This document shows, piece after piece, positions 1-64,000 of a DNA stretch of 64,000 nucleotides. Under the pieces are notes generated by a model. The model ran no database searches, was not told the origin of the DNA, and saw nothing but the letters and a program-made list of their open reading frames with translations. Location: contig NZ_CP053904.1 of the NCBI RefSeq assembly GCF_013256425.1, forward strand, positions 3,844,001 to 3,908,000, written 5' to 3'. A program made the position numbers and the translations under genes. The stretch comes from Hymenobacter sp. BRD67 (lineage in GTDB: Bacteria > Bacteroidota > Bacteroidia > Cytophagales > Hymenobacteraceae). How positions within the stretch are numbered: the stretch's first letter is position 1; each line of letters begins with the position of its first letter.

Positions 1-539
1 CTGGCGGGCAGGTCGGGCACAGTGCGCTCGCTCCAAATCTGGCCGTGCGGGTGCGGGTTCGAGCAGCCCATTACAAAGCCTTTGTTTTCAAATATCTGCA
101 CGTAATTAATAGCCGGGTCGGCCCCCAGCGTGCGAAACTCGTCGGTCCATACATCCACTACGCGGCGAATTTCCGCCACCGGCATCTCGGGCAGGGTCAG
201 GTCGTGGCGGGGCGAAAAGCACAGCACGCGGCAGTGCCCGGTTTCGGCCTCGGCCCGCAGCAGGCCACCTTCGGCAAACGAGCCGGGCTCTCCCGCGGGC
301 AGCAGCGCCGCGAAATCGTTATCGAACACAAACTGGTGCTCGTATGGCGGGTTTACGGCGCCGCTGGTGCGGGTATTACCGGGGCAGAGGTAGCAGGTGG
401 GGTCGTAGGCGGGGCGCACTTCCACCTCGTTCTTTTCCTGCTGGCCCTGCCAGGGGCGCTTGGCGCGGTGCGGCGATACAAGTACCCACTCATCGAGCAG
501 CGGGTTGTGGCGGCGGTGGGGCTGCGAGGCGAGGTCCAT
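1..539 (-). CDS. galT: Galactose-1-phosphate uridylyltransferase, N-terminal part (runs off the window)
   Basis: Transfers UMP from UDP-glucose to galactose-1-phosphate in the Leloir pathway, in the cytosol. About 179 N-terminal residues are present; the gene continues beyond base 1. The sequence shows a CYLCPGN segment (Cys49, Cys52), an RHD histidine near 112 and the active-site NPHPHGQIW motif with His163 and His165, matching the zinc ligands and catalytic histidine known from the E. coli enzyme (Cys52, Cys55, His115, His164, His166). The ATG at 539 gives the usual short lead ([15 protein letters not shown]). It lies 33 bp after the four-helix-bundle gene and about 400 bp after galK on the same strand, so a galK-(four-helix)-galT operon is likely. 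Confidence 0.95.
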
Positions 540-572
540 AGGGGTAATGGTTAATTTTTTAGCGATTAATGG

Positions 573-950
573 TTAATGTCTGCTGACCGTCTTGGCAGTT
601 TTGAGGGAGCTGATGAGCAGCTTTAGCAACTCGGTGGCGTCGGCGCGCAGGCTTTGCGCTTGTGGTGGCGTGAGGTAATCAGTAGCTTCAAGTAGCTCAA
701 GCCAGTAAAGCGCTTCGTTTATTTCCTTCTGGGCAATGGCCAGCTTGTGAATAAAGTCAGCTTTAGATTCGGCATGTTCAGCTTCGCGTATCATGGCTCC
801 TACGCTGGTGCCACACCGTAGCAGCTGCTTAGCAAGCACATATTCTCGCTTTGCCGTCGTCAGGTGCTGATGCACACCCACGACTCGCACCGCAAAACGA
901 AAGCTCTTGTTCCGAAGGATATTTTCTTTAGGCCCCGGACAATTAACCAT
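573..950 (-). CDS. Four-helix-bundle protein of the 23S rRNA intervening-sequence (S23/IVP) family
   Basis: About 125 residues, almost wholly helical, resembling the TIGR02436 four-helix-bundle proteins first seen encoded in 23S rRNA intervening sequences and structurally related to the Avd protein of diversity-generating retroelements. Typical features are the opening RNKSFRFAVRVV helix, a GTSVGAMIREAEHAES turn-helix and a closing leucine-rich helix. The first ATG is at 971, but the in-frame ATG at 950 (MVNCPGPKENI) is nearer the family start and overlaps the galK stop by only 8 bp, so I prefer it. The gene sits between galK and galT on the same strand. Its function is unknown; no reverse transcriptase or variable repeat is nearby, so an Avd role is not supported here. 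Confidence 0.8.
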   Translation of the reverse strand: MVNCPGPKENILRNKSFRFAVRVVGVHQHLTTAKREYVLAKQLLRCGTSVGAMIREAEHAESKADFIHKLAIAQKEINEALYWLELLEATDYLTPPQAQSLRADATELLKLLISSLKTAKTVSRH

Positions 951-2109
951 TAAAAAGCTCGCCCACGCCATCGGCGAGGTTTGTCACGTACGTATCCAGC
1001 TTCCGGCCTGCTTTCTCCTGGTAGCCGTTGGTCATGAAAGCGATAAACTTATCGACCTCAGTGGCAGCCACCAGGTTGAGGGTGCAGCCGCCGAAGCCAC
1101 CGCCCATCATACGGGCTCCGTAGCAGCCGGGCGCGTGGCGGGCCAGCTCTTCGAGCACATCGAGCTCGGCGCAGCTCACCTGGTAGAGGTCGCGCAGGCC
1201 GGCGTGGCTGGCGTAAAGCAGCTCGCCTACCTCCGACAGCGGCTTGCCTTCCACCAGGCGGGCGGTGAGGGTTTGTACGCGCTGGTTTTCCTCCACCACG
1301 TAGCGGCAGCGCTTTTCAACTACTTCGCCCAGCTCGGCTTTGGCAGCTTCAATGTCGGGTAGGGTCGCGTCGCGCAGCGACTTGATGGCCGGATTGTGCT
1401 TTTGCAATATCGCCACGCCCCTGGCGCACTCCTGGCGGCGGGTGTTGTACTCCGAGTCGCCGAGCGCGTGCTTTACGCCCGAATTACAGAGCACCAGCCG
1501 CGCATGGGTGGTATCGAGCGGAAAATAAGCATATTCGAGCGAGCGGCAGTCGAGCTCCACTACGTGCCCGGCGCGGCCAAACAAGCTGGCAAACTGGTCC
1601 ATGAGTCCGCACATTACCTTGGCGTACTCATGCTCGGCGGTTTGCGAGAGGTGGGCCAGCGTCATGGTATCCAGGCCCAGGTGCAGCAGCTGGTTCAGGC
1701 CCCAGGCGATGCCGCACTCGGCTGCGGCCGACGACGACAGGCCGGCCCCGCTCGGGATATCGCCGCCAAAGGCACAGTCGAAGCCGGGCACCGACACGCC
1801 CCGCTTCAGCAGCCCCGCCACTACGCCCAGCTGGTAGTTGGCCCAGTGCCCGCCGGGTAGCGGCGCAACGTCGGCCACTGCTACCTCGTAGCTGGCATCG
1901 AAGTCGAGCGCCCGCAGCCGAATCCGGTCGGTGCCGGTAAGGCGCAGCGCGAAGCGGATTTCCTTATCAATGGCCGCCGGCAGAACCAGCCCATCGTTGT
2001 AGTCGGTGTGCTCCCCGATGAGGTTGATGCGGCCGGGCGCGCGCAGCACCAGGGCCGGTGCCGCGCCAAAGTGCCGCGCGAAGGCGGTGGAAAGAGTGGA
2101 GTAGTTCAT
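943..2109 (-). CDS. galK: Galactokinase
   Basis: Phosphorylates galactose to galactose-1-phosphate with ATP, feeding galT next door. The 388-residue product has the galactokinase signature PGRINLIGEHTDY at residues 25-37, the GHMP-kinase ATP loop (IPSGAGLSSSAA, around 115-127) and the C-terminal GHMP motif (GARMMGGGFGGCTL, around 330). The open frame reaches 2148, but the ATG at 2109 (MNYSTLSTAFARHFG) gives the normal family start. Its 3' end overlaps the four-helix-bundle gene by 8 bp, which suggests translational coupling in the gal operon. Confidence 0.96.
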   Translation of the reverse strand: MNYSTLSTAFARHFGAAPALVLRAPGRINLIGEHTDYNDGLVLPAAIDKEIRFALRLTGTDRIRLRALDFDASYEVAVADVAPLPGGHWANYQLGVVAGLLKRGVSVPGFDCAFGGDIPSGAGLSSSAAAECGIAWGLNQLLHLGLDTMTLAHLSQTAEHEYAKVMCGLMDQFASLFGRAGHVVELDCRSLEYAYFPLDTTHARLVLCNSGVKHALGDSEYNTRRQECARGVAILQKHNPAIKSLRDATLPDIEAAKAELGEVVEKRCRYVVEENQRVQTLTARLVEGKPLSEVGELLYASHAGLRDLYQVSCAELDVLEELARHAPGCYGARMMGGGFGGCTLNLVAATEVDKFIAFMTNGYQEKAGRKLDTYVTNLADGVGELFNG

Positions 2110-2265
2110 ATCGGTGCAAAAGTGCGACAAAAGTGCAAGTTGCCTCACCGGTTTTACGCACCCGCGCCCACCTCGGCCAACCTTTTTTAGCCCAATCTAG
2201 TAAAGCCAGCCATAAGCCGGGCAGGTCGCCAGGCGCGCTATATCTTTCACCTTGTGCTTGTTTCC

Positions 2266-2454
2266 ATGACTACTTCACGTCTTTCTCTGCTGTTTGTTTT
2301 TGCCATGCTGGCCTCTACGCTCACGGGCTGCCAGATTGCCGGCGATATCTTTAAAGGTGGCATGTGGATTGGCGCCATCGGCGTCTTTATCGTGGTCGCC
2401 ATCATCTGGTGGCTGGTTAGCAAAATGGGCGGCGGCAACAATACCCCGAGCTAA
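2266..2454 (+). CDS. Small membrane-anchored lipoprotein-like protein
   Basis: Sixty-two residues from the ATG at 2266 (MTTSRLSLLF); an earlier in-frame ATG at 2254 would add four residues. An N-terminal hydrophobic signal ends in a lipobox-like LTGC, followed by a short GDIFKGG stretch, a second hydrophobic segment (GAIGVFIVVAIIWWLV) and a short polar tail. Similar tiny proteins are common in Bacteroidota and have no assigned function; some databases mislabel them as phosphatidate cytidylyltransferase. A strong hairpin terminator follows directly. A sequence TATCTTTC just upstream resembles the Bacteroidota -7 element. Confidence 0.75.
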   Translation: MTTSRLSLLFVFAMLASTLTGCQIAGDIFKGGMWIGAIGVFIVVAIIWWLVSKMGGGNNTPS

Positions 2455-2463
2455 CTGCCCGGC

Positions 2464-2519
2464 CCTCTTCAGCAAAAAAGCGCGGCTCCCTTGGGAGCCG
2501 CGCTTTTTTGCTGAAGAGG
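2464..2519. terminator. Bidirectional terminator, 27-bp perfect hairpin
   Basis: Two perfectly complementary 27-base arms (2464-2490 and 2493-2519) separated by only TT. Each stem contains an A-run or T-run, so it can stop transcription from both the small lipoprotein gene (+) and the convergent hydroxylase gene (-). Confidence 0.9.
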
Positions 2520-2545
2520 CTTTTAATATAGAGAATCGGTAATAT

Positions 2546-3208
2546 TTAGGCCTGTTCCGACCTTTTGGTCGGCATGGTTCCGATGATGTGGTCCCAGAGC
2601 GTGCTGCTTACGCCGAAGGCAATCTCATCCTGGCGGTAGTGGTGCTGGGCATGGTGCGTCCACCACACCTTGAGGAAGTTCTTCGGGGGTGCGTATACGT
2701 GAATGGCGTAGTGCACAAACAGATACAGCGCATAGCCAAATGTGAAGCCGGCCAGAATGCCAAAGGCCCAGGTGCCGAAGACAACCCGGAAAATAAAGAA
2801 CAGCAGCGAGGCTACGAACACCGTAATAATGGGCGGCATGGCCAGGCGGGTTTCATCTTTGGGGTACTCGTGGTGCACACCGTGCATGGTATACTGAAAC
2901 TTGGCCCGCCCCGGCGTGGTGGCCGGGATGTGGTACACGTAGCGGTGCACCAGGTACTCAACGAAGCTGAATAGAAACCAGCCGCCCAGAAACAGTCCCA
3001 GCGCCGACACGCCCGACAGAAAGCCGTGGGTGAAGCCGTAGTACAGGCTGATAAGCGCCGTCAGAACGAAAATACTGACCGGCAGCGCGATGTGGGTGTG
3101 CGACAGCCGCTCCAGCACCGGGTTTTTAAACAGTTGAGCCGAGCCTTTATGCTTGGGCCGAACCGGCGCAGCAGCCGGCGTAGCGGGCCGGTCGGTAACA
3201 GTGTTCAT
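2546..3208 (-). CDS. Fatty acid hydroxylase / sterol desaturase family membrane protein
   Basis: A 220-residue di-iron membrane enzyme of the FA_hydroxylase superfamily, probably 2-hydroxylating fatty acids of sphingolipids or related lipids, which Bacteroidota make. Visible histidine boxes are HRYVYH (88-93), HGVHHEYP (109-116), a single HYAIH and HHAQHHYR near the C-terminus, interleaved with four hydrophobic segments. The short spacing and HGVHHEYPKDE wording match fatty acid 2-hydroxylases rather than plant-type sterol desaturases. The start at 3208 (MNTVTDRPA) is preferred over 3241 because a TAnnTTTG promoter element lies at 3246-3253. Confidence 0.88.
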   Translation of the reverse strand: MNTVTDRPATPAAAPVRPKHKGSAQLFKNPVLERLSHTHIALPVSIFVLTALISLYYGFTHGFLSGVSALGLFLGGWFLFSFVEYLVHRYVYHIPATTPGRAKFQYTMHGVHHEYPKDETRLAMPPIITVFVASLLFFIFRVVFGTWAFGILAGFTFGYALYLFVHYAIHVYAPPKNFLKVWWTHHAQHHYRQDEIAFGVSSTLWDHIIGTMPTKRSEQA

Positions 3209-3245
3209 CTCCATACGAAAGCGACTAATATCAGATAACAAGCAG

Positions 3246-3253
3246 CAAATTTA
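3246..3253 (-). promoter_or_regulatory. TAnnTTTG -7 element for the fatty acid hydroxylase gene
   Basis: TAAATTTG on the minus strand, 38 bp upstream of the 3208 ATG; it overlaps the aroK stop codon. No clear TTG at -33. Confidence 0.45.
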
Positions 3254-3814
3254 CGCCCTGTCGGGCGTTTGAGTTGGGCCGGGTACGAAGCCGGCCTGGG
3301 CCAGCGCCGCCGCAATAGTGGCCGCAGTGGCCACGCCGGCCAGGCGCAGATGCGCCTGGTCGTAAAACCGCTCGCGGGCCGCCAGGGTTCGCTGCAGGTG
3401 CGCAAAAAGCGCATCGCTCGGCGTTTGGGCGGGCTGAAGCGCCGCCGCCAGCAGTGGGCGGCGGTTGCTGCTGCCGGCCAGGCGGCGCACCAGCTCGGCC
3501 AGCGGTACATCGAGCCAGAGCAAAAAGCCGCTGCTGCGCAGCACCGCTACATTGTCGTGAAAGCAGGGCGTGCCGCCGCCCGTAGCCACTACCAGGGCCT
3601 CGGGCCGGGCCGCCACGGCCCGCAGGGCCGCTGCTTCGCGCTCGCGAAAGCCAGCCTCGCCTTCGGCCTCAAAGATGGCCGGTATCGACTGGCCGGCGTC
3701 TGCCACAATTGCGGCGTCGAGGTCCAGAAAGCCCCGGCCGTAGCGGGCGGCCAGCTGGCGGCCCAGCGTAGTTTTGCCCGAGCCCGGCAAGCCGATGAGG
3801 TAAAGGTGGTGCAT
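3251..3814 (-). CDS. aroK: Shikimate kinase
   Basis: Phosphorylates shikimate at the 3-hydroxyl in aromatic amino acid synthesis. The 187-residue protein opens with the Walker A loop GLPGSGKTT (8-16), followed by the shikimate-binding DLD motif (FLDLDAAI), an FREREAAAL helix and the ATGGGT motif near residue 78. Length and motif order fit AroK. It is transcribed with the upstream ABC permease gene (6 bp apart), although no functional link is evident. Confidence 0.95.
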   Translation of the reverse strand: MHHLYLIGLPGSGKTTLGRQLAARYGRGFLDLDAAIVADAGQSIPAIFEAEGEAGFREREAAALRAVAARPEALVVATGGGTPCFHDNVAVLRSSGFLLWLDVPLAELVRRLAGSSNRRPLLAAALQPAQTPSDALFAHLQRTLAARERFYDQAHLRLAGVATAATIAAALAQAGFVPGPTQTPDRA

Positions 3815-3820
3815 GCTTGT

Positions 3821-4882
3821 TTAATTGATTCTAACGCGCGGGTCGAGCAGCGCATAGAGCATATCGACGGCGATATTGACCAGCACGAAGATGGCGGCCA
3901 CGAACAAGGTAGCGCCCATCACCACCGGAAAATCGAGGTTTTCGACGGCACGTAAGGTGGTAGTGCCCAAGCCTTTCCAGTTGAAGATATATTCGATGAA
4001 AAAGGCCCCCGCCATGAGCGAGGCCAGCCAGCCCGACACGGCCGTTACCACGGGGTTAAGGGCGTTGCGCAGGGCGTGGCGCCACACCGTGCGGCCGGGG
4101 CTCAGACCCTTGGCGCGGGCCGTGCGAATATAGTCCTGGCTTAATACATCGAGCATGCTGGAGCGCGTGAGCTGCATAATGATAGCCAGCGGCCGCACGC
4201 CCAGGGCAATGGCCGGCAGCAGCAGGTTGCGCAGCACCAGGTGGCGCTCGGCCGTAAACGGGTCAGTTTCGTAGAGCTGGCCGGTCAGGCTCAGGCCGGT
4301 CCAGTGGCTCCAGTAAAAGCCGAAGCTGACCGCGATAAGAATAGCCGCCACAAACGAGGGTACCGAAATACCCAGTACCGAAGTAGTAACCAGGGTGCGG
4401 TCGAGCCACGACTGCGGCCGCAGCGCGGCCGCCACGCCCAGCCCGATGCCGCCCACGGCTGCCAGCACCATCGCCGCCACGGCCAGCCACAGCGTGCCCG
4501 GAAAGCGGTCGAGCAAGAGCGAAAGCACGTCCTGGTTGCTCTGAAACGAGCGCCGCAGGTAAGGCCACTTCAGCACGAGGGCGCGCTGCCGGCCCAGCGG
4601 CAGCAGCGCCACGCCGCCGTAGCGTGCCACCCCGGCCGAGTCGCGCCGGTGCACGCCCAGCGGCGAAGCATCGTTGAGGTAGCCGAGCAGACGCGCCGGT
4701 AGCGGCTGGTCGAGGCCGAGGTCGGCCGAAATGGCGGCTTTGGTGGCTACATCCGAGCGCTGGCCGGCTAGTAGGGCGGCCGGGTCGCCGGGCAGCACAT
4801 TAAACAGAAAAAAAACCGTAGTGGCCACGCCCACCAGCACGAGCAGGCCCTGACCCAGGCGGCGCAGAAGAAAGGAGAGCAT
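3821..4882 (-). CDS. ABC transporter permease, DppB/OppB type
   Basis: Inner-membrane permease of a peptide/nickel-type ABC importer. The 353-residue chain has the N-terminal MLSFLLRRLGQGLLVLVG helix typical of DppB proteins, a periplasmic loop, then five hydrophobic segments and the EAA cytoplasmic loop (DYIRTARAKGL..TVWRHALRNA) that contacts the ATPase. The ATG at 4882 was chosen over 4957 because it gives the canonical start and the upstream 75 bases are part of a palindromic repeat. No ATPase, second permease or binding protein is adjacent, which is common for this gene in the phylum. Confidence 0.9.
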   Translation of the reverse strand: MLSFLLRRLGQGLLVLVGVATTVFFLFNVLPGDPAALLAGQRSDVATKAAISADLGLDQPLPARLLGYLNDASPLGVHRRDSAGVARYGGVALLPLGRQRALVLKWPYLRRSFQSNQDVLSLLLDRFPGTLWLAVAAMVLAAVGGIGLGVAAALRPQSWLDRTLVTTSVLGISVPSFVAAILIAVSFGFYWSHWTGLSLTGQLYETDPFTAERHLVLRNLLLPAIALGVRPLAIIMQLTRSSMLDVLSQDYIRTARAKGLSPGRTVWRHALRNALNPVVTAVSGWLASLMAGAFFIEYIFNWKGLGTTTLRAVENLDFPVVMGATLFVAAIFVLVNIAVDMLYALLDPRVRIN

Positions 4883-4892
4883 GGTTGGTAAC

Positions 4893-4986
4893 GTAGCGCG
4901 GACTCTGCGAGTCCGCGCGTGAGGAGGGTAGAGCGGGAGCGGGAGTGCCGATAACACAACGCGCGGACTCGCAGAGTCCGTGCTAC
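4893..4986. repeat. Paired-hairpin (BIME-like) repeat, family A copy 1
   Basis: Two 28-base arms, 4893-4920 and 4959-4986, are inverted copies with one mismatch. Each arm is itself a palindrome (GCGGACTC-TGC-GAGTCCGC), so the element is two REP-like hairpins head to head. It lies between the stop of the DoxX gene and the start of the permease gene. A second copy is at 62929-63006. Confidence 0.9.
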
Positions 4987-4989
4987 AGC

Positions 4990-6132
4990 TTACTGAAGCG
5001 CTTTCTCGACCTGGTAGAGCGCCGGAATATCGTGGTAATGGTATTTAGCTACGATGGTGCCGTTGTGCAGTACCAGCAGGCCCGGGTTGGCACGGATGAC
5101 GGACTTAAGCACCGTGGCATCGGCAAAGTAGAAGGGTGTGGCCAGGTTTACATCGTGCCGGAAGGAATCGAACTTGCCGGCCGCCGTGCTCGTGATGGTG
5201 AGTACGTCGATGTGCTTGCGCGATTGAGCGGCTGCGGCAAACAGCTTGTTGAACTGCTCAAAGCGCTCGCGGTCAGTCTTGTTGGTGTTTTGTACAATGA
5301 GAATGAGCTTGTTGCCGGTCAGCACCTGCTTGGTTACATCGTTGCCGTCGGGGTCGGAGATGACAAAGTCGGTAATGGCGGGCGTTGAGGTTTGCGGATT
5401 GAGCACCGTCATGCTCTTGTACTTCCAGGTCGAGTCGGTCGGAAACTGCTCGGTTTCGAGCGTTTTGCCGCCGCGCTCAAAGGTGTAGCGGTAGCGCGGC
5501 GCCTCCGCAGGCTTCATGAGCTGCGGAATGTTGTTGCCAACTTTATAAGGCAGAAAGTCGAAATACGGCAGGTGCCCGAGCGCCCGCACGCCAATGCCGA
5601 TAGCCAGGGCGCTGGCAAAGGTCATGGCCATGAGGGCGGGCATGCCGCGCAGAAACGAATGGCGCAAGTGCTTCTGGTTGAAGAATACCACTGCCCACAA
5701 TACCAGCAGCAGTAGGTCTTTGAAAAACGACGTCCAGGGCTTGAGCTTGATAAAATCGCCGAAGCAGCCGCAGTCGGTTACCTTATTAAAAGCGGCCGAA
5801 TAAAACGTCAGAAACGCGAAAAACACGAGCAGGGCCAGCAGCGCATACAGCGTTTGGCGCAGGTACCAGCGCAGCAGCAGCGCCGTGCCCAGTATCACTT
5901 CGAGCGAGCTGAGGGCTATGCTCAGGAAGCGGCTGGCATCGTGCAGGTAGTGGAAAAGCCAGCTAAGCGCGGGCACATCGCCGGAGAATACCTCGAAGTA
6001 TTCTTCGAGCTTGTAGGCCGTGCCCACCGGGTCGTTGAGCTTGATAAGGCCCGAGAAAATAAACAAAATGCCCAGCAGCCCCCAGCACAGGCGGGTAACT
6101 TGGCGCATCGGCGTTGGCAGCGAAATCTTCAT
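4990..6132 (-). CDS. BT_3928-family DoxX/MauE-like membrane protein with thioredoxin-like C-terminus
   Basis: A 380-residue protein of the Bacteroidota BT_3928 family. The N-terminal half has four to five membrane segments of DoxX/MauE type (ILFIFSGLIKLNDPVGTAYK is diagnostic), with a CGCFGD dicysteine motif near residue 124 facing the periplasm. After a further helix the C-terminal 180 residues form an alpha/beta domain (LILIVQNTNKTDRERFEQFNKL..GLLVLHNGTIVAKYH) resembling a thioredoxin fold that lacks a CxxC. A role in thiol-disulfide or redox chemistry at the membrane is inferred. DUF1599 lies just upstream on the same strand, a conserved arrangement. Confidence 0.88.
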   Translation of the reverse strand: MKISLPTPMRQVTRLCWGLLGILFIFSGLIKLNDPVGTAYKLEEYFEVFSGDVPALSWLFHYLHDASRFLSIALSSLEVILGTALLLRWYLRQTLYALLALLVFFAFLTFYSAAFNKVTDCGCFGDFIKLKPWTSFFKDLLLLVLWAVVFFNQKHLRHSFLRGMPALMAMTFASALAIGIGVRALGHLPYFDFLPYKVGNNIPQLMKPAEAPRYRYTFERGGKTLETEQFPTDSTWKYKSMTVLNPQTSTPAITDFVISDPDGNDVTKQVLTGNKLILIVQNTNKTDRERFEQFNKLFAAAAQSRKHIDVLTITSTAAGKFDSFRHDVNLATPFYFADATVLKSVIRANPGLLVLHNGTIVAKYHYHDIPALYQVEKALQ

Positions 6133-6167
6133 AGCGTTAAAACAAAGGTCATGAGGCCCCGGGCCCC

Positions 6168-6731
6168 TTACGCGGGAGCGTCGGTGCGGGCTGCTTCGCC
6201 GCGCAAAATGAGGGCAAACACAGCGTAGTTGAGCATGTCGCGGTAGCCGCCTTCCACACTTTCGCTTACCAAGGCCGCTCCGCCAATATTTTCGAGCTGC
6301 TTGATGCGGTGCAGTTTCATCAGAATGAGGTCGGTAATACTGCTCACGCGCATTTGCCGCCAGGCCTCACCATAGTCGTGGTTTTTGGCCAGCAGCAGCT
6401 CGCGGTTCAGGGTATTTTCGTGGTCGTACGCAGCGGCAACCTGCGCAGGGGGTAAGTCCAGGGGCGCCTCGGCGGGCAGGCGCAGCTGCATCAGTGCAAT
6501 GAGACAGTAGTTGATGATGGCAACAAACTCCTCGTCGATGCCGTCGGCAATCTTTTGCGTACCTGCTTCCTGAATCGTGCGGATGCGGTTGGCCTTGATA
6601 AAAATCTGGTCCGTGACCGACGGCAGGCGCAGGATGCGCCACGCCGTGCCATAGTCGTGGGTCTTGGCCAGAAACAGCTCGCGGCAGCGGCTCAGAATCA
6701 GGTCGTAGTGCGCGGAGGTAGTTAAAGGCAT
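6168..6731 (-). CDS. DUF1599 domain protein
   Basis: A 187-residue cytosolic protein of DUF1599, widespread in Bacteroidota and of unknown function. It carries a clear internal duplication: LFLAKTHDYGTAWRILR..SVTDQIFIKANRI in the first half and LLLAKNHDYGEAWRQMR..SITDLILMKLHRI in the second. The repeated HDYG..WR motif resembles nucleotide-handling all-alpha folds, but this is only a guess. It is divergent from folP and in line with the DoxX-like gene. Confidence 0.88.
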   Translation of the reverse strand: MPLTTSAHYDLILSRCRELFLAKTHDYGTAWRILRLPSVTDQIFIKANRIRTIQEAGTQKIADGIDEEFVAIINYCLIALMQLRLPAEAPLDLPPAQVAAAYDHENTLNRELLLAKNHDYGEAWRQMRVSSITDLILMKLHRIKQLENIGGAALVSESVEGGYRDMLNYAVFALILRGEAARTDAPA

Positions 6732-6863
6732 AAGCTTCGGCTGGGGCGAAGGCAGTTAGGCACAAGCTACTGCCTGTGCAAAGTGGAAACCTCCGCAAGT
6801 TCGCCCGTAAAGCCGGATATTTAACCCCTCGCTCTCGCTGCCCTGCCTACCCACCCCGCGCCT

Positions 6864-7741
6864 ATGTTGCTGCAAAACGCACTGCCCCAGCAGTTCACTG
6901 CTACGCTGAAGAGTCCTCACGGCCGCCTGCTCGACCTGCGCCAGCCCCAGGTGATGGGTATTCTCAACGTAACGCCCGACTCATTCTACCCCGGCTCCCG
7001 GCTGGGGGCTGGCTCGGAGGCGGCACTACTACACCGCGCTGAGGCAATGCTGGCGGCCGGCGCCGCCGCTCTCGATGTGGGCGGCTACAGCTCGCGGCCG
7101 GGCGCCGACGACATCAGCCCCGACGAAGAAAAAAGCCGCCTGCTGCCCGCGGTAGCGGCCCTGCGGCGCGAGTTTCCGCAGGCTTTTATCAGCGTCGATA
7201 CCTTCCGGGCCGCAGTGGCCGCCGAGGCCGTAGCCACCGGCGCCGACCTGATAAATGACATTGGCGGCGGCACCCTCGATGCCGGGATGCTGCCCACCGT
7301 GGCGCGCCTGCGGGTGCCCTACTGCCTTATGCACCTGAAGGGCACGCCCCAAACCATGCGCAGCCTGGCGCACTACGAAGACGACCTGGTGCTGACGCTG
7401 CTGCGCTTTTTCCGCGACCAGCTCGCGGCCCTGCGCCAAGCGGCCAATGGCCAGCCCCTGCCCGATGTCCTGCTCGACCCCGGCTTCGGCTTTGCCAAAA
7501 CGCCGGCCCACAACCACGAGCTGCTGCGCCGCCTGCCCGAGCTGCACCACCTGGGCTACGGCCTACTGGTGGGCCTCTCGCGCAAGGCCATGGTGTATAA
7601 GCCGCTGGGCCTCGGCCCGAAGCGGCTCTCAATGGCACTACCGCCCTGCACGTGCTGGCCCTGCAGGGCGGGGCCCGGCTGCTGCGCGTGCACGACGTGC
7701 CCGAGGCGCGGCAAACCATTGCGCTGGTACTGGGAGCGTAA
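6864..7741 (+). CDS. folP: Dihydropteroate synthase (one frameshift near 7616)
   Basis: Condenses p-aminobenzoate with dihydropterin pyrophosphate in folate synthesis. Motifs in order: VMGILNVTPDSF (about 32-43), DVGGYSSRPGA, ADLINDIGGG, DPGFGFAKT and GLSRKAMV. The open frame is lost at the CCC run 7616-7618; adding one C restores GLGPEAALNGTTALHVLALQ and a normal C-terminus ending at the TAA at 7741, giving 292 residues. The shift is best read as an assembly error. cdaA follows within about 130 bp on the same strand, a gene order conserved in Bacteroidota. Confidence 0.93.
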
Positions 7742-7808
7742 GGCAGCGAAAACAAAAAGCAGCAAGAGAAGCAGTAAAATGAACATGCGCTTTCTTTAGC
7801 AGGCGCGA

Positions 7809-7816
7809 TACTTTTG
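7809..7816 (+). promoter_or_regulatory. TAnnTTTG -7 element upstream of cdaA
   Basis: TACTTTTG, 50 bp upstream of the likely cdaA start and 68 bp after the folP stop, so cdaA may have its own promoter. Confidence 0.4.
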
Positions 7817-7865
7817 CGGAAACTCCTCCCGCCTCTCTGCTCCTTTCATCTCTTAGCTGCGATAC

Positions 7866-8671
7866 TTGTCCCTTCCTTTTCCCCTTTATTTTTTACACGT
7901 AGGGCTGGCCGACGTGGCCGACGTGCTGCTCGTGACCTGGATGCTGTACCAGCTCTACAAGCTGCTGCGCGGCTCGGTGGCGCTCAATGTCGCGCTCGGG
8001 CTGCTGAGTCTGTACCTGGTGTACCTGGTGGTGAGCGCGTTGGGCCTGGGTTTGCTGACGGCTATTCTGGGGCAGTTTATGAGCGTGGGCGTGCTGGCCA
8101 GCATTATTTTATTTCAGCAGGAAATCCGGCGGTTTCTGCTTAATGTGGGGAAAGTGGCGCTGGAAGGCGGCGGCCCGCTGGGCTGGTGGCGACGGCCCAG
8201 CGGCCAGCCCACCGGGGCACCCGGCGTGGCCGCCTTTGTAGAGGCCGCCAAAAGCCTGGCCGGTAAGGAAACCGGCGCCCTCATCTGCTTCACGCTCACT
8301 TCCGACCTCAGCGCCTATGCCGAATCGGGCGACCGCCTCGATGCGGAGGCCAGCAAGCGCTTGCTACTGGCTATATTCAATAAAACCTCCCCCTGCACGA
8401 TGGGGCCGTGATAGTAGCGCAAGGCCGGCTGGTAGCGGCCCGCTGCATATTGCCCGTGAGCCAGAACCCCGAGGTGCCCGCCGCGCTGGGACTGCGCCAC
8501 CGCGCCGCCCTGGGGCTTACCGAAGCCACCGACGCCGTGGTGCTCGTCGTGAGCGAAGAAACCGGCCAGATGAGCCTTGTGCGCCACGGCGAAATATACC
8601 GGGGCCTGACTGCTGCCGAGCTCAAGGCCCGCCTGCAAGAGTGGCTGCTGGCCGCTCCCCAGCCGGCTTAG
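7866..8671 (+). CDS. cdaA: Diadenylate cyclase (one frameshift near 8391)
   Basis: Makes the second messenger c-di-AMP from two ATP at the membrane. Three N-terminal hydrophobic helices (DVLLVTWMLYQLYKLLRG opens the first) precede the DisA_N catalytic domain with the DGA motif (LHDGAVIV) and the RHR motif (LRHRAALGLTEATDA). Both motifs are intact. The frame breaks at a C5 run near 8389-8393; one added C joins NKTSP to LHDGAVIV and gives 268 residues. The start is uncertain: the TTG at 7866 gives the family-like beginning and no ATG fits. It ends TTAG-to-TTAG with the convergent STAS-like gene. Confidence 0.92.
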
Positions 8672-9084
8672 GCTATCGACAAGCCAGTCGCTTTTCGCTC
8701 GGGTAATAAAAAGCTGGGTCCTTTGAAGGCTGCGGCTGGCCGTAGCTTTAGCTTGTGAGCCAGGCCACTGGCTTGCAGGCTTTTTACCAGAGGGGAAGGC
8801 ATGCCGCACCAGTATACTTCGGTGCCCGCGCGCCGGCAGCAGGCATCGGCCCGCAGCAGGGCCTGCCTGCCCAGCAGGCTTAGCGAGTGCAGCTGCTGCG
8901 TGTCTATCCAGGCTTGGGTGGGGTGGCGCTCCAGCAGCTGCTGCACTGTGCTGAGTAAGTGCGTGGCATCGGTAGTGCTGGTGCAGCTGCCCCGTAGGCT
9001 CAGCCCCACGCATTGCCGGTGGCTACCAAAATGAATGGTAAGCGAACGAGAGGGTAAAATCAACAAAAAGAAAGCGTTATTCAT
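8668..9084 (-). CDS. STAS-like domain protein (tentative)
   Basis: A 138-residue protein from the ATG at 9084 (MNNAFFLLILPSRSLTI). The pattern of an N-terminal strand pair, then AWIDTQQLHSLSLLGRQALLRADACCRRAG, GTEVYWCG and LVKSLQASGLAHKL resembles STAS (anti-sigma-factor-antagonist) domains, in which a Ser/Asp-rich loop precedes a long helix. This is recognition by pattern only. It stands alone, convergent with cdaA, with a good TAnnTTTG element 31 bp upstream. Confidence 0.55.
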   Translation of the reverse strand: MNNAFFLLILPSRSLTIHFGSHRQCVGLSLRGSCTSTTDATHLLSTVQQLLERHPTQAWIDTQQLHSLSLLGRQALLRADACCRRAGTEVYWCGMPSPLVKSLQASGLAHKLKLRPAAAFKGPSFLLPERKATGLSIA

Positions 9085-9114
9085 AGCAGAGGGGTAGAGA
9101 GCGAAAGAGTGTCG

Positions 9115-9122
9115 CAAATATA
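9115..9122 (-). promoter_or_regulatory. TAnnTTTG -7 element for the STAS-like gene
   Basis: TATATTTG on the minus strand, 31 bp before the ATG at 9084. It supports that start over the one at 9117. Confidence 0.45.
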
Positions 9123-9425
9123 CGCGTGTAAGTCAGTGAATTATGGCATAGAAAACGGGTTTTTCGGCTACGTAATAATACCTGTTTTCAGCTGTGCCCA
9201 GCGGAGGGCGATTAGGAAGCGGCTATAGTTCAGCTACGTGTTTCCCGCATATTCTCGCAGCTGGGTGGGAAATGGCTGCGCAAATACGCATAGGTGCTCC
9301 GTATAAGTTGGTAATTATCTTATAAACAGGCATTTTATGAGAAAAACTGCCATCCTATACCGTGCTTTAATCGTTGAAACGGAGCAACTGGTTACCCATC
9401 TCTTTTCACTTTCTTACTTTCTACT
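9123..9425. other. Intergenic region with a 30-codon leader ORF
   Basis: Divergent gap between the STAS-like and KGG genes. The only coding-like content is a small frame 9337-9429 (MRKTAILYRA...) of 30 codons whose TGA overlaps the ATG of the KGG gene (ATGA). No hairpin, promoter motif or RNA gene was recognised in the rest. Confidence 0.4.
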
Positions 9426-9737
9426 ATGAAGCCTGCTGTGAATACGTCGTCTCTGGTTTCCTCATCCCCCATGGGTTTTAAAACCCGCCCGGCCGCCCGT
9501 ATCGGCGACGGCAGCCGCACCAGCCGCCGGGGCTTCGCCAGCATGGACCCCGCCGAGCAGCGTCGCATTGCCAGCGAAGGTGGCAAGGCCTCGCACGCCA
9601 GTGGCCAGGGCCACAAATGGACGGCCGAAGAAGCGCGGGCCGCGGGCCGTAAAGGCGGGCTTACCAGTCGCCGGGGCCCCAGCCGTCCGGCTGGCGAGGC
9701 GAAGGCTACTGCCGGCAAATCCAAGACAACAAACTAA
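9426..9737 (+). CDS. KGG-repeat stress-induced protein
   Basis: A 103-residue, basic, hydrophilic protein with KGG-domain repeats like those of GsiB/YciG stress proteins: RGFASMDPAEQRRIASEGGKASH and GQGHKWTAEEARAAGRKGG. KGG proteins are typically induced by general stress, desiccation or stationary phase; their biochemical role is unclear. The N-terminal 35 residues are Ser/Arg-rich and likely disordered, as is the Lys/Ala-rich tail. A very long hairpin terminator follows. Confidence 0.85.
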   Translation: MKPAVNTSSLVSSSPMGFKTRPAARIGDGSRTSRRGFASMDPAEQRRIASEGGKASHASGQGHKWTAEEARAAGRKGGLTSRRGPSRPAGEAKATAGKSKTTN

Positions 9738-9767
9738 GAGCCAGGTAGCCCTGGCCGCGTACTTGCG

Positions 9768-9839
9768 CCTACGGCACAGAGCATGAAAAAGCCCGGTTCC
9801 TTACCTGGAACCGGGCTTTTTCATGCCCTGTGCCGTAGG
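9768..9839. terminator. Bidirectional terminator, 33-bp hairpin
   Basis: Arms 9768-9800 and 9807-9839 pair over 33 bp with one mismatch and a 6-base loop. An A5/T5 tract lies within the stem, allowing termination of both the KGG gene (+) and the convergent response regulator (-). Confidence 0.9.
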
Positions 9840-9844
9840 TGGCA

Positions 9845-10489
9845 CTAGCTGAGCAGGCCCTGCGTTACGGCCAGCTTGATGAGGGCGGCGGTGTTCTTGG
9901 TCTGGGTTTTCTCCAGGATATTCTGCCGATGGGTTTCGATAGTGCGCTTGCTAGTAAATAGCTTTTCGGCTATCTCGTTGGTAGTAAGTCCTTCAGACAA
10001 AAGTTGGAGTACCTCGTTTTCGCGGCGCGAGAGGCGGCCGACCCTAGGGGCTGCGTCGGGCTCTTCTTCTTTGGCCAGCACTTTGCGTAACATATTTATC
10101 CCCAAGTCGCTGCACAAAAACTGCCGCCCGGCAATCACCGCCTGGATGGCGAGCAGAATCTCGCCTTTTTCGGCGCTTTTGAGGACGTAGCCCGATGCGC
10201 CGGCATCGAAAAGCTGGCCGATATAGCGCTCGTGGCCCAGCATACTCAGAATAAGCACCCGAACCTGTGGGTAGTCGGTGTGCAGGTGCTGAGTGGTGGC
10301 CAAGCCGTCGAGCACCGGCATATTAGCGTCAAGCAGTATCACATCGGCCGGGGTAGCGGGCAGGCGGTCGAGCAGCTCCTGACCATTATTAGCCTCGCCT
10401 ACTACCTCAATATCAGGCTCGTTGGCGAGCAGCGCCCGGAGCCCGTCGCGTACGATGGTGTGGTCATCAACTAGAAAAACGCGGGTCAT
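9845..10489 (-). CDS. LuxR-type two-component response regulator (NarL/FixJ family)
   Basis: A 214-residue regulator. The receiver domain (1-120) has the acidic DD pair at 8-9, phospho-acceptor Asp54 (ILLDANMP), the switch Ser near 83 and Lys near 104 (VLKSAEKG). The C-terminal HTH (about 150-210) has the LuxR signature LSRRENEVLQLLSEGLTTNEIA..KRTIETHRQNI. The ATG at 10489 (MTRVFLVDDH) matches the family start. No histidine kinase is adjacent, so its partner is elsewhere. An inverted repeat lies 120 bp upstream. Confidence 0.93.
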   Translation of the reverse strand: MTRVFLVDDHTIVRDGLRALLANEPDIEVVGEANNGQELLDRLPATPADVILLDANMPVLDGLATTQHLHTDYPQVRVLILSMLGHERYIGQLFDAGASGYVLKSAEKGEILLAIQAVIAGRQFLCSDLGINMLRKVLAKEEEPDAAPRVGRLSRRENEVLQLLSEGLTTNEIAEKLFTSKRTIETHRQNILEKTQTKNTAALIKLAVTQGLLS

Positions 10490-10607
10490 AAGCTGGGGTG
10501 CCGACAACAAATAACAGAATCTTGGGAAGCCGGCCAGAAAAATGTCTACGAGCCAAGTAACGGTTAGGGTTACCCTGACTTCTGCCGCATGCTGTCTACT
10601 TGTCTGA

Positions 10608-10642
10608 TTTTATTCAAAATATATATATATTATTGAATAAAA
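10608..10642. promoter_or_regulatory. AT-rich 10-bp inverted repeat
   Basis: TTTTATTCAA (10608-10617) and TTGAATAAAA (10633-10642) are perfect inverted copies around a TATATATATA core. It lies between the end of kbl and the response-regulator gene and could be an AT-rich operator for the regulator or a terminator of kbl; the sequence does not decide. Confidence 0.4.
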
Positions 10643-10659
10643 TAAATGCTTAAGCGCGT

Positions 10660-11856
10660 CTATTTTAACACGCCCAGCTCATGGCCCACCTTGGTAAAGG
10701 CCGCGATAGCCTTATCTAGCTGGGGCCGGGTGTGGGCCGCACTGAGCTGCACCCGGATGCGAGCCTTGCCCTGCGGCACCACGGGGTAGTAAAAGCCCAC
10801 TACGTAGATGCCTTCATCGAGCATTTTGGCCGCAAATTCCTGGGCCAGCTTGGCATCGTAGAGCATAACGGGCACAATAGGATGCTCGCCGGGGGTGATA
10901 TCGAAGCCGGCGGCCGTCATCTGCTGGCGGAAATACTGCGTATTTTCTTCGAGCTGGTCGCGCAGCTGCGTGCTTTCGGTAAGCAGCTCCAGCACGCGCA
11001 GGCTGGCCCCCACGATGGCCGGCGCCAGGGTATTGCTGAACAGGTACGGACGTGAGCGCTGGCGCAGCAGCTCGATAATCTCCTTGCGGCCCGAGGTGAA
11101 GCCGCCCATGGCGCCGCCCAGCGCCTTACCAAGCGTGCCGGTGATGATGTCGACGCGGCCCATCACGTTGCGGTACTCGTGGGTGCCGCGGCCGGTTTTG
11201 CCCAGAAAGCCCATCGAGTGACACTCGTCAATCATTACCAACGCACTATATTTATCGGCCAGGTCGCATATCCTATCCAGCTGAGCGATAGTACCATCCA
11301 TCGAAAAGGAGCCATCCGTCACGATGATGCGGTGGCGCGTGCCCTTGGTCACGGCGTCTTGCAGCTGCTGCTCCAGGTCGGCCATGTCGTTGTGCTGGTA
11401 GCGGTAGCGCTGGGCCTTGCACAGGCGCACGCCGTCGATGATGCTGGCGTGGTTGAGGGCATCCGAAATAATGGCGTCCTGCTCATTAAACAGCGGCTCG
11501 AATACCCCGCCGTTGGCGTCGAAGGCCGCTGCGTACAGGATAGTATCCTCGGTGCCCAGAAACTCGGCCAGCTTGGCTTCCAGCTCCTTGTGAATATCCT
11601 GGGTGCCGCAGATAAAGCGCACCGAGCTCATGCCGTAGCCGTGCGAGTCGATGGTAGCCTTGGCGGCCTTTATCACCTCGGGGTGTGAGCTGAGACCCAG
11701 GTAGTTGTTGGCGCAGAAGTTGAGCACGTCGCCGGCCTCCTGAGTATCGATTTCCGCGCCCTGGGGCGAGGTGATGACGCGCTCTTTCTTGTAGAGGCCC
11801 GCGTCTTTTATTTCTTGAAGCGTTTGCTGAAGGTCGGATTGAAGGGTGCCGTACAT
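10660..11856 (-). CDS. kbl: Glycine C-acetyltransferase (2-amino-3-ketobutyrate CoA ligase)
   Basis: PLP enzyme that cleaves 2-amino-3-oxobutyrate with CoA to glycine and acetyl-CoA, the second step of threonine breakdown. The 398-residue product shows [16 protein letters not shown] (46-61), the [12 protein letters not shown] loop, the PLP-binding DECHSMG segment and the Schiff-base lysine in [14 protein letters not shown]. Length and wording match Kbl rather than the related BioF or serine palmitoyltransferase. The matching threonine 3-dehydrogenase is at 13845-14837. Confidence 0.95.
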
Positions 11857-11913
11857 GGGGTGGGGAGGTAAGCGGAAATAAAAAGTTTAGTATAGCCTGG
11901 GCTACTGTCTGGG

Positions 11914-12531
11914 CTATGCGGCTTGTGATAGTGGCTCAATGGGTAGCCATGGGAAGGCCAATCTGACAATTTCAAACTTGGCAACAGGTAGTAATTGGCG
12001 CAGGTCGTCACTGTCGCAAAGTAGGTAAGTAACTAATGCCTTACTACCATCTAAAAATGTGAGAATAGTATAGTTCCAACTGAGCTTACTGTTTTTAGGG
12101 GCATAGTGTGTTAAGAGCGTAACATCCGAGATTTTATGAGCTGTGCTATCTGTAGCAAAGCCGTGTAGTAATAAGTCGTCTGTTTTATTGAACATTAAAA
12201 TCCTGTCTCTATCGTAGCGCCAATAAGACCAATAAAGCCGGACGTAAGTGAAAACAAGTAACCACAGGCAAAACATGGCCGCACCAGCGAGAAGCCCAAG
12301 AAGAATCGTACCTGGCTTCACTATAAGTAGGATTATCATCCAAAGCCCGGCAGTGAGCATACCTAATATAAATAACAGCCAACCAATATCAAACCCCCAG
12401 AAGCGGGTAGTGAAGCTGACCACATCTTGATTTAGCTGCTGCGCGTGTGCGTAGAGGTGATAGCCAACACCCAGAAACAGTAATAAAAACGCCAGCACAA
12501 TCCGCAAGCCAGTCCATTGGGTCGAGTCCAT
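11914..12531 (-). CDS. Membrane protein of unknown function
   Basis: About 205 residues from the ATG at 12531 (an in-frame ATG at 12570 would add 13). Three strongly hydrophobic helices (LRIVLAFLLLFLGVGYHLY; WLLFILGMLTAGLWMIILLIV; LLGLLAGAAMFCLWLLVFTYV) are followed by a cytosolic beta-rich tail with DRDRILMFNKTDDLLL and LTFLDGSKALVTYLL, which resembles a PH-like membrane-associated domain. I do not recognise the family. Codon use is more AT-rich than that of its neighbours, which may mean a different history. Confidence 0.65.
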   Translation of the reverse strand: MDSTQWTGLRIVLAFLLLFLGVGYHLYAHAQQLNQDVVSFTTRFWGFDIGWLLFILGMLTAGLWMIILLIVKPGTILLGLLAGAAMFCLWLLVFTYVRLYWSYWRYDRDRILMFNKTDDLLLHGFATDSTAHKISDVTLLTHYAPKNSKLSWNYTILTFLDGSKALVTYLLCDSDDLRQLLPVAKFEIVRLAFPWLPIEPLSQAA

Positions 12532-12596
12532 GGCTAAGAGAAGATAGCGGTTGAGAGGTGGCATAAGCAAGCAAGGTGTCTGTATACAAAGGTAGA

Positions 12597-12604
12597 TATG
12601 TGCG
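12597..12604 (-). promoter_or_regulatory. TAnnTTTG -7 element for the membrane protein gene
   Basis: TACCTTTG on the minus strand, 27 bp before the ATG at 12570 and 66 bp before that at 12531. Confidence 0.45.
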
Positions 12605-12651
12605 AACAGTAGCTGCTGCTCTGCTCAAAACCTTGCATCCACAGTGCAGAA

Positions 12652-13691
12652 TTATCGCTGTGTCGACTGGTGGCTGAGAAACACCTGCACCCCCAGCTTG
12701 CCGCTTTCAATAAGCTGCTCCTTCTCATCAGCCGAGATGCGCCGCACCTTGGGCCCGAAGCCCCTGGTGCTGATACTGATGGTGCGGGGCCAATCGGGTG
12801 GCAGGGCGGGGTTGAGGTTTTCGAGGGCTACGGTATAGAGCGCGCCAATGTAGGAGGAGAAATCGTGGATGTCGTAGGGCGCCAGCGCCGGGCGGCCAGT
12901 GGGCAGGGTATCGAGGGCTATCTGCTCGTCGCGGTCGAGGCGAAGGCCCAGGGTTTCGGGGTTGGCGGCGGTGCCGGGTGGCAGGCCGGCGGGCAGGTAG
13001 CGCGGCTGGTCGAAAAGGTGCAATGGATAATTGGCCAGCAGGCCGCCATCTACGAGCACCTGCACGGGCTGGCCGGCTTTGGGCTTGCCCTGGATAACGT
13101 GGTCGTCGGCATCGAGCAGGACCGCCCGGAAATATAGCGGAATGCTCATGCTGATGCGCACGGCATCGGCCACGCGCATGGTGGGATTGGTTTCGTAGCT
13201 GAAAACCTGGGTGCACTGCCGCGTGAGGTTTGTGCCGGTGGTGTAGAGGTCACGGTAGTGGCCGGGCTGCGCCTGGGCCAGCTGATGCAGCTCGGCCAGG
13301 GTGAGGTTGGGGCGCTGCGTCTGGCGGCCCACCAGCTCGCAAAGGTACTTCGTGAGCTGGTCGCCCCGGTACCAGCCGTACTGGCGCAGCAAGCGGCTGC
13401 CGCCCCCACGAAGATGAAGCGCCCGTCGTTGAGCCGTTGCACGGGCGTGCGGTTGATGATGTCGATAATGGCCTCGGGCGAGTAGCCCACCGCCAGCAGC
13501 GCCGCCTGAATGGCCCCCGCCGAAGTGCCGCCCACCCGCGTGATATGGCTCAGAATACCCTGCGCGGCCAGTTCCTGCAAGGCCCCGCCGTAGGCGATGC
13601 CCCGGATGCCGCCGCCTTTCATAATAAGGTTGCGGTAAGGAGGCGAAGGAAGCTGAGCGCGCACAGGCTGGATACTGCCGGGTAAGGTCAA
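12652..13691 (-). CDS. Patatin-like phospholipase (one frameshift near 13405)
   Basis: Serine lipid hydrolase with a Ser-Asp dyad. In order: the glycine-rich oxyanion motif KGGGIRGIAYGG (25-36), the nucleophile elbow GTSAG (about 55-59) and, in the second part, the dyad motif DGG in VLVDGGLLANYP. The frame is lost at the C5 run 13403-13407 (plus strand); restoring one base gives FIFVGGGSRLLRQYGW and a 346-residue protein. No signal peptide is seen. Predicted to hydrolyse membrane lipids; substrate unknown. Confidence 0.88.
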
Positions 13692-13797
13692 AATACTGAG
13701 TATTTAAGGAGTAAAGGTATAGTCATAGACCTTAAAGATACCTGGGTAGCTGCTACTAGTTGCACTGCCGGCCCAACCTTGCCCCTGACCCTGACCG

Positions 13798-13805
13798 TAT
13801 CTTTG
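13798..13805 (+). promoter_or_regulatory. Promoter of the threonine dehydrogenase gene (TTG / TAnnTTTG)
   Basis: TATCTTTG with a TTG at 13779-13781, 16 bases upstream, close to the Bacteroidota -33/-7 arrangement. It is 40 bp before the ATG at 13845 and supports that start over 13779. Confidence 0.6.
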
Positions 13806-13844
13806 CAGCCTGCCCTTCCCACCCCTCACCCAGCTTTGTATTTC

Positions 13845-14837
13845 ATGACTACTTCCCCCGGCGACACCGCCCCTTCGCGAACACCTGGCAACGTCCTCGT
13901 TATCGGGGCCTGCGGCCAGCTCGGCCTGGAGCTGACGGCCGCCCTGCGCCAGCGCTATGCACCCGAGGCAGTTGTGGCCGCCGATGTGCGCCCGCCCCGC
14001 AACCCCCAGGCGCTGGCCGGTGGCCCGTTTGAGCTGCTCGATGTACTGGACAAAGCCCGGTTGGAGGCACTGGTGCAACAATATAGACCGGTGCAGATAT
14101 ATCACCTGGCGGCCCTGCTCTCGGCCACGGCCGAGAAAGACCCGATGTTTGCCTGGAAGCTAAACATGGATGGCCTGCTGAACGTGCTGAACCTGGCCGT
14201 GCAGTACCAGGTGCCGCAGGTGTACTGGCCCAGCTCCATCGCCGTATTCGGCCCCGACACGCCCCGCGAGCACACGCCGCAGCTTACCATCATGAACCCC
14301 AACACGGTGTATGGCATCAGCAAGCTGGCCGGCGAGCAGTGGTGCGAGTGGTACCACCGCCACCACGGCCTCGACGTGCGCAGCCTGCGCTACCCCGGCC
14401 TCATCGGCTACAAGAGCCTGCCCGGCGGCGGCACCACCGACTATGCCGTGGACATCTACCACAAGGCCGTGGCCGGCGAGGATTTCGAGTGCTTTTTGAA
14501 AGAAGACTCTTACCTGCCCATGATGTACATGCCGGATGCCCTCAAGGCCACGCTTGACCTTATGCATGCGCCGGCCGACCACATCAAGGTGCGCACTAGC
14601 TACAACCTGGGCGCGATGAGCTTCTCGCCCCAGGAAATTACGGCGGCCATCCAGCAGGAAGTCCCTGATTTTAAGGTTAGCTATAAGCCCGACGGCCGCC
14701 AGGCCATTGCCGACTCGTGGCCGGCCAGCATCGACGACTCGGCTGCCCGGCAGGACTGGGGCTGGCAGCCCGAATTTACCCTGGAAAAAATGACCCAGGA
14801 TATGCTGGCCCACCTGCGTGAGCCAGTGACAGCGTAG
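13845..14837 (+). CDS. tdh: L-threonine 3-dehydrogenase, extended SDR type
   Basis: NAD-dependent epimerase-like protein of 330 residues: Rossmann motif GACGQLG (21-27), an AADVRPP acid after strand 2, and the catalytic YGISK. The wording HLAALLSATAEKDP, LNMDGLLNVLNLA, SLRYPGLIGYKSLPGGGTTDYAV and the C-terminal DSWPASIDDSAARQDWGW is that of the short-chain (UDP-galactose-epimerase-like) threonine 3-dehydrogenases, not the zinc MDR enzyme of E. coli. It oxidises threonine to 2-amino-3-oxobutyrate, the substrate of the nearby Kbl. The start at 13845 (MTTSPGDTAP) is supported by the promoter. Confidence 0.9.
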   Translation: MTTSPGDTAPSRTPGNVLVIGACGQLGLELTAALRQRYAPEAVVAADVRPPRNPQALAGGPFELLDVLDKARLEALVQQYRPVQIYHLAALLSATAEKDPMFAWKLNMDGLLNVLNLAVQYQVPQVYWPSSIAVFGPDTPREHTPQLTIMNPNTVYGISKLAGEQWCEWYHRHHGLDVRSLRYPGLIGYKSLPGGGTTDYAVDIYHKAVAGEDFECFLKEDSYLPMMYMPDALKATLDLMHAPADHIKVRTSYNLGAMSFSPQEITAAIQQEVPDFKVSYKPDGRQAIADSWPASIDDSAARQDWGWQPEFTLEKMTQDMLAHLREPVTA

Positions 14838-15082
14838 CTCGGGGCTTGCCATTGACCAGAATAAGTCGCCATTCGGGCCAGGCACCGTGCCAATGGCCTG
14901 GATGGCGATTAGGTGTATGTGGCAACGGCCACCGGATAGATACATGGCAGCTATGCGCCCCGAAAGCGGGTTGCGCTCGCTCGGCCAGCCCGGCGTAGGC
15001 ACCCGGAACCATAAAGAACCCATGCCGGAAGGCGAAGTAGCATTAGGATGCAGAAAGACCGCAGAAAGCAGATACCTGTGAC

Positions 15083-15090
15083 TACTTTTG
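15083..15090 (+). promoter_or_regulatory. TAnnTTTG -7 element
   Basis: TACTTTTG, 28 bp before the ATG at 15118. Confidence 0.4.
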
Positions 15091-15117
15091 TTGCGCTTTA
15101 TTCTATTGCTATTGCCG

Positions 15118-16413
15118 ATGCTGAAACGACTACTTTGCCTGCTGCTTACGCTGTTGTTTTATGCAGACTATGCCCAGGCCCAGGCCTACGAGCCGGGCTG
15201 GCTGGTGCGCACCAATGGCGATACGCTGCGGGGCGAGCTTGAAAACGGCTTCTGGCTGGAGCCGCCTACGTTTGTCCGTTACCGGCGCACGCCGGAGAGC
15301 CCGAGTGAGCTGTTTCCGGCGCGCCAGCTGCGCGCCGTCAGCTTTAAAGGCGGCCGGTATTTTCGCCACGAGGTATTACGCCTGGACCGCGCCGCCGAGG
15401 TTCGGCTCCAGGACCTCAAGCGGGGGAACTACGTGAATATGCAGCCCGATTCGGTGCTGGCCGAAGTGCTGCTGAGCGGTCCGGTTGAGCTGCTGCGGGT
15501 GGTGCGGCCCGGAGCCACGCAATTTGTGCTGCGGCGCCCCGGCCGGCCCGACCTCAGCCTGAGCGAGCGCCACTACCTTAGCGATGGGCCGGATATAAAC
15601 AGGATAATCGACGGCAACAACTACCGCAATCAGTTGATGCTATACTTCGCCGATTGCCCGGCGGCCGTCAGCCTGGCGGAGAGAATCCCCTACACGGCTG
15701 CGGGCCTGGCCGAAGTAGCTCAGGCTTATGCTATTAGCTGCGCTCCCGGCAAGCAGCCGGCCCAAAGCTGGCTGTCCCAGGCGGTGCCTCGCCGTAAGGG
15801 CGCGTTCCAGGCCGGGGTGCTGGCGGGGGTACGTTATAATCACATGGCTAGTCCGTCGTTCGTACTGACTGAGGGCTGCCACGATTGCCAGGTTCATCCT
15901 TTCGGTGGTCTCTACGCCGAGCTGCTGCAGCCCAGCCGCATTACGGCTTTCTACGGGGAGTTTAGCCTGAGCTCGTTTCATAACCAGGGCACTTATACCC
16001 TTGGATTCGATGCCACTGGCAAACGCATATATACGGTATTCGATTTCCGCGCTTTGCTGTTCACTGCCCGCCTGGGCGTACGGTATTTTGTTCCGCTGCG
16101 GCACGACCGGCAGATAATGCTAGGCTTTAGCTATGAGCATAATGAGGTATTAGGGCTGTCATTGACTGGTAATGGTAGTCCCGACCCTAGCACTGCTGGC
16201 GAAGCCTATGCCTCGCCTACTCTGCTCCCCGACCTGATGCTGGGCTGGCGCTGCCAGCGCTTCACCGCTAGCATCGACGGACAGCTATACCACAGCAACA
16301 GCGACTCTAACGCCCTCTATAATTTCTTTCTGGGTAGCAGCTGGGCTACGCGGCTGGGCCTAAGCTACCGCCTGGGCCGCAACCCCGATAAGCTGGCTCA
16401 TAACCATAACTAA
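15118..16413 (+). CDS. Secreted outer-membrane-type protein, unknown function
   Basis: A 431-residue protein with a signal peptide (MLKRLLCLLLTLLFYADYAQAQ). The N-terminal 170 residues (GWLVRTNGDTLRGELENGFW; FPARQLRAVSFKGGRYFRHEV) look like a domain common in Cytophagales exported proteins that begin with a nucleotide-free beta sandwich. From about residue 240 the alternating aromatic and polar strands (AGVLAGVRYNHM; ARLGVRYFVPLRHDRQIMLGFSYEHN; LGLSYRLG at the end) resemble an outer-membrane beta-barrel. Function not recognised. Its stop overlaps that of the convergent hydrolase gene. Confidence 0.75.
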   Translation: MLKRLLCLLLTLLFYADYAQAQAYEPGWLVRTNGDTLRGELENGFWLEPPTFVRYRRTPESPSELFPARQLRAVSFKGGRYFRHEVLRLDRAAEVRLQDLKRGNYVNMQPDSVLAEVLLSGPVELLRVVRPGATQFVLRRPGRPDLSLSERHYLSDGPDINRIIDGNNYRNQLMLYFADCPAAVSLAERIPYTAAGLAEVAQAYAISCAPGKQPAQSWLSQAVPRRKGAFQAGVLAGVRYNHMASPSFVLTEGCHDCQVHPFGGLYAELLQPSRITAFYGEFSLSSFHNQGTYTLGFDATGKRIYTVFDFRALLFTARLGVRYFVPLRHDRQIMLGFSYEHNEVLGLSLTGNGSPDPSTAGEAYASPTLLPDLMLGWRCQRFTASIDGQLYHSNSDSNALYNFFLGSSWATRLGLSYRLGRNPDKLAHNHN

Positions 16414-17303
16414 GTAAGCTGCGTCAAAATCTCCTCCCAGTTTTCCAGATAGAGCATGTGGCCCTGATTGGGCAGCAGGCGCAGGTGCGCGGCCGTGAGG
16501 CGGCTAGCCAGGTAAGGAAGATGGCTGGCTCCCCACACCCCATCGGCGGTGCCGTGCCAGAGGGTACAGGGGGCGCGCACGTCTTCAATGCGAAAGCCGG
16601 GCGGACGGCACCAGGCCTGGGCATCGTCGTACACGCCCCGGCCGCCGTGGGTAAAGCCCTGCACGGCCGCATCGCGCAGCAAGGCCCGGAATTCGGCCGT
16701 TACGACTCGCTCGGCGGGCTGCATAAGCCGGATAAACCAGTCGATAGTGCGGTTGGGGTGGCGCGCCCACTGCCGGCTCAGCCACAAAAACGTAGTGCGG
16801 TTGAGCCACGGAAAGCTCTTCTGGCCCCAGCGCAGCAGCTTCCAGGTGCGCGATAGGTGCCGGTAGCTGGCGCGCTCGCCCAGGGGCAGGCAGCTGCTGA
16901 GCAGCTGCACGGCCGCTACCCGCTGTGGGTAGCGAGCGGCCAGCGCCAGCGCGTGTACGCCGCCCACCGACCACCCCATCACCTCTACCGGCTGCCCAAT
17001 GCCCAGCGCATCGAGCAGGGCCACGGTATCGGCCGCAAACGACGGAAACGAAAGGCGCCGGTACACGTCACTCTGGCCCACGCCGGGTCGGTCGGGGGCA
17101 ATTAGCTGCAGCTTTAACCGGGCCAGCAGCGCCGGGGCAGGCGGCAGCGCCAGGCCGGAAGTGCCAAACCCGTGCTGAAATACTACCGGGCGGTGGCCGG
17201 GGTCGCCATAGCGCGTCAGGCCCAGCTGGCGGCCGTCGGGCAGGCGCACGCGCAGGCGCGTCTGGTAGTCGGGAGTAAGGCTGGTTTGACCAGGAACAGG
17301 CAT
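16410..17303 (-). CDS. Alpha/beta hydrolase
   Basis: A 297-residue alpha/beta-hydrolase-fold enzyme. The oxyanion HGFG follows strand 3, the nucleophile elbow GWSVGG places Ser112, the acid is likely Asp in HGTADGVWG (about 250) and the base His in NQGHMLY (about 281). A helical cap of some 70 residues (FIRLMQPAERVVT..) separates elbow and acid. The substrate cannot be told from sequence. It is 30 bp downstream of an MFS pump gene on the same strand, so the two may be co-transcribed. Confidence 0.9.
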   Translation of the reverse strand: MPVPGQTSLTPDYQTRLRVRLPDGRQLGLTRYGDPGHRPVVFQHGFGTSGLALPPAPALLARLKLQLIAPDRPGVGQSDVYRRLSFPSFAADTVALLDALGIGQPVEVMGWSVGGVHALALAARYPQRVAAVQLLSSCLPLGERASYRHLSRTWKLLRWGQKSFPWLNRTTFLWLSRQWARHPNRTIDWFIRLMQPAERVVTAEFRALLRDAAVQGFTHGGRGVYDDAQAWCRPPGFRIEDVRAPCTLWHGTADGVWGASHLPYLASRLTAAHLRLLPNQGHMLYLENWEEILTQLT

Positions 17304-17333
17304 GGGTCAGCGTACGCGGGGCGCGGCCTGGGG

Positions 17334-18551
17334 TTAGGCAGCTGGGGCTGGCGCCAGCGCCTTTTTGCTTTGCCAAAACATCAGCACTACCAGCAGCCCG
17401 GCCGTGGCTTGCAGCAACACGGTATGCGGAGCCCCCAGCTGCCGCGCCAGCCAGCCCACCAGCAGGCTCCCCAGCGGCTGCACGCCCTGAAACGCCATCA
17501 CGTAGTAGCTCAGCACCCGGCCCCGCATCCGGTCGTCCACGTGGGTTTGCACAAAAGTGTTGGTGCCCGCGATAAAGAGCATCATGCCGGTTCCGCTCAG
17601 CACGCTAAATACCAGGGCTACAGGAAGCCGGGCGCTCAGCGCAAAGCCCAGCAGCCCGAGGCAAAACGCCAGCGCCGCGTAGCTGACATGACGGCTCTGG
17701 TGGCTGCCGGCCGGGCGCGAGGCTAGGTACAGTGCCCCCGCGAGCGCGCCTAGGCCCGACATGCTGTTGAGCCAGCCAAACGTGCCCGCTGCCCCGTGAA
17801 ATACCTCACGGGCAAACACCGGCAGCAGCGTGCCATAGGGCATGACGCAACAGGCTATTCCCGCCATCAGTAGAATTTGCCGGCGCAGTCCGGGGGCCTG
17901 GCGCAGGTAGGCCCAGCCCTCGCGCAACCCTTCCCAGGTGCCTGGGCGATGTGCCCGCGGCGGGCGCGGTACCAGGCGCATGAGCAGCAGCGAGGCTATC
18001 ACGGCCCCAAAGCTGAGCGCATTGAGTGCAAAGCAAGTCCCTGCCCCCAGGTAGGTGAGCAGCAGGCCGGCAATGGCGGGCCCCAGCAGCCGGGCCACGT
18101 TCACCATAGTCGAGTTCAAGGCAATGGCGTTGGGCAGGTAAGCGGGGTTATCAACCAGCTCGACCAGCAGCGATTGCCGGGCCGGAATGTCGAAGGCATT
18201 GATGGTGCCCAGCAATAAGCTCAGGCTGGCCACGGCCCAGGTGTTATAATAGCCGCCCAGCACCAGCCCCGCCAGCAGGCTGGCCTGGATAAAAGAGGCC
18301 ACTTGCGTAAAGACCAGGATGCGGTAGCGGCTGTAGCGGTCGGCCACTGTGCCGCCGTAGGGCGCCAGCAATAGCGTCGGAATCTGGCCCGCGAACATAA
18401 CCACGCCCAGCAGCACGCTCGAATGCGTGGCCGAATATACAAGCCAGCCCACGGCCAGCCGCTGCATCCAGGTGCCGATGAGCGACACCGACTGCCCGGC
18501 GTAGTACAGACGAAAATTGCGGTGCTCAAGCGAGCGGAAGGCGGTAAGCAA
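17334..18551 (-). CDS. MFS transporter, EntS/MFS_3 type
   Basis: A 405-residue major-facilitator exporter with about 12 hydrophobic helices. The start FRSLEHRNFRLYYAGQSVSLIGTWMQ and the loop-2-3 motif APYGGTVADRYSRYRIL are typical of the MFS_3 group that includes the enterobactin exporter EntS. Substrate unknown; siderophore or drug efflux is the family theme. The gene is followed by an alpha/beta hydrolase on the same strand. Confidence 0.88.
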   Translation of the reverse strand: MLTAFRSLEHRNFRLYYAGQSVSLIGTWMQRLAVGWLVYSATHSSVLLGVVMFAGQIPTLLLAPYGGTVADRYSRYRILVFTQVASFIQASLLAGLVLGGYYNTWAVASLSLLLGTINAFDIPARQSLLVELVDNPAYLPNAIALNSTMVNVARLLGPAIAGLLLTYLGAGTCFALNALSFGAVIASLLLMRLVPRPPRAHRPGTWEGLREGWAYLRQAPGLRRQILLMAGIACCVMPYGTLLPVFAREVFHGAAGTFGWLNSMSGLGALAGALYLASRPAGSHQSRHVSYAALAFCLGLLGFALSARLPVALVFSVLSGTGMMLFIAGTNTFVQTHVDDRMRGRVLSYYVMAFQGVQPLGSLLVGWLARQLGAPHTVLLQATAGLLVVLMFWQSKKALAPAPAA

Positions 18552-18868
18552 CGGTTAGAAAGCTACGCAAGCAGCCAGCAGGTTTCGCCGCAGAAGACGG
18601 GAGTAGTGCGGCTACGGTTGCCGGAACGCCACCATATGCCAGTCTTTTTCGTGCGCTGATTAAGCAGTAATCAACCAAGAGCCTGCGTGCAGTTACCTAC
18701 CCACCCTATAGCCGCGCTCCGCGTAAATTGAGCCTGACGCTTTTTTGGAGTTGCCCTACTATCGGCGCCCCTGGCCACTGATGACGAAACGGCACTCCCG
18801 GCGCTGGGTAAGGAAGTAGTACGGAAGATTGTGGTACCGTAAAAATAGCCAGCTGCTACTACCAATTG
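18552..18868. other. Intergenic region, nothing recognised
   Basis: About 317 bp between the MFS gene and the end of terC. Short open frames occur on both strands but none looks like protein, and I see no hairpin or repeat. Confidence 0.5.
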
Positions 18869-19632
18869 TTACCGGCTGCCCAGTCGGCGCGGCCAGCCCA
18901 GCAGGCGCGAAGTAAGCAGCGGTCCGCCAAATGTAGCAATGGTGATAGCGGTCAGGCCCACATCGGCGGCGTCACTGTCGAGGAAGTCGCTGACGGGGTG
19001 GCCGGGCGCGAAGTGCCGGAGCAGCGACAGCACCAGCTTAAGCCCCAGAATGCCGATAACCACGAAAGCCGCCGTTTCAAGAAACGGATACTTGCCCATC
19101 AGCCCCACAAAAGCCTGGGCCACCAGCCGCATGGCCAGGATGCCGATAAACACGCCCACGAGCACGAGAAGGAGGTTGTTGCTAAACGCCACCACCGCAA
19201 ACACGTTGTCGATAGAAAACGCCACATCCATCAGCTCTATCACGGCTACGGTGGCCCAGAAAGGCCCCAACAAGCCCAGCGTGCTGCGGTAGAGCCAGCT
19301 TTTTTGCTTGTCGGGCGCCTCGTCGTCGGCTGGCTTGGCCGTGTGGAAGTAATTAAAGGTCAGGTAAAGTAGATAAAGCCCGCCCAGCGGCTTCAAAAAC
19401 CAGAAGCCTACCAGGTACGAGGCAAACACCAGGCACAGCCCGCGAAACAGATAAGCCCCAAAAATGCCGTAGCGCAGCGCCTGCTTGCGCTGCTCGCGGG
19501 CAGGTCGCCCACGAGGGTAGCCAGCACGGCGGCATTATCTACGGAGAGCAGGCTCTCAATAATAATCAGGTTGCCGACTACCGCCAGCGAGGGCAGCGGA
19601 TGGTCGACGATATCTTGAAGCTGGGCGTACAT
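18869..19632 (-). CDS. TerC-family integral membrane protein (one frameshift near 19499)
   Basis: About 254 residues and seven hydrophobic helices. The two diagnostic acidic motifs are present: IIIESLLSVDN in helix 1 and VIELMDVAFSIDN in the middle. TerC proteins are linked to tellurite resistance and, in well-studied members, manganese export to metalated exoenzymes. The frame breaks at GGG 19498-19500; one added base restores GDLPREQRKQALRYGIFGAYLFRG, joining the parts exactly. The cytosolic loop before helix 4 is acidic and short. Confidence 0.9.
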
Positions 19633-19750
19633 AGAGAAAATAAGCTACTCGGAAAAAGGAGTCACCAGCTTAGAAATCCTCATTCCAAATTCGGCATTTT
19701 TCGTAAAGCGGCTCCAAAATAAGCTCCCAAAACCACGATAAGTTTTTCGG

Positions 19751-20502
19751 ATGATAGTGAACCCTCTTCCCACCGGCTGGCAGGTTATCTACCAGCAGGC
19801 GCACGCGCTGCTGGCGGCGCAGCTGGCCTGGGCGTGGCCCGCATTTTTGCCGGCCGACCGCTGGGTGGGCATGCTGGCGGCCATTATGCAGCACGATGAT
19901 GAGCAGGAGGCCTGGCACGGGCGCGGCGGGCACCACGGCCTCACGCCCGCCGGGGCCCCAGCCAACTTTACGCAGGTGGCATTTTCGCGGAAGCAGGCAA
20001 CCGGGGTGCTGCACGCGGCGCGCTTTCAGGGGCGCTGGCGCAGCTTGCTTACCAGCCTGCACCTGAGCACCTTATACGAGCCCCTGCGGGTAGCCACCCC
20101 GATACTACGGCGTTTTTGGATGAGCTGCGCGCCAGCCAGGGCCGCTGGCTCAAAGAGCTGCACCTCACTAAAACCCAGGCTCGCCAAGCCTACGACCTGC
20201 TGCACTGGTGCGACCGCCTGTCGCTTATTCTCTGCCGCCAGGAGCTGCCCGAGATGGGGCGCGAGCTGGAAATATACCGCGCCCCGCTGGCCGCTGGGCG
20301 GGCGGCGCACTATGTGTGCCAGCCCGCTGGGCCGGGCACCGCGGTAGTGGTGCGCCCTTGGCCATTTGCCTGCAAGCAGCTGGAAGTAAGCGTAGAAGCT
20401 CAGCAGCTGCAGCAGCTGCAGTTTCGCGACGATGCCGAGCTGGCGGCGGCGTTGCGCCAAGCACCCACCAAAACCCTGAGTTGGACACTACAGGCCGGCT
20501 AG
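19751..20502 (+). CDS. DUF3891 family protein (one frameshift near 20089)
   Basis: A 250-residue soluble protein of DUF3891, of unknown function. The first half has VIYQQAHALLAAQLAW and the AAIMQHDDEQEAWHG motif, a histidine/acid cluster that looks like a metal site; the second half has LLHWCDRLSLILCRQELPEMGR, also conserved in the family and reminiscent of HD-type all-alpha proteins. Restoring a G at 20088-20090 joins YEPLRG to SHPDTTAFLDEL. The assignment is by wording; function remains open. Confidence 0.75.
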
Positions 20503-20609
20503 CCGGCCCACCCAGCGGGTGCCCGAAAGCTAACGGATTATTTTTTTGCGCATTTTTAAGCAAAACGCTTGCCTGCGCCGTATTCCTCCCGCATCTCAAG
20601 CCACCTGCT

Positions 20610-21577
20610 ATGGCCCGCTATACGCTTTCCGATATATTTACCGTGGCCAAGTCGGCCGCTGGCGAGTTTGGCAACAACAACTCGTTCCGGCACGCGGCGG
20701 CGCTCTCGTACTACACTATTTTTTCGTTGCCGCCGCTGCTGCTCATCGTCATCACGATAACCAGCGCGATTTATGGCGGCGATGCCCTTACGGGGCAGAT
20801 TTACGGGCAGCTCAAAGGGCTGGTCGGGGCCGAGTCGGCCAAGTTTCTGCAAGACAGTATTGCCAAGTTTACGCTTGAGCAAAAAAGTGGCCTGGCCACG
20901 GCTATCGGGGTGGGTACGCTCGTTTTTGCCGCTACTACTTTCTTTGTCACGCTCCAGGAAAGCATTAACGATATCTGGAACCTGAAAGTAAAAACCGAAG
21001 GTATAGGGGTTTTGCAATATTTGCAGCAGCGCCTACTCTCGTTCGGGCTCATTTTGAGCGTAGCCTTGCTGCTGCTTATCTCTTTCGTGGTCAGTGCCGT
21101 GCTTACCACTTTCACGGGCTGGCTCCAGCACTACATTCCCGAAGTAGGGCTGATTGCCATCAAGCTTATCGACTTCATTTTGTCGCTGGCCGTGACGACG
21201 CTGCTGTTTGGCCTTATCTACCGGTTTTTGCCCGATGCCATTATCCGCTGGCGCGATGTGGGCATAGGTGCTTTCATCACGGCTGCGCTGTTCATATTGG
21301 GTAAATATCTGATTGCCTTGTATATATCGACTGCCAATCCGGGTTCGGCCTTTGGGGCGGCGGGCTCGGCCATCGTGCTGCTGGTGTGGGTCAACTACTC
21401 GTCGCTCATCATCTTCTACGGGGCCGAGTTCACCCAGGAGTTTGCCGATGCCTACGGCCAGAAAGTGCAGCCCAAGGCCCACGCCGTGCGCGTCGAGCTG
21501 AAAGAAATAGCCCCGGCGAGTCGGCCAATGACAAGGCTACCGGCCGGCCGCCGAGCACGGGCAGCTGGGCCGGGTAG
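20610..21577 (+). CDS. YihY/BrkB-family membrane protein (likely frameshift near 21513)
   Basis: Six-helix inner-membrane protein of the YihY (formerly RNase BN) / BrkB family. Diagnostic stretches are FRHAAALSYYTIFSLPPLLLI, DIWNLKVK, PDAIIRWRDVGIGAFITAALF and the C-terminal SAIVLLVWVNYSSLIIFYGAEFTQEFA. The ATG at 20610 (MARYTLSDIF) is the family start; the longer frame beginning at 20208 runs through the DUF3891 gene. Near the end one extra C in the CCCC at 21511-21514 gives the tail PGESANDKATGRPPSTGSWAG and a stop at 21577 (322 residues); uncorrected, the frame runs to 21746. Function unknown. Confidence 0.85.
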
Positions 21578-21948
21578 GCGGCCGTTGGGGCTAAAAAAAG
21601 CCGGCAGTTTCCACTACTGCGCTGCCGCCGGCCGAGGTAATGAGTCATTCAGAAGTTATCAGCCAGCTATCTGTCCGGCCTGGCTGGAGGCAGCTGACTT
21701 AGCTCGGCTACTGCCTGCAGGCGGCGGGCATTCTCAAGAGAGTTAGAGCAGTCACTGCCTCCAAAGCCGGATGCAACCCGGAGCCTGCCAATGCCTGCGG
21801 CCAGCGGGTGCAGCTCCGGGTCTATACCGTGCGCGACGAGTTCAAGGAAGCATCTTCTGGCTGAGTTGACTACCAAAAAAGACCCCGGCCGCTCCACGCC
21901 TGCTGCACGTAGCAGCGCTGAGCTGACCGCCTGCCCTACCTTAGGGCG
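21578..21948. other. Intergenic region, possible short remnant
   Basis: About 370 bp without a convincing gene. A hairpin-like GC-rich stretch lies near 21601-21635. One plus-strand frame around 21730-21865 reads AGCNPEPANACGQ..VYTVRDEF before a stop and looks mildly protein-like but has no ATG; it may be a gene remnant. Nothing else recognised. Confidence 0.3.
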
Positions 21949-22701
21949 ATGAAGCACTTTTTCCTTTTTCTACTCACGGTAGTAGTGCTGAACCGATTTG
22001 GCGTGGCCCGGCCAGCCCCTGCGGCCTGGCCTGCCGACACCGTGCGCGGCCAGGCCCGCCTCACGCAGCAGCTCAGCGCCAGCCTCTGCACCCGGCTGCT
22101 TGCCGAGAGCCAGCATACCACCTTTACGGCGCTTACGCCTGCCCAGGGCCAGGTGCTGATGGCGCGCCTGCTGCTGGGGGCGGTGGCTGACAATGCCACG
22201 GCTTTGACCGCGCTACTAGAGCCGATGGGGCCGACGCGGGGCCGTGCGCTAAAGCACACCCTGACCGACGACGCTGTATTGAGGATGGCTCAGCAATGCC
22301 CACTGGCTAGCACCCTGATAGCTCACTTGAGCCAGCAGCAGGCCCACATAGCTATCAGCGACGACGAGCGACCTACGTTGCTGCCAGTGGCCCGCCTGGC
22401 GTGCCGCTGTCTCGACACTGCTGCCGTGCGGCAGCCTTTCGCGCAGCTTAGTTTGGAAGCACGTACGGCGCTGAGCGGCGAAGCAATACGCTACGCCGCC
22501 CAGCGCAACCAGGAAGCGCTGCTGGCGCAGTATGGCGAAGCCTTGGCGAACGACAGCACGCTCAGCCAGCAGGTTGGAGAAAAAGTAACCTTGCTTATGC
22601 TCGAAATATGTCCGGCCTATCTGCTACAGCTCACCCGCGACTACCCGGCTCCGGCAGCGCCGAAGGCAAGCCCCCTCACCGGCCCTAATATTTATTTCTA
22701 A
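21949..22701 (+). CDS. Secreted protein with internal repeat and paired cysteines (paralogue 1)
   Basis: A 250-residue protein with a signal peptide (MKHFFLFLLTVVVLNRFGVARPAPA). The mature part is helical and built from two similar halves of about 100 residues: each begins with a Cys-containing helix (SASLCTRLL; RLACRCLDT), continues with an F-x-x-L-S/T motif (FTALTPAQG; FAQLSLEAR) and ends with a second Cys (MAQQCPLASTLI; MLEICPAYLLQL). This pattern is shared with the next gene (22717-23466). The family is not one I recognise. It probably folds in the periplasm with disulfides. Confidence 0.75.
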   Translation: MKHFFLFLLTVVVLNRFGVARPAPAAWPADTVRGQARLTQQLSASLCTRLLAESQHTTFTALTPAQGQVLMARLLLGAVADNATALTALLEPMGPTRGRALKHTLTDDAVLRMAQQCPLASTLIAHLSQQQAHIAISDDERPTLLPVARLACRCLDTAAVRQPFAQLSLEARTALSGEAIRYAAQRNQEALLAQYGEALANDSTLSQQVGEKVTLLMLEICPAYLLQLTRDYPAPAAPKASPLTGPNIYF

Positions 22702-22716
22702 CTACAGTTACCTTTT

Positions 22717-23466
22717 TTGATGAGAAATAATTACTGCTGGCTGAGTTGCTTGTTTTTTCTGGTGCTGGCGGGCCAGGCAAAAGCCCAAACTACCCCTGCC
22801 GACACGTTGCTCGGCCATGCCGCCACCGTGCGGCGCCTGAGCCGCGCTTTTTGTCAGCAGGTCACGGCCCGCGGCCACCAAACGGCTTTGGCCGCGCTCA
22901 GCCCCGAGGCGGCGCAGGCGCTGGTTCTGCGCGAGTATAGCACTGTGCTTCAGGCCGACACGGCCGCCGTGCGCCTGCTGGTAGCCGAAAGCCAGCGCCT
23001 CTCGGAGGACCAAAATGACGTTGCGGAAACACGCCTTAGCCGGCAAGTGCTGATTGCCAACTACGAAAGCTGCCCGGCCGGCCGGCTACTGGCGGCCTCG
23101 CTTTCGCAAACCACCGGCGCCCGCCAGTATGCCAGCGCACACGCCCCGGCCCTGGCCCCGGCCGAGCGCCGCGTGTTGCTGCCGCTGGCAGTAGCTATGT
23201 GCTCCCGACTTACCGCCGCTAACGCCCGCGCGCCCCTGGCCCAGCTTTCGCTACGGCAGCGGCGCCAGCGGTTCATGCAGGTGCTCCACAATGAATTTAA
23301 AGCACACACCGACGCCATGGTGCGCTACTACGGGCCGGCCCGCATCGACACTGAGCTGCGTAGCGGGCGGCTCGACCAAAAAATTATGAGCCTGATGGGG
23401 CAGCTACCCGATTGCGCGCGCTACCTGGTTTTACTCGAAGGCATGCCCAATCCACCTAGTCATTGA
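22717..23466 (+). CDS. Secreted protein with internal repeat and paired cysteines (paralogue 2)
   Basis: A 249-residue protein, 16 bp after its paralogue, with a signal peptide ending AGQAKAQ. Shared landmarks with the upstream protein include ADTLLGHA..VRRLSRAFC against ADTVRGQARLTQQLSASLC, YESCPAGRLLAASLSQ against QQCPLASTLIAHLSQ, LLPLAVAMC against LLPVARLAC, and a C-terminal LPDCARYLVLL against EICPAYLLQL. The twofold internal repeat and four main cysteines are kept while the rest has diverged. Function unknown. Confidence 0.75.
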   Translation: MMRNNYCWLSCLFFLVLAGQAKAQTTPADTLLGHAATVRRLSRAFCQQVTARGHQTALAALSPEAAQALVLREYSTVLQADTAAVRLLVAESQRLSEDQNDVAETRLSRQVLIANYESCPAGRLLAASLSQTTGARQYASAHAPALAPAERRVLLPLAVAMCSRLTAANARAPLAQLSLRQRRQRFMQVLHNEFKAHTDAMVRYYGPARIDTELRSGRLDQKIMSLMGQLPDCARYLVLLEGMPNPPSH

Positions 23467-23493
23467 GCTGGGCAGTGACGGGCAACCTCGCTG

Positions 23494-24570
23494 CTAGGCC
23501 ACTACTTCCTTCTTCTCCTTCACGGCCAGCTGCCCGCAGGCTGCGTCAATATCCTTGCCCCGCGAGCGGCGAATGTTGGTTTGCACGCCCCGGTCGGCCA
23601 GGTACTTGTGGAAGGCCGTAATTTTATCGGCCTCCGCGTTCTGGTAGCTGGCGTTCTCGATGGGGTTGTACTCGATGAGGTTAATCTTGCAGGGCAGCCA
23701 CTTGCTGATGGTGTACAGCTCAGCGGCATCTTCCAGGCCATCGTTAAAGTTCTCGAACACAATGTATTCGTAGGTGACTTTGCGGCCGGTTTTCTGGTGG
23801 TAGTACTGCAGGGCTTCCTTCAAAGCGGCCAGGGAATTGGCCTCGTTGATGGGCATAATCTCGTTGCGCTTCGTGTCGTTGGGCGCGTGCAACGAGAGCG
23901 CCAGGTTGGCTTTTACGTCGTCGTCGGCCAGCTTCTTTATCATCTTGGCAATGCCGGCCGTGCTGATGGTGATGCGGCGCGGGGCCATGTTGAGGCCGTC
24001 GGGCGCGGTGATACGGCGCACGCTTTCCACCACGTTGGCGTAGTTGAGCAGCGGCTCGCCCATGCCCATGTACACGATGTTGGTGAGCGGCGTGCCATAC
24101 TGGGCCTCGCACTGCTCCCGGATGCGCACCACCTGGTCGTAAATCTCGGCCGCGTCGAGGTTACGCTTGCGGTCCATGTAGCCGGTGGCGCAAAACTTAC
24201 AGGTGAGCGAGCAGCCCACCTGGCTCGAAATGCAGGCCGTCATGCGCGTATCGTGTGGAATGAGCACGCCCTCCACAATGTTGCCGTCGTGCAGCCGAAA
24301 CGCCGACTTGATAGTGCCGTCGTTGCTGAGCTGCTGGTTTTGCACGGCCACGCCGTTTATCACGAAGTGGGCGGCCAGCAACTCGCGGGTAGCCAGCGAG
24401 ATATTGTTCATCTCCTCAAACGAGCCGGCCGTGTTTTTCCACAGCCACTCCGTCACCTGCTTGGCGCGAAACGGCTTTTCGCCGTGCGCCACCATAAACG
24501 CCTTGAGATCGTCGGGCGAGGTTTTGCGGATGTCGCGTTTGGCAGGGGCAAGTTCGAGTTCCAATAACAT
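23494..24570 (-). CDS. rlmN: 23S rRNA (adenine2503-C2) methyltransferase
   Basis: Radical-SAM enzyme that methylates A2503 of 23S rRNA and A37 of some tRNAs. The 358-residue protein has the cluster motif CSLTCKFCATG, the MGMGEPLLNY motif, ITISTAGI and NLALSLHAPND; a near-C-terminal Cys (AACGQL) is the methyl-carrying cysteine. The ATG at 24570 (MLLELELAPAKRD) is chosen; the frame extends to 24585 but a promoter element lies at 24575-24582. Confidence 0.96.
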   Translation of the reverse strand: MLLELELAPAKRDIRKTSPDDLKAFMVAHGEKPFRAKQVTEWLWKNTAGSFEEMNNISLATRELLAAHFVINGVAVQNQQLSNDGTIKSAFRLHDGNIVEGVLIPHDTRMTACISSQVGCSLTCKFCATGYMDRKRNLDAAEIYDQVVRIREQCEAQYGTPLTNIVYMGMGEPLLNYANVVESVRRITAPDGLNMAPRRITISTAGIAKMIKKLADDDVKANLALSLHAPNDTKRNEIMPINEANSLAALKEALQYYHQKTGRKVTYEYIVFENFNDGLEDAAELYTISKWLPCKINLIEYNPIENASYQNAEADKITAFHKYLADRGVQTNIRRSRGKDIDAACGQLAVKEKKEVVA

Positions 24571-24574
24571 AGGG

Positions 24575-24582
24575 CAAAGATA
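24575..24582 (-). promoter_or_regulatory. TAnnTTTG element touching the rlmN start (possible leaderless mRNA)
   Basis: TATCTTTG on the minus strand ends 5 bp before the ATG at 24570, so a transcript from it would start at or next to the ATG. No -33 TTG is evident. Confidence 0.35.
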
Positions 24583-24626
24583 CAAACAGCCAAAGCGTTG
24601 GGTTCCCGCTCTGCCCGGCGACTTGG

Positions 24627-25073
24627 CTATTTTGTTGGCCGTTGCTTAGCCCGCCAGTTGAACCTGATTGGAACGGTCATGTCACTAGCAATCGGTTTGC
24701 CCGCTTCCAGAAGTAGCTCAAATTGTGGCAATTGCCGTACGGCCAGCAGCGCGGCCACATCACAGTCATATTGCAGGCTTTCGGCAATACGGGCATTCTT
24801 AACTATGCCGTCGGGCGTGACCGTGAACCGGACAAATACCCAGCCGTCGATATGCTGGGCACGGATAACGTCCCATGGCCGGACCATGCGTTGCTGAATT
24901 GCCTCCGTCAGGGTCACTTGCTTGCCGCTGCTAAGCAGGTGTGGCCAGCCGGCCGGTGGGTGCCCCTCTATTTGCGTAGCATTTGCTTGTTGAGCCGCAC
25001 CTGGCAGTGCAGCCCCCAGGCTTAGGCTACTAAGGAGGGCTAGCCGGGCAATTGATAGTAAGGAAGAATGCAT
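24627..25073 (-). CDS. TonB C-terminal domain protein
   Basis: About 148 residues from the ATG at 25073 (MHSSLLSIARLALLSS), with a signal peptide ending PGAAQQ. The remainder is one TonB_C domain: GWVFVRFTVTPDGIVKNARIAESLQYDCDVAALLAVRQLPQF. Free-standing exported TonB_C proteins are frequent in Bacteroidota and are thought to act with the outer membrane or as divergent energy transducers. A related but defective copy lies just upstream (25176-25505). Confidence 0.8.
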   Translation of the reverse strand: MHSSLLSIARLALLSSLSLGAALPGAAQQANATQIEGHPPAGWPHLLSSGKQVTLTEAIQQRMVRPWDVIRAQHIDGWVFVRFTVTPDGIVKNARIAESLQYDCDVAALLAVRQLPQFELLLEAGKPIASDMTVPIRFNWRAKQRPTK

Positions 25074-25175
25074 ATTAACTGACAACGTGGCAATTGGAAT
25101 AGCTAGTACGTAACCGGCCCCGAATAAAATTTCGGCAAAAACGACCCCACTTAGCCAATACTTATTTTTCGCCAT

Positions 25176-25505
25176 CTATCTTCTCACATAAACTTTCGGG
25201 GTGCTTTGCGCAAGCAAGGCTGAGACGATACCCTCCGAACCTGAAACAGGTAATGCTGGCGAAGGGAAAAGTACTGGACCGCTTTGCGGGGCTGGCCTGT
25301 GTAGCCCGAGGGGATAGGTAATGCTTTTTTGGATAGCCAGTGCAATAGCTTGCATGCCACCCCCACCCGGTAGCTGGGGCATTTTTTCGACGCAGGTATA
25401 TACAGCTTTCTCGGAAGAATTAGGTGTTTGGGCAGTAGCGGCTAGGGCAATGCACAGAGCTAAATAGCTAGTGAGTACTACTGGTTTCAATAAAGAAAAA
25501 GCCAT
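25176..25505 (-). CDS. Truncated TonB-C-like exported protein
   Basis: About 109 residues from the ATG at 25505 (MAFSLLKPVVLTSYLAL), with a signal peptide ending ATAQ. The YTCVEKMPQLPGGGGMQAIALAIQKSITYP stretch is typical of the region preceding a TonB_C domain in Bacteroidota. After an unusual 37-residue Pro/Ser-rich stretch the chain reaches KVYVRR and stops, exactly where the domain's first strand (normally xVYVRFxV) would continue. It is probably a decayed copy; no single-base repair restores the domain. Confidence 0.6.
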   Translation of the reverse strand: MAFSLLKPVVLTSYLALCIALAATAQTPNSSEKAVYTCVEKMPQLPGGGGMQAIALAIQKSITYPLGLHRPAPQSGPVLFPSPALPVSGSEGIVSALLAQSTPKVYVRR

Positions 25506-25595
25506 CCTGATTATTTGCAATAAGATAGTAATTGCTATCGAATATATGGCTAATACCCAAGATTCGTTGCCAGCCCTTCGGGTAGGCACCGCAGT

Positions 25596-25976
25596 TTATG
25601 CGTGTTGTAGTCGAAGCATAGCATCCCAAGTTTTGGCGCGGGTTATTTCCTTGCCCGCCTGGTTTCTGACTTGGTACACGATGTCGAAGCCATATTTGCC
25701 GGGGTCGTTGGCGGCCATGTCGATGGTCAGCGTATCGCCGTAAAACGCCTCGGCTTTGTACTCAATTGCTACATCAACCATAATAAAGCCCAGCTTGGTA
25801 GCGGGGTCAAACTCGGCCGCGCCGAGGTGGGCCAGAAACTGCACCCGCGCCTCGTGCAGGATACCGAGCAGCGCGTCGTTGCCGAGGTGGCCACCGTAGT
25901 TAAGGTCGGTAATGCGTACCGGCAGCGTGGCAGCGAAGGAAAAGGTATCGGGCAGGGCTATTTTTACGCGGGCCAT
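25596..25976 (-). CDS. Acyl-CoA thioesterase, 4HBT hotdog family
   Basis: A 126-residue single-domain hotdog protein. The motif RITDLNYGGHLGNDALLGILHEAR (about 22-45) matches the YbgC/4HBT active-site region, where Asp and His/Asn near the helix N-terminus act on acyl-CoA. Strands FIMVDVAIEYKAEAFYGDTLTI and GFDIVYQVRNQAGKEITRAKTWDAML complete the fold. Substrate chain length unknown. Divergent from mnmD with 23 bp between. Confidence 0.85.
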   Translation of the reverse strand: MARVKIALPDTFSFAATLPVRITDLNYGGHLGNDALLGILHEARVQFLAHLGAAEFDPATKLGFIMVDVAIEYKAEAFYGDTLTIDMAANDPGKYGFDIVYQVRNQAGKEITRAKTWDAMLRLQHA

Positions 25977-25999
25977 ATTTCAGCAGTGAGCAGTTAGCG

Positions 26000-26712
26000 A
26001 TGAGCAGGGAGCAATTGGGCGAAGCGTCAAAAATAGAGGTGCGCACGACGGCCGACGGCTCGCCCACGCTCTACGTGCCCGCCCTCGACGAGCACTACCA
26101 CTCGCGCCACGGCGCGGCCCAGGAGTCGCGCCATGTTTTTATCGAAGCCGGCTTGCGGCCCCTGCTCGCCGCAGGCTACCACCCAGCCGGCTCCCCCTTG
26201 CGCATTCTGGAGGTAGGCCTCGGCACCGGCCTCAACGCCCTACTGACTCTGGAAAGTACGGTGCAGTCGGGCGCGGCCATTGCCTACGATGGCTACGAGA
26301 CCGTGCCGCTGCCCCCGGCCCTGGTGGCAGCGCTGGCCCCGCAGTGGGCGGCTGAGCCAGTGCTTAGCCAGGCATTCAGCCAGCTGCACGCCGCGCCCTG
26401 GGGCGCGCCGGTAATGCTGGCTGCTGGCTTGGTGCTGACTAAAATGCGGGCAGAAGTGCAGGCCGCCGCCTTACCAGCCGGCTACTACAACCTGATTTAT
26501 TTCGATGCCTTCGCCCCGAAAAGCAGCCCGAGCTGTGGGGAGAAGAAATATTCAGAAAAATATATGTTTCGGCTGCGCCCGGCGCGGTGCTGGTAAGCTA
26601 CTGCGCCCAGGGCCAGTTCAGACGCAACCTGCGGGCCGCGGGCTGGCTCACCGAAAAGCTGCCCGGCCCGCCCGGCAAGCGCGAGATGACGCGGGCCCGA
26701 AAGCCAAGCTAA
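26000..26712 (+). CDS. mnmD: tRNA 5-methylaminomethyl-2-thiouridine methyltransferase (one frameshift near 26520)
   Basis: Free-standing MnmC2/MnmD-type enzyme (Methyltransf_30) finishing the mnm5s2U34 wobble modification. Motif I is ILEVGLGTGLNALLT; the family mark YFDAFAPxKxPELW follows. At the A4 run 26519-26522 the frame shifts; one extra base gives YFDAFAPKKQPELWGEEIF..LVSYCAQGQFRRNLRAAGW and the C-terminal PGPPGKREMTRA, all family-conserved. The corrected protein has 237 residues. Confidence 0.9.
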
Positions 26713-26789
26713 GCAGTAGCTTGCCAGTCACGATTCAATTTTATGCGGCTTCCCTGCCCATCAGCCCGCCAAGCTAACGCCTACGCCCA

Positions 26790-28061
26790 GTGTCCCGAAA
26801 ATTTTTAGAAACGGAAAGTCCCGCCTGGGTTAGCGAGGGCCTCATTACGGAGGCCCAGCGCCAGCTGCTGCTGGCCCGCTACCCATCAGAAGCGGTGCAG
26901 GCGGTGGGGTTGCTGCCGCTATTGGGCAGTATTCTGGTGGGCCTGAGCGCGCTGAGCGTGGTGGCGGCCAACTGGCAGTCGCTACCCGAAGCGCTGCGGC
27001 TGGGGCTGCTGCTGGGCACCCTGCTGGCCGCCTATGCAGGCGGCGAGTACTTTCTGCGGCGGGGCAACCGGCGGGTGGGCCACGGCCTGCTTGGGCTGGG
27101 GCTGGTCACGTTTGGGGCGAGCATCATCCTTACGAGCCAGCTATATCAGCTGGTGGGCTACGATGTCAGTGGCCTGCTGGCCTGGGTGGTAGTGGGTGTG
27201 CTGCTGAGCTTTTTGTACGATAGCCAGAGCTTGACGCTGCTGCCCATCCTCATCGGCGCGGCGGTGCAGACCTATTGCACGCAGGCGTTGGGAGTATTCA
27301 GCTACGCCACGATGGGGCTGGTAGTGCTGGGCAGCGGCTACCGCTGGTGGCACCGGCCCGATACGCTGGTGGCGTCGGTGCTGGCGGCGGGGCTGCTGTG
27401 GCAAGTGGCACTCTGGGTAGCGCTGTCGCACGCCAAGATTACCTGGTTTTTTATTCCGGCCATGCTCGTGTACGCGGCCGGCGACTGGCATCCCGACCCG
27501 GCCGCCAGCCGGGCCCTGAAAGGGCCTCCGCTGGTAGCCGCCTATTTGTTTGCGCTGGGCCTGGCCCTGTTTGGCGAAACCGACCAGTACGCCGGGCTGC
27601 TGCGCCCGCCCGTGCTGGCTTACCTGGGAGCCCTGGCGGCCGTGCTGGCCCTATCAGTGGCCGGCAAGCGGGTGCGGGGCCGGTTGGCCACCTTGCCCGA
27701 TTGGCTGCTGCTGCTGCCCGGCTTTTACCTGCCGGGCAGGTTGCCGCTGGCTATTGCCACCCTGGTGGTGCTGTATGCGCATGCCGGCTCCATGCTGGCC
27801 CGCGCCCACCGCTCGGCCGATGCCGAGCAGCTGACGCTGGGCACCGTGCTCTTTATCATCGCCACGATGGTAGCCTATTTCAAGCTAACCTGGGCCTTCC
27901 TCGATAAGTCGCTGTTTTTCCTGATTGGCGGCGTGCTGCTGCTGAGCCTGAGCTGGTACCTGCGCCGTCGCAATGCCAGCCGCCTGGCCGAAACCGTAGC
28001 GGCAGTAACCGCGCCGACCGCCGCAGCTACCGTCAGTTCAAACCCCGAAACCCAGCCCTGA
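26790..28061 (+). CDS. DUF2157 membrane protein
   Basis: A 423-residue protein beginning at a GTG. An N-terminal cytosolic DUF2157 region (WVSEGLITEAQRQLLLARYP) is followed by about 12 hydrophobic helices. Family function is unknown. Its TGA overlaps the ATG of the next gene (TGATG), and DUF2157 plus GDYXXLXY is a known gene pair, so they probably work together in the membrane. Confidence 0.85.
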   Translation: MSRKFLETESPAWVSEGLITEAQRQLLLARYPSEAVQAVGLLPLLGSILVGLSALSVVAANWQSLPEALRLGLLLGTLLAAYAGGEYFLRRGNRRVGHGLLGLGLVTFGASIILTSQLYQLVGYDVSGLLAWVVVGVLLSFLYDSQSLTLLPILIGAAVQTYCTQALGVFSYATMGLVVLGSGYRWWHRPDTLVASVLAAGLLWQVALWVALSHAKITWFFIPAMLVYAAGDWHPDPAASRALKGPPLVAAYLFALGLALFGETDQYAGLLRPPVLAYLGALAAVLALSVAGKRVRGRLATLPDWLLLLPGFYLPGRLPLAIATLVVLYAHAGSMLARAHRSADAEQLTLGTVLFIIATMVAYFKLTWAFLDKSLFFLIGGVLLLSLSWYLRRRNASRLAETVAAVTAPTAAATVSSNPETQP

Positions 28062-28601
28062 TGCCACTCCGCCACACTCCCTCTCACCGCTTGCTGTTGC
28101 AGCTGCTGGTGGCTGCGCAGGTGCTCTACGTGCTGGGCGTGGCTGCTGCCGGCTACGCCACCTCGGCCTACGGCCAGCATATCGCCCTCACTACCAAGCC
28201 TGTCGATTTGCACGGCCTACCATACGAAAGCTACGTGCGCCTGCGCTACAATGCTGCCGAAGTGCCGCTCACGGCCTGGCAGGGAGCTGCCGCCCCGCAG
28301 GCCCGGCAGGCCGTATATGTGTTGCTGACTATTGGGGCCGATAGCCTCGCCACCGTGGCCAGCGTGCACGATGCTTCCCTGCGCCCCGCCGCCCACCAGG
28401 CCGTGCTGCGCGGCTGGGTTACTGACGTTTACGCCCACACGCTGGGCTTGCGCTACAACCTGGAGCGCTACTACGTGCCCGGCGACAGCCCCTGCGCCTC
28501 GTCAAAACCGGCCCCGCGCTGCGGGTGCAGGTCAGCATTGCCCCTGGGGTCAGGCCCGTATTGAGTCGGTACGGCCGCTCAGGCCTACTGCCGCTCGCTA
28601 G
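28061..28601 (+). CDS. GDYXXLXY-type protein (two frameshifts near 28490 and 28547)
   Basis: About 180 residues after correction: an N-terminal helix (LLLQLLVAAQVLYVLGVAAAGYAT), then a region with LHGLPYESYVRLRYN that corresponds to the GDYxxLxY motif in diverged form, and a C-terminal part with YNLERYYVPGDSP. Restoring a C at 28489-28492 and a G at 28546-28549 gives PLRLVKTGPALRVQVSIAPGGQARIESV and a stop at 28601, 17 bp inside the convergent exbD end. Function unknown. Confidence 0.75.
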
Positions 28602-29130
28602 CCGGCAGCAGTTGGCGGTCGGCTGCGCCCAGCTCAGTAATGGCGTATTTCGACTGGCCGGTAATGTTCATCTCATCCAGGATATCGACCATGTCCTGGT
28701 ACTTAGCTTGCGGGCTGGGTTTAATGAGCACCATAAAATCACCCTTGTGCTGCCGGGTCAGCAGCGCCTGCCGGATACCCTTAGGGCCAAAGTCGGTGGT
28801 ATATAGCGTTGGCAAAGCTACGCTGGGGTCGCCTGGCGCATGCAGGCCGAAGTAGTAATACACGCGGTGGTTTTGGCCCAGCACCACGGTCATGGCCTTG
28901 GAAAGCGGCACATCGAGGGGGTGGAGCGGGTCGGGCACTGGCATCGTGAGCTGCATCACCCGCGGCTTGGCGAAGGCGGTGGTGAGCATGAAAAACGTGA
29001 GCAGCAAAAAGGCCAGGTCCACCATCGGCGTCATGTCGAGGTGGAAGCGATGCGTGCGGACGCGCCGCTTTTTGCCAGCTTTAGCCTGCGTTGACCGTTG
29101 GTTAGGGGTGGGTTGGTCGATGGCAGCCAT
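28585..29130 (-). CDS. ExbD/TolR-family biopolymer transport protein
   Basis: A 181-residue one-helix inner-membrane protein powering TonB-like systems by proton flow. The membrane helix holds the essential aspartate (MTPMVDLAFLLLTFFMLT). The N-terminus is Lys/Arg-rich (KAGKKRRVRTHRFH) and cytosolic; the periplasmic part ends in YQDMVDILDEMNITGQSKYAI. The ATG at 29130 (MAAIDQPTPN) is preferred to 29160. No exbB or tonB is adjacent; this copy is solitary. Confidence 0.9.
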   Translation of the reverse strand: MAAIDQPTPNQRSTQAKAGKKRRVRTHRFHLDMTPMVDLAFLLLTFFMLTTAFAKPRVMQLTMPVPDPLHPLDVPLSKAMTVVLGQNHRVYYYFGLHAPGDPSVALPTLYTTDFGPKGIRQALLTRQHKGDFMVLIKPSPQAKYQDMVDILDEMNITGQSKYAITELGAADRQLLPASERQ

Positions 29131-29188
29131 CCTGAAAGGAAATAAGGGTAAGACTGCCAAAAGCAGCAGCTATCCTCCTGATGCTGCC

Positions 29189-29779
29189 TTACCGAAAATT
29201 CCACACCCTGCCCGGCGTCAGGCAGGCGTGCAGCGGCACGTCGGTAGGTAGCACGTCGGCCAGCGCGGGCACGGGTGCCTCATTCAGAATATTCAACCCG
29301 ATGAATAGTGTGCCCAGTCGGCACTGCGCCAAGAAACGGTCGTAAAACCCTCCGCCGTAGCCTACGCGCTGGCCCTGCTGGTCGCAGGCCAGCAGCGGTA
29401 CCAGCACCGCGTCGAGCTGCGCGGGTGCCACTTCGGTAGTCGGGTTGGCCAGCGGCTCCGGAATACCCCAGCGGTTGGATAGCAGCCGTGTTTCAGGTGT
29501 TAACTCGTAGTTTTTCAGTGAAATAGTATCGGCCTGCACTACGGGCGCAGCTAAGCGCGGAGTCAGCTTCTGGTCCCAAATCTGACGAATAATGGGCCAG
29601 GTATCCGGCTCGTTTTTGCTGAGCAGCGGCAGAAACAGGTGTAGCCAGCGCCACTCAGCTACCGGGAAATTTTGGAAGAGCTGCTTGCGTAGCGCTTCGC
29701 TACGCTGGCTTACTTCGGCCGGCGTCAGGGCCTGGCGGCGGGCTAGCGCGGCGCGGCGCAGGGCGGCTTTAGTTGGCAT
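29189..29779 (-). CDS. 5-formyltetrahydrofolate cyclo-ligase
   Basis: Converts 5-formyl-THF to 5,10-methenyl-THF with ATP. The 196-residue chain begins with the MPTKAALRRAALARRQAL helix that binds phosphate and ends with the strong signature QRVGYGGGFYDRFLA. Length and both motifs are normal for the family. Confidence 0.94.
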   Translation of the reverse strand: MPTKAALRRAALARRQALTPAEVSQRSEALRKQLFQNFPVAEWRWLHLFLPLLSKNEPDTWPIIRQIWDQKLTPRLAAPVVQADTISLKNYELTPETRLLSNRWGIPEPLANPTTEVAPAQLDAVLVPLLACDQQGQRVGYGGGFYDRFLAQCRLGTLFIGLNILNEAPVPALADVLPTDVPLHACLTPGRVWNFR

Positions 29780-29872
29780 AAGTCTATGCTGGCCTCGTTT
29801 AGAGTCAGCCGAAAGTAGTAAAAGGCTTGCCCTTGCACCTTGAGCGCCGCTGCTGGTATAGTCACACGAGCC

Positions 29873-31494
29873 CTACCCTTCCTGCACCACCGCAAACTCC
29901 AGCTTCAGCGGCTCAAAACAGGTAATTAGCTGCGCGATAAAGCCGGGGTTATTAATCAGAATGCTTAGTACGTTGTCGGTGCGCTCTTGCAAACCACCGT
30001 CGGGGAAAAGCTTGTCTTTGAGCGCGGTAAGCTGCGCATAAGCCGTTTCGTGCTTAGTTTCGGCGGCTTTGCTGAGGCGCTTTTCGAGGCCAGCCAGGCT
30101 GCCGGCGGCTTTCTGGGCTTCGGCGGCCACTGTTTTTACCAGCGTGGGGTCGAGGCGCTGGGCCAGCTCCTGCACCTGCTGAAAAGCGGCGGCCAGCGCC
30201 TGCTGCTGGGCGGCCAGGCTTATTTCCTCCTGGCCCAGCTGCGCGCCCACCTGCTTTTTCAGCTCGGCCAGCGGCTTGAAGATGTCGGGGCGGTGAGGCC
30301 CAGCTTGGCCAGCTTGCCGGCATTGGCGCGGCTCAGGTACATGGCCGAGTTGCGGGGCAGCACAATCGGGTAGGGCACCCCAAAGGCCGCAAACACGTCT
30401 TTGAGCTGAAACCAGTACGCCACTTCGGCCCCGCCGCCGATGTAGGCTAGGTTGGGCAGGAGCAGTTCCTGGTACACCGGCCGCAGCACCACGTTGGGGC
30501 TGAAGCGCTCGGGCTCGCTTTCGGCCAGGGCCAGCAGTTCGGCCTGCGAGTGGCAGCGGGCGGTGCCCCGCACCGTTACCTGGGTGCAGTCGGCACCGGG
30601 CGCGGCGTCGGGCTCCAGGCGCTCGCGCTTGCCTTCATCGGTAAGAAAGAACAAATTGAGCGGCCGCGAATACACCTGCGGCTTGTAGCCGGCCGTAGTG
30701 AGGCGGGCGTTGGTGGCCTGCACAGCCTGGTTGGAAACCTGCTGCTGAATCTCCTGCCGCAGCACTGGGCGCAGGGCCTGCTTGAGCGCCGGCCGGTCGG
30801 CATCAATACAAACCAGGCCGTAGTCGGCAAACAGGCTCGTAGCCAGGCGGCGCGTGGCCGCGCTCAATGTATTAGCATTTTCATATGCTTCGCGGAAGGC
30901 AGCCGGTACCTCGGGCGGCAGCTGGCTCAGTAATTCTTCCTCGAAGCCCGTGAGGGGCAGGCGGCCCACCGGCCCGCCCAGGCTGGCCGCGCCGGCCGGT
31001 CCCGCCCAGCTGTAGGTTTTGCCAAACAGCTGAAAATGATTTATTTCGGCAAAGTCGTGGTCTTCCGTAGCCAGCCAGTACACCGGCACGAAGTCGTAGA
31101 GCGGGTAAGCAGACTTCAGCTCTTGGCTCAGCTTGATAGCCGAAATTATCTTATAGATAAAATAGAGCGGGCCGGTAAACAGGTTGAGCTGATGCCCGGT
31201 AGTGATGGTGAATGTAGTGTTGTGGGCCAGCAGCGCCAGGTTGGCGGCTACGGCGGGGAGCACCTCACCACCCAGCTCGGCGTACTGGGTACGCAGGTCA
31301 GCCACCAGGCGCTGGCGGGCTTCGGGCGAGTATGCGGCCTGCTTTTCCTCGATTTGGGCCTGAAAAGCAGCGAGTTCGGGAAAGCGGTGGTAAAAGGGCG
31401 CCAGGGCCGGCGTGTGGGCCAGGTAGTCGGTCAGCAGGCCCGAAAATGCGCCGGTGGCAGCGTAGGGGAGGGTAGTACAGTCGGCAGCGGCCAT
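29873..31494 (-). CDS. bshC: Bacillithiol biosynthesis cysteine-adding enzyme (one frameshift near 30288)
   Basis: Putative cysteine ligase that completes bacillithiol by adding Cys to GlcN-malate. The 540-residue corrected protein has FTITTGHQLNLFTGPLYFIYKIISAI, PVYWLATEDHDFAEINH, the QVYSRPLNLFFL stretch and NLAYIGGGAEVAYWFQLK, with VLPRNSAMYL towards a C-terminal coiled coil (ISLAAQQQALAAAFQQVQEL). The break is at GGGG 30287-30290; one added base joins LTAP to DIFKPLAELKKQV. Bacteroidota make bacillithiol, and a YtxJ partner is at 49052. Confidence 0.92.
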
Positions 31495-31678
31495 GAGCGC
31501 AGGGAAAAGTGAGCGCGAAATTCAGCCCAAAACCCGGCGCGGCCCGAAAAGTTGGAAAAGCAGGCCGCCGGCTAAGGTTGAGTAGCGGGGCGAACATAGT
31601 AAATTACCGCCGCTCAGGAGCAGGCTCCTGCGTATTCGGGTGGTCGCTGGCTACTCCCGCTCTTTTATTTCTTGTTCT

Positions 31679-34600
31679 ATGCCCAAACCTTACTTTCTGC
31701 TGGCGTTGCTACTTGGCAGTACTGCTATCCGTGCGCAGGCGCCCACTGCCGAAACCCTCTTGCTGCGCGAGCCGGCGCTGAGCCGCGACAAGCTGGCCTT
31801 CAGCTACGCCGGCGATATCTGGCTGGCCAACCGCGATGGCTCCAATCCGCAGCGCCTGACGGTGGGGCAGGGCGTCGAAACCAACCCGCACTTCTCGCCC
31901 GATGGCCAGTGGCTGGCCTACACCGGCGACTACGACCGCAATCCCGACGTGTACGTGGTGGCCGTGAGCGGCGGGCAGCCGCGCCGCCTCACCTGGCACC
32001 CCTCGGCTGATATGGTGCGCGACTGGTCGCCCGACGGCAAAAGCATCCTGTTCAGCAGCTCGCAGGAAGCGTATGCGCGGTCGCTCCAGCTGTTTACGGT
32101 GCCGATGGCAGGGGCTTGCCCACGCGCCTGCCCCTGCTAATGGGCGAAAAAGGTAGCTATTCGCCCGACGGCAAGCGCCTGGCGCACACGCATATCACCA
32201 ATCCTACAACTACCTGGAAGCACTACCGCGGCGGCCAGACCGGCCCTATCTGGCTCACCGATTTACAAACGCTGGCTACCGAAGAGATACCCCACGAAAA
32301 TGCGACCGATACCAGCCCGCTGTGGCTGGGCGGGAAGGTGTATTTTCTCAGCGACCGCCAGCGCACCAACAACGTGTTTGCCTACGACCTGGCCACGAAA
32401 AAAGTGGAGCAGCTGACCCACCATACCGATTACGACGTGAAGGCGCTCAGCGGCTTCGGCAGCGAGCTGGTGTACGAGCAGGCCGGGCGGCTGCATCTGC
32501 TTAATACGACTGATGGGCGGGTTAGCGACTTGAAAATCAGTATCTCGCCCGAAGTGCTGGCCCTGCGGCCGCAGTACCGCAATGTGGCCACGATGGTACG
32601 CAGTACCGCCATTTCGCCTACCGGTATGCGGGCTGTGGTGGAGGCGCGGGGCGATATTTTCACGGTGCCCGCTAAAAAGGGCGAGAGCCGCAACCTGACC
32701 CATTCCGACGGCGCGCACGAGCGCTACCCGGCGTGGTCGCCCGACGGCACGCGCATTGCCTACGTCTCCGATGCCAGCGGCGAATACCAGCTGATGGTGC
32801 AGGACCAGCGGGGCACCAAGTCCGCCCAGAGCTATTCGCTGGGGCCGCCCTCCTTTTACTTCCACCCGCGCTGGTCGCCCGACAGCAAAAAAATTGCCTA
32901 TACCGATAAAAAGCTGACCCTCTGGTACCTCGACCTGGCCAGCAGGAAGCCCGTGCGCGTGGCCAGCGATACCTACGGCCCCCTCACCAACGACGACGCG
33001 CTGGCCCCGGCGTGGTCGCCCGATGCGCAGTGGTTGGCTTATTCGCAGCTGATGCCCAATCACTTGCGTACGGTGTATGTGTATCATCTGCCCAGCGGGC
33101 GGCGCTTTGCCATCAGCGATGGCCGCAGCGACGCAACCACGCCGGCTTTCAGCCGCGATGGCAAGTACCTGTTTTTCACGGCCAGCACCGATGTAGGCCT
33201 GCGCACTACCTGGCTCGATATGACCTCCTACGACCGCGTGAGCAAGCGTACGCTCTACGTGGCCGTGCTCAACAAGCAGGATGCCTCGCCCTTTGCGCCC
33301 CAGAGTGATGAGGAAAAGGACGCGGCCAGCAAGCCCGACTCGGTTGCAGTGGGCAAGCCCGTCGGCAATCGTACGCCCAAAGTGGCCGTGCAAGACCTGA
33401 AAGTGGCCGTGAAGGAGACAAAGGCGCAGAAGCCGGCCGCCGTAAAAGTGGTTATCGACACGGCCGGGCTGGGGCAGCGCATCCTGGTAGTGCCCGGCAC
33501 GGCCGTGGGCGACCTGAGCGCCGTGCAGGCCGCCGATGGCGATAAGCTCTTCTACCTGGAGCAGCCGCCAGTCGGTACCTCGGCCGGGCCCGACGCAGCG
33601 GCCCCCCTGCCTACCCAGCGTTTACACCGTTTCGATATGCAAGCCCGCAAGGATGAGGTGTTTATGGCGGAAGTCAACAACTACTCGCTGAGCGCCGATG
33701 GCAAGAAAATTCTCTACTCGGCTCCGCACGATAGCTACGGTATTGTGGAGGCGGCCGGTAAGCCGGCGGCCGGCGATGGCAAGCTGGCCATGACAGCCCT
33801 CGACGCCTACATCGACCCGCGCCACGAGTGGGAGCAGATGTTCAACGAGGTATGGCGCCTGGAGCGCGACTACTTCTACGATGCCAACATGCACGGCCTC
33901 GACTGGGCCGCGACCAGGAAGAAATACGCCGTTTTTCTGCCCTACGTAGCGCACCGCGCCGACCTCAACTACCTCTTTGCCGAGATGATGGGCGAAATGG
34001 TGGTGGGCCATAACTACGTGAGCGGCGGCGACATGCCCGCGCTGCAAGCCAACCCGGTAGGCTTGCTGGGCGCTGACTATGAGGTAGTAGATGACCACTA
34101 CCGCTTTAAGCGGGTGTTCAACGGCGAGAATTTCAATCCCAGTCTGCGCGCCCCGCTCACCGGCCCCGGCGTAAATGTGCAGGCCGGCGAATACCTGCTG
34201 GCCGTGAACAACCGCCCCCTGCGCGGCACCGACAACGTGTACAGCTTCTTCGAGAATACCGTGGGTAAGCAGCTCACGCTTACCGTCAATAGCAAGCCTA
34301 CCATGCAAGGGGCCCGCGAGGTAACGGTGGTGCCCGTGGCCAGCGAAGCCACCCTGCGCCGCATCGACTGGGTAGAGGGCAACCGCCGCAAAGTTGATGA
34401 GCTGACCCACGGCCGGGTGGCCTACGTGTATCTGCCCAACACCAGCGCCGAGGGCTATGAGTTCTTCAACCGCTATTATTTCAGCCAGTTAGATAAAGAG
34501 GCCGTTATTGTAGACGAGCGCTTCAACGGGGGCGGCTTCGTGGCCGACTATATCCTCGACCTGCTCAACCGCCCGCTGCTCAGCTACTGGGCCCCGCGTG

Positions 34601-35022
34601 AGGGCAAGGCATTCACCTCACCCGGCGCGTCTATATACGGGCCTAAGGTAATGCTGGTGAATGAGTTTGCCGGGTCGGGAGGCGACGCGCTCCTGGCGTT
34701 TTTCCGGCGGCGCGGGCTGGGCACCATCGTGGGCAAGCGCACCTGGGGCGGCCTGGTCGGCATTTCGGGCTACCCGGTGCTGCTGGATGGCGGTACGGTC
34801 ACCTCGCCGAGCTTCGGCATCTACAGTCCCGATGGCAAGTGGGAAATCGAAAACCAGGGTGTGCCGCCCGATATCGAAGTAGACGTGCTGCCCGCCGACA
34901 CGCAGAACGGAGCCGACCCGCAGCTTGCCAAAGCGGTGGAGGTTATTCTGGGCGATTTGCAGAAGCAGTCATTTAAGCCGCTGCCTATTCCGGCGCAGCA
35001 CCCGACGCGGGCGGCGGAGTAG
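31679..35022 (+). CDS. Tricorn-type protease, S41 family (one frameshift near 32112)
   Basis: An exported 1114-residue protease with a signal peptide (MPKPYFLLALLLGSTAIRAQ). The first 650 residues form WD/TolB-like beta-propeller blades with repeated SPDGxxLAY motifs. Then come a helical linker (HEWEQMFNEVWRLERDYFYD), a PDZ domain (around GEYLLAVNNRPLRGTDN) and a tail-specific peptidase domain with the nucleophile Ser in NEFAGSGGDALLAFF. One added G at 32111-32114 restores the chain (VPMAGGLPTRLPLL). It probably degrades peptides in the periplasm. The Lys/Val-rich insert near 560-600 is unlike Tricorn. Confidence 0.92.
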
Positions 35023-35046
35023 GAAAGGGTTGATATAAGTGCTAAA

Positions 35047-35087
35047 AAAGTACGTCCTGCTGAGCTTGTCGCAGCAGGACGTACTTT
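35047..35087. terminator. Bidirectional terminator, single-hairpin member of repeat family B
   Basis: Perfect 16-bp arms 35047-35062 and 35072-35087 with loop AGCTTGTCG and flanking A/T runs, between the convergent protease and rimO genes. Its core (GTCcTGCTGAGCTTGtCGcAGCA) is the same as in the element at 36446-36546. Confidence 0.85.
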
Positions 35088-35115
35088 AAAATAATGCGTC
35101 AGCAGGTACCGGAAG

Positions 35116-36432
35116 CTAGCGTACTACTTCCCCGTACAAGTCGAAATCCGACGCGCCCGTGATGTGCACATGGGCAAAGCTGCCTTGCGGAATGTGCAGG
35201 TCGTTGGTAGCCAGCACCAGCACCTCGTTGTCGACCTCGGGCGAGTCGAACTCGGTGCGGCCCACGTAGTAGCCGCCTTCGAGCCGGTCAAAGAGTACCT
35301 TGTACGTCTGGCCCACGCGCGACTCGTTGTAGTCCAGCGAAATCTGCTGCTGAATTTCCATGATGCGGTCGGCGCGCGCCTCCTTTACCTCGGCGGGTAC
35401 GTCGTCTATCAGCGTGTGCGAGTGGGTGTTCTCCTCGTGCGAGTAGGTAAAGATGCCCAGGCGCTCAAACTTCGACTCCTGCACGAATTCGCACAGCTCC
35501 TCAAAATCGGCCTCCGTTTCGCCGGGATGGCCGGCGATGAGCGTGGTGCGCAGCGCAATGCCCGGCACGCGGTCGCGAATCTCGCGCACCAGCTCCCTGG
35601 TGCGGCGGCTCGTAATGCCCCGGCGCATAGTTTTCAGCATGTTGTCCGAAATATGCTGCAAGGGCATGTCCAGGTAGCGGCAGATGTTGTCGCGCTCGCG
35701 CATCACATCCAGCGCCGCCAGCGGAAACTGCGACGGGTAGGCGTATTGCAGCCGTATCCAGTCGAGGCCGGGCACGTCGCTCAGGCGCTCCAGCAGCTCG
35801 GGCAGCTTGCGCTCGCCGTAGGCTTGCAGGCCGTAGTAGGTCAGGTCCTGGGCAATGAGAATCAGCTCCTTCGTGCCCATGCTCACTAGCCGCCGGGCCT
35901 CGGTCACGAGGTCTTCCATCGGGCGGTCGACGTGCTTGCCGCGCATCAGCGGGATAGCGCAAAACGAGCACGGCCGGTTGCAGCCTTCGGCAATCTTAAA
36001 GTAGGCGTAGTGCTTGGGCGTAGTCAGCAGGCGTTCGCCCACCAGCTCCTTTTTGTAGTCGGCCTCCAGCACTTTCAGCATCTGGGGCAGCTCCAGGGTG
36101 CCGAAATAGGCATCGACCTGCGGAATCTCGACCTCCAGCTCGTCTTTGTAGCGCTGCGAGAGGCAGCCCGTTACATAGAGTTTTTCTAATTTTCCAGCCT
36201 CTTTCTCATCCGCGTAGCGCAGAATGGTATCGATGCTTTCCTGCTTGGCGTTGTCGATAAAACCACAGGTATTGATAATGACGATGTTGGCATCCGACTT
36301 CTTCGCCTCGTGCGTTACCAGAAAGTCGTTGGCCTTGAGCTGACCCATGAGCACCTCACTATCGACGAGGTTTTTGGAGCAGCCCAGCGTGATAACGTTG
36401 ACTTTGTTCTGTTTAAGGGTTCTAACTTTCAT
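35116..36432 (-). CDS. rimO: Ribosomal protein S12 methylthiotransferase
   Basis: Radical-SAM enzyme adding a methylthio group to an aspartate of ribosomal protein S12. The 438-residue chain shows the N-terminal cluster domain (ITLGCSKNLVDSEVLMGQL), the radical-SAM motif CNRPCSFC within IAEGCNRPCSFCAIPLMRGKH, and a C-terminal TRAM domain. LGCSKNLVDSE and the IPLMRG wording separate it from MiaB. Normal length. Confidence 0.96.
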   Translation of the reverse strand: MKVRTLKQNKVNVITLGCSKNLVDSEVLMGQLKANDFLVTHEAKKSDANIVIINTCGFIDNAKQESIDTILRYADEKEAGKLEKLYVTGCLSQRYKDELEVEIPQVDAYFGTLELPQMLKVLEADYKKELVGERLLTTPKHYAYFKIAEGCNRPCSFCAIPLMRGKHVDRPMEDLVTEARRLVSMGTKELILIAQDLTYYGLQAYGERKLPELLERLSDVPGLDWIRLQYAYPSQFPLAALDVMRERDNICRYLDMPLQHISDNMLKTMRRGITSRRTRELVREIRDRVPGIALRTTLIAGHPGETEADFEELCEFVQESKFERLGIFTYSHEENTHSHTLIDDVPAEVKEARADRIMEIQQQISLDYNESRVGQTYKVLFDRLEGGYYVGRTEFDSPEVDNEVLVLATNDLHIPQGSFAHVHITGASDFDLYGEVVR

Positions 36433-36445
36433 TTTGATACAAATT

Positions 36446-36546
36446 GAACGTCATGCTGAGCTTGCCGAAGCATCTCGCTCGCGCCGATAGAATTACTAAC
36501 TTCAACGATGCGGACGAGATGCTTCAGCAAGCTCAGCATGACGTTC
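36446..36546. repeat. Paired-hairpin (BIME-like) repeat, family B double copy
   Basis: Inverted arms 36446-36477 and 36515-36546 match over 32 bp with one mismatch. It lies between rimO (start 36432) and the Uma2 gene (end 36564). Each arm carries the GTCATGCTGAGCTTG core seen in the terminator at 35047. Confidence 0.9.
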
Positions 36547-36563
36547 TTTAATGGGACTAATCT

Positions 36564-37184
36564 TTAGCGTAATAAACTCAGAGCGAAGCTGAAGCCGGGC
36601 AACACGTCTTCGCCGCTTAGGGTTTCTTCGAAGCTCTTGGCAATGCTCACCGAGTTGTCGGCGCGGTACACGCGGGCAGTTTCGGCTTTGGGGTCGAGCA
36701 GCCAGGCCAGGCGGCAGCCGTTGGCGATGTATTCCTGCATTTTCAGCGCCATCTCCTCTACCGAGTCGGATGCGGATAATAGCTCTACCACAAACTCGGG
36801 GCACAGCGGCGGAAACTTACTGCGCTGGCTCTCAGAGAGTGTCTGCCAGGCGGCGGTGCTTACCCAGGCCGCATCGGGCGAGCGCACGGCCCCGCTCGGC
36901 AGCCGGAATCCAGTGGAGGAATCGAACACCAAGCCCAGGCCAGTGTCTTCAGCCCAGCGGTCAAGCCGGGAGATAAGCTTTGTGTTGCGGCGACCCGTGT
37001 CGCCTCCGGTAAGGGCCATATAACTAATAGTGCCGTCGGCGAGGCGCTCAAACTTCAGTTGCGAGTTGGCTTGGCAAAAGGCGAAAAACTCGGCTTCCGT
37101 CATGCGTTGCAGGCGCTCAGCCATGCCCATGTGCGTACTGGGCTCCAACTCCTGGTCGGCGTCAAAAGGCAGGATGATACTCAT
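36564..37184 (-). CDS. Uma2-family restriction-endonuclease-like protein
   Basis: A 206-residue PD-(D/E)XK-fold protein of the Uma2 (DUF820) family. Visible core: MTEAEFFAFCQANSQLKFERLADGTI, RSPDAAWVS (Asp), CPEFVVELLS (Glu) and KMQEYIANGCRLAWLLDP. Uma2 genes are abundant in cyanobacteria and Bacteroidota; whether they cut DNA in vivo is unproven. The catalytic acids look intact. It is solitary here, with no toxin-antitoxin partner. Confidence 0.88.
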   Translation of the reverse strand: MSIILPFDADQELEPSTHMGMAERLQRMTEAEFFAFCQANSQLKFERLADGTISYMALTGGDTGRRNTKLISRLDRWAEDTGLGLVFDSSTGFRLPSGAVRSPDAAWVSTAAWQTLSESQRSKFPPLCPEFVVELLSASDSVEEMALKMQEYIANGCRLAWLLDPKAETARVYRADNSVSIAKSFEETLSGEDVLPGFSFALSLLR

Positions 37185-37223
37185 GGCAAGACAAAAAAAG
37201 TGAGCACTGGCTGGTTCGGTCGC

Positions 37224-38261
37224 TTACAGCGCCTCAAACTGGCGCAAAAACCGCACGTCGTTTTCGGTAAACAGGCGCAAATCCTTCACCTGGTACTTGA
37301 GCATGGTAATACGCTCGATGCCCATTCCCCAGGCGTAGCCCGAGTATTTCTCCGAGTTGATGCCGCAGTTTTCCAGCACGTTGGGGTCTACCATGCCGCT
37401 GCCGCCGATTTCAACCCAGCCCGTTCCTTTGCAGATGTTGCAGCCCGCGCCCTTGCAGATGAGGCAGGTAATGTCAATCTCGGCGCTGGGCTCGGTGAAG
37501 GGAAAGTAGCTGGGCCGGAACCGGATGTTGATATCCTCGCCAAACAGTTCCCGCACAAAGTAGTAAATCGTCTGCTTGAGGTCGGCAAAGCTCACGTTCT
37601 CATCAATGTAAAGGCCTTCTACCTGGTGAAAGAGCATGTGGGCGCGGGCCGATATAGCCTCGTTGCGATATACCCGGCCGGGCATCACGCGCCGAATGGG
37701 CAGCGGCTCGTTTTCCATCACCCGCACCTGCACCGTGCTGGTGTGCGTGCGCAGCAGGCGCGGCTGCGTTTCGCCTTCGGCCGCTGGCACGAAAAACGTG
37801 TCCTGCATATCGCGCGCCGGGTGGTTTTCGGGGAAGTTAAGGGCCGTGAAGTTGTGCCAGTCGTCCTCAATCTCGGGCCCTTCGGCCACCGCAAAGCCAA
37901 TGCGACTGAAGATGCGCAGCATTTGCTCGCGTACCAAACTTAAGGGGTGGCGGGTGCCCAGCGCGTGCGGCACGGCGGGCAGGGTGTAGTCGAAGCCGGC
38001 ATCGGCAGGCTGGTTGGCGGCGGCCGCTTCCAGCGCTTCCTGCGCGGCATCGAAGCGGGCCTGGGCCTGCTGCTTGAGGCCGTTGAGCTGCTGGCCAATG
38101 GCGCGGCGCTCGTCGGCGGGCACGGTTTTAAGCTGGTCGAATAAGTCGGCCAGGCGGCCTTTGCGGCCCAGGTAGAGAAGACGAAACTGGTCGAGGGCAG
38201 CGGTGGTGCTTACGTCGGCGGCGGCTACTTCAGCGGCCAGGCCCAAAATAGATTCCTGCAT
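37224..38261 (-). CDS. pheS: Phenylalanyl-tRNA synthetase alpha subunit
   Basis: Class II synthetase catalytic subunit of 345 residues. An N-terminal coiled coil (about 1-95) precedes the catalytic core with HPLSLVREQMLRIF, motif 2 (MLFHQVEGLYIDE; RFRPSYFPFTEPSAEI) and motif 3 (GYAWGMGIERITML). Near 250-270 CLICKGAGCNICKG holds four cysteines that could bind zinc, as in many bacterial PheS proteins. pheT is not adjacent. Confidence 0.96.
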   Translation of the reverse strand: MQESILGLAAEVAAADVSTTAALDQFRLLYLGRKGRLADLFDQLKTVPADERRAIGQQLNGLKQQAQARFDAAQEALEAAAANQPADAGFDYTLPAVPHALGTRHPLSLVREQMLRIFSRIGFAVAEGPEIEDDWHNFTALNFPENHPARDMQDTFFVPAAEGETQPRLLRTHTSTVQVRVMENEPLPIRRVMPGRVYRNEAISARAHMLFHQVEGLYIDENVSFADLKQTIYYFVRELFGEDINIRFRPSYFPFTEPSAEIDITCLICKGAGCNICKGTGWVEIGGSGMVDPNVLENCGINSEKYSGYAWGMGIERITMLKYQVKDLRLFTENDVRFLRQFEAL

Positions 38262-38269
38262 GGTACCCG

Positions 38270-38277
38270 CAAAGGTA
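38270..38277 (-). promoter_or_regulatory. TAnnTTTG element close to the pheS start
   Basis: TACCTTTG on the minus strand ends 8 bp before the pheS ATG (38261), implying a very short or absent 5' leader. Confidence 0.4.
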
Positions 38278-38474
38278 CGGCGAGCAGCAAGCCCTTATAA
38301 AATACCGTGGTGCGTAGCGATTTTAGAAAGACTATTATACTGATTATCAACTAGTAGGGCAAAAATCGAAAATAATTTCCCGGCTTCTACTTCAGGTATT
38401 CTTAAAAGCTGGCACCGCCTTTGCAAAAGTCTTTTCAGCTTTCAACCCTCTTCTCACCCTTTTCCTCACTCTCA

Positions 38475-38927
38475 ATGCTACGCCGTTTCCTCCTGCCGCT
38501 GCTGGGTTTTGCTTTTCTTGCTACCGAAGCTGCTTCGGCCCAAACGCAGCCCACCGCTTCGCCGGCTCCCAAGCCCACGGCCAGCCTGTATGCGCACCCG
38601 GCTGCCCGCTCCCGCGTGCTCACCGCCCGTGAGCAGCGCGCTGCCGAGGCGGCGGCCAAAGCTGCGGCGCTGGCTGCCCCGGCCCCAGTCTTGGCCGACC
38701 CCATTGCCACGGCCAGCGCCGACGCGAGCGGCTGGAGCAACGAGCCGCTGCCCCAGGCGACGTCGCAGGCACAGGATATCGGTAACGGCCAGCACCGCCC
38801 TACCATGAACCTTTCGGTGGCGCCCGGCATGCCCATCAACCAGGTTACCCATGGCGTGAGCACCGATTATGATGGGCACCCGATATACCGCGCACCGGCC
38901 AACACCACGCTGCCTACCGGGCGCTAG
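38475..38927 (+). CDS. Small secreted protein, unknown function (pair member 1)
   Basis: A 150-residue protein with a signal peptide ending ATEAASAQ. The mature chain is Ala/Pro-rich and probably disordered (PTASPAPKPTASLYAHPAARS), with an Arg/Ala helix (REQRAAEAAAKAAALAAPAP) and a conserved-looking C-terminus (LSVAPGMPINQVTHGVSTDYDGHPIYRAPANT). Function unknown. A similar C-terminal pattern (APGEPVN..GYDGPAP) occurs in the next gene. Confidence 0.65.
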   Translation: MLRRFLLPLLGFAFLATEAASAQTQPTASPAPKPTASLYAHPAARSRVLTAREQRAAEAAAKAAALAAPAPVLADPIATASADASGWSNEPLPQATSQAQDIGNGQHRPTMNLSVAPGMPINQVTHGVSTDYDGHPIYRAPANTTLPTGR

Positions 38928-38960
38928 CCTCTGCTTTTCTCACTTCTTTTTCTGCCTGGC

Positions 38961-38993
38961 AGCGGCCACGAAAGGTAGCCTTTCGTGGCCGCT
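38961..38993. terminator. 15-bp hairpin terminator
   Basis: Arms 38961-38975 and 38979-38993 are perfect inverted copies with a 3-base loop, 34 bp after the secreted-protein stop. Confidence 0.75.
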
Positions 38994-39067
38994 TTGCGTA
39001 AAAGCCACTTCAGCTTATTCCTGCGGGAAGGGTTGGATTTTTTTAACCCGCTACTTACGCACATCAT

Positions 39068-39382
39068 ATGCCCGCACACCACACTTTTTGCCTCCCGCTG
39101 CTGGGGCTGGCCCTGCTGGCCCTCCCGGCCGTAGCCCAAACCAAGCCCCACGCCAAAGCCACCCACAAGCCGGCTTCGCGAATGGTGCCCAATAACACGC
39201 CCGCTGCCCGCGCCGCCGACCCGCTGCGCGGTGCCAATAACAATGGCAAGGGCAATAATGAATACGCCGCTCCCGGCGAGCCCGTAAACGTAACCGACAA
39301 CGGTAAGAAAACCCCTGGCTATGACGGCCCGGCACCCAAGCCGGCCGGACGTACCAATACTACCCTGGCCACCCCTAAATAA
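39068..39382 (+). CDS. Small secreted protein, unknown function (pair member 2)
   Basis: A 104-residue basic protein with a signal peptide (LLGLALLALPAVAQ). The mature part is Asn/Pro/Lys-rich and likely disordered (NNNGKGNNEYAAPGEPVNVTDNGKK). It resembles the 38475 product only in a short APGxPxN..YDG stretch. Function unknown. Confidence 0.65.
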   Translation: MPAHHTFCLPLLGLALLALPAVAQTKPHAKATHKPASRMVPNNTPAARAADPLRGANNNGKGNNEYAAPGEPVNVTDNGKKTPGYDGPAPKPAGRTNTTLATPK

Positions 39383-39458
39383 GGGGGTCAGGTATACCTG
39401 ACCTAAGAGCGCCCGCCTGAGCTACGTGGTTACAGCACATCTCTGTGCTGGTTAGCCG

Positions 39459-40697
39459 CTACTCGGCAGCCTGGTAGTAAAGCGTACTGCAATTTTCGGG
39501 GCGCAGTACCAGCTCGGCGGCTTGGCGTACATCGGCCGGGGTTACGGCCTGCAACTGGGCGGGCTCCTCGTTTACGAGGTTAGCGTTGCCGAGCAGCTTG
39601 CCGATGGCCAGGGCCAGGGCACGGTTCAATAACTCAATCTCCCCAAAAACCAAGCCTGCTTCGGCTTGGTTTTTAACCTTTTGCAGCTCGTCGGTGGGTA
39701 CTTCTTCGCGCAGTAGCTCGGCTACTACGGCTTCCACGGCGCGGTCGGCTTCTTCGAGCGCTACATCCGTGTTGAGCTTGCCGCTCACTACAAACAGGCC
39801 GGGGTCCAGGGCGCCGGTTACCGAAGCAGATATATTGTTGAAGAGCTGTAATTCTTTCACTAAGCGCTGGTGCAGGCGGCTCGACTTGCCCCGGCCGAGC
39901 ACGTCGCTCAGCAAATCGACGGCGTGGTAGCGCGGGTCGAGGCGGGCGGGCATGTGCCAGGCTTTGTAGAGGGCGCTCAGGGGCACGGGCGCGCTGGTGG
40001 TAGCGCGGCGGGCTTCGGTCTGGGCCGGCTCCTGGGGCAGCCGGCGCTCGTAGCGCGGGCCGCCCGCAATGGGGCCAAACCACTTCTCAGCCAGGCGCTT
40101 CACCTCGGCAAAGGCCACAGCCCCGGCCACCACTAGAATGGCGTTTTGCGGGGCATAGTGGCGCCGAAAGAAGGCGCGCACATCGGCCATCTGAGCCTCT
40201 TCGATGTGGCTGATTTCCTTGCCAATGGTATTCCACTGATACGGGTGAGTGGTGTAAGCCAGCGGCTTGAGCTTCAGCCACACGTCGCCGTAGGGCTGGT
40301 TTAAATAGCTTTGCTTGAATTCTTCGACCACTACCTTACGCTGCACATCAAGCCCGTTTTCGGAGAAAGCCAGGTCGAGCATCCGGTCACTTTCCAGCCA
40401 GAAGCCGGTTTCGATATTGGCCGCGGGCAGCGAGAGGTAATAGTTGGTAATGTCCTGCGAGGTAAAGGCGTTGTTTTCGCCGCCCACCTTCTGCAAGGGC
40501 TCGTCATAGCTGGGCACGTTTACCGACCCGCTAAACATCAGATGCTCAAATAAATGGGCGAAACCCGTTTGGTCGGGGCTTTCATCGCGCGAGCCCACAT
40601 CGTACAAAATATTGAGCACGGCCAGCGGCGTGGTAAAATCTTCGTGCACCAGGCAGCGGAGGCCATTGGGCAGAGTAAATTCCTGAAAATGAATCAT
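39459..40697 (-). CDS. M16-family zinc peptidase
   Basis: A 412-residue protein of the pitrilysin/processing-peptidase family. The inverse zinc motif HLFEH is at 48-52, followed by the distal glutamate in GGENNAFTSQDIT; the Arg-Tyr region is near the C-terminal half. No signal peptide is visible. Single-domain-pair M16 proteins of this length are common in Bacteroidota and may act as homodimers; here the active-site residues are intact. Confidence 0.92.
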   Translation of the reverse strand: MIHFQEFTLPNGLRCLVHEDFTTPLAVLNILYDVGSRDESPDQTGFAHLFEHLMFSGSVNVPSYDEPLQKVGGENNAFTSQDITNYYLSLPAANIETGFWLESDRMLDLAFSENGLDVQRKVVVEEFKQSYLNQPYGDVWLKLKPLAYTTHPYQWNTIGKEISHIEEAQMADVRAFFRRHYAPQNAILVVAGAVAFAEVKRLAEKWFGPIAGGPRYERRLPQEPAQTEARRATTSAPVPLSALYKAWHMPARLDPRYHAVDLLSDVLGRGKSSRLHQRLVKELQLFNNISASVTGALDPGLFVVSGKLNTDVALEEADRAVEAVVAELLREEVPTDELQKVKNQAEAGLVFGEIELLNRALALAIGKLLGNANLVNEEPAQLQAVTPADVRQAAELVLRPENCSTLYYQAAE

Positions 40698-40847
40698 AAA
40701 GCGCGTTTTCCGTTACTCGTTATTCGGTAGCTGGAAGCAAAGAACGTCATAACCGTCTAACGTTAAAGCTGGTCAGAATGTCTCATGCGGGCCGGCTGCC
40801 TCCGTTATTTGCTTCCGGCCAACGAAAAACAATAACAAAAACGCCCC

Positions 40848-42500
40848 ATGCAAATACACGCCGACATCCTGATTATCGGGGCCGGGCTGGCAGGCCTGGT
40901 GGCCGCGGCCGAAGCCACCGCCGCCGGCAAAAAGGTGCTGGTGCTCGACCAGGAGCCGGCACAAAGCCTGGGCGGACAGGCATTCTGGTCGTTTGGGGGC
41001 TTATTCCTGGTTGATTCGCCCGAGCAGCGGCGGCTGGGCATTCGCGATAGCTACGAGCTGGCCTGGGCCGACTGGCTGGCCACGGCGGGCTTCGACCGGC
41101 CCGAGGACGCCTGGCCGCGCCGCTGGGCCGAGGCCTACGTGCAGTGGGCCGCTACTGAAAAGCGCAGCTGGCTGCGCACGCGCGGCATCAGCTTCTTTCC
41201 GGTAGTGGGCTGGGCCGAGCGGGGCGGCTACGGCGCCAGCGGGCCCGGCAACTCGGTGCCGCGCTTTCACGTGACGTGGGGCACCGGGCCGGGCGTGGTG
41301 GCGCCGTTTATAGCGCAGGCCCGCGCTGCCGAGGCCAGGGGCTTGCTCACATTCGGGTTTCGCCACCGCGTAAATGAGCTGGTGCTCACTAACGGAACTG
41401 TAACCGGCGTGCGCGGTGAAATATTAGAAAAATCAGATGTATTGCGCGGGGCCTCCAGTAGCCGTGTGGCTGTGGGTGAGTTTGAGCTAAGCGCCGGGGC
41501 CGTTATCGTAACGGCCGGTGGCCTGGGCGGCAACCCCGAGCTGGTGCGGCGCAACTGGCCCGCCCGGCTGGGTACGCCGCCCAAAAGCCTGATATCGGGC
41601 GTGCCCGCCCACGTTGATGGCCGCATGCTGGGCATTACTGAAAAGGCGGGCGGGCAGCTGATTAACTCCGACCGGATGTGGCACTATACCGAAGGGATTC
41701 AGAATTGGGACCCCATCTGGCCCCTGCACGGCATTCGCATCTTGCCGGGGCCATCGTCGTTGTGGTTCGATGCCCTGGGGCGGCGGCTGCCGGGGCCGCT
41801 CTACCCCGGCTTCGATACGCTGGGCACGCTGGCGCATTTGCGCACCACGGGCCACGACTACTCGTGGTTTATCCTCACCCAGAAGATTATCGAGAAGGAA
41901 TTTGCCCTTTCCGGCTCCGAGCAAAACCCCGATTTAACGGGTAAAAGCATTTGGCAAACGCTGGGCCGGGTGCGGGGCGGCGGTACCCCGCCCTTGCGCG
42001 CCTTTCTGGAAAAAGGAGCCGATTTTGTGGTTAAAAATAACCTGCCCGACCTCGTGGCGGGCATGAATGCCCTTACACCCGAGCCATTGCTCGACCTGGC
42101 TACCATTCGGGCTGAAATCGAAAGCCGCGACCGCCAGCTCACCAACTCCTACGGCAAAGACCAGCAGTTGACGGCCGTGCGCGGGGCCCGCAAGTACCTC
42201 GGCGACCGCCTCATTCGCACGGCCAGGCCCCACCGGCTGCTCGACCCGGCCAACGGCCCGCTTATCGCCGTGCGCCTGCATATCATCACGCGCAAAACCC
42301 TCGGCGGCCTGCTCACCGACCTGCACGGCCGGGTGCTCGACGCGGCGGGCCAGCCCATTGCCGGCCTGTTTGCGGCGGGTGAGGTGGCCGGCTTTGGCGG
42401 GGGCGGCCTGCACGGCTACCGGGCGCTGGAGGGTACTTTTCTGGGTGGCTGTATTTTTTCGGGCCGGGCAGCGGGCCGGGCCGCCGCTGGAGTAGTATAG
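40848..42500 (+). CDS. FAD-binding dehydrogenase (fumarate-reductase / KstD-like flavoprotein)
   Basis: A 550-residue flavoprotein with the dinucleotide motif GAGLAGLVAAAEA at 11-23, a GGQAFWSFGG loop around 45 and the C-terminal GLFAAGEVAGFGGGGLHGYRALEGT that binds FAD. It belongs to the FAD_binding_2 class of predicted 3-ketosteroid-dehydrogenase-like or tricarballylate-type enzymes; substrate unknown. The gene is convergent with the SusC-like gene (4 bp between the stops). Confidence 0.88.
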   Translation: MQIHADILIIGAGLAGLVAAAEATAAGKKVLVLDQEPAQSLGGQAFWSFGGLFLVDSPEQRRLGIRDSYELAWADWLATAGFDRPEDAWPRRWAEAYVQWAATEKRSWLRTRGISFFPVVGWAERGGYGASGPGNSVPRFHVTWGTGPGVVAPFIAQARAAEARGLLTFGFRHRVNELVLTNGTVTGVRGEILEKSDVLRGASSSRVAVGEFELSAGAVIVTAGGLGGNPELVRRNWPARLGTPPKSLISGVPAHVDGRMLGITEKAGGQLINSDRMWHYTEGIQNWDPIWPLHGIRILPGPSSLWFDALGRRLPGPLYPGFDTLGTLAHLRTTGHDYSWFILTQKIIEKEFALSGSEQNPDLTGKSIWQTLGRVRGGGTPPLRAFLEKGADFVVKNNLPDLVAGMNALTPEPLLDLATIRAEIESRDRQLTNSYGKDQQLTAVRGARKYLGDRLIRTARPHRLLDPANGPLIAVRLHIITRKTLGGLLTDLHGRVLDAAGQPIAGLFAAGEVAGFGGGGLHGYRALEGTFLGGCIFSGRAAGRAAAGVV

Positions 42501-42504
42501 TGTT

Positions 42505-45284
42505 TTATATACTTGCCCGCACGCCCAGCAGCCAGGTGCGCGGAATGGGCACGGCCCCGTAGTCCTGGCCGGCGGCATAGGGTGCGCTACCGCCGCTACT
42601 CACGTTGGGGTCGTAGCCACGGTAGGCAGTAAGCACAAACAGATTTTGGGCGCCTACCCAGAGGCTGATTTCCTGGCTGGCCGTCTGGCGCAGGCGGTAC
42701 GTGAGGGTGAGCGACGAGAGGCGTACGTTATTGCCGTTTTCGAGCAGGCGGTTTGATGCCTGAAGAGCCGGGTTGAATGGACTGGTAGACGCGGCGCCGG
42801 CAGCTGGAATAGTTGTATCCTGATGCGTGGGCGTCCAGCGGTCGCGCACCGTAGTCGCGTTATTGGTGTTGCCAGTGGGCGTATCCAGATAGGCTCGCTG
42901 GTAGTTAAGAACCTGGTAGCCAAACATCCCATCTAGTTGCGCATCGAGGCTCAGGCGGCCTAGCGAAAGCTGCTGACTCAGGCTGAGCAGCTGCGCCGGT
43001 ATGCCACTGCCCAGTATAGCCTGGGAGTAATACGTATTTCGAGTGCCGCTATAAGGGTCAAGGTAAGTTTGCTGGGCAAAGCGTAGCGAGCCATCGGAGT
43101 TAAGCCCCTGCTGCTGGTAGCCGTAGAAAGTGCCAACGGGCTGGTTGTCGGCTACCGGCGTAGCCCTGACGGCGTACGCATCGCCTTGCAGTCGATTACG
43201 GTTGGCACTGGCAGCCAGGTGAGTTGTCCCTTGCACACATCCGGTTTGCCAGGTGGTAGTAAGCGTCAGCTCCAGACCTTGGTTGCGAATGTCGCCTTCA
43301 TTAAACTGGGTATAAATGCCCCCGCCGAGCTGGGTAGCGGCTGTTGGGTAGCTATCAGTGCATTGGAGGTGCGGCGCTGATATACCACAAGCTGGCCGCT
43401 AAAATGGCTGGTAGGGCGCCCCAGCCGCAGGCCGGCTTCGACCTGGTCGGTGTAAAGAGGCGATTGCACATGACCGGTGGTAATCAGGCTACCCGGTGAG
43501 GATGTAGTAATGCGTTGTGGCCCAAAAGTGCCAAACCCGAACCCGAAGGTGCTCGTGCGGGCCGCTCCCAGCCACAGCGTGGGTGCCAGCTGCCGGCTTG
43601 AAAGCTGGGGGTGCCAGCTTACCTGTGCATTGGGGTAAAACACGGTTTCCGTGGCATCTTTGAAATGCGCATAGCTTAGGCCAGCCTCTACCTCCAGGAG
43701 GCTGTCTAAGGCGTAGCGAAGGTGAGCCCAGGGCCGGTAGAGCTGACTTTTGGCCGATTGACTGGCCGTGACGTAGCCATAAGCGTAGGAAGGGGTCGTA
43801 GCCCGGTTCAGTAAGCCCTGGTAGCTAACTTCATAGCCAGTGGTCATATTCTGCCCCTGGTACTGATAATTTAATTCTGCCCCTAACTGCTGCCGTTGGC
43901 CAATCTGCCGCTGGTAGCGCAGGGCGAGCGAGCTGGCCCATTGGCTGGACTGATACGTTTGGTTGGCATACAGCAAGCTGCTTTCGGGGGCTACCAGGGC
44001 GCCATTTACGAGTGGCGCATACGCATCCGCATCGAGCAGGGTACGCTGAAAGTTGGCCGTGGCCTGCATCGTCAGGTGAGCGCCTAGCTGATAATCGGCC
44101 GCTACCTGCGCGAGTAGGCGGCGGGTGCGCGGAGTACGGTACGTATAAGCTAGCACCGCTACCGGATTGGCAAAAATTAGCCCTGCCGAACTTCCTGTAT
44201 AGCCGCTGTAGCCTCCCTGGCTGGTGCGCACAGCGAGGGTGGGCCGGGCCAGTAGTGCCTCGCGGGTGGCGCTCCCGCTGCCCGTTGCAAACGGCTGGTG
44301 TTGGTCGGTCTGACCCGCTGTTAGCCAGCCGTGCAAGGCCAGCCGGCTGGTAGCCTGGTGGCCTACTGCCAGCCGCAAGCCATATCTGGTGAGGTCGGCG
44401 GTCCGCAGCACGCCGCTTTGCTGGCGATAATCGGCACCAAGCAGAAACGTGCTTTTAGCGGAGCTACCTTCCAGGCTTACCTGATGCTGCTGCAAGCCTG
44501 ACGTTTGGTAGGTTTCCGCCTGCCAGTCGGTACCCGTGCCAAGGTCAGTGGAGGGGTAGGGCAGGGTGGCGCCCGGCCCGGCCGAGCGACGAGCGGCTTC
44601 ATTGGCAACCGCCGCGAATTCGCTGGCATCTAACAAGCTATAGCGTTGCCGGACCTGCTGAATGCCGGCGTAGGCCGAGTAGCTTACGCGCAGTGGCCGC
44701 CCTGTGCGGCCCCGTCGAGTGCGAATGCTTACCACGCCGTTGGCTCCCAGCGGCCCAAAGCGCGCCACGGCGGCCGGCCCAGCCAGAACGTCCACGCGTT
44801 CTATGCTCTCCGGCGGCAAAAGCAGCAAGGGGTTACCACCTACCTCGCTATGCAGCTCAGCTACTGAAAGGTAATCGCCTCGCATACTAGGAGTTTGTGC
44901 AGTAGATGGCCCCAGTAGTTGGTCGGGTGTCAGCTCATCATTAAGCGCCGGCAGCCCATCAATGATATACAGCGGCTGGGCCTGGCCCAGGGTTACACTG
45001 GCCCCTCTGATGCGTACTACGTTGCCGCTACCGGGCGTGCCGTCATAAGGCGTCACCTGCACGCCTGCCACCGTGCGCAGCTGGTCCTGAATCGTGAGAA
45101 AGGGCCGCACCGGCTGCTCCTGCCCCTGCAAGCGAAACGTGCCAAGACGGGCCAGCGAATCGGGCAGCTCGCCCAGCACCGGCGGGCGCAGCGTATCGGC
45201 CGGCACAACCAGCGGCGCAGAGCTGGTCTGCGCTGCTGCGGGTAGCACTGCCAACAGCCCAAGTACAGCGTAGTAATTCTTCAT
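42505..45284 (-). CDS. SusC/RagA-type TonB-linked outer membrane receptor, solitary (one frameshift near 43321)
   Basis: A 926-residue TonB-dependent outer-membrane barrel. The signal peptide ends VLPAAAQ. The plug carries VRIRGASVTLGQAQPLYIIDGLP and ESIERVDVLAGPAAVARFGPLGANGVVSI, the SusC-family plug signature. The usual N-terminal CarboxypepD_reg domain is absent, so the mature chain begins nearly at the plug. The break is at C5 43319-43323; one added base joins SAGG to IYTQFNEGDIRNQGLELTLTT. No SusD partner or glycan genes are next to it, so its ligand is unclear. Confidence 0.88.
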
Positions 45285-45309
45285 AAGAATAAATAAGTAG
45301 CTCAAATGG

Positions 45310-45317
45310 CAAAGCTA
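45310..45317 (-). promoter_or_regulatory. TAnnTTTG -7 element of the SusC-like gene
   Basis: TAGCTTTG on the minus strand, 26 bp before the ATG at 45284. Confidence 0.5.
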
Positions 45318-45516
45318 AGCAGCCCGCTTACTTACTCCCGGGTTTTCTTCGTCGTGCTAAAAAGGCGGCGAGTAATGTTTGGCTCAAATTGGCCCGAGCA
45401 CATTGAGCCGCCCGCATTGGCCCCGAATCTTCATTAGCTGAACACTTTTATATAATGTAACCATTTGATTTTCCGATTCGTAGACTGCTTGTATTTCCCA
45501 CCTAACCCTTACGACC

Positions 45517-45729
45517 ATGTCGAAGAAAGCAGCAGAAAGCCACAAGCATGCCGCCCAGCACCACACGGAGGCCGCCAAACACCACACGGAGGCTGCCAAG
45601 AGCCATGAGGCCGGCAACCACGAAAAAGCAGCGCACCACGCGCATACAGCCGCTGCGCACACCGAGCACGCCACCGAGCATGCTGGCCACGCGCGCAAGA
45701 GCCACGCCGAAGAGCACGGCAAAAAATAG
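45517..45729 (+). CDS. Histidine/alanine-rich small protein
   Basis: A 70-residue protein with 17 His and 19 Ala. It is made of near-seven-residue units (AAQHHTE, AAKHHTE, AAKSHEA and diverged copies), predicting a single long amphipathic helix with a His-rich face. No signal peptide. Similar His/Ala-rich proteins occur across soil Bacteroidota and Proteobacteria with no proven role; binding of Zn, Ni or Cu, or a stress-related function, is only an inference. Confidence 0.7.
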   Translation: MSKKAAESHKHAAQHHTEAAKHHTEAAKSHEAGNHEKAAHHAHTAAAHTEHATEHAGHARKSHAEEHGKK

Positions 45730-45822
45730 TTGCCAGCACCTCGGTGCATAGCCTGGGCCGGCCCGCTTTTCTACTTAGAAAGGTGGGCCGGCTTTTTGCA
45801 AGATGTGGGCAAGGCTGGCCGC

Positions 45823-45830
45823 TACCTTTG
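45823..45830 (+). promoter_or_regulatory. TAnnTTTG -7 element of the E1 dehydrogenase gene
   Basis: TACCTTTG, 29 bp before the ATG at 45859; a TTG lies 24 bases further up (45796), slightly long spacing. Confidence 0.55.
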
Positions 45831-45858
45831 CCGCTCCCAACCTGCCTCCCGCTGCCCT

Positions 45859-47866
45859 ATGACCTTAGCTAACGCTGTCCTGCGGTATGACCGCAAAGAC
45901 TACCCCAATGATGTGCTGCTGCGCCTCTACCGCGAGCTGCTGAAGCCGCGCCTGATTGAGGAAAAGATGCTCATTCTGCTGCGCCAGGGCAAGATAACCA
46001 AGTGGTTTTCGGGCATCGGGCAGGAAGCCATCTCGGTGGGCAGCACGCTGGCAATGCATAGCGACGAGTATATATTGCCCCTGCACCGCAACCTTGGCGT
46101 GTTTACCGGGCGCGGCGTGCCGCTGGGGCGGCTCTTTGCCCAGTGGCAGGGCAAAGCCACGGGCTACACCAAGGGCCGCGACCGCTCGTTTCACTTTGGT
46201 ACCAACGAGCACCACATTGTGGGCATGATTTCGCACCTGGGGCCCCAGCTGGCCGTGGCCGACGGCATTGCGCTGGCCGATTTGCTCGATAAAAAGCCGC
46301 GCGTGACGCTCACCTACTCGGGCGATGGCGGGGCCAGCGAGGGCGACTTTCACGAGGCCCTCAACGTGGCGGCGGTATGGCAGCTGCCGGTTATTTTTTT
46401 GATTGAAAACAACGGCTACGGGCTCAGTACGCCCAGCAATGAGCAGTTCCGGTTTAAGTCGTTTGTTGACAAAGGCCCGCCTACGGCATGGAAGCCGTGC
46501 AGGTAGATGGCAACAACGTGCTCGAAGTATATGATAAAATATATACATTGGCGGCCGACCTGCGCCAAAATCCGCGCCCGGTGCTGGTGGAAGCCCTCAC
46601 GTTTCGGATGCGCGGCCACGAGGAAGCCAGCGGTACCAAATATGTACCCGCCGAGCTGATGCAGGAATGGGCCGCCAAAGACCCCGTTGAGAACTACGAG
46701 AAGTGGCTGCTGGCCGAAGGTATTCTCAGCGAAACGGCCCGCGTGCAAGTCCGCGAAACCATTAAGCAAGAGATAGAAAAAGGCTGGCAGGAAACCGAGG
46801 CCGCCCCCGCCCCGGTAGCCGATGATGCCCGCGAGCTGGCCGATATGTATGCGCCGGTGGAAAGTGCTGAGCAGGAAGCTGTCGCCAGCTCCGAACAGCC
46901 AGCACCGAAGGAAATCCGCTTTATCGATGCCATTCAGCAGGGCCTGCGCCAAAGTATGCAGCGCTACCCCGAGCTGGTGCTCATGGGCCAGGATATTGCC
47001 GAGTACGGCGGGGTATTTAAGATTACCGAAGGCTTCGTGGCCGAGTTTGGCAAGGGCCGGGTACGCAATACGCCGCTTTGCGAGTCGGCCATCGTGGGGC
47101 GGGGCTGGGCTTGAGTATCCGGGGCAAGAAGGCGATGGTCGAGATGCAGTTTGCTGACTTTGTTACCTGTGGCTTTAACCAGATTGTCAACAACTTAGCC
47201 AAAAGCTACTACCGCTGGGGCCAGCACGCCGATGTGGTGGTGCGCATGCCCACCGGTGCCGGCACGGCCGCCGGCCCGTTTCACTCGCAAAGCAACGAGG
47301 CCTGGTTTACCCACGTGCCGGGGCTGAAGGTGGTGTACCCGAGCAATCCGCACGATGCCAAAGGGCTGCTTTGCGCCGCCTTTGCAGACCCCAACCCCGT
47401 CATGTACTTCGAGCACAAGCTGTTGTATCGCTCGCTGAGCGGGCCAGTGCCGGAGGCGTACTATACCACGCCCATTGGGCAGGCTGCGCTGGCCCAGGAG
47501 GGCGACGAGCTTAGTATTATCACCTACGGCCTGGGTGTGCACTGGGCGTTGGCGGCCTGCAAAGAGCTGGGTATCAAGGCCGATATCCTCGACCTGCGTA
47601 CCCTGTTGCCCTGGGATACCGAGGCCGTGGGCCACACCGTGCGCAAAACCGGCCGTGTGCTCATTTTGCACGAAGACACGCTCACGGGCGGCCTGGGCGG
47701 CGAGCTGGCGGCCTGGATTGCCGAGCACTGCTTCAGCAGCCTCGACGCGCCGGTGCGGCGCGTGGCCTCGCTCGATACGGCCGTGCCATTTGCCCCGCCG
47801 CTGGAGGCCGGGTTTTTGCCCCAGCAGCGCCTGCGCGAGCAGCTTAAGGCGCTGCGCGACTACTAG
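45859..47866 (+). CDS. Alpha-keto acid dehydrogenase E1 alpha-beta fusion (two frameshifts near 46477 and 47098)
   Basis: Thiamine-diphosphate-dependent E1 of the branched-chain 2-oxoacid (or pyruvate) dehydrogenase complex, with alpha and beta chains fused into one 669-residue protein, as usual in Bacteroidota. The alpha part has the ThDP motif YSGDGGASEGDFHEALNVAAVW..LIENNGYGLS and ends near 340; the beta part starts RFIDAIQQGLRQSMQ and contains LMGQDIAEYGGVF and AGPFHSQSNEAWF. One added C at 46476-46478 (DKGPAYGMEAVQVDGNN) and one G at 47096-47099 (ESAIVGAGLGLSIRG) restore the chain. Confidence 0.92.
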
Positions 47867-47917
47867 CCCGGCCGGCAGCCTTGTATCTTGCGTATAGTCC
47901 GGCTCAATATTCTTGCT

Positions 47918-48625
47918 GTGAAGTTTTTAAAGAAGCTGCCTGTTCGCGTCGCCTTTCTGCTGCCCTTTGTGCTGGGGCTGCTGAGCAGCTGCGCGGTGTA
48001 CGACCATATTTTTCATCCGCACCGGCTGCCCACGCCCAAGATGAACCCCGAGCTCAAAGCGAAGGTGAAGGCCGCGGAGAAAGCCCGCCACAAAGGCACT
48101 TCACTCAAGCCCGCCGAAACGACTACCGACGATGCGGCCGGCGCGGGTGGTAGTGCCGGCAGCGCCGAGCCCGGTGAGCCGGCAGCGCCCGCCGGTGCCG
48201 CACCCACAGAGGAGAAGAAGAAAACGATGTCGTACAGCGAGCTGCCCACCGGCACCAAAGTAAAGTACGATAAACACCTGCTCATTAAAAAGAGCTGGCT
48301 GGAGCGCATTCTGCAAAACAGACGCAAGCTGCACCACTACGATACCCGCCCGCTAACGCCCCGCGAAGCCAGCCGCGAAAACCGCCGTATTCGTAAGCAC
48401 GGCCATACTAAGGGCGATAAGGGGGGCGATACCTCGCCCGGCAAGCAGAAAGGCTCCGTTGACCCGGCCCTCGACCCAGGCCCCGACCCCGGGCCGCCCG
48501 CTGCGGCTCCAACCCAGCCCAGCGTTGCCCCTGCCCCGGCGCCCGCTCCCAAGCCTGCCAAAACCAAGGCCAAAAAAGTGCCCGTGCCCAAGCCCGACCC
48601 TACGCAGCCGGCTCCGGGCCAGTAA
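47918..48625 (+). CDS. Proline/alanine-rich lipoprotein, unknown function
   Basis: About 235 residues from the GTG at 47918 (a TTG at 47888 is also in frame). A signal peptide ends at a lipobox LSSC, so the mature protein is lipid-anchored. A charged stretch (MNPELKAKVKAAEKARHKG), Ala/Gly/Pro-rich linkers and a small conserved-looking block (MSYSELPTGTKVKYDKHLLIKKSWLERIL) follow; the tail is Pro/Lys-rich. Function not recognised. The low-complexity linkers suggest it spans the periplasm. Confidence 0.7.
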   Translation: MKFLKKLPVRVAFLLPFVLGLLSSCAVYDHIFHPHRLPTPKMNPELKAKVKAAEKARHKGTSLKPAETTTDDAAGAGGSAGSAEPGEPAAPAGAAPTEEKKKTMSYSELPTGTKVKYDKHLLIKKSWLERILQNRRKLHHYDTRPLTPREASRENRRIRKHGHTKGDKGGDTSPGKQKGSVDPALDPGPDPGPPAAAPTQPSVAPAPAPAPKPAKTKAKKVPVPKPDPTQPAPGQ

Positions 48626-48663
48626 TTTCGTCCGCTTCTTTTCCCACCCTTTTAGTTGTGCTT

Positions 48664-48968
48664 ATGCTTCGTTATCTCCCGCTGGGCCTGCTCTGGCTGG
48701 CTACGGCCGCCTCGGCGCAGATAGAGCCCGTGAGCCCAGCCCGCCAGCGGGCGGCCGAGCGCCAGGCCCGGCGGGCCGCTCACACGGTTGAAGCACCTTA
48801 CAAAGACAGTCACCTCGATGCGCCGCACCGGCCGCTGCGCCGGGGCGAAAGCGCCCCCTTACCCGCGTGGCCAACGAGCCGCGGTTTGGCCGCGATGGTG
48901 CGCCGCACGTTACCGAGCCAAAGTTCCCCGGCCTGCGCCGCCGCTCCAAAAGCGAACCCAAGCCCTAG
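48664..48968 (+). CDS. Small secreted protein, unknown function (one frameshift near 48856)
   Basis: A 101-residue basic protein with a signal peptide (MLRYLPLGLLWLATAASAQ). Uncorrected, the C-terminus is low-complexity; restoring a C in the C5 run 48854-48858 gives ESAPLTRVANEPRFGRDGAPHVTEPKFPGLRRRSKSEPKP and a stop at 48968, which reads far more like protein. The Arg-rich middle (RQRAAERQARRAA) is helical. Function unknown; it follows a lipoprotein gene on the same strand. Confidence 0.65.
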
Positions 48969-49051
48969 CTCCGGGGTTAAAAGGAGCTGACCGGCGCCTG
49001 CTTGCTAGCTTAATATATAAAATACAATATATTAAAACCACTTTTCCCGTT

Positions 49052-49404
49052 ATGTCTACTCCCTGGCTTCCACTTACCCAATCTGAGCAACTGCGCGACA
49101 TTGTGCAGGAATCGCATGAGCATCCGGTGCTCATCTTTAAGCACAGCACCACCTGCTCTATCAGCGCGGCGGCCAAGGCCAAGGTTGAGCGCCAGTGGCC
49201 CGACGCCTCGCTGCCTGCCGACACACCGCTTTACTACCTCGACCTGCTGCGCTTCCGGCCCTCTCGGGCCAGATTGCCGACGAGTTTGGCGTGCAGCACC
49301 AGTCGCCGCAGCTGCTGCTTATTCAGGATGGCGAGTGCCGCTACCACGCCTCGCATATGGGCATCCGGCTCAACGAAGCCGGGGCCGCAGTGGCGGCCAA
49401 ATAG
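49052..49404 (+). CDS. ytxJ: Bacillithiol-system monothiol protein YtxJ (one frameshift near 49260)
   Basis: A 117-residue thioredoxin-fold protein (DUF2847; BrxC/YtxJ) that works with bacillithiol. The FKHSTTCSISAAAKAK motif puts a single active cysteine at position 35. Restoring one C at 49259-49261 joins YYLDLLRFRP to LSGQIADEFGVQHQSPQLLLIQDG, the family wording. The start ATG is at 49052. With bshC in the same window it supports a bacillithiol thiol system. Confidence 0.9.
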
Positions 49405-49415
49405 AAAGCCTGCCC

Positions 49416-49460
49416 AACACAAAAAGCCGCTCCGGATTTCCCGGAGCGGCTTTTTGTGTT
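49416..49460. terminator. Bidirectional terminator, 20-bp perfect hairpin
   Basis: Arms 49416-49435 and 49441-49460 with a 5-base loop and A/T runs within the stem, between ytxJ (+) and the convergent DUF4142 gene (-). Confidence 0.9.
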
Positions 49461-49489
49461 GATGCAGATAATTTATTAGGTAGCGAAGC

Positions 49490-50092
49490 TTACTTCTTGG
49501 CATCCATTTCAGCCTGAAGCTTCTCAAATATGGCCAGGTGCATCTGCAGCATGGGAATAGTCTTGGCCGCATAAGCCCGAACCTCGGGGTCGCCGGCTTT
49601 GGTCGAGCCATCCGTAAACTCCTTGATGTCGTCCTTGTGGTCCTTCACCATCTGCTTCACGTACTCCTTGTCCAGCGAAACATCCTTGTTGGCCAGCACA
49701 TCGTTGTACACTTTCTGCTGCTCGTCGCCCAGCACGGTGGGCAGGGTAATGTTCTTCTTGGCCGCGAGCGCCTTCAACTCGGCATTGCCTTTGGTATGGT
49801 CCTTCACCATCTGCTCGGCAGCGTGCCTGGCGCCGGCCGTACGGGCTCGCTTGGCTACCTCAGTACCCATCTGCACTTCGAGCAGACCCCCGCTGGCAGC
49901 TTTGGTCATAAACTCCGAGTCATCTTTTTTATCATCTTTTACAGCGGCGCCCTGCCCAGTGGGCTGAGCGGTGCTGTCGGCTTTTGCTTCGTTGACCTTC
50001 TGCGCCTCCTTCACCGAGTCGTTTGAGGAATTGCAGCTGGCAGTTGCCAGCAAAAGCGTAGCGGCTACCAGATTAAGCTGAAAAAATTTCAT
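49490..50092 (-). CDS. DUF4142 lipoprotein (tandem copy 2)
   Basis: A 200-residue exported protein starting at the ATG at 50092 (MKFFQLNLVAAT) with a lipobox TASC. After an Asp/Lys/Ser-rich linker, the DUF4142 four-helix bundle (DSEFMTKAASGGLLEVQMGTEVAKRARTAGARHAAEQMVKDHTKGNAEL) resembles ferritin-like bundles, but a metal site is not evident. The QMVKDHK motif occurs twice. Family function unknown; often linked to stress. The upstream paralogue is 62 bp away. Confidence 0.88.
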   Translation of the reverse strand: MKFFQLNLVAATLLLATASCNSSNDSVKEAQKVNEAKADSTAQPTGQGAAVKDDKKDDSEFMTKAASGGLLEVQMGTEVAKRARTAGARHAAEQMVKDHTKGNAELKALAAKKNITLPTVLGDEQQKVYNDVLANKDVSLDKEYVKQMVKDHKDDIKEFTDGSTKAGDPEVRAYAAKTIPMLQMHLAIFEKLQAEMDAKK

Positions 50093-50153
50093 AAAAGCAG
50101 TATTCGCTGATAAACAGGGTATTATTTCAGGCAAGCTGACCAGGCGGTCGGGC

Positions 50154-50810
50154 TTACATCTTCATATGACTGTCCTGGGTAGCCATTTGCAGGTGGCTTT
50201 CTACCACGGGCAGCGTCTTCGTGATAAAGCCCTGCAAGTCAGCATCCTTTGTCATTTTCTGGTGGGCGGCCATTGTATTGGCGGTTTTCTGGTGGTCGGT
50301 CACCATCTGGCTCAGGTACTTCTGCTCAAAAGCCTTGCCCGAGAGCTTCTCCATAGCTGGTGCCATGGCTTTATGCTCAGCATCCATATCAGTAGGCAGC
50401 TTCACGCCTTTTTTAGCCGCAATCTGCTTGAGTTCGGCCGTGCTCTTGGTGTGGTCGGCTATCATCCTATTGGCCATTTCTTTGGCAGCGCCCGTCACGC
50501 CTTTGGCCAGCGCCATTTTGCTCTGCTGAATCTCGTTCTGGTCAGAGTGGGCGGCCGACATCATGAACTCGGCGTCGGTGGCATGCGGAGCGGTAGGGCC
50601 GTTGGGGTCAGCTTTGGCGGTGGTAGCCGTAGCACCCGCCGACGATGACATCGCCATTTTAGAGGTATCGGCACTCGTTGACTTGGCAGTGGAAGCCGAA
50701 TCGGTGCTGGCCGCAGTAGTTGTGGTAGTGGTGCTGCTGTCGGTGTTTGAGCCGCACGATGACAGGGCGAGCAGGCAGGCCCCCAGCAGGGGTAAAGTGG
50801 AGCGGAGCAT
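50154..50810 (-). CDS. DUF4142 lipoprotein (tandem copy 1)
   Basis: A 218-residue exported protein from the ATG at 50810 (MLRSTLPLLGACLLALSSC) with lipobox LSSC. A long Ser/Thr/Ala-rich linker (about 20-75) precedes the DUF4142 helical bundle (DAEFMMSAAHSDQNEIQQSKMALAKG; EMANRMIADHTKSTAELKQIAAKKGVKLP; YLSQMVTDHQKTANTM). The longer frame to 50927 has no signal peptide and is rejected. Paralogous to the next gene. Confidence 0.88.
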   Translation of the reverse strand: MLRSTLPLLGACLLALSSCGSNTDSSTTTTTTAASTDSASTAKSTSADTSKMAMSSSAGATATTAKADPNGPTAPHATDAEFMMSAAHSDQNEIQQSKMALAKGVTGAAKEMANRMIADHTKSTAELKQIAAKKGVKLPTDMDAEHKAMAPAMEKLSGKAFEQKYLSQMVTDHQKTANTMAAHQKMTKDADLQGFITKTLPVVESHLQMATQDSHMKM

Positions 50811-51029
50811 GGTAAGTGGAAAAGAGTGAATGAGAAAGATGGTTGAATACGAGCAGATTAGCTGAAAGTTGCGCTCCCGCATAAGCTTCTGACTACAAGG
50901 CGGCTCGGCAAACTGCTGTTCAGGCATTATTTTTTGAGGCGGTTATTAAACTCTGGGCGGCTTTGCCGCTCTTAGCTGATACAACCGCTTTTTATAGCCC
51001 TAGCTACTTCACCCTTACATTACTTACCC

Positions 51030-51884
51030 ATGCGTTACCGCCTTACAAGCCTTCGCTCCTTAGCCTATGCCGCCCTGGCAAGCGGCCTGTTGCTTACCGC
51101 CAGCTGCCACCGCGCCGATGTAGTAGCCGACGACGTAACGTCGGCCCAAGACCAGGGCCAGGGCGACGAGGAAAATGCTACCACGACCGACCTTGTCGAG
51201 GCCGCCGCTCCTCAGGATGCTGCCGACTCGGCCAGCCCCACCGTTTCTGACCCTGCTGAGCTTAAAACGCTGGTTTCGGGCTGCCTCACCCGCACCTACG
51301 ACGCCAGCACCCGCACACTCACGCTCGACTTTGGCCCTACCAACTGCCTGTGCGCCGATGGTCGCTACCGTCGGGGTAAGATTACGGCCGTGTTTAGTGG
51401 CCCTTACCGTCAGGCTGGCGCGGTGGTTACCATCAACCGCACCAACTACTTTGTCAACGACAACCAGCACCTGGGTACCCGCGTCATCACCAACCTGGGC
51501 AATGGCTCGTTTAACCTGAGCGTGCAGAACGCCAGCATCATCTTCGCCAATAATGGCGGCACTACCTCCTGGTCGTCGGAGCGCACCTATACCCGCACGG
51601 CGGGCTTTGGCACGCGCAGCATCCTCGACGATGTCTATAGCATTACGGGCGAGCTCACGGGCACCAACCGCCGCAATGTTACCTACGCGGCCACCATCCA
51701 GAGCCCGCTTATCAAGAAGTTCAGCCCCGGCTGCGCACGGCACTTCGTAGCCGGCATCGTTGAGATTACCAACGACAAGGAAAAAGCTATGCTGCTCAAC
51801 TATGACCCCACCAACACGGCTGCCTGCGACAACATCGCCTCCGTAACCGTGAACGGCCATACCTATACCGTCTACCTGAAGTAA
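51030..51884 (+). CDS. Beta-rich lipoprotein, unknown function
   Basis: A 284-residue protein with a lipoprotein signal (LLLTASC). A negatively charged linker (SAQDQGQGDEENATTTDLVE) precedes a beta-strand-rich domain of about 210 residues with three to four Cys residues (SGCLTRTYDA; NCLCADGRYRRGKITAVFSGPYRQAGAVVTI; CARHFVAG; TAACDNIAS). The pattern of RYRRGKITAVFSGPY and LTGTNRRNVTYAATI is typical of uncharacterised Cytophagales lipoproteins. Its stop lies 1 bp before a repeat arm. Confidence 0.75.
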   Translation: MRYRLTSLRSLAYAALASGLLLTASCHRADVVADDVTSAQDQGQGDEENATTTDLVEAAAPQDAADSASPTVSDPAELKTLVSGCLTRTYDASTRTLTLDFGPTNCLCADGRYRRGKITAVFSGPYRQAGAVVTINRTNYFVNDNQHLGTRVITNLGNGSFNLSVQNASIIFANNGGTTSWSSERTYTRTAGFGTRSILDDVYSITGELTGTNRRNVTYAATIQSPLIKKFSPGCARHFVAGIVEITNDKEKAMLLNYDPTNTAACDNIASVTVNGHTYTVYLK

Positions 51885-51885
51885 T

Positions 51886-52083
51886 GTCTGAACCGCGGAT
51901 TCGTCGGATTATACGGATTTTGGTGACGATTAATTATGACGATTACTTGGAAGTGAATCAACAAAAAAGGCTGCTCAACTGAGCAGCCTTTTTTGTTATC
52001 AGGGACTGGTATAGCTGGGTACGATTGGGAAAGTAGGCGGCATCACCAAAATCCGGGTAATCCGACGAATCCGCGGTTCAGAC
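51886..52083. repeat. Inverted-repeat element, family C, with terminator inside
   Basis: Arms 51886-51926 and 52043-52083 are inverted copies over 41 bp with two mismatches; the core contains CCGCGGATTCGTCGGATTA. Between them lies a 17-bp terminator hairpin (51960-51997). The outer arm carries the ispD stop codon (52078-52080). Confidence 0.85.
51960..51997. terminator. Bidirectional terminator, 17-bp perfect hairpin
   Basis: Arms 51960-51976 and 51981-51997 with an A6/T6 pair in the stem, inside the family C element between the convergent lipoprotein and ispD genes. Confidence 0.88.
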
Positions 52084-52776
52084 AGCCGCGGCCAGGAGCG
52101 CCTCAGCCAGCAGCAGGTCTTCGGGAGTCGTGATTTTTAAATTGCGGTAGTCGCCTTCTACCAGCTGTACCGGGTGCAGGTCGTCCACTACGCTGGCATC
52201 ATCGGTGAAGGTCGGCAGCTCGGGCAGGCGATAGGCGCGGCGCAGCAGCGCCAGGTCAAACGTCTGCGGCGTCTGCATCAGGCGCAGGCGGCGGCGGTCG
52301 AGCGGCGACGAGCCGGCCGCCCCCAGCAGCCGCACCGAGTCTTTGGGGGGCACGGCGGCCGCGGCCGCGCCGTGCGTAGCGGCCGCCTGGTAAGCTGCCT
52401 CAATCACGGGCGTCGATACAAGCGGGCGCACGCCGTCGTGCACGGCCACCAGCGCGCCGGCGGCATCAGCGGGCAGCGCAGCCAGGCCGGCTTTCACCGA
52501 TGCCCAGCGCGTAGCGCCGCCCGCCACCAACGTGTGCGGCAGAGTAATATCGTATTTTTCGCATATTGACTGCCAGTAGGCAAGCTGGTCAAATGGCAAC
52601 ACCACCACCACCTGCGCCACGCCCAGCGCCGACTCGGCAAAGCGGCGCAGCGTGTGCAGCAGCACCGGCTCGCCGCGCAGCAGCAAAAACTGCTTGGGCC
52701 GGTCGGCCCCCATGCGCTGCCCCGTGCCACCGGCCACCAGAATGGCGTAGCGTACTGGGTTAGAAGGGTTTGTCAT
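52078..52776 (-). CDS. ispD: 2-C-methyl-D-erythritol 4-phosphate cytidylyltransferase
   Basis: Third enzyme of the MEP isoprenoid pathway: MEP + CTP to CDP-ME. The 232-residue chain has the nucleotide loop VAGGTGQRMGADRPKQFLLLRG near the start, VVVLPFDQ, and AVHDGVRPLVS followed by DDASVVD and EGDYRNLKITTPEDLLLAE. The start at 52776 (MTNPSNPVRYAILV) is canonical. The last codon (GTC) and the stop belong to the adjacent repeat, so the C-terminal residue probably came from the repeat. Confidence 0.94.
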   Translation of the reverse strand: MTNPSNPVRYAILVAGGTGQRMGADRPKQFLLLRGEPVLLHTLRRFAESALGVAQVVVVLPFDQLAYWQSICEKYDITLPHTLVAGGATRWASVKAGLAALPADAAGALVAVHDGVRPLVSTPVIEAAYQAAATHGAAAAAVPPKDSVRLLGAAGSSPLDRRRLRLMQTPQTFDLALLRRAYRLPELPTFTDDASVVDDLHPVQLVEGDYRNLKITTPEDLLLAEALLAAAV

Positions 52777-52844
52777 GGGAAGCGTACCGAAGTGGAGCGC
52801 GGCAAGCAACAGCTGCCGGGGCGGCTACTTATCACACAGCAGCT

Positions 52845-53894
52845 CTACAGAATCAGCATCGCGTCGCCGAAGGCGAAGAAGCGGTACTTTTCTTTGATAG
52901 CCTCCTGGTAGGCCTCCATCAGCAGCTTGTAGCCGGCGAAGGCCGAAGCCATCATCACCAGCGTGCTTTCGGGCAGGTGAAAGTTGGTGAGCAGCGAGTT
53001 CGCGATTTTGAAGTCGTAGGGCGGATAAATAAACTTGTCGTTCCAGCCCTGCGTCACTTTAATGCGGCTGTTGGCCGACACCGAGGCATCGAGCGCCCGC
53101 ATGGTCGTCGTACCAATGGCGCACACCTGCTTTTTTGCATCCATGGCCTTATTAACCACCTTCACGGCCTCGGCGCTCACGAAAAACTGCTCCGAGTCCA
53201 TCTTATGCTTGGTGAGGTCTTCCACGTCCACGTTGCGATAGGTGCCCAGGCCTACGTGCAGCGTAATGTAGGCCTTCTCTACGCCCTTGATTTCCATGCG
53301 CTTCATCACTTCGCGTGAGAAGTGCAGGCCGGCGCTGGGAGCCGCCACGGCGCCAATGTTCTCGGCGTATATCGTCTGGTAGCGCTCTTTATCGGCGGGC
53401 TCGGTTTCGCGTTTCAGCACGTCTTTGGGCACGGGCGTTTCGCCCAGCTCGTAGAGCGCCTTGCGAAACTCCTCGTCCGTGCCGTCAAACAAAAACTTGA
53501 TGGTACGGCCGCGCGAAGTCGTGTTGTCGATTACCTCCGCTACAATGTCGGAGTCGCCGAAATACAGCTTATTGCCCACCCGAATTTTGCGGGCGGGGTC
53601 CACCAGTACGTCCCACAGCCGGCCTTCCTTGTTCAGCTCACGCAGCAGGAAAACCTCAATCTGCGCGCCGGTACGCTCCTTTTGACCGTACATGCGGGCC
53701 GGAAATACCTTCGTATCGTTGAACACGAAGACGTCGCCCTCCACAAAATAATCCAGAATATCTTTGAACATCTTGTGTTCAATCTGGCCGGTGGCGCGGT
53801 TTACCACCATCAGGCGCGATTCGTCGCGGTGGCGGGCAGGGTGACTGGCAATCAGCTCTTCGGGGAGTTCAAACTTGAACTCATGCAGTTTCAT
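52845..53894 (-). CDS. queA: S-adenosylmethionine:tRNA ribosyltransferase-isomerase
   Basis: Transfers and isomerises the ribosyl of SAM onto 7-aminomethyl-7-deazaguanine in tRNA during queuosine synthesis. The ~349-residue product has [42 protein letters not shown], the [14 protein letters not shown] motif and [14 protein letters not shown]. The open frame extends upstream to 54383, but the family start is at 53894 (MKLHEFKFE); the ATG at 53900 (MAMKLHEF) is also possible. A promoter is at 53942. Confidence 0.95.
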
Positions 53895-53941
53895 CGCCAT
53901 GATGGGCAGTACTAGGGGGAAGTTACCGAAAATTCGGGGGG

Positions 53942-53949
53942 CAAAGGTA
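53942..53949 (-). promoter_or_regulatory. TAnnTTTG -7 element of queA
   Basis: TACCTTTG on the minus strand, 42-48 bp before the queA start; it also rules out the far upstream start at 54383. Confidence 0.5.
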
Positions 53950-54086
53950 CGGATTTTTTTTGGGTAAGGGTAAACTTGCCGGGCTAAGGGCATTAGATTC
54001 AGGTAAAAGTCATCTTGCGTACTACTTTTCGGATGGTTTTGGGCTGTCGACCGGTGGCAGCTACCTAAAGAATACGCCTCATCCCT

Positions 54087-55351
54087 ATGCTTCTGACCTT
54101 TCGCCTGGTGCTCGAAAGCTTTGCCTTTGCCTGGCAGGCGCTGCGGTCTAACCTGTTGCGCACCATCTTGTCGCTGCTGGGGGTTACGGTAGGTATTTTT
54201 TCCATTATCGCCGTGTTCATGGTCGTCGATTCGCTCGAAGCCAACGTGCGCAGCAGCATGAACTTCCTGGGCGACAAGGTTATTTATGTCAACAAGTGGC
54301 CCTGGGTATTCGAGTCCAACTTTCCCTGGTGGAAGTACTTCAACCGCCCCGTGCCCACGCTGCACGAGTTTCAGCAGCTGCAAAAGCTACTGCCTGCCGG
54401 CAGCCAGAAGGGAGTTGCTATTTTCGTGGCCAAAAACGGCAATACGCTGAAGGCGGGCATCAACTCGGTGAGCGACTGCGCTTTGGAAGGAGTAAGCTAC
54501 GAATACCGCACGATATCGAGCGTGCCGATTGAGAAAGGCCGCTACTTTACGCCGCAGGAGATGGACGCCGGCCGGCCGGTAGCCATCATCGGCGCAACCA
54601 TAGCCGAAAACCTATATCCGCAGGGCGACCCACTTGGCCAGCAGCTCAAAACTCAGGGCCGCTACTTCACGGTGATTGGCGTGATGAAAAAAGAAGGAAA
54701 AAACCTGCTCGGTACTCCCAGCAACGACGCAAACTGCCTGATTCCGTACGGCAGCTTCGCCAGCATTTTTGCCATGAGCAGCACCGGCATGAGCGGCCCC
54801 TCGCCCACACTCGGCGTGAAAGGCCGCGACGACGACCCCGGCCTGCTCAACCTCGAAGCCGAGATGCAGGGCGCTATGCGCATTATCCGCGGGCTCAAGC
54901 CCCGGCAGGAAGACAATTTTGCCCTTAACCGCCCCGAGATGATAGCCTCGGCCATTGGAAAGCTGTTTAGCGTTATTGGCATAGCCGGGGCTATTATCGG
55001 CTCGTTTGCGATGCTGGTAGGCGGCTTTGGCATTGCCAATATCATGTTTGTGTCGGTGCGCGAGCGCACCAATATCATCGGGATTCAAAAGTCGCTGGGG
55101 CCAAAAACTACTTTATTCTGTTCCAGTTTCTGTTCGAGGCCGTGTTCCTGTGTCTGCTGGGCGGCGCGGTGGGCATTTTTCTGGTCTGGCTCATCACGCT
55201 TATCCCGCAGGATAGTATGGAGCTATTTCTAAGCGCGGGCAATATCTCGCTGGGCTTATTAGTTTCGGTGGGTATTGGTATTCTGGCGGGTATTATTCCG
55301 GCGGTGCTGGCCGCCAACCTCGACCCGGTAATTGCTATCCGGGCCAAGTGA
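54087..55351 (+). CDS. MacB/FtsX-type ABC transporter permease (one frameshift near 55099)
   Basis: A 421-residue permease with an N-terminal membrane helix ([21 protein letters not shown]), a periplasmic MacB_PCD domain (about 45-270) and three C-terminal helices ([88 protein letters not shown]). One added G at 55097-55100 joins [18 protein letters not shown] and gives the normal IRAK end. Probably exports a lipid, peptide or drug with an ATPase encoded elsewhere; none is adjacent. Confidence 0.9.
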
Positions 55352-55488
55352 GCGGGTGATTTTAAATTGGCAAGTAGCTGATTTTATGCATTATATATGC
55401 TATTTTAGTCTGATTGCTTGCTGTGGTGCTGCCAAAGCACATTAAAAAATCATTCGCTTAATTCCGTATCTTCGCCCTTTACTTTTGG

Positions 55489-55514
55489 CCGCCCCGCTCC
55501 CTGAGCTGGGGCGG
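55489..55514. terminator. GC hairpin upstream of the LOG-family gene
   Basis: CCGCCCC (55489-55495) and GGGGCGG (55508-55514) form a 7-bp stem followed by TTTCGTTTT. It could end the permease transcript or act as a leader hairpin of the next gene. Confidence 0.4.
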
Positions 55515-55539
55515 TTTCGTTTTCCCCACCCTGGCAGGT

Positions 55540-56406
55540 ATGTCCAAACTTAAAAAAACCAGTAAAACCAAGTCTTCCGACGATAGCCTGAATGCCGGCT
55601 CGGGCAAGACTATTGTGCAGCCCAACGTAAACGATAACAAGCTGACTTCCATTACGGAGCTGCGCCAGCAAACGGGCAACACGCCCAAAACGACGCCCGA
55701 CCCCGATGAGCAGCGCATCCGCAAAGCCTTCGTAGACAAAGACTGGAACGAGATTAAAATCGCCGATAGCTGGCAGATTTTCAAGGTGATGGCCGAGTTT
55801 GTGGAAGGCTTCGAGAAGCTATCCAAAATCGGTCCCTGCGTCAGTATCTTCGGCTCGGCCCGCACCAAGCCCGACAACCCGTACTACCAGATGGCCGAGG
55901 AAATTGCCTCCAAGCTGGTGCGCCACGGCTACGGCGTTATCACGGGCGGCGGCCCCGGCATCATGGAAGCCGGCAACAAGGGTGCCCGTGCCGAAGGCGG
56001 CAAGTCGGTAGGCCTCAACATTGAGCTGCCTTTCGAGCAAACCCACAACGTTTATATCGACCAGGATAAGTGCATCAACTTCGACTACTTCTTTGTGCGC
56101 AAGGTGATGTTTGTAAAGTATGCTCAAGCCTTTGTGGGCATGCCCGGCGGCTTCGGTACCATCGACGAGCTGTTTGAGGCCCTGACCCTGATTCAAACCA
56201 AGAAAATCGGCCGCTTCCCCATTGTGCTGGTTGGCACGGCCTACTGGAGCGGCTTGTTTAAGTGGATTGAGGACGTGATGCTCCATGAAGAGCACAACAT
56301 CTCGGCCGAAGACATGCATCTGGTGCAGATAGTAGACGACGCCAGCGAGGCGGTGAAAATCATCGACGATTTCTACCATAAGTACTCGCTGTCGCCGAAT
56401 TTCTAG
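55540..56406 (+). CDS. LOG-family TIGR00730 Rossmann-fold protein
   Basis: A 288-residue protein of the LOG/lysine-decarboxylase-like family. A Lys/Ser/Thr-rich N-terminal extension (1-60) precedes the domain with CVSIFGSARTKPDNPYY, YGVITGGGPGIMEAGNKGA and the diagnostic PGGFGTIDELFEALTLIQTKK. Family members release cytokinin nucleobases from nucleotides (LOG) or have other phosphoribohydrolase activity; the exact substrate is unknown here. Confidence 0.88.
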   Translation: MSKLKKTSKTKSSDDSLNAGSGKTIVQPNVNDNKLTSITELRQQTGNTPKTTPDPDEQRIRKAFVDKDWNEIKIADSWQIFKVMAEFVEGFEKLSKIGPCVSIFGSARTKPDNPYYQMAEEIASKLVRHGYGVITGGGPGIMEAGNKGARAEGGKSVGLNIELPFEQTHNVYIDQDKCINFDYFFVRKVMFVKYAQAFVGMPGGFGTIDELFEALTLIQTKKIGRFPIVLVGTAYWSGLFKWIEDVMLHEEHNISAEDMHLVQIVDDASEAVKIIDDFYHKYSLSPNF

Positions 56407-56472
56407 GCCGGCCTATACTGCTGCAAAAGCCCGTGAGCGACAGGCTCACCGGCTTTCTGCTTTTCGTAGCAT

Positions 56473-57183
56473 TCAATAGCCTTCTTCCAGCTTATAATCA
56501 GCCTGCTCGCCAACGTCAATAGCTTCCGGGAGCGGCTGGCCTAATTGATTAACCTGCTGACGATAGGTCAATTGTTCTTCAAAGGTGGCGATACGGCCGA
56601 TAACATACCAGGTAAAACCGGCGACCAGGCAGGCCAGAATAGCATCTGCTAAAAAGACGGCTAGGTCATCATGGGTAATATTGTTGCCATTACTGCCAAA
56701 CTTGGCAGTAACACGACCTTCTATCATCCTCAGCACGAAGATGGTCCACCACCAACTCAGTATAGTAGGGCGCTCAAGTATGCGGCCAAGCGCCGCGCGC
56801 TGGGTGCCATTCCATACCTCGCGCATGATGGTAAAAGGCCGAACAAAATTTATAAAGGGTACAAACCAAGCACCAGCAGCCCAGCCATCAGAGTAGTCGG
56901 GATGAATATCGGGTAGCTGGTGAAGGTTGTAATAAGCCCGGCGTAACCACATAATCAGCACGATATAGCTGGTCACCGTGAGCACAGATTGGCCAATCAG
57001 CAGTAAAGAGTAGCTATAGTAAATGCCTGTTGTAAAGGCAGATGCTGTGCTAGTAGCAGTACCCGACCAATCTGGCAGGGTCAAGGCAAGGATACTGAGC
57101 AGTGCAAGGCAGCCTGTTGCCAGCGTAAGTAGCAGAAATACGAGCCGGGCATTCTGGGCGCGTCCTTGATTATCGCGTAGCAT
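56473..57183 (-). CDS. DUF4328 membrane protein
   Basis: A 236-residue protein with about six hydrophobic helices and the DUF4328 mark AAGAWFVPFINFVRPFTIMREVWNGT. The start at 57183 (MLRDNQGRAQNARL) is supported by the promoter at 57217-57224; the frame itself opens at 57237. Its base composition is lower in G+C than that of neighbours. Function unknown. Confidence 0.82.
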   Translation of the reverse strand: MLRDNQGRAQNARLVFLLLTLATGCLALLSILALTLPDWSGTATSTASAFTTGIYYSYSLLLIGQSVLTVTSYIVLIMWLRRAYYNLHQLPDIHPDYSDGWAAGAWFVPFINFVRPFTIMREVWNGTQRAALGRILERPTILSWWWTIFVLRMIEGRVTAKFGSNGNNITHDDLAVFLADAILACLVAGFTWYVIGRIATFEEQLTYRQQVNQLGQPLPEAIDVGEQADYKLEEGY

Positions 57184-57216
57184 GAAGACAACTAAAAGGG
57201 TAGCAGAATATTGGTA

Positions 57217-57224
57217 CAAACATA
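57217..57224 (-). promoter_or_regulatory. TAnnTTTG -7 element of the DUF4328 gene
   Basis: TATGTTTG on the minus strand, 34 bp before the ATG at 57183. Confidence 0.5.
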
Positions 57225-57305
57225 AATGACCGGGCAACTTAAATCTTTAAGTCAGTTCAAGGATAAATCCCGTAATTTTTCCCGGTCTCCCGTACTTTGT
57301 ACTCT

Positions 57306-60206
57306 ATGTCTGAATCTACGCCTGCTCCCGCCAAAAAGCTCTTCCTGCTCGACGCTTTTGCTCTTATCTACCGCTCGCACTTTGCTTTCTCCAAAAACCC
57401 GCGCATCAACTCGAAGGGCGTGAATACGGGCGCAATATTAGGTTTTACGAATACGTTGGTGGAGGTGCTGCAAAAGGAGAAGCCCACCCATATTGGGGTG
57501 TGCTTTGATGGGCCGAAGAAGACCTTTCGCCACGAGCAGTTCGCGGCCTACAAAGCCCAGCGCCAGGCCATGCCCGAGGATATTGGGGTGGCAATCCCTT
57601 ACATTAAGCAGATTATCAAGGCCTTTCATATCCCGGTTCTGATGATGGACGGGTACGAGGCTGATGACGTAATCGGCACCATTGCCCAGCGGGCCGAGGC
57701 TCACGGCTTCGAGGTGTTTATGATGACGCCCGACAAGGACTACTGCCAGCTGGTAACGGAAAACATCAAAATCTACCGCCCGGCTTTCATGGGCAACGCG
57801 GCCGAGGTGCTCGACGTGGCGCACGTGCTGCAGCGCTTCGAGATTGAGCGCGTCGAGCAAGTAATTGATATTCTGGGCTTACAGGGCGACGCGAGCGATA
57901 ATATTCCCGGTATTCCGGGTATCGGAGAGAAAACGGCCAAGACGCTGATTCAGAAGTACGGCTCGGTCGAGAACCTAATTGCCAACGTAGATGAGCTGAA
58001 AGGCAAGCAGCAGGAAAACGTACGCAACTTCGCCGAGCAGGGCCTGCTGAGCAAGGAGCTGGCGACTATCCACGTCAACGTGCCCATCGATTTTGAGCCC
58101 GAATCACTAACGGTTGATGCGCCCGACGAAGCCCAGCTACGCGGGCTGTTCGACGAGCTGGAGTTTCGGCAGCTGGCCGCGCGGGTGCTGGGTGGCGCGG
58201 CGGCCGCGCCGGCCGCCGGTCGGGGCCCGGCCGCGCCGGTTGGGCGCGGGGCGCGCCGGCCCAAAGTGGCCGCGCCGAGCGCCCAGGGCTCGCTCTTTGG
58301 TGAGGGCAGCGAAGCCGTAATAATCGCCGCCGAAAACGGCGAGTTTGCGCCCGGCGATGAGGGGGCTTACTACACCGGCCCGCGCAAAACGCTGGAAGAC
58401 GTGCCGCATCACTACCACCTGATAGACACGCCTGCGCTGCGCAACTCATTGCTGGAGTTCCTGTTGCAGCAGCCCGAAGTGAGCTTCGACACCGAAACCA
58501 CCGGGCTCAATACCATGACGGCGCGGCTGGTAGGCCTTTCGTTTAGCTACCTGCCGGGCGAAGCCTACTACGTGCCAGTGCCGCAAGACGACGCCGAGGC
58601 CGCGCAGGCGCTGGTAGACGAGTTTCGCCCATTTTTTGAGAGTGGGACCATTGTGAAAGTAGGCCAGAATATTAAGTACGACCTGCTTATTCTCAAAAAC
58701 TACGACGTGCGCGTAGCCGGACCATTCTTCGATACCATGCTGGCGCATTACCTCATCGAGCCCGATATGCGCCACAACATGGACGTGCTGGCCGAGACAT
58801 ATCTGCACTACACGCCGGTGCCCATCACCGACCTCATAGGGCCCAAAGGCAAAAGCCAGAAAACGATGGCCGACATTGAGCCGGCCCGCGTGCGCGACTA
58901 CGCCTGTGAAGACGCCGACGTGACCTTGCAGCTGCGGCACGTCTTTGAGCCGATGCTCAAAGACCTGGGCTTGCTGGGCTTGCTAAATGACGTGGAAAAC
59001 CCGCTGGTGCCGGTGCTCGCCGACATCGAGCGCGAGGGCGTGCGCATCGACTCCAACGCCATGAACGAGTACTCGGCCGAGCTGCAAGGCTACGTGCAGG
59101 AGCTGGAAACGCAGATTTTTAAAGAAGCCGGCGAGGTGTTCAACATCGGCTCGCCCAAGCAGCTGGGCGAGGTGCTGTTTGATAAGATGCAGCTCGGCGG
59201 CGGCAAAATCAAGAAAACCAAAACCGGCCAGTACGCTACCGGCGAGGAAATCCTGAGCGTGCTGGCTATCGACAACCCCATCGCCGGCCTTATCCTGGAA
59301 TATCGCCAGCTTACCAAGCTGCGCTCGACCTACGTGGAGGCGCTGCCGCAGCTGGTGTGCGAAGATGGGCGGGTGCATACCACGTTCAATCAGGCCGTTA
59401 CGGCCACCGGCCGTCTTTCTTCCACCAACCCGAATCTGCAGAATATTCCCATTCGCACCGAGAAGGGCCGTGAAATTCGCAAGGCCTTTGTGCCGCGCGA
59501 TGCCAGCCATATTCTGCTGGCCGCCGACTACTCGCAGGTGGAGCTGCGCATCATGGCCGACTTCTCGGGCGATAAAACCATGATTGAGGCTTTCCGCCTG
59601 GGCCAGGATGTACACGCCAGCACCGCCAGTAAGGTGTTCCACGTACCCCTGAGTGAAGTTGATAGTGAGATGCGTCGCAAGGCCAAGACCGTGAACTTTG
59701 GCATCATCTACGGCATCTCGGCCTTTGGCCTGGCCCAGCGCATCGGCATCAGCCGCAAGGAAGCCACTGACATTATCGATACCTATTTCCAGGAATTCCC
59801 GTCGGTAAAGCAGTTTATGGACGACAGCATCAACCGCGCCCGCGAGCTGGAATACGCCGAAACCCTGCTCAAGCGCCGCCGCTACCTGCGCGACATCAAC
59901 TCGCGCAACGCCACGCTGCGCGGCTATACCGAACGCAACGCCATCAACGCGCCCATCCAGGGCACGGCCGCCGATATCATCAAGATGGCGATGATAAACA
60001 TCCATGACTTCCTGGAGCGCGAGAAGCTGGGTACCAAGATGATACTACAGGTGCACGACGAACTCGTGTTCGACGCCGTGCGTGAGGAAGTGGAGTACGT
60101 GACCCCGAAAATCCGCGAGCTGATGACTACGGCCCTGCTGCTGCCCCACGGCGTGCCGCTGGAAGTGGAAGTGGGAGTAGGGGATAACTGGCTGAAGGCG
60201 CATTAG
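57306..60206 (+). CDS. polA: DNA polymerase I
   Basis: A 966-residue repair and Okazaki-fragment polymerase. Order: 5' nuclease domain (1-290) with KKLFLLDAFALIYRSHFAF and a GIPGIGEKTA helix-hairpin; an Ala/Gly/Pro/Arg-rich linker (about 290-335); a 3'-5' exonuclease domain with intact DTETTG (VSFDTETTGLNT) and DADVTLQL; and the polymerase domain with DYSQVELRIMA (motif A), RRKAKTVNFGIIYG (motif B) and QVHDELVFD (motif C). Proofreading residues appear intact, unlike some PolA proteins. Start at 57306 (MSESTPAPAKK). Confidence 0.97.
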   Translation: MSESTPAPAKKLFLLDAFALIYRSHFAFSKNPRINSKGVNTGAILGFTNTLVEVLQKEKPTHIGVCFDGPKKTFRHEQFAAYKAQRQAMPEDIGVAIPYIKQIIKAFHIPVLMMDGYEADDVIGTIAQRAEAHGFEVFMMTPDKDYCQLVTENIKIYRPAFMGNAAEVLDVAHVLQRFEIERVEQVIDILGLQGDASDNIPGIPGIGEKTAKTLIQKYGSVENLIANVDELKGKQQENVRNFAEQGLLSKELATIHVNVPIDFEPESLTVDAPDEAQLRGLFDELEFRQLAARVLGGAAAAPAAGRGPAAPVGRGARRPKVAAPSAQGSLFGEGSEAVIIAAENGEFAPGDEGAYYTGPRKTLEDVPHHYHLIDTPALRNSLLEFLLQQPEVSFDTETTGLNTMTARLVGLSFSYLPGEAYYVPVPQDDAEAAQALVDEFRPFFESGTIVKVGQNIKYDLLILKNYDVRVAGPFFDTMLAHYLIEPDMRHNMDVLAETYLHYTPVPITDLIGPKGKSQKTMADIEPARVRDYACEDADVTLQLRHVFEPMLKDLGLLGLLNDVENPLVPVLADIEREGVRIDSNAMNEYSAELQGYVQELETQIFKEAGEVFNIGSPKQLGEVLFDKMQLGGGKIKKTKTGQYATGEEILSVLAIDNPIAGLILEYRQLTKLRSTYVEALPQLVCEDGRVHTTFNQAVTATGRLSSTNPNLQNIPIRTEKGREIRKAFVPRDASHILLAADYSQVELRIMADFSGDKTMIEAFRLGQDVHASTASKVFHVPLSEVDSEMRRKAKTVNFGIIYGISAFGLAQRIGISRKEATDIIDTYFQEFPSVKQFMDDSINRARELEYAETLLKRRRYLRDINSRNATLRGYTERNAINAPIQGTAADIIKMAMINIHDFLEREKLGTKMILQVHDELVFDAVREEVEYVTPKIRELMTTALLLPHGVPLEVEVGVGDNWLKAH

Positions 60207-60212
60207 CGGTAG

Positions 60213-60698
60213 TTACCGCGCCAGCGTCTGAACTACAGTCTGGGCCTGTGTGCCGGTAGTTAGGCGAAGCGTATCAGCACTCAGCTTGCGGATAGTATAG
60301 CCGGTGGTTGAAGTAATGCCGGTAGTGCCGAGCGGCACAGTTTTGCCTAGCGTGATGGCAATTGCCTGTTGGGCGGCATCAAACTGCCACTTGCCGGTGG
60401 CCGTCTGGGGGTCAGTCGTTTTCTCTTTGAGTTGGCCCTCATCGAAAAGCAGGCTGCCATCAGTATTAAATTGATAGGTGTCATCCTTGCGGTAAACAGG
60501 GAAGGTGGAATACCAATTTGTCGTTTGAGCAGGAGTGACCATGTTGTCGGTGGAGGTCGAAGCTACTATATGCCAGGCGTGGGCAGCTAGCAGGCTCGTA
60601 TTGGCATCAGGAGCAGGCGTATCCTTATGGCAGGCACTGGCTAGCAGCAGAACGCTGGCTCCGGTAAGAGTAGCAGGTCGGCGAGAGAAACGGGGCAT
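60213..60698 (-). CDS. Lipocalin-like lipoprotein, unknown function
   Basis: A 161-residue lipoprotein with lipobox ASAC near residue 23. The HIVASTSTDNM..TYQFNTDGSLLFDEGQ..GKWQFDAAQQAIAITLG pattern resembles the lipocalin-like domains of Bacteroidota lipoproteins: a W near the first strand and a repeated W-x-F. Ligand unknown. Convergent with polA, 6 bp between the stops, and preceded by a TAnnTTTG element. Confidence 0.75.
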   Translation of the reverse strand: MPRFSRRPATLTGASVLLLASACHKDTPAPDANTSLLAAHAWHIVASTSTDNMVTPAQTTNWYSTFPVYRKDDTYQFNTDGSLLFDEGQLKEKTTDPQTATGKWQFDAAQQAIAITLGKTVPLGTTGITSTTGYTIRKLSADTLRLTTGTQAQTVVQTLAR

Positions 60699-60727
60699 AA
60701 GCTTTTGCGCGAAAAAGAGAGTATAAA

Positions 60728-60735
60728 CAAAAATA
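60728..60735 (-). promoter_or_regulatory. TAnnTTTG -7 element of the lipocalin-like gene
   Basis: TATTTTTG on the minus strand, 30 bp before the ATG at 60698. Confidence 0.45.
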
Positions 60736-60905
60736 GCCCGACAACTCTATATTCTTTAATTTTACCCCAATCTTCGCTATACCACTTCAAAGTGGTAGTA
60801 GAAACCAGCAGGAATTTATTGAAGCCTCGCCAGGCCACCACTGCTCATCATGGGCGGACCTTTGAGTTTCATCCCTGTACAGGGCGCGAAGCTTATACAT
60901 GTAAA

Positions 60906-61968
60906 ATGAAAAATCTGCTGACTCTGCTGCTGGCTCTGCTGAGCCAGGTAGCCCTGGCTCAATCCCGGAAAGACGAGCTCACGGCCCTGATGCAGCGCCA
61001 CCACGTGCCCGGTATGCAGCTGGTGTACACCAAGGGCAAAACGGTAGAAACCTATAACCTGGGCGTGCGCGAGGCCGGCACCAGCCAGCCCGTCACGGCC
61101 ACTACCATCTTCGAGGCGGCATCGCTGGGCAAGGAAATGCTAGCTTACGTAGCCCTGCGCCTGTACGACCGGGCCTGCTCGACTTGGATAAGCCGCTCCT
61201 CCAATATTACGACTACCCCCGTGTGCACGGGCAGCCCCGCGCGGCGCGCATCACGGCGCGCATGGCACTGGCACACACCACGGGCCTGCCCAACTGGGCC
61301 GAAAACCCCACGAAACCCAGCTGGAAAACCTCGGCCCTGGTGCTGACATATGCCCCGACAGCTGCTGGAACTACTCGGGTGAGGGCTACACATTTTTACA
61401 AAAAACGTTGGAGCACCTCACGGGCAAGTCGTGGGAAACGCTGGCCAGGGAGGAAGTATTCAAGCCATTTGGGTTGAAAAACAGCAGCTTTACTTGGCAT
61501 GAGTCGTTTACCGCCACAGCTAGCGCGGGCCACGATGAAGCTGGCAAGCCCACGCCTATCGACCACTTCACGGAGCCCTACGCGGGGTTCAGTCTGTACT
61601 CGACGGCTACCGATTACAATCGCTTCTTGCAGGCGCTGCGCACCGGCCAGGGACTGAAGCCTGCCACGGCCCGGCTGCTGCACACGCCCGCCACGGCGGC
61701 TGAACGCTGCGGCAAAGCCGCCTCGGCCGCCGACCCGTACATAGACTGGGCCTGCGGGGTAGGGCTGGCCAGCACCAGCCAAGGCCTGGCGCAGTGGCAG
61801 TGGGGTGACAATGGCAGCTTCAAGGGCTTCTTTATGACCTTGCCCGGCAGGCAGGAGAGCCTGCTGCTCTTTACCAATAGTGCCAACGGTTCGCAGTTGG
61901 TGGAGGAAGTCCTACAGCTGTTCTTTGGCCCCGGCCAGTATTGGGCCACGCAGTGGCTAACCGAATAA
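60906..61968 (+). CDS. Serine hydrolase, class C beta-lactamase family (two frameshifts near 61172 and 61354)
   Basis: A 354-residue exported penicillin-binding-protein-like esterase or peptidase. Signal peptide ends VALAQ. The SxxK motif is FEAASLGKEM (Ser nucleophile near 70), the YxN position is YSGEGY, and the third motif region is WGDNGSFKGF. One added G at 61171-61173 (RLYDRGLLDLDKPLLQ) and one C at 61353-61356 (YAPDSCWNYSGEGYTFLQKTLEH) restore the chain. Too diverged to call a true beta-lactamase. Confidence 0.88.
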
Positions 61969-61988
61969 TAGTAGTTGATTTGCTCCTG

Positions 61989-62441
61989 ATGTCTTCTAAA
62001 CCCGCCCTCCATGCCGCCTGCCTGGCCTACGTGCACACCCGCCTAGCCGCGGCCCGCGCCGGCATGGCGGCCGCGCAAGAGTCCTCAAACTCCGAAACCA
62101 AGAGCAGCGCCGGCGATAAGTACGAAACGGGCCGCGCCATGGCCCAGCAGGAGCGAGACCGCCACGCTGCCCAGCTGCACGAGGCGCAGCAGCTACTGGC
62201 CGCCCTGCAAAAAATCAACCCCGACCTACCCAGCGATACCGTGCGCCTGGGCGCGCTGGCCAGTACCAGCCTGGGACTGTTTTACGTCAGCATCAGCGCG
62301 GGGCGACTGGCTACGGCCGCAGGGCAGGAGTTTATGGCCGTATCGGCGGCGGCACCGCTGGCCGCGGCGCTGCACGGGCGGCGGGCCGGCGAGGAAGTGA
62401 TTTTCAACGGCAAGCCGGTGCGGGTGCTGGCCGTGAGCTAG
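61989..62441 (+). CDS. GreA/GreB C-terminal-like protein
   Basis: A 150-residue protein from the ATG at 61989 (MSSKPALHAACLAYV). An N-terminal helical hairpin with a DKYETGRAMAQQERDRHAAQL coiled coil is followed by a beta domain ending SPAAPLAAALHGRRAGEEVIFNGKPV-like wording that matches the Gre factor C-terminal FKBP-like domain. Such shortened Gre-like proteins are frequent in Bacteroidota (sometimes misnamed 3-oxoacyl-ACP synthase). A transcription role is inferred only. Confidence 0.7.
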   Translation: MSSKPALHAACLAYVHTRLAAARAGMAAAQESSNSETKSSAGDKYETGRAMAQQERDRHAAQLHEAQQLLAALQKINPDLPSDTVRLGALASTSLGLFYVSISAGRLATAAGQEFMAVSAAAPLAAALHGRRAGEEVIFNGKPVRVLAVS

Positions 62442-62485
62442 CGGCCGGCGCGCACCCTGGCCGCGCGCTCATCGTATGCAGCGGT

Positions 62486-62932
62486 ATGGAAACTACTCGT
62501 CGCTCACTCGCCCAGCTGCCCGCCCCCAAAACCACCCCGCTCCAAGACGTGGCCCGCTGCCTGCTCGGCAGCTTTATGGTGACGGCTGGTACTGGCCACC
62601 TCACTTTCGTGCGCCAGGATTTTCAGGCCCAGGTGCCCGATTTTGTGCCGTTTAACAAAGATACGGTGGTCTTGCTCTCGGGCGTAGTCGAAATCGGCCT
62701 GGGGCTGGCCCTGATTTTCTCGCAGGGGCCAAACCGGGTGCGCATGGGCCTGGGGCTGGCGGCGTTCTATGCCGCCGTTTTTCCGGGTAATATTCACCAG
62801 TATACCCACCACCTGTCGGCGTTTGGCCTCGATACCGATGGCAAGCGGCTGGGGCGGCTGTTCATGCAGCCCGTGCTGATGGGCGTGGCGCTGTGGGCTA
62901 CCGGCGCGCTAAAAGCGCTCCGCAAAAAGTAG
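62486..62932 (+). CDS. DoxX-like membrane protein
   Basis: A 148-residue protein with four hydrophobic helices of DoxX type (VARCLLGSFMVTAGTGHL; TVVLLSGVVEIGLGLALIF; MGLGLAAFYAAVFPGNIHQY; VLMGVALWATGALKAL). The GNIHQY..histidine cluster is typical. Function unknown, possibly redox. Its TAG stop lies within repeat family A. Confidence 0.85.
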   Translation: METTRRSLAQLPAPKTTPLQDVARCLLGSFMVTAGTGHLTFVRQDFQAQVPDFVPFNKDTVVLLSGVVEIGLGLALIFSQGPNRVRMGLGLAAFYAAVFPGNIHQYTHHLSAFGLDTDGKRLGRLFMQPVLMGVALWATGALKALRKK

Positions 62933-63006
62933 TGTGGACGCTGCGAGTCCGCGCGTCAGAACGTTGTTCAAGGATACCATGCGCGGACTCGCAGCGTCCG
63001 CGCTAC
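62929..63006. repeat. Paired-hairpin (BIME-like) repeat, family A copy 2
   Basis: Inverted arms 62929-62956 and 62979-63006 match over 28 bp with three mismatches; each arm contains the GAC-CTGCGAGTCCGC palindrome. The TAG stops of the DoxX gene (62930-62932) and of the convergent methyltransferase (63003-63005) lie at positions 2-4 of the two arms. Confidence 0.9.
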
Positions 63007-63920
63007 TGTGCCTTCTCATTCCGAGCCACCACAAACATTCTGTCCCCAAACCGGCCGCTCAGCTTGTTGAGCCAGTAGGTGGGGTACTGCGTGCCCAGCT
63101 TGGCGGCCTGCTCTACCAGGTTGCCCCCCAGGCGAATGTGCTGCGGCGCTTTCACCGGATTTTGCAAATCAACCACCGAAAACCCATTCTTAGCCAGCAT
63201 CTTGCGAATGGTACTGGGCGTAAACTCGTAGAGGTGGTAGGGCGGAATATCCATGCGGCGCTGGCGGCCCAGCGCCTTATAGGCCGCAAAGCCCAGGCGC
63301 ATGCTCGGCAGGTTCGTCACGCTGGGCAAGGCCAGCACCAGCAGCCCGCCGGGCTCCAGGATGCGGCCAAACTTGCGGATGGCGGCGGCCGGCGACAGCA
63401 GGTGCTCGAGCACGTCGCCGAGGTAAGCCAGGTCGAACTGATTTTCGTGGAAGTCCTCGGTGGTTTCGATGTTGCCGGTTACTACGGGCAGGCCCAGCTC
63501 ACGGCGGGCGTAGTCGGCGGCGTGCGCGCTGATTTCGAGGCCGTGCGTTTCCCAGCCCAGGCTTTGCAAGCTTTTAAGTGTGTAGCCAGGGCCGCAGCCC
63601 ACATCCAGGTATCGAAAGCGCCGGCCCGGATAGTGCTGCTGCATGTAGCGCGTGAACTTATCTTCCTGCACCTTGCTTAAGTCCAGGGCTTTACCTTCTT
63701 CGATAAAGGTTTTTTCCTTCTCCGTGCGGTCGTAGTTGGGGCGGTCAGTGAAATACTCCTTGCCATACAGCTTTTCGAGCTGCGCGGGCGTAGGCTGCGG
63801 GTCGAGAAAAGCCAGGTCGCAGCTGGTGCAGCGGGTGCCTTGCAGGCGCTGACCATCAAAAAGATAGTAGAAGGGCAGGGGCTCGAAGCTGGTAGCTCCG
63901 CACAGGTCGCAGTGGCGCAT
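63003..63920 (-). CDS. Class I SAM-dependent methyltransferase with N-terminal zinc ribbon
   Basis: A 305-residue protein. Cysteines 4 and 7 (CDLC) and 32/35 (CTSC) suggest a zinc ribbon. The methyltransferase domain has motif I YLDVGCGPGYTLKSLQ (about 103), LPVVTGNIET, the DLAYLGDVLEHL motif and GGLLVLALPS. The wording is like Methyltransf_23 proteins of polysaccharide clusters. The C-terminal region (RRMDIPPYHLYEFTP; PTYWLNKLSG) is conserved in Bacteroidota. Substrate unknown, possibly a sugar or lipid. Confidence 0.9.
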   Translation of the reverse strand: MRHCDLCGATSFEPLPFYYLFDGQRLQGTRCTSCDLAFLDPQPTPAQLEKLYGKEYFTDRPNYDRTEKEKTFIEEGKALDLSKVQEDKFTRYMQQHYPGRRFRYLDVGCGPGYTLKSLQSLGWETHGLEISAHAADYARRELGLPVVTGNIETTEDFHENQFDLAYLGDVLEHLLSPAAAIRKFGRILEPGGLLVLALPSVTNLPSMRLGFAAYKALGRQRRMDIPPYHLYEFTPSTIRKMLAKNGFSVVDLQNPVKAPQHIRLGGNLVEQAAKLGTQYPTYWLNKLSGRFGDRMFVVARNEKAQ

Positions 63921-64000
63921 AAGCTGGGCCGGCGCGCCAACTTTAGCGGCCGCGTCGAAACCGCACTGCCCGTCCGATTGTCGTACAAGCCAGCGCGTAG

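Follow-up and report, generated by a model that had tools for sequence, protein, structure and literature searches.

The 78-bp sequence at positions 62929-63006 of the window (the whole 64,000-nucleotide stretch of Hymenobacter sp. BRD67 DNA that was analyzed) is a REPIN. It represents an ordinary REPIN family, here termed family A, in a new host lineage. In our opinion, it is probable that this family was spread by a RAYT transposase and that its copies often lie on or beside native amber stops, so that the tag of the element doubles as the stop codon. The two convergent genes that end within the two tips of the window's element (Table 1) are a striking single case of a habit already in print: the use of REP tips as TAG stops was described in 2013 (Di Nocera et al., PMC3733652).

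Table 1. Family A elements in the window and the genes that adjoin them.
Feature	Positions	Strand	Remarks
Family A REPIN, two inverted GTAG-REPs	62929-63006		22-bp spacer
Left REP arm	62929-62956	+	28 bp; GTAG tag at 62929-62932
Right REP arm	62979-63006	-	28 bp; GTAG tag (minus strand) at 63006-63003
DoxX-like gene	62486-62932	+	TAG stop at 62930-62932, within left tag; start from codon-usage ORF caller; Pfam DoxX 21.8 bits (cut-off 23.6)
SAM methyltransferase gene	63003-63920	-	TAG stop (minus strand) at 63005-63003, within right tag; Methyltransf_23, 73.6 bits
Second family A REPIN (copy 1)	4893-4986		94 bp; neither tip a stop
Gene ending in TAA	4990-6108	-	End lies 3 bp outside right tip of copy 1

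The element opens with GTAG and closes with CTAC. Comparison of its inverted arms confirmed the 28-bp length and the three mismatches given in the original prediction. The arms are also palindromes, as had been claimed, but imperfect ones, and the right arm folded alone forms an 8-bp hairpin, whereas the left arm alone adopts a weaker, different fold. The full 78-mer forms a single long hairpin (z of -8.9 on the plus strand and -6.7 on the minus strand). Family A has the 5′ GTAG tag next to an imperfect palindrome that characterizes GTAG REPs. The claim that the DoxX-like and methyltransferase genes both stop at a TAG in positions 2-4 of the respective arm proved correct. The same outer GTAG had been attributed to copy 1; both of its tips do have it, yet neither serves as the stop of a called gene: the start of one neighboring gene is 10 bp away, and the other gene has the TAA stop listed in Table 1.

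The stops of methyltransferase relatives, read by eye in 29 rows, are TAG (22), TAA (6), and TGA (1). In relative G010 this gene ends in TAGTAG, stopping just before the repeat's own TAG; BRD67 reads CAGTAG at this place, so the tip TAG now does the stop work in BRD67. The methyltransferase relatives among the named loci, 35 in a count that may leave out the window's own record, are titled Hymenobacter, one of them Hymenobacteraceae. In two genomes, G106 and G101 (loci L074 and L079), the same convergent gap beside the methyltransferase ortholog holds a different, large GTAG...CTAC repeat of the GTAGCGTAAGCTT type.

A search of the BRD67 assembly (94% complete) and of related genomes, as the original prediction had proposed, revealed a dispersed family. 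The single-arm pattern matched 88 REP units at up to 3 mismatches, and the reversed-pattern control matched none, which rules out a chance repeat or one unique to the two sites in the window. The whole-element search gave 90 matches, both orientations counted. Most of the 43 elements scanned are head-out pairs of 64-140 bp with the tags outermost; a few are single arms. At up to 1 mismatch, family A is present in 51 of 120 genomes of the genus, BRD67 included; 45 of the 120 have a sister family, A′, carrying GGACTTTYAGTCC. The abundance of A and A′ varies among genomes, roughly with the type that flanks the RAYT gene. A family A unit was found in G010 at 31 of 32 sites paired between BRD67 and G010. 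In more distant relatives, A′ or another inverted repeat sometimes occupies the sites, in modest excess over control gaps. The fetched DNA has a G+C content of 60%.

Gene ends were tallied around these 43 elements (the arm search gave units at 7 more loci, which lie outside the tally), with genes taken from a codon-usage-trained ORF caller and independently of annotation. An end counted as facing if less than 400 bp separated it from a GTAG tip; 2 of 43 ends, which lacked a GTAG tip, were dropped. Among the remaining 41 facing 3′ ends, a tally in which some genes beside closely spaced elements count twice, the tip TAG (offset -4) is the stop in 12, 1 end lies one base inside the tag, 22 lie 0-13 bp before it, and 6 lie at least 58 bp away. 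Thus, 35 of the 41 fall within -4 to +13 bp of the tip. Of the 34 ends from -4 to +6 bp, 12 have exactly the -4 offset (binomial p 1.8e-4, for nine equally likely offsets). None of the 41 reads through. The 35 gene starts facing tips all lie at least 4 bp away, except for one inside an element. Both tips serve as stops in 1 of the 43 elements, that of the window. The placement of family A is therefore that of GTAG REPs, i.e., dispersed, extragenic, and mostly at gene 3′ ends, with one copy inside a called ORF. This copy (C1:1799342-1799417, L025) lies within the ORF called at 1799047-1800804 and is not among the cases behind the 41 ends; the call could be an error of the caller, or the REP could be intragenic.

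The prediction that the outer TAG would often be a stop held in relatives as well as in BRD67. Ends within 60 bp of a tip lie at -4 in 2 of 5 cases in G028, 7 of 15 in G101, 6 of 6 in G058, and 12 of 52 in G010, where there are also two possible read-throughs into elements. With these counts added to the 12 of 41 in BRD67, the outer TAG can hardly be called a rare stop. Under a wider definition applied to the fetched BRD67 stretches, the tip is a stop in 11 of 31 family A cases, and two smaller groups give 1 of 5 each.

The RAYT transposase to which the original prediction pointed is linked to the repeat in relatives of the genus; none was found in BRD67. A PF01797 search of the BRD67 genome (E 0.001) returned two IS200-type genes only, which are 99.8% alike, and a search with the RAYT protein of G058 gave no match at E 0.01. 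The IS200-type genes (L040 and L041) were rejected as the mover of the repeat: no family A arm occurs in the 3.4 kb around them. The REPIN classification consequently rests on the relatives. In G058, family A REPINs lie on both sides of a gene for a 199-aa HUH protein, and the TAG of the second REPIN is the stop of that gene. Its best NCBIfam model is that of the REP-associated tyrosine transposase (E 1.6e-19). NF047646 is the best-scoring model for the G058 and G010 proteins, although both (70.2 and 74.5 bits) stay below its cut-off of 80 bits; with Pfam Y1_Tnp they score 26.8 and 25.6 bits, against a cut-off of 23. Both carry NHVH, together with YVLENP and YVAENP, respectively. Within the genus, the G058 protein finds a match at E 0.01 in 92 of 120 genomes, many at 30-40% identity; a RAYT gene flanked by the same REPs was seen in the relatives G058 and G010 only. 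Of the 30 loci fetched, 27 contain a RAYT frame by a motif search that required NH.H and Y[IV]xxNP, and in 11 of these 27, by our reading, the gene's own stop is the GTAG of a REP.

Two neighboring genes, which in BRD67 lie at 734030-735869, enclose a RAYT gene in 17 of the 30 fetched loci (L121-L137). Between the same two genes BRD67, outside the window, has a solo REPIN and no RAYT (C1:734868-734957, L017), and since 17 relatives keep the transposase at this place, BRD67 has probably lost it. The solo REPIN resembles a mixture of the upstream and downstream copies of G010, which suggests that the gene was deleted by recombination between its flanking REPINs. At the 17 same-place loci, A or A′ flanks judged by eye were seen in 13, the 4 loci of other types being dropped; in 10 of the 13 the flanking type is also the commoner one genome-wide, with a tie in G113 and the contrary in G068 and G033. 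At five of these loci, from five other species (L129, L131, L133, L136, and L137), the reading frame of the gene downstream of RAYT continues into an A′ REP and stops at a TAG within the hairpin loop.

We envisage the following course of events. The element, which consists of two inverted REP palindromes with GTAG tags and is non-autonomous, would owe its spread through Hymenobacter to a RAYT transposase of the HUH/Y1 type acting by single-strand chemistry, as other TnpA-REP enzymes do. The outer TAG would be part of the 5′ GTAG tag read by the transposase. BRD67 would later have lost its RAYT, probably by recombination between the two flanking REPINs. The surviving copies would be those that spare genes. 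Because such copies survive and Hymenobacter genes frequently end in TAG, copies on or beside a native amber stop would be common, and the tag would then double as the stop codon, at both tips in the case of the window. Comparisons between BRD67 and its relatives yielded no clean pair of empty and filled insertion sites. Twenty G010 sites were fetched for target-site duplication, and 17 were paired with BRD67; by eye, 7 of these elements are shared and 10 are not, and at the latter BRD67 has different hairpins, different sequence, or a deletion with ragged edges.

Whether the element brings the stop or adjoins an existing one was assessed with orthologs of the 12 genes that end at -4, taken from G010, G028, G101, and G058 and sorted by the presence of a REP starting at the stop. 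TAG ends the gene in 13 of 17 REP-free comparisons at -4 sites (42 of 56 over all relatives fetched) vs. 6 of 17 at other sites (6 of 18 over all); Fisher p is 0.037 for 13 of 17 vs. 6 of 17 and 0.004 against 48 of 123 background genes. Here "REP-free" follows a simple hairpin rule, and the rows are not independent. In four of the 13 TAG rows (1207337 in G101, 2190289 in G010, 3906929_L in G058, and 55307 in G028) a REP that has decayed or is of another kind may be present; without these rows TAG remains in 9 of 13 (p 0.043 vs. background). A TAG in a REP-free relative could also be the scar of a lost REP. The TAG thus often needs no element. Positions tell a less uniform story. REP-free genes end at the same codon as in BRD67 in 9 of 17 comparisons at -4 sites vs. 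15 of 17 elsewhere (p 0.057), the length being shifted in 8 of 17 vs. 2 of 17. Over all rows, a set weighted to the two window genes with their many distant relatives, the length is the same in 19 of 56 vs. 16 of 18 (p 7e-5). Gene ends are therefore less constant at -4 sites, which fits REPs that moved or supplied some stops. Of the 13 REP-free TAG ends, 6 fall at the BRD67 codon, so that the element may have moved some ends, and 12 fall within two codons of the BRD67 end.

These data bear on two alternatives to the preferred reading. According to one, which we think unlikely although deserving of attention, the stop comes with the element: an insertion within the final codons of a gene would be tolerated only in the frame in which the tip TAG ends translation, and selection would leave such copies. 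The original prediction read the repeat in this way, and the 2013 paper words it likewise. All 12 of the 41 facing ends that pass the first base of the tag do stop at the tip TAG, which at a chance of 1/3 per frame gives 2e-6, and the length shifts keep this alternative alive. Moreover, at some sites a relative without a REP has TAA, for example G028 at 1207337 and at 2680094; at 2976065 the G101 gene stops at TGA, and a REP follows directly. Against these observations stand the TAG ends of REP-free relatives and the existence of read-through, namely at the RAYT locus of the five other species, possibly twice in G010, and in the ORF around 1799342. Bringing of the stop by the element is accordingly doubtful: the TAG counts make it unnecessary at most sites, and the length comparison leaves it possible at some. 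This is also where the original idea, a hairpin that brings a stop at each end and so spares genes, parts from the data; the dispersed hairpin of REP/RAYT type whose tip TAG is often a stop has held up, the bringing is in doubt, and double use is limited to the one element. The other alternative, improbable in our estimation, is that RAYT directs insertion to a (G)TAG already in place, so that amber stops are the targets and later REP families re-use the slot in other species. It would account for the TAG excess in REP-free relatives, and the REP-free gene end of G101 at 2680094, CTG TAG, is of the expected form; GTAG is also said in PMC8266576 to guide the choice of cleavage site by the one RAYT studied there. 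Yet the tip TAG is not the stop at 29 of the 41 facing ends, and the short REP-free orthologous gaps of G028 at 52239 and 1799342 contain no GTAG. The cleavage itself is at CT or CA in the account of PMC8266576, though PMC3733652 has an E. coli RAYT cleaving GTAG.

It is very improbable, in our view, that the hairpin is a bidirectional terminator or a stabilizer of mRNA ends kept for its function and not a mobile element. The strong fold and the location at gene 3′ ends would suit such a role, and an inverted repeat is found in 36 of 43 slots of three relatives, compared with 38 of 66 control gaps (p 0.006). This modest excess led us to abandon a strict rule by which every slot holds a hairpin; A or A′ occupies 14 of 43 slots and 8 of 66 controls, in counts from which six slots of more than 400 bases were dropped and in which the class of other GTAG repeats is loose. 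A terminator scan detected no T-tailed stem at the repeat, and an intrinsic terminator was rejected. No Rfam family exceeded its gathering score, the best match being mir-H11, whose 34.6 bits fall short of the gathering score of 70 and which we take as a chance hairpin match. Moreover, the repeat occurs in near-identical copies throughout the genome and next to RAYT genes, a distribution that requires an element. A RAYT-spread REPIN family whose copies often adjoin native amber stops remains the reading that we favor.

The family adds GTAG REPs for a genus of Bacteroidota and offers a natural case of a transposase that was probably lost while its elements remained. With it, one can test whether stop codons are provided by REP tips, as published, or were already present where the tips settled. 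If amber stops proved to be targeted, the element would inherit a landing site that spares genes, and this would explain how a spreading element leaves them unharmed. A literature search by titles and the opening parts of abstracts, which does not prove absence, found no work on REPs or RAYTs of Hymenobacter.

Among known systems, the REPINs of Pseudomonas fluorescens SBW25 (Bertels and Rainey 2011, PMC3116915) are similar in that the unit consists of two inverted REPs and a spacer, forms a long hairpin, and depends on a RAYT in trans. They differ in the stem, the host, and the tag, which according to PMC2817692 is mostly GTGG in SBW25 and is GTAG here, and BRD67 differs by the lack of a detected RAYT. 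Family A shares with the GTAG REPs described in PMC3733652 the GTAG at one end of the palindrome, the inverted dimers, the location at 3′ ends, and the frequent use of the tips as TAG stops, a codon that the paper calls opal. The GTAG REP hosts given in the part of that paper drawn on here are Proteobacteria, Cyanobacteria, Chloroflexi, and the PVC group, with Bacteroidetes mentioned only for CGTC repeats; the paper also reports that REPtrons have been lost in many E. coli strains. As with the RAYT genes described by Nunvar et al. 2010 (PMC2817692), REPs lie near or just after the rayt stop and two opposite REPs flank the gene; unlike in that description, the rayt gene of Hymenobacter often ends on the TAG of the REP itself. 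The proteins resemble TnpA-REP subclasses 2.4 and 2.6 (PMC6006769) in the NHVH-type motif and in having Bacteroidetes among the hosts, whereas YVLENP, in a comparison by motif alone, matches neither of the consensus sequences printed there exactly.
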